Below, in pieces: positions 1 to 29,841 of a stretch of DNA of 29,841 nucleotides. Position 1 is the first letter of the stretch, and every line of letters starts with the position of its first letter. Origin of the DNA: a virus. Location: IMG/VR virus record IMGVR_UViG_3300017527_000151, positions 1 to 29,841 of that record; one strand, 5' to 3'. Under the pieces are notes generated by a model that searched no databases, was not told the DNA's origin, and was given only the letters and a program-made list of their open reading frames with translations. A program made the translations under genes and the position numbers.

Positions 1-2
1 AT

Positions 3-77
3 CAAGCTGATTTAGTGAATAATAACATCATCACCCCAGCAGCAGGTGAATGGTCAGATGACTGGACTCAATCATAG
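3..77 (+). CDS. C-terminal end of an upstream phage gene (partial)
   Basis: The frame starting at base 3 is open from the window edge and ends at TAG 75-77. It reads as about 24 residues ending in PAAGEWSDDWTQS. The segment is acidic and Trp-rich and looks like the tail end of a virion protein. Its stop falls just before the start codons of the next gene, which fits the tight packing of this operon. Only the C-terminus is present, so no function can be given. Confidence 0.55.
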   Translation, partial: QADLVNNNIITPAAGEWSDDWTQS

Positions 78-87
78 GATGAAGAAA

Positions 88-804
88 ATGGAAAAAGACG
101 AACTTAGTAAATATCTGAATGCTTGCGCTCAGCCACAGTCAAATTATGCAGTAGATAATTTAATAGACGGAGCACAGTTTACACCTTTTCGTAGATTTAG
201 GCAAGCAGTTATAGAGTATTCTAACGGTTCTAAGGTGATAGGAGATTGTGAAGATGATATAGAGTTGCTGGTTTTAAAGATCTCATATACAGAGTATAAG
301 ATCAGTAAATTGGTAAATAATTCTGATGTCAAGAGTACTTTTAAGCGGAACAAATTAAAAGTAAAACTTAAGACTAAACGCAGAAATTTGGAACGTATGT
401 CTCGTATACTTGAAGGTAAGAAAAAAGAAACAGCAAAGCATTATCAAAATATAATCAAATATAAAGAAGAGTTAAGGTTTACAGGAAAAGAAACAGAAGA
501 GGTTATATACCAGAATTTGCAGGAAACAGAAGGCGATCATTATATTCTTAAATTAGCTATGGATGCCGCAGCTAATAATGTACAGAGTCATGGAGGGCCA
601 CCTGTAGGGATACTTTTAGCTTTACAGCAATTAGAGGAGAAAGATCTTAAAAAGGCTCATGGTCTGATTGCTGCATTAACGCAGAGAATATCTGCATTGG
701 CGTACACTCCAGAATTGAGAGAGAAGGACGCTATAACTATGTTAGAGAAGGAAGGTTACAAGTTACTTAATAACAGTAAGGTGCAAGGTCTTTCTAGGAG
801 TTAG
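88..804 (+). CDS. hypothetical phage protein, charged, helical
   Basis: I do not recognise this protein (238 residues from this start). The middle, about residues 55-140, is rich in Lys, Arg and Glu and probably forms long helices or a coiled coil. The C-terminal half has a helical stretch with GGPPVGILLALQQLEE. I chose ATG 88 because AGGA at 76-79 sits 8 bases upstream; ATG 79 directly follows the upstream stop but has no ribosome-binding site, and GTG 46 would overlap the upstream gene. It lies 33 bases before a structural gene, so it probably belongs to the late operon, perhaps as a chaperone or minor virion component. That role is a guess from position only. Confidence 0.75.
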   Translation: MEKDELSKYLNACAQPQSNYAVDNLIDGAQFTPFRRFRQAVIEYSNGSKVIGDCEDDIELLVLKISYTEYKISKLVNNSDVKSTFKRNKLKVKLKTKRRNLERMSRILEGKKKETAKHYQNIIKYKEELRFTGKETEEVIYQNLQETEGDHYILKLAMDAAANNVQSHGGPPVGILLALQQLEEKDLKKAHGLIAALTQRISALAYTPELREKDAITMLEKEGYKLLNNSKVQGLSRS

Positions 805-837
805 GTAATTTAGTTTATTTGATATAGGATAAAGGTT

Positions 838-1299
838 ATGGCAACAACTACATGTGATTTTAATTTCTACGAACACTTTGTTGAACATTTAGGGGCTGGG
901 CATATAGAATTAGATGCAGCCTCTTTCGGTATGCTTCTTACTACTGATGCGTATACTCCAGATGCAGATGCTCATGATTTTGTAGATGACATTACTAATG
1001 AGGTTTCTGGGAATGGTTATGCTAGAGAGATCCTTACTACAGTTTCCTATACAGAAGTAGGACCATCTGGTAAACATAAATTCGATTCAGATGATCCAGA
1101 TTGGTTAGCATCTGGTAGTGGATTTACTGCTCATTATTGGGTTCTTTATCACGAAACTCCTGGTACAGATGGTACTAGACATCTTATTGCTTATGGTTTT
1201 CTTGATACTACTGCTGGTGGAACAGATGTAGTGACAGCAGCAGGGGAAACTCTTACTTTTCAGGTTTCGGCTGATGGTCATTTTACTATAGGCGGGTAA
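838..1299 (+). CDS. virion-associated protein, first of two paralogues
   Basis: This 153-residue protein is acidic, beta-rich and lacks a signal peptide. It begins MATTTCDF and contains FVDDITNEVSGNGYAR, a WVLYHETPGTD segment and LIAYGFLD. The same landmarks in the same order occur in the protein at 14055-14519 (FVDDVSTNEVTGNGYSR, WVLYDNTP, LIAYGLLD), so the two are paralogues. Proteins of this type are common beside tail genes in phages, but I know of no assigned function. AGGA followed by TAAAGGTT precedes the ATG at good spacing. It ends three bases before the fibre gene at 1303. A minor tail or fibre-attachment role is inferred from context. Confidence 0.8.
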   Translation: MATTTCDFNFYEHFVEHLGAGHIELDAASFGMLLTTDAYTPDADAHDFVDDITNEVSGNGYAREILTTVSYTEVGPSGKHKFDSDDPDWLASGSGFTAHYWVLYHETPGTDGTRHLIAYGFLDTTAGGTDVVTAAGETLTFQVSADGHFTIGG

Positions 1300-1302
1300 T
1301 TC

Positions 1303-3906
1303 ATGGCCATCTGGGAAAATTTTGTACAGACTACAATAAATTCTACGGTTTCTATAGGGGCCAGTAGTATTGTTATTGATGGTGCAACTTCTCCATTTAA
1401 TACTCCGATAGATCCAAGTGGAGATATTGCATATTTAGTATTGTCTGATGATTTAGCTTCTCCTACTGCATTTGAAATAGTTTCCTATACCGGACGTACA
1501 GGTTCTGATCCTTATACCCTTACTGGGGTAAGCAAAGGAGTAGACGGAACTTCTGATCAGGCATGGAGTGTTGGAGACCATGTTATCCAGAGTCTAACAT
1601 CTTTAAGTAAGCATAAGTTTGATCAAAACTTAGATTTGGTAGGAGTAGGAAGTAATAACGGTTCAATTATATTTAAAGGAACTGACGGTGGGGGCGGTGA
1701 AGGAATACAGTATCTCGATAGTGGATCTTCTGGCAGATATTCTCTATGGTTTCCTGGTAGTGATGAAGTACGTCTTTCTAATAGAGCATCGAATGGGTTT
1801 ATCCAAATAGCAGCTAATACAGCAACAGCAGGTGCTGGTGGTGAGGTGATTGCGGCTAAGTTTGAAGATGATGAGATACAACTATTACCAAGTGGAGGTA
1901 TAGCGGCGATAGGAAAAAGTACTTTAGAGAGTTGGAGTTCAGCTTGGGTAGTAGTGGAACTTGGTGCTTTATCTTCTATTATGTCAAATATCACAGAAGG
2001 AGCAGGTTGCCAGATTAATATACAAAATAATGCATATACTGATGGTACATGGAAATATATGTATGGTGATGAAGCATCGGCATATGTACAGACTAACGGA
2101 CAGCATATATTTTATACAGCTCCTTCAGGAACAGCAGATACGGCTATAACATGGATAACTGCTTGCATAATAGATAATGCAGGAAATGTAGGGGTAGGTG
2201 AACATACTTTAGAAGCTTGGGGATCTTCATATGATGCTTTGCAGCTAGGTGGTAATGCTGGGTTTATGTCAACAGCAGCTCAAGGTGCTTCTTCTGTTTT
2301 TTGTAACACAAATAATGCCTATCATGATGGAGTTGATTGGAAATATATATCTACGGATGAAGCTACACTTTTTCAATCTAATGACGGAGTACATGGTTTG
2401 TATGTTGCTTCTTCTGGTACAGCAGATACAGCTATTACTTGGAGTCTTGGTATTAGAGTAAATAATGCCGCTAATGTAGGAATAGGAAAAGCTGCGTTAG
2501 AAACTTGGGATTCTCAATATTCGGTTTTACAGATTGGTGGCAACAGTTCTGTAATGGCAACCACTACGGAAGCTGCCGGTGGTTGGTTGCAGTATTCACA
2601 AAATGCTTATTTAAATGCTAGTACTACTTGGAAATATATTTCTACCGACGAGGCTTCAAATTATTATACTGGAGCTGGTACACATGTTTTTAGAGTGGCG
2701 GCTTCAGGAACAGCCGATGCAGATATTGCTTGGATAGAAGCACTTAGAATTGATGTAGCTGGTGATATTGGTATTGGTGCAACAAATCCAACTAGATCCC
2801 TTCATGTACAACGTGATGGAGCTTATTGTTCTCTTTCTATTGATACTTACGGAGATGCATATAGTGGTAGTGTACAAGTACGACAATGTAATGGTAGTGT
2901 AGCATCTCCAACTGCAATAGCTGATGATGATCTTTTAGGCGGTGTTTATTGGCAAGGTAGTTACAATACTACTCCTGATTTTGCAAATGGTGCATCTATA
3001 GAAGCCTATGCTGAGGAAGCTTGGTCATCTGGTAATGTTGGTACTAGATTAGAATTTGCTACTGTAACCAATGGTAGTGGCTCTAGATCTACAAAAATGG
3101 TTGTTAAGGAAGATGGTAAGATTTTAGTTGGAGCCGAAGCATCTTTTTCACAGGTAGAGAAATTGCAAGTAGATGGGAATATTGTAGCTGAAGGAACAGG
3201 AGGCACTTATCTTATAACTAAACGAGATTATAATAGTGGTGCAGTAGTTGCAGATCATTTATTAGGTTCAGTACTTTTTACAGGAGAAAATACCAGTACT
3301 TCACAAGCCAGTACAGCAGGTGCTCTTTATGGTAAAGTAGAGGCTACCGGAGGTACTAGAGTTAAAGGTTACCTTACTCTGGATACTAGTGATGGAACAA
3401 ATCTTGTAGAAAGAATACGGGTGACCTCTTCTGGTAATGTAGGGATAGGTATAGATGCTCCAGTAACTAAATTACATACTATTGAAGATGAAAGACTTTC
3501 TTATAATTCTACAGCTAATAATTATACTCAACATATAGTAGAAAGAATTCAGAATATAACTTCGTGGACTACATTAAAAACACTTACCATAAGTAGTTTA
3601 GGATCGAATTATTTGCAAGGTATGGTTGAAATGCGAGTTATGGGTGTTACGGCTAATCAGGGAGGGGGATCTAGATTTAGTAGATGGTATTTTGATGTAT
3701 TAGGTGGAACACTTACTGTTGGTGTTATGGGAACTGATGTTACTAATGGTACTCATGTTCCAGATTTTAGGCTTAGTGTTAGTAGTAATACCGTACTGAT
3801 TCAGGTTGAAAGTTCAAACGGAACTGACTTACTTGATGGCACAGCCGATATTCAGGTTTTTGCTCCTGAAGCTTTGAATGCTACGATAACTTATACGATA
3901 ACGTAA
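1303..3906 (+). CDS. tail fibre protein with VGIG/LHV repeats
   Basis: An 867-residue protein rich in Gly, Ser, Thr and Ala. Residues 1 to about 105 form an N-terminal domain typical of phage fibres, from MAIWENFVQTT through LVLSDDL, FEIVSYTGR and W.VGDHVIQSLT; it is probably the particle-attachment end. Residues 206 to about 495 hold three units of about 95 residues, each with [ST]LE[ST]W, NAY, WKY, DEA and SGTAD landmarks. GxVGIG signatures recur near 295, 390, 490 and 711, the last two followed by NPTRSLHV-like and KLHT segments. Such motifs mark trimeric beta shafts in phage fibres. The C-terminus (about 720-867) is unique and shows no obvious S74-type chaperone, so it may be the receptor-binding tip. 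Confidence 0.8.
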   Translation: MAIWENFVQTTINSTVSIGASSIVIDGATSPFNTPIDPSGDIAYLVLSDDLASPTAFEIVSYTGRTGSDPYTLTGVSKGVDGTSDQAWSVGDHVIQSLTSLSKHKFDQNLDLVGVGSNNGSIIFKGTDGGGGEGIQYLDSGSSGRYSLWFPGSDEVRLSNRASNGFIQIAANTATAGAGGEVIAAKFEDDEIQLLPSGGIAAIGKSTLESWSSAWVVVELGALSSIMSNITEGAGCQINIQNNAYTDGTWKYMYGDEASAYVQTNGQHIFYTAPSGTADTAITWITACIIDNAGNVGVGEHTLEAWGSSYDALQLGGNAGFMSTAAQGASSVFCNTNNAYHDGVDWKYISTDEATLFQSNDGVHGLYVASSGTADTAITWSLGIRVNNAANVGIGKAALETWDSQYSVLQIGGNSSVMATTTEAAGGWLQYSQNAYLNASTTWKYISTDEASNYYTGAGTHVFRVAASGTADADIAWIEALRIDVAGDIGIGATNPTRSLHVQRDGAYCSLSIDTYGDAYSGSVQVRQCNGSVASPTAIADDDLLGGVYWQGSYNTTPDFANGASIEAYAEEAWSSGNVGTRLEFATVTNGSGSRSTKMVVKEDGKILVGAEASFSQVEKLQVDGNIVAEGTGGTYLITKRDYNSGAVVADHLLGSVLFTGENTSTSQASTAGALYGKVEATGGTRVKGYLTLDTSDGTNLVERIRVTSSGNVGIGIDAPVTKLHTIEDERLSYNSTANNYTQHIVERIQNITSWTTLKTLTISSLGSNYLQGMVEMRVMGVTANQGGGSRFSRWYFDVLGGTLTVGVMGTDVTNGTHVPDFRLSVSSNTVLIQVESSNGTDLLDGTADIQVFAPEALNATITYTIT
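1918..2778 (+). repeat. three in-frame repeats of about 95 codons in the fibre gene
   Basis: Units start at 1918 (STLESW), 2203 (HTLEAW) and 2491 (AALETW), a period of 285-288 bases. Each runs through NAY, TWKY or DWKY, [GST]DEA and SGTAD to a GxVGIG-like end. The DNA has diverged while the protein pattern is kept, so these are old duplications under selection for shaft length. Confidence 0.8.
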
Positions 3907-3918
3907 GGGGACATTATT

Positions 3919-4074
3919 ATGAATGAATCACAGATTATACAAGCGGTAGCTGATTTTCTACAACGGACAGATCTTAAAGGTGGAGAAGTACCAGCATTCA
4001 ATGTATGTATGCAATGGCTTGAAGCTCAAGCAAAAAAATTGAATACTGAAGGCGAAACTGATCCAGAGGAGTAA
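3919..4074 (+). CDS. small phage protein, 51 residues
   Basis: This short gene begins ATG AAT GAA and encodes a 51-residue acidic, amphipathic helical protein (MNESQIIQAVADFLQR, then LKGGEVPAFNVC and MQWLEAQAKK). AAGGGG lies 9 bases upstream. It fills the space between the fibre gene (ends 3906) and the next start. Its end, GATCCAGAGGAGTAA, carries a strong Shine-Dalgarno for the start at 4078. Similar short proteins occur beside tail-fibre genes in other phages; the function is unknown. Composition, spacing and RBS make it a convincing gene despite its size. Confidence 0.7.
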   Translation: MNESQIIQAVADFLQRTDLKGGEVPAFNVCMQWLEAQAKKLNTEGETDPEE

Positions 4075-4077
4075 GAC

Positions 4078-4143
4078 ATGGTTGTGGGGGGAGACCGCCT
4101 ACATATGATAGTACAGGCTAATCCTTCTACTCTTTTGAGGTAG
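4078..4143 (+). CDS. possible 21-codon leader peptide
   Basis: ATG 4078 follows GAGGAG at 4066-4071 with 6-base spacing, the strongest ribosome-binding site in this stretch. The 21-residue product runs from MVVGGDRLH to NPSTLLR and stops at TAG 4141, four bases before ATG 4148. It may be a leader that couples translation to the large downstream gene. A real short peptide or a chance ORF is also possible. Confidence 0.35.
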   Translation: MVVGGDRLHMIVQANPSTLLR

Positions 4144-4147
4144 CGGG

Positions 4148-7096
4148 ATGCCTCTCGGTCGCTCACCTTTAGGTACAACTCCCCTAGGTTTCCGTTCTTC
4201 CGGTTCCTCAGGTAACATTGCCCAAGGTGTTTCAGGTAGTCTAGCACTTACTGGAAATGCATCAATAACCACTGCCCCTAGCACTGCTCAAGGTGTGGTA
4301 GGAACCTTAGCGGTTACAGGAAAAATATCTACAGCAAAGATAGATAATTATGCTCAAGGTGTTGTAGGTAGTTTAAGTCTTACAGGAAAAACAGCCACAG
4401 CAAAAATAGATAATTTTGCTCAAGGTGTAGTAGGTAGTTTAGCTCTTACAGGAAATGCTGCTACTGCTAGCCACGGTGTTACTGTTTTAGGTGTTACTGG
4501 GCATATCTCATTATTTCCGCAGTACAGTAAAACAGATGACGGGGATACTCCTCCTCCTAAAATAAAACACGGTCCTTTAGATCTTACTGATGATTTACTG
4601 GTAGACATTACTCCAGTAACCTCAGATTATGCGACCACAAGTATCCCTCTATCCTATACCATTACCAATAATCAAGGGGTTGGTATTTTCGGGTTAAATG
4701 TAGGCCCGTTAAATTCATATCCTTTAGATCAGCCTGGAGCAAATTTTCCACTACCTTACGTTGTAGGGACTCTGAATACTAAATATATACAAGGAGCATT
4801 TTTAGAAGGTTCATTAACTCTTAAACATCAATTGATGGATGATGCAGAATATGCACTTGGAGAGTTAAACCATAAGTACAGTCAAGGCACACCAGAACCA
4901 GTTGTACGTAGTTCTGAACTCAATATGAAATGGGAGTTAGATGCCTATGATCTCCCATACTATGTAAATGAATTAAATATACGCCAAGCACATACCGGCG
5001 TAGATTATTATATGGAATGTCTAAGTGAAATAAACACACTTAGAGCAGCAGCAGGAGCACCAGAACTTCTAAGATATTCGAATGTTGAAAATGTTGAAGG
5101 TACGGATATTGCTTGGGGCTTATCTCACCAAATGGCGAAGCATGATATATTCGCTTCAGAAAGTACTTCCTTTGATGATGGTTACAAGACTTTAGAAGAT
5201 GTACGTCAAAGGATTCCAGAAGGGATGCACAAAATAGGTGTTGTAGTAGTCGGATGGCCTATGGTTACTTTTATGGATCCGACAGAATTAGTTGCATGGA
5301 TAGCTACGCAGTCTGATCTTTTGCCATACCTTTTAGATGATTATTTAGAGATAGAAGGTAACGGTCCTGCTTTAGCCGTAGCAGAGCATTTTTGGATTGG
5401 ACTAGATTACAATTGGAAAAGTGATACATTAGATTCTTTAACTGGGAATCCTGTAGGTACTGAGTATGTATTTATCACGTTTATATTCGGTGGGCTTTCG
5501 ACCGTAGGAGCAGATGGAATGCAAGAATTAGCATTGAATCATAAATATCAATTGGATGCATATGATGTATGTAGTTTAAATATGCACCATGAACTGGATG
5601 CTTATACTCCGGTAGTTGCTCAACACAGTGCTTTGTGGGGGGTTAACGTATCCCAACAAAACTCTACTCTTTGGGGAGCTAAGGTAGCTGCTCAACATGA
5701 AGCACCTATTCATTATACGGTAACTTTTCAGCATGATGCTCCTTATGTAGGTACTGTAAGTCTTGTAGAGCAGCACAATGCTCCTTACTCCTTGGTTCAA
5801 TATGTACAGGTCGCTGAACAAAATGATGCAGGCTATGGAATTCGTATATGTTCACAACACATTGCTAATTTTGCTATCTTGCAAAATGTTGTAGAACAAA
5901 ATGAAGCAGGTTATACTGCTATTGATCAATTAGCGGTACAAAATGAGACTAAGTATGATTTATTGACTTACAATCCAGTACAAACCCAGCATTCTGCTTT
6001 TTGGACTATGATTGATGGTACGGTCACTACTAGTACCAGTACAGCTACGGTCACTGTCAATAGTGTGACTATAGAAGTATTAGAAGCAGTGATTGCAGTT
6101 GCCGAAGGAGACATTGCTTGGAATGCGAATATACGTATTTTAGATTTATCACAGTACAAAAATATTAATAAAGGTGATGCACTTACTCTTAATATCTTAG
6201 GAGAAAATTTTACTCTTGAAGTAGAATCTAAATCTCTCAATAGGAATTCGCCTGCTGGTGCTTCTATGCAAATCAATGCACTTAGTCCTACAATAGATTA
6301 TCGTTCTCCAGCAGCAGATCTTATAGATATAGAAAATACTATGGCAATACTTGCTTCAGAAATGGTAGAAGATATTTTAGATGGAGCTACTATAGATTGG
6401 CAGATAGTAGATTGGTTTATACCTGCATATAGGGTTATGGCAGAAGAAGCTGTACCTGCAGACCTAGCTAGAAATATTGTAGAGGCAGCTGGTGGTGTTC
6501 TAGAGGCTAAGAAAGATGGTACTTTTCTTGCACGTAAGAGATTTCCAAATACTATACCAGCATATTCTACTGCAACTCCAGATCAGGTTTATACTGATAT
6601 AGAGGATAATTTATCTGTATCTGAAGATCATGATCCTAGAGAAGATTATAATAAATTTCAGATTATGGAAGGTAAAGCTAATTTTCAAGATACGATTGAA
6701 TGGGTACCGGATGAAAGTACTCCAGTATCTAACGGTATTCTTAGAGCCTATCCATCTCCGTGGAGAACTAATGTACAGATAATTCATACGGATGGTGTAG
6801 TTGTAGGTCTTACTCTTATTGGTACAGTACAACGACAGGAAGAAGAACTTGTAGAATTTACGGAAGGGGTAGGCAGTCTTCAGTATCCTGGAATAACGAT
6901 TGATAGCATAGTTTGGCATTCTGATGTATTATCTGGTATAACCTTAGAACCATTTTCTACTGTGGTAACAACGGGGACGACTGTAAACTATGGATATGGG
7001 TTAGCTACAATAACCTATACAACTCAGGCTATAGAATATTCAACCAATGCACCATTAGGGTCGAATGTGCAGTATCTTCTGGAGGATTTAGGATAA
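4148..7096 (+). CDS. tail-tip/hub-like protein with repeat arrays and a CAP-like domain
   Basis: A 982-residue multidomain protein. Residues 25 to about 112 are four AQGVVG repeats of about 22 residues. Residues about 205-280 and again 458-488 contain LNxKYxLDAYD-type units. Residues about 285-452 resemble a CAP/SCP domain: SEINTLRAAAGAP, then SHQMAKHDIF, VVVVGWP and HFWIGLDYNW. Residues 489-620 are about ten short [QE]Q[HN]xA-type repeats. Residues about 625-850 read like a phage tail hub or baseplate domain, with an ARNIVEAAGGVLEAKKDGT segment and RKRFPN. The remainder is beta-rich. GAGG 4137-4140 is 7 bases before ATG. The three coupled genes downstream suggest a tail-tip complex. The hub assignment is by resemblance, the CAP call is tentative. 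Confidence 0.72.
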   Translation: MPLGRSPLGTTPLGFRSSGSSGNIAQGVSGSLALTGNASITTAPSTAQGVVGTLAVTGKISTAKIDNYAQGVVGSLSLTGKTATAKIDNFAQGVVGSLALTGNAATASHGVTVLGVTGHISLFPQYSKTDDGDTPPPKIKHGPLDLTDDLLVDITPVTSDYATTSIPLSYTITNNQGVGIFGLNVGPLNSYPLDQPGANFPLPYVVGTLNTKYIQGAFLEGSLTLKHQLMDDAEYALGELNHKYSQGTPEPVVRSSELNMKWELDAYDLPYYVNELNIRQAHTGVDYYMECLSEINTLRAAAGAPELLRYSNVENVEGTDIAWGLSHQMAKHDIFASESTSFDDGYKTLEDVRQRIPEGMHKIGVVVVGWPMVTFMDPTELVAWIATQSDLLPYLLDDYLEIEGNGPALAVAEHFWIGLDYNWKSDTLDSLTGNPVGTEYVFITFIFGGLSTVGADGMQELALNHKYQLDAYDVCSLNMHHELDAYTPVVAQHSALWGVNVSQQNSTLWGAKVAAQHEAPIHYTVTFQHDAPYVGTVSLVEQHNAPYSLVQYVQVAEQNDAGYGIRICSQHIANFAILQNVVEQNEAGYTAIDQLAVQNETKYDLLTYNPVQTQHSAFWTMIDGTVTTSTSTATVTVNSVTIEVLEAVIAVAEGDIAWNANIRILDLSQYKNINKGDALTLNILGENFTLEVESKSLNRNSPAGASMQINALSPTIDYRSPAADLIDIENTMAILASEMVEDILDGATIDWQIVDWFIPAYRVMAEEAVPADLARNIVEAAGGVLEAKKDGTFLARKRFPNTIPAYSTATPDQVYTDIEDNLSVSEDHDPREDYNKFQIMEGKANFQDTIEWVPDESTPVSNGILRAYPSPWRTNVQIIHTDGVVVGLTLIGTVQRQEEELVEFTEGVGSLQYPGITIDSIVWHSDVLSGITLEPFSTVVTTGTTVNYGYGLATITYTTQAIEYSTNAPLGSNVQYLLEDLG
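4220..4483 (+). repeat. four AQGV(V/S)G repeats of 22 codons
   Basis: Units start at 4220, 4286, 4352 and 4418, an exact 66-base period. Each begins AQGV[VS]G[ST]L and continues with [AS][LV]TG. Units two and three also share TAKIDN[YF] at their ends. The pattern of alternating hydrophobic residues followed by a Gly turn suggests stacked beta strands. Confidence 0.85.
5612..6009 (+). repeat. about ten degenerate QH/QN repeats of 13-16 codons
   Basis: Within the hub-like protein the segments VAQHSALW, QQNSTLW, AQHEAP, QHDAPY, EQHNAPY, EQNDAGY, QHIANF, EQNEAGY, VQNETKY and TQHSAFW follow one another at 13-16 residue intervals. The common core is Q-[HN]-x-[AT]-x-[YWF]. Confidence 0.75.
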
Positions 7097-7097
7097 A

Positions 7098-7604
7098 ATG
7101 TCCGTAATTACTACTTCTCTGGTTGTTGAATTTGATACTGCAGAAGGGGAAGGTATTCTCACTGCAGAGATTGATTCTTCTGAAACTGGTCTCAATGGTG
7201 GTGACACTAGCTTTATCCCTGGTGATTCTCCAGGATTTCTTATTTACAAAACCTCTAATGTGGTCATTGATGCTATGCACACCTCTGCAGGTGTCATTAC
7301 TCCTTCGGGATCAGGAACTACTGAAGATATTGAGAACTTCTTAGTCTTTGCAGGTGATCGAAAACAATCTTTATCTTATCCTAATAACGGATCATTCACA
7401 GGTACTTGGCTTGGATTAGAATTAGACACTTACACTGTAGGAGAGTCTGCTGTTACTTTAACCAATACAAATAGTGTAGTAGGGGTTTTACATGTTAATT
7501 ATGATTCTAACTATTTAGCTTATAGACTTAATAATGTACCGTTGACGTTAGGGGGATTATCTTCGTTTCAGGTAGCTATTTATATAGTGGGACACACAGT
7601 ATGA
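7098..7604 (+). CDS. tail-tip associated protein
   Basis: A 168-residue, acidic, Thr/Ser/Gly-rich protein with alternating hydrophobic pattern, probably all-beta and without TM segments. It begins one base after the stop of the hub-like gene and overlaps the next gene by ATGA (7601-7604), so the three genes are translationally coupled. No motif was recognised. Coupling to the hub-like gene suggests a structural or assembly role at the tail tip; this is inference from position. Confidence 0.75.
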   Translation: MSVITTSLVVEFDTAEGEGILTAEIDSSETGLNGGDTSFIPGDSPGFLIYKTSNVVIDAMHTSAGVITPSGSGTTEDIENFLVFAGDRKQSLSYPNNGSFTGTWLGLELDTYTVGESAVTLTNTNSVVGVLHVNYDSNYLAYRLNNVPLTLGGLSSFQVAIYIVGHTV

Positions 7605-7897
7605 TAAATCTTATTGTACAACGAGGGTTAGGAGATAAACAAGGTCCAGATATAACTGATCCTTTGTTATCTTCTATTCCTGTAGCATTAGCCCGCGGAA
7701 CTCAAGAAATAGATTCCTCTACATCTGTAGATAATATAGTTCTAACTACTACGTATCGTTCTGGAGTAGAACTAGGTCAATTAGCAGAGGTGCATGATGC
7801 TTTACAAGGGAAAACATGGAGAGGCAAAATTGTAGGAGTTACCCATGCGGTTAGAGGTCCTACTATATTTACAGATTTAGATGTAGAGAGATTGTAA
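7601..7897 (+). CDS. small tail-tip protein, 98 residues
   Basis: Begins MINLIVQRGLG, followed by SSIPVALARGTQEIDSS, then a strand-rich part with TTYRSGVELGQLAEVHDALQGK and WRGKIVGVTHAV. The GQLAEVHDALQGKTWRGKIV segment looks like a small beta-barrel that binds another tail protein. Similar short genes follow hub genes in several siphophages. It overlaps both neighbours (ATGA upstream, TAATG downstream). The function is not known; the co-translation argument is the main support. Confidence 0.75.
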   Translation: MINLIVQRGLGDKQGPDITDPLLSSIPVALARGTQEIDSSTSVDNIVLTTTYRSGVELGQLAEVHDALQGKTWRGKIVGVTHAVRGPTIFTDLDVERL

Positions 7898-8136
7898 TGA
7901 AAGAGATAGATAAATTAGATCGCCTTCTTGGTAAGCGGAAGCGTGAAACTACTAAAGGAGTAGTACAGTCTGTACATGGAGGTCAATTAGTAGTAAAAAC
8001 TAATATAGGGGCTATGATTTCTACTAGAGCAGGGAGTGAAGAATATAAAGTCGGAGATAAGGTTACATTAGCTAACGGTCTTGTGGTAAACAAAGTATCT
8101 AATTCGACTACTGGAGTTATGGTGTATTTAGTTTGA
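7897..8136 (+). CDS. small beta-barrel protein, tail-tip cluster
   Basis: 79 residues: a basic N-terminal helix (KEIDKLDRLLGKRKRE) followed by about 60 residues with five predicted strands, VVQSVHGGQLVVKTN, AMISTRAG, YKVGDKVTLANGLVVNKV and GVMVYLV. The GDKVTL turn is typical of OB/SH3-like small barrels. ATG overlaps the upstream stop (TAATG). It is the last gene of the AT-rich tail-tip cluster before a 58-base gap and the higher-GC block. Confidence 0.75.
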   Translation: MKEIDKLDRLLGKRKRETTKGVVQSVHGGQLVVKTNIGAMISTRAGSEEYKVGDKVTLANGLVVNKVSNSTTGVMVYLV

Positions 8137-8194
8137 AATTAATTAACGCGCTATCAGGTAGTGCAACAGTTATTCAATTAAGAGGATTTAAACA

Positions 8195-9955
8195 ATGGCT
8201 ATTGACGAAACAGATTGGGAAATAACCCGTACATCGGGGAATGTTCGATATATAGGTGATGATCATGGCGGAGGTTCTCCGACATACGCAACTGTCATTG
8301 AGTTTCACCGTTGGCTTCAAGATCTAGCAGATAACGCTACTTCTTCAGGAGATGATGAGTTGGATATCACGGATGAGCTACCTTCTAGCCGTTCTACCGA
8401 CAATATCATTCGCCTACTGGGTACCTATAACATTGACGATGCCTCTTCTGAGCATTTATATGATGGTACTGTTATTCAAGGCACTGGCGGTTCTGAAGTA
8501 ATCTACGATGGTATCGTAAACTTTGGTAACGCTGACGTACAGATTCAGATTCACCAGGATGGTGCGGTACTTTCCGATGATTGGTGGAATTATGGTGGCG
8601 CAGGCTTGAATGCTGACGCAGCTAATGGTATCTCCCATAGGTTTATGATCAAGGTAAGGGACGCAGGAGCCGATATAGACGGACGCAGACTGATCGGTAC
8701 TTGCCGTAGGTTTGAATATACTTATAGTGAATTCGGCATTAACGGTACTTCTCGTGGTAACAATGTTCTTGCGCTTTCAGACGCGGACGATCTGAATAAC
8801 AACACAGTAGAAGGTACGGTAAGTGGCTGGACTTCCATAGACAATACGGAAGGGTATCGAGCCATTGATGTAAATAATGATACTACGGATGAGTATTACT
8901 ACAGCGAATGGAATAAAGATACTTATACTATCAACCAGTTTTATGAGCGTATGAAGTGGTTGACCCGAGACGGATCTGCTTCTACGATTTATGGACTGAA
9001 TGGAGAACTCTTTAGAGGCATCACCCATGAGATCACAGTAGAAAATATTACTTCTGGACCGTTAGACGCAGTGGAAGAACTGACATGGACAGAGGCTACC
9101 ATCGTTTCTTCTGGGCAGATGTTGGCGGTAGATAGTGTATCTTCACCAACTAAGGTTTGGATTCAGCTACTAAAGGGTATTGCACCTACAGACGGTACTA
9201 CTTTAACCGGCACTTCTTCTTCAGCCACCGTTGACGTAAATGTTACGGTCACTGATCGTTCTGCGCTTCTCACCCAGCCCTTTATTGGAGCATCTACTGG
9301 TTCAGCTCTTATCGGTGGTTATGGCGTAGGACTAGAGGCTACTGATCTTTCAGCTTCGGACAAGGTGTTTGATTTAACCAACACTCAGATTACGCCCCCG
9401 AACTATGTCACTTTTACAGTTGGTGGTTTGGATATTACATCTGCAGGCGAAGAGGACTATGCATTTGTTGGACCATGGGATGGGGTATCTACAGATAACG
9501 AAGGTAACCCTGCTGTTGATATTGACCAGCTATCACTTAGTGGTAACTTAACTACGGACAACATAGCTTCGGTTGTTGTATCAGAGGCTATTCCTTCTGA
9601 TACTCCGTCTAGCGGATACATTAGAGTATTTGATGATAATGGGTTTCAGCGTAGGTTGCATTATTCTTCTTGGTCTACCAGTACTTTCACCGTTGACACT
9701 ACTGACGGGCAAGAGGATTTTGGCACTGTAAATGCAACTTCTGGTAACGATGTGTATATAGCTTACCTGGATGAGGTGGCAGATTCAGCATCCGAGGCAT
9801 TTACTGGGGTGTTTAGCTCTACTCGTGACTTGGTAGTAAAGGTTCGCAATGGGCATGAGGAAGACAGCTACACGCCGATCAAGGAGTTTATATCCTCGGC
9901 ACAGTTAACCTCTAGTGGAGGCAGCATTACAGCTATCCGTACTTCTGATACTTAA
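8195..9955 (+). CDS. large virion structural protein (widespread phage family)
   Basis: 586 residues, acidic and beta-rich. The N-terminal 200 residues carry the landmarks of a family I recognise from many phages but cannot name: NVRYIGDDHGG, TVIEFHRWLQDLAD, EHLYDGTVIQG, GISHRFMIKVRDAG, DIDGRRLIG and SRGNNVLALS. The remainder is repetitive Ser/Thr/Asp-rich sequence, probably stacked beta domains. Members sit among tail or head-fibre genes; no enzymatic motif is visible. A strong leader, AAGAGGATTTAAACA, precedes ATG. The DNA is distinctly richer in G+C than the genes before it (about 47-50% against 36%). Confidence 0.8.
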   Translation: MAIDETDWEITRTSGNVRYIGDDHGGGSPTYATVIEFHRWLQDLADNATSSGDDELDITDELPSSRSTDNIIRLLGTYNIDDASSEHLYDGTVIQGTGGSEVIYDGIVNFGNADVQIQIHQDGAVLSDDWWNYGGAGLNADAANGISHRFMIKVRDAGADIDGRRLIGTCRRFEYTYSEFGINGTSRGNNVLALSDADDLNNNTVEGTVSGWTSIDNTEGYRAIDVNNDTTDEYYYSEWNKDTYTINQFYERMKWLTRDGSASTIYGLNGELFRGITHEITVENITSGPLDAVEELTWTEATIVSSGQMLAVDSVSSPTKVWIQLLKGIAPTDGTTLTGTSSSATVDVNVTVTDRSALLTQPFIGASTGSALIGGYGVGLEATDLSASDKVFDLTNTQITPPNYVTFTVGGLDITSAGEEDYAFVGPWDGVSTDNEGNPAVDIDQLSLSGNLTTDNIASVVVSEAIPSDTPSSGYIRVFDDNGFQRRLHYSSWSTSTFTVDTTDGQEDFGTVNATSGNDVYIAYLDEVADSASEAFTGVFSSTRDLVVKVRNGHEEDSYTPIKEFISSAQLTSSGGSITAIRTSDT

Positions 9956-9959
9956 TATC

Positions 9960-10292
9960 ATGGTAGAAATCTCTCTCTATCAGTGGAAGCAGTTGATTGA
10001 GGCTGGGTATAGATCGCATAGAGACGACTATACTCAGCACAACCGCGTAGATGGTAGTAATTCTATCCGAGAGTATAAGGCGCTGGATAACACAGTTGTA
10101 GCTCGCATGACGGTATTTGGTGTTGTTGATTCCATTGATAGGAGTGAATGGACTTGGAAGTTTGAGGCTTTACAGCCTCTTGTGGATCAGACATCGTGGA
10201 TTTACGTACCTTCAGATGAGGATATTGAAGAGTGGTCTGAACAGGAGCTAAACATAGCGGATGAAATAGCTGCAAGGGAAACATCACCATGA
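9960..10292 (+). CDS. hypothetical phage protein in the high-GC cassette
   Basis: 110 residues from ATG 9960, four bases after the preceding stop; an upstream GTG at 9915 would overlap the previous gene and is less likely. The protein starts MVEISLYQWKQLIEAG, is rich in charged residues and Trp, and ends in a Glu/Asp-rich tail (DIEEWSEQELNIADEIA). It lacks TM or signal sequence. It overlaps the next gene by ATGA. No close Shine-Dalgarno is seen, so reinitiation after the upstream stop is likely. Function unknown. Confidence 0.7.
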   Translation: MVEISLYQWKQLIEAGYRSHRDDYTQHNRVDGSNSIREYKALDNTVVARMTVFGVVDSIDRSEWTWKFEALQPLVDQTSWIYVPSDEDIEEWSEQELNIADEIAARETSP

Positions 10293-11422
10293 GTTTCACC
10301 ATTCCAACACCTGTACATTTAATGCAAACCGATTGGGATGTAGATGCCAGAGCACGTGGAGCTTTTGTTGAAGGCACGTTCAATACCCGTAATACCAAAA
10401 CCAATGGCTCTCTCCCCTTAACAGGGTCCTCTGCCACAGGTTTTGTTAATACTACAACTAATGGTTTTCGAGGGGTGTATTGGGAGTTCTTGGCATCTGG
10501 CGGGTATGATGTATCTTCTGAGACCAAGGTGTGTATCTTCACCTTCCAGTTTAATGCCCCGAACAGATTGGAGATGGAGACGGCGGCTAATAACGGGATT
10601 GTTGTGCGCTTGGGTACGGGAACAGGTTCCCCGCCCACAAACTATCGAACCTTTCAAGTTGGCGGTCAAGATGTGGCCATGGGAAAAGCCCGAGAGTTTC
10701 CTAATCACATCGTTATAGACATGAACAACACAACCCAAGAAGCTACCATCGGGACCTTTGATAATACGGATGTTGAATGCTTGGGTATAGGCACTACCTC
10801 ATACACCACTATGGGCGGCACCACGACTCAGATATTTCTTCAACGCATGTTCGTGTTTGATACGACCAAGAACGCTTCTAACATCCCACGGTTTACTGGA
10901 TCCGGTAGTGACTGGGATGACGTCATCACAGCAGTAGGAACCGCATACAACACCAAGACCACGCATGGATGGCTCTTGCGGGAAGGAACTATTTTTTCCA
11001 TAGCCGCACCTATCGAGATTGGTAATAACTCTTCCATTACCACATTCAATGATAATGGGGCTTCGGTGTTTTGGGCGGATTCAGATGATCCGGCTGACCC
11101 TAGAATACGCGTCACAGACCAAGCATTTAGAGTTTATTTGAATTTGAGAAACAACGTAGCTGATACAGCCACCTTCAGTGGTTCTTATGATGCGGGTAAT
11201 AGTTATCCGCCTTGGGATTTTGATCAAGACGATAATGCCGTGGTTACTTTCAGTGGGGTAAGTTTCAAACGAACAGGACAATTTGATGTAGGTTCTAGCA
11301 TCACGGGCAACGCCACGTTTGATGATTGTGGAGTAGTCTATTGTAATGATAACGGGGTGGATTTGGATGGCAGCGCATTTAAGAATCCGCACGGGGATCA
11401 TTTGTTGAGGTTGGCCGCATGA
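10289..11422 (+). CDS. virion protein, first of a tandem paralogue pair
   Basis: 377 residues, no Cys-rich or TM segments. It aligns along its whole length with residues 1 to about 390 of the next gene: KTNGSLPL against KANGSLPL, NAPNRLEMET against NAPNRIQTDT, IEIGNNSSITTFNDNG against FRIGNNSSITTFDDEG, DPRIRVTDQAFR against DPRVRVTTQAFR, and LNLRNNVADTA against LNLRNNIADTA. The late part has the short hydrophobic periodicity of a beta-helix. It ends where its partner continues with a C-terminal extension. G+C is about 50%. A fibre or tailspike-like structural role is inferred. Confidence 0.8.
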   Translation: MSFTIPTPVHLMQTDWDVDARARGAFVEGTFNTRNTKTNGSLPLTGSSATGFVNTTTNGFRGVYWEFLASGGYDVSSETKVCIFTFQFNAPNRLEMETAANNGIVVRLGTGTGSPPTNYRTFQVGGQDVAMGKAREFPNHIVIDMNNTTQEATIGTFDNTDVECLGIGTTSYTTMGGTTTQIFLQRMFVFDTTKNASNIPRFTGSGSDWDDVITAVGTAYNTKTTHGWLLREGTIFSIAAPIEIGNNSSITTFNDNGASVFWADSDDPADPRIRVTDQAFRVYLNLRNNVADTATFSGSYDAGNSYPPWDFDQDDNAVVTFSGVSFKRTGQFDVGSSITGNATFDDCGVVYCNDNGVDLDGSAFKNPHGDHLLRLAA

Positions 11423-13092
11423 CTTTTGCCCTCCCAGCAGTTAAAGACGCTTGTGCTATAACTCGTGGCGCAACCGATCCTAAATGGTTGGCGGACATAA
11501 ACTCCCCGACTAATTCTGGGGTAAAAGCAAACGGCAGTTTGCCCTTGGCTGATAGCGCAACAGAATTTGATAACAATGCAAACGGCTCAACCAAGGGATA
11601 CGCCAAGGAATTTGAGAACGGGCAGTCTCCCGTTTATGATGTGTCCAGTGATACCAAGGTGATGTTGTGGCACAACCAATGCAACGCACCAAACAGAATA
11701 CAGACGGATACAGTAGCCAACGGTGGATTAATATTGCGCCTTTATTCTGGTACGGGGGCACCGCCAACTGTATACAGGGACTTTTATGTGGGAGGGAATG
11801 ACACTCCCTATGCGGCCTCTATTTCTGGACAGTATCCGTTGGTCTTGGATTTGAACGATGCAACACACGATGCTTCTAGTGGTAGCTTTGATAATACCAG
11901 TGTCACCAGTATCGCTATATTGACTACTAGAGCGAATCTTGCTGGTACCAGTACTAATTGGAATTATCAAGGGAAGATGTATGTTATTGATACAACAAAG
12001 GCATCTTCTAGCACCCCTACATTTAGTGGGTCTGGGGCTACAGCCCTTGATGCTGTTACCGCTATTCAGGGGACAGACTATACAGATAAGTATGGAAACT
12101 GGGTGAGGAAGATTGGGGCTGTTATCTTCATGGATATGCCTTTCCGTATAGGCAACAATTCATCTATCACCACGTTCGATGATGAGGGGAACACTATTAT
12201 TAGCCCCAAGGCTAATGACAGCGCAGACCCACGGGTACGGGTAACAACCCAAGCCTTTAGAACATATTTGAATCTCAGGAACAATATAGCAGACACCGCA
12301 GATTTTAGTGGCACATGGATTTGGCAGGTACGTTCCCCGTTTGACTGGGACCAGGATGATTCTGCTGTAGTAACATTTGATTCACCTACCTTCAAAGGAA
12401 TGGGGGAGTTTACCTTGGGGTCTAGTATTACCGGCCCAGCAATCTTTGATGATGTTGATGCCGTGGTGTTTGCTGATACCGGGGTAGACATAGATGGATC
12501 AACATTCAGAAATCAAAACGGCAGTCATGCCTTAGAACTAACGGCGGGAGCTATGGATATAGCAGACATGAGATTCGAGTCGTATGCCGGCGCGCATGCG
12601 ATATTAATTGATACGTTAGGCACGTATAACTTTGACAATGTATACTTTGACCAATCTGGTACGAACGATATTGAAACCACACATGGCTCAGGAACTGTTA
12701 CTATAAATATATCTAACGGGGGTACTGTACCCACGGTAACTAAAACTGGAGCTGGATCTTATGTTGTAAATAATAACGTAACTTTACAGATTAAGGTTAC
12801 AGATACTAGCGGTACTGCAATTGATGGGGCAAGAGTAAGAATATTGGCGAATGAAACTGTTGGAACTATTACTACAGGGGATGTACTTTTAACAGGCACA
12901 ACTAATGGGTCAGGGATTATTGAAGATACGGCTTTTAACTATGAGGCTGCTTTTGATCCCTCTGGATTAGATGTACTAACCACAGTTCGTAAGCAAACAT
13001 CCGCTCCGTATTATATTGGAGCAGAAGATGTAGTAGGAATTATTACTACAGCAGGGTATTCAAATATCATAGCGTTGGTGTCTGATGAGTGA
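11419..13092 (+). CDS. virion protein, second paralogue with C-terminal extension
   Basis: 557 residues. Residues 1 to about 390 are paralogous to the preceding gene product. Residues about 340-450 have beta-helix-like rungs (DVDAVVFADTGVDIDGS, then MDIADMRFES, YNFDNVYFD). Residues about 462-557 look like an Ig/carboxypeptidase-regulatory-like domain (LQIKVTDTSGTAIDGARVRI, then LTGTTNGSGI). The DNA changes abruptly near base 12600: the line at 12541 has 35 G+C of 60, the line at 12601 has 19. The paralogous part is therefore high-GC and the extension low-GC. It starts with an ATGA overlap and overlaps the next gene by 8 bases. Confidence 0.8.
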   Translation: MTFALPAVKDACAITRGATDPKWLADINSPTNSGVKANGSLPLADSATEFDNNANGSTKGYAKEFENGQSPVYDVSSDTKVMLWHNQCNAPNRIQTDTVANGGLILRLYSGTGAPPTVYRDFYVGGNDTPYAASISGQYPLVLDLNDATHDASSGSFDNTSVTSIAILTTRANLAGTSTNWNYQGKMYVIDTTKASSSTPTFSGSGATALDAVTAIQGTDYTDKYGNWVRKIGAVIFMDMPFRIGNNSSITTFDDEGNTIISPKANDSADPRVRVTTQAFRTYLNLRNNIADTADFSGTWIWQVRSPFDWDQDDSAVVTFDSPTFKGMGEFTLGSSITGPAIFDDVDAVVFADTGVDIDGSTFRNQNGSHALELTAGAMDIADMRFESYAGAHAILIDTLGTYNFDNVYFDQSGTNDIETTHGSGTVTINISNGGTVPTVTKTGAGSYVVNNNVTLQIKVTDTSGTAIDGARVRILANETVGTITTGDVLLTGTTNGSGIIEDTAFNYEAAFDPSGLDVLTTVRKQTSAPYYIGAEDVVGIITTAGYSNIIALVSDE

Positions 13093-13291
13093 AGACTTAA
13101 ACACAGCCAATATTCAACGACTTGCTGATGCTCTTAAAGCTCTCCGCAAAGAGCATCATGAGTTGGCCGATAAAGTCTCTAGCCTGCAAAATACTGTAAC
13201 CATGCAACAGACTGAGATGCAGCGTTTACGCCAACAGGTTGCAATTATTCGCGCTACTACTATAGGAGGAGGACCTACCAGTGTCTCTTAG
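13085..13291 (+). CDS. small coiled-coil protein
   Basis: 68 residues. Residues 8 to 57 are an uninterrupted heptad-like helix (ANIQRLADALKALRKEHHEL, then LADKVSSLQNTV and MQRLRQQVAIIR), ending in a flexible TTIGGGPTSVS tail. It starts inside the last codons of the upstream gene, and its own last codons carry the AGGAGGAGG ribosome-binding site for the next. A trimerisation or fibre-connector role fits a short coiled coil among fibre genes, but is inference. Confidence 0.75.
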   Translation: MSEDLNTANIQRLADALKALRKEHHELADKVSSLQNTVTMQQTEMQRLRQQVAIIRATTIGGGPTSVS

Positions 13292-13910
13292 TGTTAACCC
13301 TCTTACTTCTGTTATATCTATACCAAAGGCAGATACTACCTTTGTAGAGATTAATGCGGAGACCGGTTATGAGGTAAGGGAGTTCGATGAGTATGCTTTT
13401 ATGCGTGAGCTAGGGGCATTTTTAGACGGGCCTCAGGGGATTGTGTTACCCAGGACACATAAACATGATACTGAAACAGATCTTGCTGGTATTACCTACG
13501 CCAGAAAATTTACAGTACTCTCTCCTTATACTATAACTTTTGAAAATGATACCTATCAGGTTAGACTTGTCGGAGGAACTAACAACAATTTAGTAGATGT
13601 ACTTAACCCAAATAGCGTATCATTAATTCCTGCTAACTCAGCAGGTAAGCAAACGGTTTCTTCTGGCTCAGGATTGGATGCAGGACAGGATACTAAACTT
13701 ACTCGGGTCCATAGTCTCTTGGACAGTATAGAAGGGTCCTATGATCATCAGGAGGTTATGCGGATACTTCTAGCAGCTATGGCAGGTAAATTATCTGGAG
13801 CTGATACAGGGAATATCAAGATTAGAGATGTAGATGATATGAAAGATCGAATTACAGTTACTTCAGATGCAAATGGCAATAGACTTACGGTGGTATTAGA
13901 TGTTTCCTAA
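13281..13910 (+). CDS. tail/fibre-associated structural protein (widespread phage family)
   Basis: 209 residues with GTG start; AGGAGGAGG at 13265-13273 lies 7 bases upstream and decides this start. The N-terminus MSLSVNPLTSVISIPKADTT, the segment REFDEYAFMRELGAFLD, PRTHKHDTETDLAGITYARK and YTITFENDTYQVRLVGGTNN are hallmarks of a protein found in very many phages just before the short repetitive peptide and the MATTT-type genes, as here. The central part is a small beta domain; the C-terminal part (about 150-175) is helical. It is presumed to be a virion component; I know of no biochemical role. Confidence 0.82.
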   Translation: MSLSVNPLTSVISIPKADTTFVEINAETGYEVREFDEYAFMRELGAFLDGPQGIVLPRTHKHDTETDLAGITYARKFTVLSPYTITFENDTYQVRLVGGTNNNLVDVLNPNSVSLIPANSAGKQTVSSGSGLDAGQDTKLTRVHSLLDSIEGSYDHQEVMRILLAAMAGKLSGADTGNIKIRDVDDMKDRITVTSDANGNRLTVVLDVS

Positions 13911-14043
13911 AAGGATGTTTCCTGTTAGAATGTTTGCATCAAGGATGTTTCCTCCTGTTCAGGTGCTGATAGAAGGTTGGAGGGAAATAGTTAGATTTAC
14001 ATTGCGTATAACACGCATGATTGCTTTTAATATTGAACGATAG
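13900..14043 (+). CDS. 47-residue basic peptide with RMFP repeats
   Basis: ATG 13900 overlaps the end of the previous gene. The product opens with a short tandem motif (MFPKRMFPVRMFASRMFPP) followed by a basic helix with WREIVRFTLRITRMIAF. Short phage proteins built of RYFPP or RMFPP-like repeats are common at this exact place among structural genes. The ORF is complete, and its stop overlaps TAGAGGATTTAA, the strong ribosome-binding leader of the next gene. Function unknown. Confidence 0.65.
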   Translation: MFPKRMFPVRMFASRMFPPVQVLIEGWREIVRFTLRITRMIAFNIER

Positions 14044-14054
14044 AGGATTTAATT

Positions 14055-14519
14055 ATGGCAACTACGACAGGTACATGCACTGTTTTTGATATAGTCAAGG
14101 ATTGGATAGGTGACGAGGCTAGTAACGTAGATTTTGATGGAGATGCTTTCGGAGTTCTTCTCCTAGATAATACTTTGGAACCTGCCCGCGCTACTGATCA
14201 GTTCGTTGATGATGTATCTACAAATGAGGTAACTGGTAACGGTTATTCTAGAAAGGTCTTAACAGGAGTGTCTTGGACAACTTCTGGTGGTGCTAATGGA
14301 CAGATGATGTTGGATGCTACTAATCCGGTATGGACTGCATCTGGAGGTTCTATTGTAGCAAGGTGGTGGGTTCTTTATGATAATACTCCAGCTGCAGATG
14401 CAGACAAAAACTTGATAGCCTATGGTCTCTTGGATGACACTCCAGCAGATGTCACTACCACTGACACTAATACTTTAACCCTGAATATCAATGCTCTTGG
14501 TTTCTTTACTGTAGGGTAA
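14055..14519 (+). CDS. virion-associated protein, second of two paralogues
   Basis: 154 residues, acidic. It shares the N-terminal MATTT, a central FVDDV.TNEVTGNGYSRKVL, WWVLYDNTPAAD and LIAYGLLDD with the gene at 838-1299, although about 13 kb lies between them. The leader AGAGGATTTAATT is a strong ribosome-binding site. Homologues sit in tail-fibre loci of many phages. Two diverged copies suggest either two attachment points for different fibres or a fibre-module duplication. Confidence 0.8.
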   Translation: MATTTGTCTVFDIVKDWIGDEASNVDFDGDAFGVLLLDNTLEPARATDQFVDDVSTNEVTGNGYSRKVLTGVSWTTSGGANGQMMLDATNPVWTASGGSIVARWWVLYDNTPAADADKNLIAYGLLDDTPADVTTTDTNTLTLNINALGFFTVG

Positions 14520-14528
14520 GGAGGAATT

Positions 14529-14927
14529 ATGAATTATCAATTGCTTAAAACAACGTTACTGGGAGATCATCCAGTAACTGGAGTATACAATGTAGATGAT
14601 GCTTTGGCTGCTGCAGAGATGGCGGTAGTAAATTGTTCTCAGAATAGAACTTCTTTGTCTGGAGATGAATTATTCAGAGCTACAGATTCTATAGAGTTCG
14701 TTGCTCTTACAGATCATAAACGGGTACTTTGGGTATCTTTTTGCAGTAAAGACGTAGATCCATTTGATTCTGCTAACGTGGATTTTGTTCAGTGGATTTT
14801 TGGAGGTGGATCAGATACGGTAACTAATCTGAATACTGAAAGAACGGCTACTGTAGCTCATTGGCAACTAGTAGGACTGGATAAAGAACCCAATGGGGAT
14901 CATATTGCACATGCGAGGAGCATCTAA
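14529..14927 (+). CDS. hypothetical virion protein (widespread phage family)
   Basis: 132 residues beginning MNYQLLKTTLLGDHPVTG, then YNVDDALAAAEMAVVN, the helical SLSGDELFRATDSIEFVAL, and FGGGSDTVTNLNTERTATV. I recognise this as a small, mostly helical protein common in siphophage tail or fibre regions, with no known activity. AAGGAGG directly follows the upstream stop and gives good spacing to ATG. Its stop overlaps the next start (TAATGG). Confidence 0.8.
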   Translation: MNYQLLKTTLLGDHPVTGVYNVDDALAAAEMAVVNCSQNRTSLSGDELFRATDSIEFVALTDHKRVLWVSFCSKDVDPFDSANVDFVQWIFGGGSDTVTNLNTERTATVAHWQLVGLDKEPNGDHIAHARSI

Positions 14928-15421
14928 TGGCTAATGAGGCACTTAATGATTTTGTAGGTTCATCTACAACAGTAATCTCTCTTTCTGAGACTATTACAGA
15001 TACTTATGTAGTTGGTGGTAATACGGAATTTGATAACACTACTCTTAAACGTCCTATGGCTTTGGCTAATATCAGAGTTCAGGATACTTTTGGAGCAGCA
15101 CCTACTACAGGTGTGACCATAGATCTATATATGATTCGTGGTGATATTGATAGAGATGCTACCCTTAACTCTTCTGGTGATGCAGCTTATGCAGCACTGG
15201 CGGTATCTGATGCTCAGACCGATACTAATGGTATGGAGTATGTAGGGTCTTTTGTTGTTGATGCTAATGATGAAGATTTTAAACGCCAGATTACTATCTC
15301 TTTGGTAGGTATTAGGAAATGTCGGTTTTACATTAAGAATAATGCAGGACAGACCTTGGTATACTCCTCCAATCCTATCACTGTCAAGATTGAAGGGTTA
15401 ACCTACGCCCCTGGTACTTAA
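14927..15421 (+). CDS. hypothetical virion protein (widespread phage family)
   Basis: 164 residues with strongly alternating beta pattern: LNDFVGSSTTVISLSETITD, the PMALANIRVQDTFGAAPTTG segment, VTIDLYMIRGDID, VGSFVVDANDEDFKRQITIS and a final KIEGLTYAPGT. Similar jelly-roll-like proteins accompany the preceding gene in other phages, so the two probably act together. It is coupled upstream by TAATG and ends just before the LamG gene array. Function unknown. Confidence 0.8.
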   Translation: MANEALNDFVGSSTTVISLSETITDTYVVGGNTEFDNTTLKRPMALANIRVQDTFGAAPTTGVTIDLYMIRGDIDRDATLNSSGDAAYAALAVSDAQTDTNGMEYVGSFVVDANDEDFKRQITISLVGIRKCRFYIKNNAGQTLVYSSNPITVKIEGLTYAPGT

Positions 15422-15423
15422 CC

Positions 15424-16206
15424 ATGACCTTCATGGTTAATCTTGGCTCTGAGCTTCTTCGGGAGCCGAGATTACTAATGCCTGGACAAAAACCTCTCGG
15501 ACTCGTAAAAGTTAAAAGAGATAATCCCTTAGGAAAAGGACTAAGTCTAGCTACTTTATTTCAAGACTCTTTGACTGAGCAGGTTCAAGGAGTGTATAGG
15601 CCCATGGAACTTACGTTAGAAGGAGGGAGTAGAGTTGTCACTGAAAAGGGGCCTGGGTATAGACCAACTACAGTAACAGCAACAACTACAAACGCCATAA
15701 CTTTTGATAATTTATGGCAAGCTACGCAAGGGAGGTCATCAAATGGTTCTGTAACTTTAGCTGTTGAATTTACAGTATTTGATCAAGCTGGGGATGAGAC
15801 TGGTCTTGTGATCATAGGAGAATACGGCGGTGCAGATGGGTGCTATTTACATCTAGACACTGATGGCACAATTTGTTTAGCTAATGGTTATTGGAGAAAT
15901 AACGTCAATACCTCATATTCTGTGACATATGGTAAATGGTATAGAGCGTTAGCTCGATTTGCTGTAATAGGCGGCACAGCAACAGGGCATTTATTTGTTG
16001 ACGGAGTATATATAGGTGAGAATTTAGATGTTGGTGATACCTACGACTACGACAGTACTGCAGAAATAGGACGAACATTTAATGGTCATTATGGGGATAG
16101 TTTAAATGGCGTAATAAATGACTGCTTCATATGGAATAGATGGCTTCCTGATAGTGAAGTGTATTCCTTCTTTGCTGATTCTTACCAATTTCTGGTGCCA
16201 GCATGA
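15424..16206 (+). CDS. LamG-like fibre protein 1 of 5
   Basis: 260 residues. A short N-terminal tag contains EPRLLMPGQKPLG (residues 14-26), the variant here of the LLIPGKKP motif found in the next four proteins. Residues about 95-250 look like a LamG/concanavalin A-like domain: VTLAVEFTVFD, LVIIGEYGGADGCYLHLD, WYRALARFAV, ATGHLFVDGVYIG and GVINDCFIWNR. The end, EVYSFFADSYQFLVPA, is the shared C-terminal signature. Such domains usually bind glycans, so a receptor-binding or particle-surface role is likely. It overlaps the next gene (ATGA). Confidence 0.78.
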   Translation: MTFMVNLGSELLREPRLLMPGQKPLGLVKVKRDNPLGKGLSLATLFQDSLTEQVQGVYRPMELTLEGGSRVVTEKGPGYRPTTVTATTTNAITFDNLWQATQGRSSNGSVTLAVEFTVFDQAGDETGLVIIGEYGGADGCYLHLDTDGTICLANGYWRNNVNTSYSVTYGKWYRALARFAVIGGTATGHLFVDGVYIGENLDVGDTYDYDSTAEIGRTFNGHYGDSLNGVINDCFIWNRWLPDSEVYSFFADSYQFLVPA

Positions 16207-17048
16207 GGATACTTACACCTCCATTTCTAGGAGCACCGGAATCTAAGTCCCCTCCTTTTAATATCCCAGATCCGCGTTGGGAAGCACCTGAGTTGCTTAT
16301 TCCTGGTAAAAAACCTATTGGACCTGTAGCTATTAGTAAGACTAATTCAATAGCTAGAAAGATAATAACTGGTATCTATCCACAGAAACCATCAGAGTCT
16401 ATTTATCCAATCCATGATCCATTTAGTAAGGGCTTTTGGGGCACTACATCTGGAACCCATACAGCTACACCTGCACATGATCCAAGATATGGGGTTTATC
16501 ATTCAATGTCACCCTTTGGTACCGGCAGTACTGTAAAGAGCTGGAAAATACCGGAAAGCAAATTTACCAGTCCAAGGGGATGGCGCACTCTTTCAATCTT
16601 TGGTGTTATAGCAGCGACCACACTTGCTGCGGGCAATTGTTACTATATAGATAACAGTTATAGCAGCGGAGATACGATGCACATAATGCGTACATCTGGG
16701 GCCAATACTATAGAGTTAAAGCTCCGTGTTAATTATCAATATCTTAGTCTGACTATTGACGTTTCCGATATTTTGGATGAGCTATTCACGTTGGTATTCA
16801 ATTGGCTGGGAGATACCGATTATTCAGTCTTTGTAAATGGAATAGAGCCTTCTGTAACTGAAGTTGACATAGATAGTCCAGTTAGTTTTAAAGACGGCGT
16901 ATATGCGGGGTGGCGTATTTTTTGTGCGGGGAATAATAATTGTGGAATGGGTAATCTTCATTCTATGTATGTAAGCAGGGAACCTTTAACGGACGCGGAA
17001 TCTATATCCTTTTGTAAGAATCCTACGCAGTTTATGGTCCCAGCATGA
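16203..17048 (+). CDS. LamG-like fibre protein 2 of 5
   Basis: 281 residues. APELLIPGKKPIGP at about 28-41 is the shared tag. The following domain is a divergent LamG-like sandwich with WRTLSIFGVIA, FTLVFNWLGDTDYSVFVNGI, WRIFCAGNNNCGMGNLHSMY and the C-terminal FCKNPTQFMVPA. ATG lies in the last codon of gene 1 and its own stop overlaps gene 3, so the array is read as one coupled message. The central sequence differs strongly from gene 1, suggesting diversified ligand surfaces. Confidence 0.78.
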   Translation: MRILTPPFLGAPESKSPPFNIPDPRWEAPELLIPGKKPIGPVAISKTNSIARKIITGIYPQKPSESIYPIHDPFSKGFWGTTSGTHTATPAHDPRYGVYHSMSPFGTGSTVKSWKIPESKFTSPRGWRTLSIFGVIAATTLAAGNCYYIDNSYSSGDTMHIMRTSGANTIELKLRVNYQYLSLTIDVSDILDELFTLVFNWLGDTDYSVFVNGIEPSVTEVDIDSPVSFKDGVYAGWRIFCAGNNNCGMGNLHSMYVSREPLTDAESISFCKNPTQFMVPA

Positions 17049-17932
17049 TGTTTAGCCGCCCATCACGAATTTACTTAGATACTTCACAGAATAATTCTGT
17101 GGTTAATATGGTGAGTGGAGAAATACCTGTTGAGGGGGTAGCTCCGCAGGTTACTTATACAGGACACCGTATAATTAATTTAATTACAGAAGATCTAATA
17201 GTCACACCTAGAGATCCCACAGTAATATCAACTGAATTCATTGAACTACTTTTCGTGCCCGATAATAGGTTAGAGGCACCTGAATTATTAATACCAGGTA
17301 AGAAACCTATTGGTCCAGTAGAAATTGACCAAGGGCATTCACTAGCACCTGATTTTTGTTTATTACCACAACAAATAGAGCAGGGGATTTTACGAGATAG
17401 AGTAACGGGGGAGTATTTAACTGTACCCGCAGGATCAATTTGGGAGAAGGATTACGTTACGATAACAAATTCCCTTCTTTTACCAGCATGGTTATGGGAT
17501 TCTGCTATACCCTTTGTGTTTTTTGCAAAGATGTCAATTAATACAGATTCTTCAAATGCCACAGTTGTAGGTACATCAGACAGTTTTGGGAAATGTAGAG
17601 TAGAAATAATTTCTGCAACTAATAATACACTAGGTTTTGAAAAGGATAATATTGATAGTGATAATATTAAATCAGTAGGGGGTTATACGTCTGGGGTGCC
17701 GTTTCATTTAGGGGTGTCTTATAACAACGTAGATGCGTCAATGATAGGTTTTAATGAAACTATAGAATATTCTAATTCTGGAGGAACTCATAGAAATGCA
17801 GGGGATATGTATTTCAACTTAGGTAATTTAGATTTTGACCTCTATTATTTGTACGGATGGATGAGACCAGTTCCAATAGTATACTTTCGAGAGTTGTATA
17901 GAAACTCTTTTCAGTTCTTAACCTCGGTGTAA
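17045..17932 (+). CDS. LamG-like fibre protein 3 of 5, with one 24-residue fibre repeat
   Basis: 295 residues. Residues 30-53 are one unit of the 24-residue repeat seen in the 727-residue fibre downstream (GVAPQVTYTGHRIINL, then EDLIV). A degenerate half unit follows (TPRDPTVIS). APELLIPGKKPIGP occurs near residue 78. The rest is a LamG-like domain with FVFFAKMSI, CRVEIISATNNTLGF, HLGVSYNNVD and LYYLYGWMRP, ending RNSFQFLTSV. It starts with two consecutive ATGs overlapping the previous stop. The fusion of repeat and globular tip is the notable point. Confidence 0.76.
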   Translation: MMFSRPSRIYLDTSQNNSVVNMVSGEIPVEGVAPQVTYTGHRIINLITEDLIVTPRDPTVISTEFIELLFVPDNRLEAPELLIPGKKPIGPVEIDQGHSLAPDFCLLPQQIEQGILRDRVTGEYLTVPAGSIWEKDYVTITNSLLLPAWLWDSAIPFVFFAKMSINTDSSNATVVGTSDSFGKCRVEIISATNNTLGFEKDNIDSDNIKSVGGYTSGVPFHLGVSYNNVDASMIGFNETIEYSNSGGTHRNAGDMYFNLGNLDFDLYYLYGWMRPVPIVYFRELYRNSFQFLTSV

Positions 17933-17935
17933 GAT

Positions 17936-18745
17936 ATGAAATTATCAAAGATCATATTGAGAAGGCAATGGCCTCAACCTGAGGTTACAGGGAAGTTATA
18001 TATTCCTGAAGAGTTTATTAAGGCTCCAGAGCTTTTAATTCCTGGCAAGAAACCGATTAGTAATTTTAAGATAGACTGGAGCAATCCTTTAACTGAAGGT
18101 ATGGTAAGGTTTTTTATTATTAATCAAGGAAAGCTTCGAGATTTAGTGAGAAACAAAGAGTTTTTTATGGGGCCTTACACTCAATATAGAATAGATCCTG
18201 TGCAGGGAGAAGTTTGGCATTTTAATGATTCTTATTATAATCCAGTAGTAACAGATTACTATCCCTCATCCGCAACTAAAACTATGGTTATGTTGAATTC
18301 TTTTGATGATTGCACTGATGGTGGTTCTGACCCTATACATTTTATGGGGTCTCTTTTAAGTGGCGGAAGGGATCTAGCAATAGGATTGTATAATGATGAG
18401 ACTATATATAGAGGTGTTTTTAGGTATGGAAGTGTATCGTTCAATGTACCTAACACTTATACGGAAGATGATAAACCTTATCTTACTGGCATGACATTTA
18501 AAGAAGATGAAAGTAAAGCTTATGTATTTATAGATGGTGAGATTTTAAGCTCATTTAGTACAACTTGGTCCGCAGGAGCATCATCTCGTTCTACCCGATT
18601 TGGGGGGTGTAATTATTATACTACAGGCACAGGCAGAGGGATCTACGGGAATGCAAGTTTCCTTTTATTAGCTGAGAGAGAATGGACAGATGCAGATCAC
18701 TATAGTTTTTATCGTGATCCGTATCAAATTTTAAAGGCCAAATAA
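17936..18745 (+). CDS. LamG-like fibre protein 4 of 5
   Basis: 269 residues. KAPELLIPGKKPIS is near residue 30, followed by W.NPLTEGMVRFFIINQGKL. The LamG-like core has TMVMLNSFDDC, LAIGLYNDET, FRYGSVSFNVPNTY, AYVFIDGEILSSF and a FLLLAEREWTDADHYSFYRD stretch ending YQILKAK. It is the closest relative of gene 5, which shares PLTEG, SNTYMEDD, the FLDG turn and KEWTDADH. It follows gene 3 after three bases. A carbohydrate-binding fibre or particle-surface role is inferred from the fold. Confidence 0.78.
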   Translation: MKLSKIILRRQWPQPEVTGKLYIPEEFIKAPELLIPGKKPISNFKIDWSNPLTEGMVRFFIINQGKLRDLVRNKEFFMGPYTQYRIDPVQGEVWHFNDSYYNPVVTDYYPSSATKTMVMLNSFDDCTDGGSDPIHFMGSLLSGGRDLAIGLYNDETIYRGVFRYGSVSFNVPNTYTEDDKPYLTGMTFKEDESKAYVFIDGEILSSFSTTWSAGASSRSTRFGGCNYYTTGTGRGIYGNASFLLLAEREWTDADHYSFYRDPYQILKAK

Positions 18746-18749
18746 TATT

Positions 18750-19757
18750 ATGGCCCGTAAACACCTCATAATTTTAGATGTATTAACAAAATCCGGAGAA
18801 CGTACTTCGGATCTGTCTAGTGCATCTATAAATATTTCAGGTCAAGTTCCTCAAATAGACATAACTGGAGCAGAATCTTCTAATTTACCCGCCCATTCTG
18901 TTGCAATAGCTGGGATAGCTCCACAAGGAGTGGCTACAGAAGGTGCGCAAGTCAATCTTAGAGTAGAACATTTAATTGTTACTCATAGATCACCAACGGT
19001 TGAAAATAGTGGAACTACTCCAGCAACTCCTGAGTTAATAATTCTGTCTGAGGTTATGATTAAATCTCCAGAACTTTTAATTCCTCAGAAGAAGCCGGTC
19101 GGAAGTCTAACCCTTGATTGGGGGCATCCTTTAACAGAAGGGTTGGTTGGATTTTGGGTAGTACATCAAGGTAGAGTAAGAGATCTTGTTACAGGTAAGA
19201 ATTATGATAAAAATGGAGGAACCTATGTAGTAGATTCTGTTGGAGGGGAGATTTTAGATTTTCCTGACTCACCATCTGTTTCCGTAGATACTGGCGTTTA
19301 TGCTACAGGAGACATGAAAACACTTGTTACCTTAAATACATTTCATGCAGCCACTTCTCCAGGGGGGAATATACGTTGTCAAGGCGTACATGAAGCAGAT
19401 CATAGATTGTACTTGGGATCATATAGCACAGCGTATAATGGTCTCTTTGCTTATGGGACCTCTTACTTGCAAGTAAGTAATACTTATATGGAAGATGATG
19501 TATTTTACCTTTCTGGAATGACTAATAGAGGGTCTAATACATACATCTTTTTAGATGGGTCTCCGTTAAATAGTTTTGCCTCCACTTTCTCTGGAACATC
19601 TGGTCCCACACTACATTTTGGAGGTAGAGGCGCGAATACTACCATAGAGCCTCTTTATGGTAGAAGCTCCTTTATGTTAGTTTCTAAAAAGGAATGGACA
19701 GATGCAGACCATAAAGAATTTTCTTTAAACCCCTTTCAAATATTGGCGGGAGTGTAA
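18750..19757 (+). CDS. LamG-like fibre protein 5 of 5, with N-terminal 24-residue repeats
   Basis: 335 residues. The N-terminus resembles that of the 727-residue fibre. Residues 30-77 are two exact 24-residue units (SGQVPQIDITGAESSNLP, then AGIAPQGVATEG), with a degenerate third (THRSPTVENSG). SPELLIPQKKPVG follows near residue 106. The LamG-like domain is about residues 125-325 with MKTLVTLNTFHA, RLYLGSYS, NTYIFLDGSPLNSFAST, SFMLVSKKEWTDADH and the end NPFQILAGV. It bridges the LamG array and the pure-repeat fibre, showing that the two parts are exchangeable modules. Confidence 0.78.
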   Translation: MARKHLIILDVLTKSGERTSDLSSASINISGQVPQIDITGAESSNLPAHSVAIAGIAPQGVATEGAQVNLRVEHLIVTHRSPTVENSGTTPATPELIILSEVMIKSPELLIPQKKPVGSLTLDWGHPLTEGLVGFWVVHQGRVRDLVTGKNYDKNGGTYVVDSVGGEILDFPDSPSVSVDTGVYATGDMKTLVTLNTFHAATSPGGNIRCQGVHEADHRLYLGSYSTAYNGLFAYGTSYLQVSNTYMEDDVFYLSGMTNRGSNTYIFLDGSPLNSFASTFSGTSGPTLHFGGRGANTTIEPLYGRSSFMLVSKKEWTDADHKEFSLNPFQILAGV

Positions 19758-19760
19758 CTC

Positions 19761-21944
19761 ATGGACCGCCAACGCTTTATATTTTTAGGGTTTCCGTTAG
19801 CGGAAAGTAACACCTCTAATTTAGCTAGTTCGCCTATAAGTCTTACAGGTCAGATTCCTCAATCCGACATTACAGAATATAATGTTTCTGATGCAACTAG
19901 TTTCTCTGTAGGTCTTGTAGGTCAGATTCCTCAAGCAGATGTTACAGGAGATAATGATTCTGATCTAGTTTCTTTTAATTTAAGTGTCACTGGGATTGCA
20001 CCTCAAGCAACATCCACCGAATACCATATATCTGATCTAACTGCAAGTTCTATACCTACTTTTGGACAAACTCCTCAGATTACAACAACAGAGCATAGAG
20101 TTTCAGCCCTTACAGTAGACTTAGTAACAATTACCGGACAAGCACCACAAGCTACTGCAACAGAGTACAATGTTTCAGATGCAGCTAATGATTCTTTGTC
20201 AGTATCAAGCGCAATTCCTCAAGCAGATACTACAGAAAAACATATAAGCGCATCTCCTAGTTTTGCTTTAGGAGTTACAGGCGCAATTCCTCAAGCAGAT
20301 ACTACAGAAAAACATATTTCTGATTTGGTATCTGCAGCAGTTCAGGTACAAGGCCAGTTACCTCAGGCAGAGGCTACAGAAGGAGATACATCTAATATTC
20401 CTGTAGCATCTTTATCTGTACAAGGTAAAATACCACAAACAGATGTAACGCAACATAAGACCTCTGAGCTTCCTGTAGAGCAAGTTGACGTAACGAGTCA
20501 GGTTCCTCAAACAGATGTCACAGAACACCATACATCCTCTCTCACGACATTTTCTGTAGGTGTTCCTGGCAATAATCCAACAGCAGAAACTACGGAAGCT
20601 AGAGTATCAGATCTTGCAACAGCTTCAGTAGGTATAGCAGGACAGATTCCGCAAGCAGAAACTACGGAATACCATGTTTCTGATGTTACAGCTTTCCCTC
20701 TTCAGATACAGGGTCAAGTACCATTTGCAGATAATTCAGAAGGTGATACTTCTATTCTTCCAAGTTATGCACTTGAGATAGGAGATCAAAATCCGCAAAC
20801 AGATATTACAGAGAAACATATTTCGGATGGATTTTCTTTTGCTGTAACTCTAACTGCTCAAGTTCCACAAACAGATGTAAGTGATATTAATGCCGTTACC
20901 ATGGCAATTGATGCTGTAGGCATTACTGGACAAGTTGTTCAAGTAGAAAGTACTGAACATCGTATTTCTGATTTAGCAATAGATGGAATATTAGTTGGTG
21001 AACAAACACCTCAAGTAGAAAGTACTGAACATAAAACTTCGAATTTGGAAGTATTTGCTTTAGAGGTTACTGAAGTAGTTCCGCAAACAGATGCAACTGA
21101 ACACCGTGTATCTGAAGGCGCAGTTGCTTCGATAGAAGTACAAAGTAAAGATCCACAAGCAGAAGTTACAAATCATCATATTTCTAGTCTTGTAGCAGGT
21201 TCTATAACCATTATTGGTCAGGTGCCTTTTGCTAATTCGGGAGATGTTAATTTAGTTAATCTGCAAACCACTACTGTAGATGTGCAGAGTGGAATTCCGC
21301 AGACTACTATTACTGAAAACCGTGTTGTCACTCTTACTACTGGTGATATACAAGTTCAAGGGCAAGGACTGCAGGTAGAAATTACAGAAAATCATGTTAT
21401 TGAATTAGTAGCGGACAGCATAACTGTACTGGAACAAGATCCTACAATTGAGATTACTAATTCTAATGTAATTAATTTGGCTTCTGATAATCTCACTATC
21501 CTTGCAGCTAATCCTCAAGTAACGGTAACTGATCAAAGTATAGTAACAGTACCTAATACTTCCATAGCTTTATCTTCTCAGATACCACAAAGTACTACAT
21601 CCGAATATTATAATGTAGACATGTCAACGGACACTGTTGACATATCAGGTCAAGTTCCTACAGTCACGATACCACAAAATTATGTAGTGAATATGCAATC
21701 TGGTGGGGTGAATATTACTGCCATTGCACCGACAATACGTGTAACAACAGTTGGTCTACATACAGAGATTATCAAGTTCAACTTGAATATAGATCAGAAG
21801 GTAGAGATAATCAGCAATATTGATATGAAGGAAGCTCAAACTTTAAGTATAGATCAGAAGGTAGAGATGGTAAGTAATGTAGATAGGAAAAAATCCATTA
21901 CTAGTAATATAGACCAACTAAAATCCTTTGATAAGGAGTTATAA
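19761..21944 (+). CDS. fibrous protein of 26 exact 24-residue repeats
   Basis: 727 residues. Residues 1-28 are a short N-terminal segment similar to the start of the preceding LamG protein. Residues 29-652 are 26 units of exactly 24 residues with consensus [TQ]GQxPQxxxTE[YH]xxSDLxxxxxxV. Residues 675 to about 727 hold 20-residue charged repeats (IDQKVE, SN[IV]D) that may form a coiled coil. Pro-Gln turns, Thr/Ser-rich segments and alternating hydrophobics suggest a stacked or spiral beta shaft; no globular tip or enzyme motif is seen. ATG follows the previous stop closely. It is probably a long tail or side fibre shaft, or a length-variable surface fibre. Confidence 0.78.
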   Translation: MDRQRFIFLGFPLAESNTSNLASSPISLTGQIPQSDITEYNVSDATSFSVGLVGQIPQADVTGDNDSDLVSFNLSVTGIAPQATSTEYHISDLTASSIPTFGQTPQITTTEHRVSALTVDLVTITGQAPQATATEYNVSDAANDSLSVSSAIPQADTTEKHISASPSFALGVTGAIPQADTTEKHISDLVSAAVQVQGQLPQAEATEGDTSNIPVASLSVQGKIPQTDVTQHKTSELPVEQVDVTSQVPQTDVTEHHTSSLTTFSVGVPGNNPTAETTEARVSDLATASVGIAGQIPQAETTEYHVSDVTAFPLQIQGQVPFADNSEGDTSILPSYALEIGDQNPQTDITEKHISDGFSFAVTLTAQVPQTDVSDINAVTMAIDAVGITGQVVQVESTEHRISDLAIDGILVGEQTPQVESTEHKTSNLEVFALEVTEVVPQTDATEHRVSEGAVASIEVQSKDPQAEVTNHHISSLVAGSITIIGQVPFANSGDVNLVNLQTTTVDVQSGIPQTTITENRVVTLTTGDIQVQGQGLQVEITENHVIELVADSITVLEQDPTIEITNSNVINLASDNLTILAANPQVTVTDQSIVTVPNTSIALSSQIPQSTTSEYYNVDMSTDTVDISGQVPTVTIPQNYVVNMQSGGVNITAIAPTIRVTTVGLHTEIIKFNLNIDQKVEIISNIDMKEAQTLSIDQKVEMVSNVDRKKSITSNIDQLKSFDKEL
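19845..21716 (+). repeat. 26 in-frame 72-bp repeats
   Basis: Every unit is 72 bases without a single insertion or deletion. Units 6 and 7 share 37 identical bases (20209-20245 and 20281-20317) and units 16 and 17 share 21 bases (from 20940 and 21012), which indicates recent unit duplication. Later units (20 onwards) lose the SDL motif and are more diverged. Confidence 0.9.
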
Positions 21945-21945
21945 A

Positions 21946-22263
21946 ATGGCTTGTTCGACTGAAGAAATTCATGTAGGTGACATTGGTACAGTATTTGAAA
22001 TCACAGTAAAAGATTGTGAGGACATCATAGATGTATCTTTAGCTACTACTCAAGAGGTAATTTTTTTAAAACCTGATAAAACAATTAGTACTCATACTAC
22101 TGAATTTCAAACAACTGGTGTAGATGGTATTGTTCAATACGTAACCATAGCCGATGATTTAGATTTAGCAGGTAAATGGAAAATTCAATTTCATGTAGTA
22201 CTGCCTACAGGTGAATGGCGTTCTGACATACACACTTTCAAAGTGTACGGAAATTTAAGCTGA
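21946..22263 (+). CDS. BppU-like / Ig-like virion protein
   Basis: 105 residues beginning MACSTEEIHVGDIGTVFEIT; other landmarks are DVSLATTQEVIFLKPD, DGIVQYVTIADDLDLAGKWK and SDIHTFKVYGNLS. This is a small all-beta domain widespread in phages, resembling the N-terminal part of baseplate upper proteins (BppU). I chose ATG 21946 because AAGGAG at 21933-21938 is 7 bases upstream; a TTG at 21928 would overlap the fibre gene further. It is the last of the tail-fibre genes before a 91-base gap and the lysis module. Confidence 0.8.
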   Translation: MACSTEEIHVGDIGTVFEITVKDCEDIIDVSLATTQEVIFLKPDKTISTHTTEFQTTGVDGIVQYVTIADDLDLAGKWKIQFHVVLPTGEWRSDIHTFKVYGNLS

Positions 22264-22354
22264 TTTTAGTTTTTCAGATTGTTATACTTCCATGGTGGTT
22301 ATTTTAAAATTTATCTAAATTTAAAACAAATAAAAATCTACAAGGGTTAGACTG

Positions 22355-22681
22355 ATGAATGATGAAATAACACAGGATAAAGGAAATTCAAGAGACATCA
22401 TTTTTAATCCTGACGGTATTAAATTAGGATGGTCAGTATTAGCAATCATTGCATCTATAGGATTAGGATTGTATGTATCCAACATTGTTCAACCATTAAA
22501 AAAAGATCTTGAGAATTTAGCAGCTCAATATAAAAAAGTTGACAAAAAGGAACAAGAATTACGAAAAGATTTCGGTAATCATATACTACAATGTACTAAA
22601 GAGAATGCTGAAATCCGAACTGAGATTGTTAATGTGGAAAGAAAGCTGGAGATACACGAAGCTAATACAAAGGTACCCTAA
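22355..22681 (+). CDS. single-TM coiled-coil protein, lysis module
   Basis: 108 residues: a hydrophilic N-terminus, one TM helix at about 23-44 (KLGWSVLAIIASIGLGLYV), then a charged coiled coil (LKKDLENLAAQYKK, DKKEQELRKDF). It sits at the head of the lysis genes with AAGGG 8-9 bases before ATG. The shape fits an i-spanin or a holin partner, but a second TM/coiled-coil gene occurs at 24730. It is three bases upstream of the holin candidate and probably co-translated with it. Confidence 0.75.
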   Translation: MNDEITQDKGNSRDIIFNPDGIKLGWSVLAIIASIGLGLYVSNIVQPLKKDLENLAAQYKKVDKKEQELRKDFGNHILQCTKENAEIRTEIVNVERKLEIHEANTKVP

Positions 22682-22683
22682 TC

Positions 22684-23139
22684 ATGGCGACTGTTAAACA
22701 CCCTGATTCACATTCTCATCATTTTATTAACTTCAGTTATTCTTTTTTCCGTTCCTGTATTAAAATTATCGAGGAGATGCCGTTAGCACAAGGGACGATA
22801 GTAATGTTCGTTGTCGGCATTTCTTTAGGAACGGTTATGTTTGGTAATGTAGGAGTTGCAGCAGAATTTGCTAGGATAGTAGCTATAACTGCAGTCTTTA
22901 GTTTAGGACTAACATCATTATGGTTACTTCGATGGGACAGACGTAAAGAAAGAAAAATTTTGTCAGCTTGCACCATTGTTTTAATTTGTTCTACCGTTCT
23001 GCAAATGTTTCATACTGAACAAGTAGTCTTTTTGTTGATCTATAATACTTCTGTTACTTTATTTATGATTTTTGTATTCATTGTATCTTTGCATGGATTC
23101 CGCAATAGAAAAGATAAAAAAGAACGTAGGAGAAAATGA
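22684..23139 (+). CDS. holin candidate, four TM segments
   Basis: 151 residues with His-rich N-terminus and four hydrophobic stretches at about 38-56 (TIVMFVVGISLGTVMFG), 63-82 (ARIVAITAVFSLGLTSLWLL), 92-108 and 112-136. The tail is strongly basic (FRNRKDKKERRRK). Small multi-TM proteins directly upstream of the endolysin are usually holins, which permeabilise the inner membrane at a set time. I see no family-specific motif. It overlaps the endolysin gene by ATGA. Confidence 0.65.
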   Translation: MATVKHPDSHSHHFINFSYSFFRSCIKIIEEMPLAQGTIVMFVVGISLGTVMFGNVGVAAEFARIVAITAVFSLGLTSLWLLRWDRRKERKILSACTIVLICSTVLQMFHTEQVVFLLIYNTSVTLFMIFVFIVSLHGFRNRKDKKERRRK

Positions 23140-23753
23140 TTATGAGTAATCTTGTGTTGGCACAATTAGAAGATAGGTTAGTTGCTCCTAGTGATCAAGA
23201 ACTCTTTCAATTAGCTTTTAATGAGATTACTAGATTACAGAGAGAAATACAGCAGGTACCTCAAGGATTATTACCTTGGATGGTGTGTGCTGAAAAGTAC
23301 ATAGGTTTACGTGAAATTCCTGGTAATAGACACAACCCTCAAATATTAAGATGGTGGGTAGCTACACGGCAACCTTTTACTGATGATGAAACTCCATGGT
23401 GTAGTGCTGCTGTAGGAGGAATTTTTGAAGAAGTAGGGATAGTCAGTACACGAAAGGCTAATGCGCGTAGTTGGAAAAAGTGGGGAACACAGTTACAAAG
23501 TCCAGCAGTAGGTGCTGTTGTAGTTTTTTGGAGGGGTAGTAGAACTTCGTGGAAAGGTCATGTAGGTATTGTATGGGGACAAGATAGCAATGGTAATCTT
23601 CTTGTATGGGGAGGAAATCAAGGCAACCAAGTTTCTATAAAGGCGTTTCCATTAAATCGCGTGTTAAGTTATAGATGGCCACTGGCTTTCCCTCCTCCAA
23701 GTAATTATGACCTTCCTATTTTAGAAGGTGATTTGACAAATGGAGAAGCGTAA
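23136..23753 (+). CDS. endolysin, TIGR02594/CHAP-like peptidoglycan hydrolase
   Basis: 205 residues. The catalytic domain is about residues 46-182: PWMVCAEKYIGLREIPG, NP.ILRWW, ETPWCSAAVGGIFEEVG with likely nucleophile Cys89, ARSWKKWG, then GAVVVFWRG, GHVGIVWGQD with likely His142, and VWGGNQGNQVSI with Asn161. This arrangement is that of the TIGR02594 family, NlpC/P60- or CHAP-like amidases or endopeptidases that cut peptide crosslinks. There is no signal peptide, so export through the holin is expected. ATG 23136 overlaps the holin stop; ATG 23142 has better spacing (9 bases) to AGGAG. It overlaps the next gene by one base (TAATG). Confidence 0.88.
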   Translation: MIMSNLVLAQLEDRLVAPSDQELFQLAFNEITRLQREIQQVPQGLLPWMVCAEKYIGLREIPGNRHNPQILRWWVATRQPFTDDETPWCSAAVGGIFEEVGIVSTRKANARSWKKWGTQLQSPAVGAVVVFWRGSRTSWKGHVGIVWGQDSNGNLLVWGGNQGNQVSIKAFPLNRVLSYRWPLAFPPPSNYDLPILEGDLTNGEA

Positions 23754-24130
23754 TGGCTACAGAGTTATTTGCTACAGAAGCCTATAAAGAACTACCGATA
23801 GATGTTAAAGAAAAATTTTGTAACGGTTGCGGTACAAAGGGTTTAGGTGGTTGGTTAGTACCTGATACTCTGTATGGTCTCAACATTACTGAATGTTGCA
23901 ACATTCATGATTTTATGTATCATGTAGGTACGAAGCACCGAGATAAGGAAATTGCGGATAGGACTTTTTTGAATAATATGATTAGGGTTATTGATGCTGA
24001 AAGTATCAGTATTCTTAAACCATTTCGTAGATTACGTGCGATGAATTATTATTCTGCTGTACGAGATTTTGGTGGCACTGCATTTTGGTCTGGTAAAAAT
24101 AAACCTGAAGATTTAATGGACTTGGGATAA
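23753..24130 (+). CDS. phospholipase A2-like protein in the lysis module
   Basis: 125 residues. Residues 23-56 carry C-x2-C-G-x5-G, PDTLYG and ECCNIHDFMYHVG. This matches the PLA2 pattern of a Gly-rich Ca-binding loop followed by CCxxHDxxY; Cys48, Cys49, His52, Asp53 and Tyr56 are the key residues. The usual Asp before CC is Glu47. The C-terminal half is helical (RFRRLRAMNYYSAV-like) with DFGGTAFW. It lacks a signal peptide. It overlaps the endolysin stop and is followed by a lipoprotein. Membrane-phospholipid attack during lysis is a reasonable inference; a virion function is the alternative. Confidence 0.68.
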   Translation: MATELFATEAYKELPIDVKEKFCNGCGTKGLGGWLVPDTLYGLNITECCNIHDFMYHVGTKHRDKEIADRTFLNNMIRVIDAESISILKPFRRLRAMNYYSAVRDFGGTAFWSGKNKPEDLMDLG

Positions 24131-24132
24131 CC

Positions 24133-24657
24133 ATGAAAAGGTTTAAATTTTTTATAGCTAGTATCATTATAATTTTATCAATGCAAGGGTGTGTTGCAGA
24201 ACAAGCTGTACTTCTGGCTAACACAACCAGTGCCCTTCATGAGTTGCAGATAGAGTATGGTGCTGTGAAAAAAGTTCTTCATGATAATCTGTATTTAATG
24301 AAGACCGCTGACCGCACTGCAGTTCTCGAATTAGAAAAGAAGTGTGACTTATTCGTTACCGAGTTAGAGTTAGATTGGAATGCAGATAAGGATATCGTGT
24401 TAACTAATGCAGCTTATTATTACGCATCAGGTAAAGAAATTTATTTGCAAGGTGCTAAGATAATTAAACCTTATTTAAAAGATTTATCCCCTGTTGATAT
24501 TTATTATTTACGGAAGTTTCAAACAGATGCTCAAGTTGTAGAGAAATTATATAAAAAGTTTAATGCGGACCCTACAACATTCAATCGGTATAAATTGGTA
24601 TCATCAGGTATAGAATTTGCTACACTAGCGTTAAGAGTAGGTATGGTAGTGATGTGA
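24133..24657 (+). CDS. lipoprotein, possible outer-membrane spanin partner
   Basis: 174 residues. The signal is basic plus hydrophobic (MKRFKFFIASIIIILSMQGC), with a lipobox-like MQGC and lipidated Cys at residue 20. The mature part is helical (LHELQIEYGAVKKVLHDNLY, AVLELEKKCDLF) and has a Tyr-rich middle. It is longer than usual o-spanins. Position after the endolysin and before a TM/coiled-coil gene argues for a lysis or envelope role, such as o-spanin; superinfection-exclusion lipoprotein is the alternative. The end ATGTGATG overlaps a further start. Confidence 0.72.
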   Translation: MKRFKFFIASIIIILSMQGCVAEQAVLLANTTSALHELQIEYGAVKKVLHDNLYLMKTADRTAVLELEKKCDLFVTELELDWNADKDIVLTNAAYYYASGKEIYLQGAKIIKPYLKDLSPVDIYYLRKFQTDAQVVEKLYKKFNADPTTFNRYKLVSSGIEFATLALRVGMVVM

Positions 24658-24881
24658 TGGCTATAGTAGCGACCACAAGAATTTTTAAAAATGGTCGTCT
24701 ACTTATCCCTACGCAAGAGGAACAGTGTAATGAATGTGAAGTTAAACGAGAACAAAGGGCTTATAAAGACAGTACTGGTATTAGGTTCTATCGCTACAGC
24801 CCTAGGTTCTATCATCACTGTTTGGCTTCTAATAGATACAAGGTATGCCCACGCAGAAGATGTATCCAAAAGTCAAAATAA
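24657..24881 (+). CDS. possible small gene overlapping the spanin-like gene
   Basis: ATG 24657 overlaps the lipoprotein stop (TGATG). The 74-residue product begins MAIVATTRIFKNGRLLIP and becomes Cys/Arg-rich, with CNEC and CPRRRC. It is the only ORF covering 24657-24729, but its last 150 bases lie in another frame inside the spanin-like gene, whose RBS it also contains. No lipobox is present, so it is not a classical nested Rz1. The Ribosome-binding context is weak; chance cannot be excluded. Confidence 0.3.
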   Translation: MAIVATTRIFKNGRLLIPTQEEQCNECEVKREQRAYKDSTGIRFYRYSPRFYHHCLASNRYKVCPRRRCIQKSK

Positions 24882-25089
24882 ATTAGCTATTCAGATCCAA
24901 GAAAACTACGTTGATATGAGGCAATATGTTACTGACCTAGAGCTTACACATCTTAGACGTAAGAAGGATAGTAATGAAGGAAAATTAGAAAGGTATGAGG
25001 AAGAATCATATCAGCAACTTCTTGAACAAAGGGCATATTTTTTAAAACAGCAAGATTCTTTGAAAAGGTTGAAGGCGCAGATCAAATAG
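24730..25089 (+). CDS. TM plus coiled-coil protein, i-spanin-like
   Basis: 119 residues from ATG 24730, chosen because GAGGA at 24717-24721 is 8 bases upstream (an earlier in-frame start at 24691 has none). The topology is N-terminal basic tail, TM at about 10-34 (LIKTVLVLGSIATALGSIIT), then DTRYAHAEDV and a long charged helix to the end (VTDLELTHLRRKKDSNEGK, YQQLLEQRAYFLKQQ). This is i-spanin-like in shape, and similar DTRYAHAEDV proteins are frequent in phages. Together with the lipoprotein upstream it may bridge the envelope during lysis. Confidence 0.7.
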   Translation: MNVKLNENKGLIKTVLVLGSIATALGSIITVWLLIDTRYAHAEDVSKSQNKLAIQIQENYVDMRQYVTDLELTHLRRKKDSNEGKLERYEEESYQQLLEQRAYFLKQQDSLKRLKAQIK

Positions 25090-25090
25090 A

Positions 25091-25119
25091 TTGAACCTTT
25101 TTCTTTAAGATGCAATACT
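25091..25119 (+). promoter_or_regulatory. candidate sigma70-type promoter
   Basis: TTGAAC at 25091-25096 and AATACT at 25114-25119 are separated by 17 bases, and a TGC extension precedes the -10 box. Both hexamers match consensus at four of six positions. It lies 51 bases before the start at 25170 and after the end of the lysis operon. Confidence 0.42.
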
Positions 25120-25169
25120 ACACCATGAATAAAAGCTTTCTATTCAATCTTTAATTAGAGGATTATAAC

Positions 25170-25586
25170 ATGTTAGATCTTAATTCCGCTTTATCCGTTG
25201 ATTACACACTGCCTGTTCAGTTAATCAATTCTGATACTGACACTGACGGTGCTACTGGTGTTAGCTTGGCTGACAACCATTCTGCAATCATTACTTTTGT
25301 TACAGGTGTTTTAACCGATGGTGACTATCTGCCTGTAGTTTTGGAATCTGTTGACGGTGGTAGTACTTGGACTGCTGTAGCCGCTGCTGATCTGCACGGT
25401 GCTCTTGAAATTTGGGATGCAGATACAGATGATGACGCTATCCAAACTGTTGGTTACAAAGGTAGTGCTGGCATGATTAACGTGCGTATTACTTCTACTA
25501 ATAACGCTGGTTCTGGTGCTACTCTCGGTGCGTTCGTTACCTTAGGTGATGAAAAACAGGCTGGTGGTTCTAGTATAGTTGCCTAA
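25170..25586 (+). CDS. beta-rich virion protein in its own transcription unit
   Basis: 138 residues, acidic (many Asp), with DNHSAIITFVTGVLTDGDY, LPVVLESVDGGSTWTAVAAA, ALEIWDADTDDDAIQTVGYK and INVRITSTNNAGSGA. This pattern (TG.lTDG...P.L..S.D..sTwt.vaaaDL, then VGYkG) marks a small beta-sandwich protein common in phage structural regions, often thought to be a head decoration or minor virion component. The leader ATTAGAGGATTATAAC is a strong ribosome-binding site. Upstream promoter and downstream terminator frame it as a single-gene unit, suggesting high expression. The exact role is unknown. Confidence 0.75.
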   Translation: MLDLNSALSVDYTLPVQLINSDTDTDGATGVSLADNHSAIITFVTGVLTDGDYLPVVLESVDGGSTWTAVAAADLHGALEIWDADTDDDAIQTVGYKGSAGMINVRITSTNNAGSGATLGAFVTLGDEKQAGGSSIVA

Positions 25587-25593
25587 CCTAATA

Positions 25594-25664
25594 GGGGACT
25601 TTAGGTTTAGGATCTTTAAGGTCCAGAGTGCGTTTAGAGTTGTCCCCCTCTTGGCGCCCACGCC
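25594..25664 (+). ncRNA. structured 3' RNA after the 25170 gene
   Basis: GGGGAC (25594-25599) can pair with GTCCCC (25642-25647). Inside, GGATC (25610-25614) pairs with GGTCC (25620-25624) with one G-U. Next, GGCG (25653-25656) pairs with CGCC (25661-25664). An alternative pairing uses the CCTAA and TTAGG copies at 25582-25590 and 25601-25611. The region may be a structured 3' UTR protecting the message or a small RNA; only hand folding supports it. Confidence 0.35.
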
Positions 25665-25679
25665 TGGTGGAAATCCGGG

Positions 25680-25713
25680 AAGGGTCACTACTGAAAGGTA
25701 GCGGCCCTTTTAT
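25680..25713 (+). terminator. intrinsic terminator, plus strand
   Basis: The 12-base arms AAGGGTCACTAC (25680-25691) and GTAGCGGCCCTT (25698-25709) pair with one G-U and one mismatch around a TGAAAG loop, followed by TTTATT. It ends the rightward transcript where the leftward genes converge. Read leftward it lacks a clear U tract. Confidence 0.75.
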
Positions 25714-25715
25714 TC

Positions 25716-25877
25716 CTACGTGGTTTTACTTTCTAACTTTTCTAGTAATTGGGAGAGTTCAATTCTTTCGGAAGGTGTAATTCTTAGAATGTTTCGTATG
25801 ATCCAACGTACATTTGTTATGGTTACTTTTCTTCTTGTGCTAGGTATTTTATTTGATAACGAATTAGAAAATTTCAT
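25716..25877 (-). CDS. small basic protein, 53 residues, end of the leftward operon
   Basis: A minus-strand ORF from ATG 25877 to TAG 25716. It starts in an ATGA overlap with the stop of the upstream gene at 25874, strong evidence for coupling. The product is basic in its first half (KFSNSLSNKIPSTRRKVTIT) with a helix VRWIIRNILRI, followed by an acidic, Leu-rich helix (ELSQLLEKLES). It could be a small regulator or an accessory partner of the upstream protein. I recognise no family. Its stop lies three bases from the convergent terminator. Confidence 0.68.
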   Translation of the reverse strand: MKFSNSLSNKIPSTRRKVTITNVRWIIRNILRITPSERIELSQLLEKLESKTT

Positions 25878-26203
25878 GTAAAAATAAACTCCTCTGGGTC
25901 ATCTGTTTTTTTAAATTTAACAGCGTAACGTGTTTTACCTTTTAAATCTATTCTAGATAAAATTATTTCATAAAAAGGTATCTTAGATCCTAATTGTACT
26001 TCTTCAAAATCTTTTGATACGGCTATATATTGTAAGAGATCTGTTTCATATTGATTATCAATTATATGGATAGGTACCACTCTAGAGAACAATGCATGTA
26101 AAGCTTTCCATTCTTCGTCACTATTAACTTCCAGTATCAAGATTTTGGAAACTTTAAATCTTCCAAGTTTTCGTGACATTGTTGTTTTTTTGTTTTCTGA
26201 CAT
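25874..26203 (-). CDS. hypothetical protein, 109 residues
   Basis: The protein starts MSENKKTTMSRKLGRFKVSK and continues ILILEVNSDEEWKALHALFS, VVPIHIIDNQYETDLLQYIA and YEIILSRIDLKGKTRYAVKF, a mixed alpha/beta pattern with an acidic end. AGGA lies 8-9 bases before ATG. It is the first gene after the 352-base non-coding gap and is coupled to the 53-residue gene. No function is recognised. Confidence 0.7.
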   Translation of the reverse strand: MSENKKTTMSRKLGRFKVSKILILEVNSDEEWKALHALFSRVVPIHIIDNQYETDLLQYIAVSKDFEEVQLGSKIPFYEIILSRIDLKGKTRYAVKFKKTDDPEEFIFT

Positions 26204-26309
26204 GCTTATTTTCCTATTTGATAGCTGTTGTAAGCGTTTCTAAGCTCGGTAAAAACTTTAAGTAGTACAATGCTATTACTTTACAGAAAACCGAATACAG
26301 GAAGCTTTA
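26204..26309. other. non-coding leader between the structured element and the 109-residue gene
   Basis: With the element above this completes a 352-base stretch without a gene. It holds a nested pairing, TCGGT/ACCGA (26245-26249 with 26290-26294) around AAGTA/TACTT (26259-26263 with 26276-26280). The minus-strand RBS AGGAAAATAAGC lies next to the gene start. No clear promoter is seen on either strand. Confidence 0.4.
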
Positions 26310-26554
26310 CATTCATTGGTCAAGGGTACTGGCAGGGCGCTAAACCTGCTTTTGAGTGTTCACCGTGTCTACCCGCGATCGCATATAGGCGTCTATAGTG
26401 GTATCAAGGTTCTGGCTTCCACTAATGCACGGATGCAGCCCGATTAAGCTCTATCCTGTGGTCAATTCCACGCACCTAACCTAGTAGTTCAACTCATTTC
26501 CCGCGTGAGCAGTGTGTCTGCTTTCCACACCGCAGTACCCTTGACCAATGAATG
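26310..26554. ncRNA. candidate structured RNA closed by a 22-bp perfect inverted repeat
   Basis: Bases 26310-26331 (beginning CATTCATTGGTC) are the exact reverse complement of 26533-26554. The 201-base interior is clearly richer in G+C than the flanks and lacks a useful ORF. Hairpins visible by eye are GCAGG/CCTGC (26332-26349), TATAG/CTATA (26384-26397), TAGTGG/CCACTA (26396-26424), TGCA/TGCA (26426-26437), GTGG/CCAC (26458-26471) and AGCAG/CTGCT (26508-26522); TGAGT/ACTCA (26353-26357 with 26492-26496) can join the ends. Some of these overlap as alternatives. The element begins one base after the stop of the minus-strand gene at 26556, in an otherwise gap-free operon, so leftward transcription is likely. 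A mobile DNA element is the alternative. Confidence 0.5.
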
Positions 26555-26555
26555 C

Positions 26556-26753
26556 TTAATTTTTGACATGTTGTACAATTATTAATACCTCACGCACACC
26601 TTTCAAATCTTTTTCATACTCATAACAATGTTTAGTAAAGTAATCTGTAACTGATTTAAGAGTATCTTTTTCTGATGTGACATACAGGCGTGTTGTTGTT
26701 ATTTCTTTACTGTCACCTTCACAATGTTCTGTTGTTACTTCAAATACTTTCAT
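26556..26753 (-). CDS. hypothetical protein, 65 residues
   Basis: A small acidic protein: strands MKVFEVTTEH and TTTRLYVTSEKD, a helix TLKSVTDYFTKHCYEYEKDL, and a final strand VREVLIIVQHV. This beta-alpha-beta order suggests a compact ferredoxin-like fold. Two Cys residues are present but form no metal-binding motif. It follows the preceding gene after 11 bases and stops one base before the inverted-repeat element. Unknown function. Confidence 0.68.
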   Translation of the reverse strand: MKVFEVTTEHCEGDSKEITTTRLYVTSEKDTLKSVTDYFTKHCYEYEKDLKGVREVLIIVQHVKN

Positions 26754-26764
26754 TGATTTTATTC

Positions 26765-27100
26765 CTATTCAATTATATGAAATGCATTGGGCGGTGCTCG
26801 TATTTTTATTTTTGTAAATAGCCAAGTGTAATCTATTACTGGTGAATCTGGTAGCGCAATTTTATTCGGTGCGTCAATCCAAAAATAAGAAGGGTGATAA
26901 AATTCATCAACTTTATCTGATTCCTTTTTCGGAAAGACCGTAATATCATAATCATCATCATACTCATAAAATGCATCTGTATAAGTACCATCAATGTGAT
27001 GGATGGTCACATTTCCGACAGGTGTATAATAGGTTGTAGTTTCTCCATCATTTACAATGGTACCAGAAGTACCATTATCGTAATAAGGATCAATTATCAT
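26765..27100 (-). CDS. hypothetical acidic protein, 111 residues
   Basis: Rich in Asp, Tyr and Thr (MIIDPYYDNGTSGTIVNDGE, YEYDDDYDITVFPKK) and Pro near the end. PVGNVTIHHIDG resembles PVGNVTVFYRFD in the Tat-signal protein at 27406, but the match is too short to argue homology. There is no signal sequence or TM. ATG directly abuts the stop of the Rrf2-like gene, so co-translation is likely. Function unknown. Confidence 0.68.
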   Translation of the reverse strand: MIIDPYYDNGTSGTIVNDGETTTYYTPVGNVTIHHIDGTYTDAFYEYDDDYDITVFPKKESDKVDEFYHPSYFWIDAPNKIALPDSPVIDYTWLFTKIKIRAPPNAFHIIE

Positions 27101-27403
27101 TTAAATTTGTATAGCATCTACCACTAATATATTTTTAAATGGAAGTGTGTACGGTAAATCATCTGGACATTCTAAAGCTACAGACAAATGATATAAACCA
27201 ATAGTTTCAAATGGTACTTTTAATCTATAACCACCTCCACAACCACGTCTTCCTACAGCATAAGGTTGAAGTTTAGTGACGCATTTTTCAATATACGATA
27301 CACTGCGATCAATATTTTCTGCAATTTGTTCAATAGTTATTCCAGGGTACCGGCTCATTTCTCGTAGTATTTGTATCGCCAAAATCATTTTACGGGTAAG
27401 CAT
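27101..27403 (-). CDS. Rrf2-like winged-helix protein
   Basis: 100 residues. The order matches the DNA-binding domain of Rrf2-family regulators: LTRKMILAIQILREMSR, the helix-turn-helix ITIEQIAENIDRS-SYIEKCV (about 21-45), and the wing GRRGCGGGYRL (about 51-61). Full Rrf2 proteins are about 150 residues with a dimerisation helix and often an Fe-S Cys cluster; this one ends soon after the wing and lacks the cluster. It may regulate phage genes or interfere with a host regulon. Start ATG lies two bases past the upstream stop. Confidence 0.72.
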   Translation of the reverse strand: MLTRKMILAIQILREMSRYPGITIEQIAENIDRSVSYIEKCVTKLQPYAVGRRGCGGGYRLKVPFETIGLYHLSVALECPDDLPYTLPFKNILVVDAIQI

Positions 27404-27405
27404 TA

Positions 27406-27813
27406 TTAGACTCCGTTATAAATACCTTTAGTAGTAATTGTCAAAGAAGTGAATGCTTTAATTTCAGGTCTGATAGGTGTTGCATGTACATCTAATCTAC
27501 CTAATACCCAATGGTCAAATCTATAAAACACTGTTACATTTCCTACAGGTGGATTATCGAATACAACATCTTCGGTTAATTGTTCACACAGTAATGTTTC
27601 ACCATCTTCAGTTATTTTGAACTTAATTGGTTTAGAAACTTCTTTACCTTTTTCATTTCTTAAAACAACCCAACCATCTACATATTGAAATAATTTTTTA
27701 GGGGGTGTTAGTTCAGGAATTATAAGATCATCAGCTTTTACAGGTTCAGATTTTAATCCTGCATAAGCGAGAAGAGGTGCTGGAAGTAACGAAAGAAACT
27801 TACGTCTATTCAT
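27406..27813 (-). CDS. exported protein with a twin-arginine signal
   Basis: 135 residues. The N-terminus MNRRKFLSLLPAPLLAYAG has the RRxFL twin-arginine motif, a short hydrophobic core and a plausible Ala-x-Ala-type end near KADD. The mature part is beta-rich (LFQYVDGWVVLRN, IKFKITEDGETLLCEQL, GNVTVFYRFDHWVLGRLDV). Tat-type signals at the N-terminus of small phage proteins of unknown function are known. It would be exported folded to the periplasm. It overlaps the upstream HTH gene by ATGA. Confidence 0.7.
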   Translation of the reverse strand: MNRRKFLSLLPAPLLAYAGLKSEPVKADDLIIPELTPPKKLFQYVDGWVVLRNEKGKEVSKPIKFKITEDGETLLCEQLTEDVVFDNPPVGNVTVFYRFDHWVLGRLDVHATPIRPEIKAFTSLTITTKGIYNGV

Positions 27814-28079
27814 AATCTTTTCCCATACTTTTGAGCCCTTTGAATGTGCAAGGTGACAGTGTTAGGACTGCATTCAAATTTCTTTGCGATTTCATGTACT
27901 TTCATACCACTCTCTCGCAAGGCCAACATCAATTTACCATCTTCTTTTGTCAACCAATTTTTAGATAGGCCATACTGTTTTCGTAACCTAGCAACTCTAG
28001 CTGTTGAAATGTTAAAGTGTTTGGCTGTAGCTTTTCCAGAATGATTTGAACTAAATTGGATAAATTCTTCAGGTATCAC
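27810..28079 (-). CDS. small protein with two helix-turn-helix motifs
   Basis: 89 residues with GTG start overlapping the upstream stop (GTGA). Two HTH-like segments are visible: residues about 15-37 (KATAKHFNISTARVARLRKQ) and about 58-82 (KVHEIAKKFECSPNTVTLHI). The second resembles sigma-region-4 or LuxR-type recognition helices. A transcriptional or DNA-binding role is likely. It overlaps the downstream Tat-signal gene by ATGA, so it may control its own operon. Confidence 0.72.
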   Translation of the reverse strand: MIPEEFIQFSSNHSGKATAKHFNISTARVARLRKQYGLSKNWLTKEDGKLMLALRESGMKVHEIAKKFECSPNTVTLHIQRAQKYGKRL

Positions 28080-28330
28080 CGCATTTCCTCATCCCGCAGT
28101 TGTTTTACAAACCACGCTAATCCTAGTATATACCTATCACTTACAGGTTCTCCTTTTTCTAAACGATTATAAGTACTTAGGCATATATCGGCTGTTCTAT
28201 TTCCTTCAATGGCGCAAGAGGCCATAGATTCTACATCCATCATTGTTATATTTGCTCTGACGTAGGCTAAAGCAGAAGGAGCCATAGGATGGTATTCTCC
28301 TATTTCTAATGTGGCTTCTTTAGTTGTCAT
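28076..28330 (-). CDS. hypothetical protein, 84 residues
   Basis: I chose ATG 28330 since AAGGA is 5 bases upstream; a longer frame to 28366 would overlap the small membrane gene. The protein begins MTTKEATLEIGEYHPMAPSA, continues helical with MDVESMASCAIEGNRTADIC and ends ILGLAWFVKQLRDEEMR. It is probably an alpha-helical bundle, perhaps with a degenerate HTH, but I do not recognise it. It is coupled to the two-HTH gene. Confidence 0.68.
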   Translation of the reverse strand: MTTKEATLEIGEYHPMAPSALAYVRANITMMDVESMASCAIEGNRTADICLSTYNRLEKGEPVSDRYILGLAWFVKQLRDEEMR

Positions 28331-28340
28331 AGGTATCCTT

Positions 28341-28451
28341 TTAATTACATTTTGTAAGCCATTCAATAATAGCGTCCATTAAATCTGGATCACCGATAAA
28401 AAATAGAAGTAGTAGAACAACACCTATAGTAATTGCTACATCACTGTTCAT
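28341..28451 (-). CDS. tiny single-TM protein, 36 residues
   Basis: ATG 28451 follows the upstream stop (28453-28455) by one base. The product is MNSDVAITIGVVLLLLFFIG followed by DPDLMDAIIEWLTKCN: one TM helix then an amphipathic helix. This composition is typical of small phage membrane peptides found in many genomes. Its stop is 10 bases from the next start and close to its RBS. Confidence 0.68.
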   Translation of the reverse strand: MNSDVAITIGVVLLLLFFIGDPDLMDAIIEWLTKCN

Positions 28452-28452
28452 A

Positions 28453-28788
28453 CTAATATAATCCTTCACTATAGAGTCTGACGTTATCTCCACCACATCC
28501 TCGTTCTATATCAATTGGTTGATTTGCTGCAAGAGCAACAATCATTGCTTCTTCTCTTGTTAAAAAAGTTCCGAATTGATCTATGAATCCTTGTTCCCAT
28601 CTGCCGGTACCGCGTTCTTTAAATGCCATATGTAAGGCACTATAGGTTAGACGCATCTGGTTATCCCAATGTCTTGCACTGCAAATAACTAAACCACTTA
28701 CAGGCTCTTTACATGCAGCACACACTACTACTTGTCGAGGTTTAGACATTCCGCTATCTTCCCAGTAATCTTCTATTGTTTCTAACAT
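28453..28788 (-). CDS. conserved phage protein with a CxxC motif
   Basis: 111 residues, or 98 if it starts at the internal MSKPRQVVVCAACK. Landmarks are VVVCAACKEPVSGLVICSAR, HWDNQMR, WEQGFIDQFGTFLTREEAMI, ALAANQ and the C-terminal LYSEGLY. This combination occurs in a widespread family of phage proteins of unknown function. CAAC may bind metal but only one CxxC pair is present. It lies nine bases after the 58-residue gene and just before the tiny TM gene. Confidence 0.75.
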   Translation of the reverse strand: MLETIEDYWEDSGMSKPRQVVVCAACKEPVSGLVICSARHWDNQMRLTYSALHMAFKERGTGRWEQGFIDQFGTFLTREEAMIVALAANQPIDIERGCGGDNVRLYSEGLY

Positions 28789-28797
28789 TATGTGATT

Positions 28798-28974
28798 CTA
28801 ATCAATATATACTGCCCATTTATTATACAAATCAATACCTGCAAACCAGTCGATAGTATCTTTTGCACGTTGTAATGGATCTGCAGTTGATGTGATTGTA
28901 TTTAATTCAACACTACCAAAGTTATCAAAATATGGACTATACAAAAATTCATTTAAATCAAAGTCAGTGCCCAT
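28798..28974 (-). CDS. small hypothetical protein, 58 residues
   Basis: A minus-strand ORF starting at ATG 28974, overlapping the upstream stop (TAATG). It is acidic and aromatic: MGTDFDLNEFLYSPYFDNFG, then LQRAKDTIDWFAGIDLYN and KWAVYID. It fills the gap between its neighbours exactly, with no other ORF there. No family is recognised; the segment ADPLQRAKDTIDWF looks like a helix that could bind a partner. Confidence 0.65.
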   Translation of the reverse strand: MGTDFDLNEFLYSPYFDNFGSVELNTITSTADPLQRAKDTIDWFAGIDLYNKWAVYID

Positions 28975-29468
28975 TAAATTTCTCCATCACTCCAACTCAT
29001 AACTGACATTAGCACTACCGTATTTTTTAAAATATTAACAAGTTGTTCTGATAATCCAAAGCGTTTTTGTTGCAGTTCAATACTTCTATAAATGTTTCCA
29101 TTCTTAGTACGTAAGGTTGCTGCTTTCCAATCACAGAGCATTTCTAATATATCTATTAAGTCCATACTATCAATACCATCAAGGTGCATTTCAGGATGAT
29201 GTCGATTATGTTGTTGATGGTGTTTAATTGCCGGTCCCATTTCTTTCATGCATTGACGGTACTCATCACTACCATATTCCAGGTGTTTAAGTTTAGGTGT
29301 ATACTCTGCAAAAGTCGCTGCCTCTGGATGCTTCATTTTACTTTGGTCATGTTGTAAAGCACGGCGACCTAATTCTACCTGCATGTTATAAAGTAACTTC
29401 TGCACTTCATGGATGTGTTCCCACGTTTCGAAATGGGTGGCTTTCTGATCATGTGTTAATTCAGTCAT
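28974..29468 (-). CDS. DUF5662-like protein
   Basis: 164 residues, His-rich. The order HIHEVQKLLYNMQVELGRRA, LQHDQSKMKHPEA, YGSDEYRQCMKEM, AIKHHQQHNRHHPEMH, MDLIDILEMLCDWKAA and SIELQQKRFGL fits the DUF5662 family known from phages. HD, HH and DxxxM residues suggest a metal-binding, HD-like helical fold, but activity is unproven. It is the first gene after the terminator at 29489 and near a palindrome, so a promoter or operator may lie at 29470-29492. Confidence 0.78.
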   Translation of the reverse strand: MTELTHDQKATHFETWEHIHEVQKLLYNMQVELGRRALQHDQSKMKHPEAATFAEYTPKLKHLEYGSDEYRQCMKEMGPAIKHHQQHNRHHPEMHLDGIDSMDLIDILEMLCDWKAATLRTKNGNIYRSIELQQKRFGLSEQLVNILKNTVVLMSVMSWSDGEI

Positions 29469-29478
29469 TGAATAAATC

Positions 29479-29492
29479 TTTTAACGTTAAAA
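29479..29492. promoter_or_regulatory. 14-bp perfect palindrome TTTTAACGTTAAAA
   Basis: This self-complementary site is 11 bases upstream of the start at 29468 and overlaps the U tract of the terminator. It could be an operator for the leftward operon or only an extension of the terminator region. Confidence 0.3.
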
Positions 29493-29515
29493 GGGGCAGC
29501 AAAATACTGCCCCTT
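29489..29515 (-). terminator. intrinsic terminator after the SPFH gene
   Basis: Perfect 9-base arms AAGGGGCAG and CTGCCCCTT (29491-29499 and 29507-29515) surround a 7-base loop. Read leftward, the stem runs into CCTTTTAA. It lies 9 bases after the stop of the gene at 29524 and separates it from the DUF5662-like gene. Confidence 0.7.
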
Positions 29516-29523
29516 AATTGTAG

Positions 29524-29841
29524 TTATTGTGCGGCAGACTGTTTAGTAAACATACGTATCTGTGCTCCAGTAGTAGTCAAAGCTTCATATGGCATAAATA
29601 CTGCGCTCTTATTTTCTGCCATAGCCTCTTGTACTTCTAAAGCTCTTAATTTCAATAACTCAGGAGTTATTCCTTCACCTATGATCTTGTTAGAATCTCG
29701 AATAGCTTTGGCTCTGGTTATCTTGATTTGATAATCAGCTTCTGCTAATAATCGTTCATTCTCTTTCTTTAGCAGATCAATTTTAGCAGTAGCTTTTTCC
29801 TTTTCTATTTCCATCTTTCTCTTTTTAGCAGCATCAATTGC
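29524..29841 (-). CDS. SPFH/prohibitin-like protein, C-terminal part (partial)
   Basis: The frame is open to the window edge, giving 105 residues. A charged coiled coil (AIDAAKKRKMEIEKEKATAK, KENERLLAEADYQIKITRA) is followed by SNKIIGEGITPELLKLRALE, FMPYEALTTTGAQIRMF and the end KQSAAQ. This matches the tail of prohibitin/SPFH proteins, which form ring or cage assemblies at membranes. The N-terminal TM and SPFH domain would lie beyond the window. Phage-borne prohibitin-like genes are known but their role is unsettled. Confidence 0.75.
   Translation of the reverse strand, partial: AIDAAKKRKMEIEKEKATAKIDLLKKENERLLAEADYQIKITRAKAIRDSNKIIGEGITPELLKLRALEVQEAMAENKSAVFMPYEALTTTGAQIRMFTKQSAAQ

What the first reader, a model, noticed from the sequence alone, without database searches (positions are those of the whole stretch)
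26310..26554. Candidate undescribed structured RNA in the only large gap of the leftward operon
A 22-bp perfect inverted repeat closes a 201-base GC-richer interior with several hairpins and a possible long-range pairing. In an operon where neighbours overlap or lie within about 11 bases, a 352-base gap is striking. It starts one base after a stop codon. It does not resemble tRNA, tmRNA or the known large phage RNAs I can recall, and the 22-bp stem would be a good RNase III target.
Basis: partly seen in the sequence, partly recalled or inferred. Interest (0 to 1): 0.8.

Follow-up and report, generated by a model that had tools for sequence, protein, structure and literature searches.

The report
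Inverted-repeat insert in a phage operon
A 245-base non-coding segment framed by a perfect 22-base mirror-image repeat sits between two genes of an unknown tailed phage; it is real and unusual, but the sequence gives no sign of a folded RNA beyond that repeat, and it may just as well be a small DNA insert.

Summary
In detail: a perfect 22-bp inverted repeat (26310-26331 / 26533-26554, chance expectation about 1e-6) closes a 201-nt non-coding interior in the only large gap of the leftward operon, starting one base after a stop codon. The interior (51.7% GC against 39%) is the most GC-rich stretch of the contig. The interpretation as a structured RNA is not established. The fold z-score of the whole (-5.1/-4.0) comes entirely from the 22-bp stem: the interior alone scores +0.17/+0.20, and shuffling the interior under fixed arms folds as well 39-60% of the time. 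No Rfam or tRNA match. No sequence relative was found in phages, plasmids, E. coli, 84,980 prokaryote species (repeat ends only) or IMG/VR, and no relative of either flanking protein, so covariation could not be tested. The arms end sharply, have no G-U pair, and enclose compositionally foreign DNA; removing the segment leaves the upstream stop codon intact; the flanks show a weak 4-of-5 duplication (CTTTA/CTTAA). My leading reading, at modest confidence, is a MITE-like insert whose transcript folds into a long RNase III-type hairpin. A dedicated phage RNA remains a serious rival. It is a singleton, so neither membership can be proven.

The parts
26310..26331 (.). left arm of the perfect 22-bp inverted repeat
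26533..26554 (.). right arm of the perfect 22-bp inverted repeat
26332..26532 (.). 201-nt non-coding interior, 51.7% GC; fold z +0.17 (-) and +0.20 (+)
26204..26309 (-). 106-nt AT-rich leader between the element and the last gene; unremarkable fold (z +0.23)
26556..26753 (-). 65-aa gene of unknown family whose stop codon lies one base before the element; predicted beta-beta-alpha-beta
25874..26203 (-). 109-aa last gene of the leftward operon, no recognisable family
26305..26309 (.). CTTTA left flank, possible degraded 5-bp target duplication with 26555-26559 (CTTAA), 4 of 5
26555..26559 (.). CTTAA right flank, possible degraded 5-bp target duplication
26578..26606 (-). sigma-70-like promoter match TTGAAA-17-AATAAT (10 of 12) that would start transcription just before the element; no more such matches than in shuffles

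Best explanation
A 245-bp non-coding DNA insert bounded by perfect 22-bp terminal inverted repeats, MITE-like in anatomy, which landed just behind a stop codon near the end of the leftward operon, where it does no harm. Because it lies inside a transcribed operon, it is expected to be co-transcribed and to fold back into a long hairpin with a 22-bp duplex stem. RNase III would cut that stem and separate the mRNA of the last gene (109 aa) from that of the genes before it. Shown: the arms, their exactness and sharp ends, the non-coding interior of foreign composition, and the absence of excess interior structure. Inferred: the insertion origin, co-transcription, and RNase III cleavage.
For: Perfect arms with abrupt ends on both sides and only Watson-Crick pairs. 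Interior GC 51.7% between flanks of 33%, the contig's extreme. No excess folding in the interior on either strand, globally or in 70-nt windows. No coding frame with a recognisable family. Size 245 bp and repeat of 22 bp lie within the range given for prokaryotic MITEs (<500 bp, 4-30 bp repeats; typically intergenic, some mainly in 3' untranslated regions; transcripts form stable stem-loops; RNase III cuts Correia element transcripts at the repeats: PMC10969869). Taking the segment out leaves the upstream TAA intact and shortens the gap to about 107 nt in an otherwise packed operon. Flanks CTTTA / CTTAA match 4 of 5.
Against: No second copy in the window, and no copy or related repeat in any searched collection. 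No transposase with such ends was identified. The possible target duplication is imperfect and would occur by chance about 12% of the time. MITEs are usually AT-rich (PMC10969869), whereas this is GC-rich. No empty-site relative was found. GC-richness in an AT-richer genome is also what a structured RNA would show.
Confidence: 0.4

Rival explanations
1. A dedicated phage non-coding RNA: the minus-strand transcript is cut out of the polycistronic mRNA at the 22-bp stem and its multi-hairpin interior acts in infection (as a regulator, decoy or scaffold).
For: Whole-element fold -98.4 kcal/mol, z -5.1 on the operon's strand against -4.0 on the other; GC enrichment; the only gap in a packed operon; a promoter-like match just upstream. 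Precedent: Vibrio cholerae PLE satellites make an abundant transcript between inverted repeats, and ICP1 an ~800-nt non-coding RNA (PMC7567579).
Against: Interior alone z +0.17, and shuffled interiors fold as well. No relative, hence no covariation. No Rfam hit. No antisense match to gene leaders beyond 8-9 nt, unlike the reported PLE transcript. No intrinsic terminator was seen at its downstream end.
Confidence: 0.28
2. A cis-acting mRNA hairpin native to the phage: the long stem sets an RNase III cleavage or stability boundary between the second-last and last genes; the interior is only a loop.
For: Position between two genes of one operon, immediately after a stop codon; 22-bp perfect stem and unconstrained interior.
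Against: A 201-nt loop is far longer than a processing signal needs, and the loop differs in composition from the rest of the phage.
Confidence: 0.17
3. A DNA-level recombination or inversion site (inverton): the 201-bp interior flips between the inverted repeats to switch a neighbouring gene.
For: Exact arms of about 20 bp with a ~200-bp non-coding interior have the general size of invertible promoters (own knowledge).
Against: No promoter-like match in the interior on either strand. No recombinase was recognised among the proteins scanned; the two-HTH 89-aa protein 27810-28079 has no catalytic domain. The interior is GC-rich.
Confidence: 0.08
4. Assembly artefact or chance.
For: Single metagenome contig, no second observation.
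Against: Chance about 1e-6. An inverted chimera would not return to the same operon; both flanks continue coherently.
Confidence: 0.04

Closest known systems
Prokaryotic MITEs, including the Correia element and QMITE2 (PMC10969869)
   Same: Short, non-coding, exact terminal inverted repeats, intergenic just after a gene, transcript folds into a long hairpin
   Different: Single copy; no parent transposase found; GC-rich rather than AT-rich; target duplication doubtful; in a phage
Inter-inverted-repeat (IIR) transcript of PLE satellites (PMC7567579)
   Same: Non-coding segment between inverted repeats in a virus-like genome
   Different: No antisense match to gene leaders beyond 8-9 nt; transcription here unknown; PLE sequence not held, so not compared
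Large ornate phage RNAs GOLLD and ROOL
   Same: Non-coding, predicted multi-hairpin fold, phage setting
   Different: 245 nt against several hundred; no tRNA genes nearby; no Rfam match; interior not more structured than shuffles

Membership tests
MITE | terminal inverted repeats of about 4-30 bp bounding a non-coding element under 500 bp | tested here: met
   22 bp, 245 bp, no recognisable coding frame
MITE | target site duplication | tested here: inconclusive
   CTTTA / CTTAA, 4 of 5; about 12% by chance
MITE | further copies or a transposon with the same ends | tested here: inconclusive
   none in the window, phages, plasmids, IMG/VR or GTDB by exact or near-exact ends; host unknown, so its genome may not have been covered
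structured non-coding RNA family | conserved structure with covariation | not testable with these tools
   no homologous locus found
structured non-coding RNA family | folding beyond composition apart from the closing stem | tested here: not met
   interior z +0.17 / +0.20; arms-fixed z -0.29 / +0.32
any Rfam 15 family, tRNA or tmRNA | score at the gathering threshold, or ARAGORN call | tested here: not met
type III toxin-antitoxin RNA (ToxI-like) | tandem repeats upstream of a toxin gene | tested here: not met
   no tandem repeat; the 109-aa downstream protein has no family match
retron ncRNA | adjacent reverse transcriptase gene | tested here: not met
   no reverse transcriptase among the proteins scanned
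inverton | promoter in the invertible segment and both orientations observed | tested here: inconclusive
   no promoter-like match inside; orientation needs reads

The most novel reading that the evidence does not exclude
A new class of compact phage non-coding RNA, excised from the leftward operon's transcript by RNase III at a 22-bp closing stem, with an interior whose function depends on tertiary contacts or sequence rather than on stable secondary structure.
Probability: 0.22. Interest if true: 0.6.

Novelty: new member of a known kind. Interest (0 to 1): 0.32.

Why it matters
If it is a mobile insert, it is a case of a MITE-like element in a phage operon, where such elements are little reported; the 2024 review of prokaryotic MITEs does not use the word phage. 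If it is an RNA, it would add a small inverted-repeat-bounded RNA to the few phage RNAs known. The work also shows that a strong whole-element fold z-score can come from the inverted repeat alone.

Tried and rejected
Rfam at gathering and permissive thresholds, and ARAGORN: nothing. blastn against phages, plasmids and E. coli genomes: nothing in the element. Exact arm in IMG/VR: none. Outer 10 bp of both arms with a 205-235 spacer: nine genome and two viral hits. None was alike inside by blastn or inspection, and about seven were expected by chance in the genomes; two (L011, L014) are other real inverted repeats of 26 and 23 bp. Inner arm pattern: one hit, inside a gene. Arm with up to 3 mismatches in 395 genomes of the order of Vibrio: 5 hits against 6 for the reversed control, i.e. 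chance. BLAST against 369 class and 297 family genomes: none. Relatives through flanking proteins: none. DUF5662 gave 80 viral loci but no synteny around the element. Antisense pairing to gene leaders: at chance level. Toxin-antitoxin, retron and tRNA-like readings rejected. A single-sequence structure of the 109-aa protein was too poor to use; the 65-aa protein gave no significant fold match.

Full report
Observation. The window is a 29,841-base virus record of a tailed phage: rightward tail, fibre and lysis genes, then a short leftward operon. In the only real gap of that operon (26204-26555) lies a perfect 22-bp inverted repeat with 201 nt between its arms. The chance expectation is about 1e-6, and nothing of that length occurs in 1.42 Mb of other viral DNA fetched here. 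The right arm ends one base from the TAA of the preceding gene.

Is it a folded RNA? The whole element folds with z -5.1 on the operon strand and -4.0 on the other. The interior alone scores +0.17 and +0.20. With the arms kept and only the interior shuffled, 39% (minus) and 60% (plus) of shuffles fold at least as well. No 70-nt interior window goes below z -1.5. So the statistical signal is the inverted repeat and nothing else. This does not exclude an RNA, since some functional RNAs have unremarkable energies (own knowledge; no control RNA was run here), but it removes the positive argument. No Rfam family, tRNA, tandem repeat or antisense match was found.

Composition and borders. The interior is 51.7% GC, the extreme of the contig, while the rest of the gap is 33%. 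Complementarity stops abruptly at both ends of the arms and contains no G-U pair. Both are expected of a DNA element with terminal repeats; GC enrichment alone would also fit an RNA. Removing the element leaves the upstream stop codon in place. The flanks CTTTA and CTTAA could be a decayed 5-bp duplication, but a match of that quality arises by chance about 12% of the time.

Relatives. No sequence relative of the element was found in 50,697 phage records, 72,556 plasmids, E. coli genomes, samples of several hundred genomes around Vibrio, or IMG/VR. The GTDB collection was scanned only for the outer ends of the repeat. The flanking proteins are orphans too. The phage's own kinship is distant: a tail protein resembles those of 80-kb Vibrio siphoviruses at about 23-30% identity. 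The host is therefore unknown, and the absence of copies says little about the host's own repeats.

Mechanism. Either way, a transcript of this operon, if made, would carry a 22-bp duplex between the last two genes. By analogy with Correia elements, whose transcripts are cut by RNase III at the repeats (PMC10969869), the stem probably separates the mRNA of the last gene. I lean to a MITE-like insert (0.40) over a dedicated RNA (0.28), a native processing hairpin (0.17) and an inverton (0.08). The PLE satellites of Vibrio offer a published middle road: their abundant transcript between inverted repeats was proposed to be domesticated from a MITE (PMC7567579). I do not file the element as a proven MITE, because copies and a sound target duplication are lacking.

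Noticed in passing
L070:4261-4402: A 19-bp perfect inverted repeat in another viral contig encloses a tRNA-Glu-like sequence (TAGCTCAG, anticodon arm CCCGTCTTTCAAGCGGG, acceptor-like GCGCCCC/GGGGCGC) with an insert in the D arm and an acceptor helix lengthened by 12 bp; ARAGORN and the Rfam tRNA model do not call it.
   Followed up: partly
25587-25720: The gap between the converging operons folds moderately well (z -1.70) and ends in a strong hairpin followed by TTTT, probably the terminator of the rightward operon, with a further GC-rich stem before it.
   Followed up: partly
838-1299 and 14055-14519: Two copies of the same family (phrog_644, unknown function) about 13 kb apart among the tail genes.
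   Followed up: no
18817-21902: Long proteins built of repeats with a 72-base period (24 aa), probably fibre-like.
   Followed up: no
27101-27403: An Rrf2-like winged-helix regulator in the leftward operon (Pfam PF02082 above its cut-off).
   Followed up: no
L038:4106-4373: Cluster of direct and inverted TTTTTGCGTCATTT-type repeats next to a long ORF in a viral contig.
   Followed up: no
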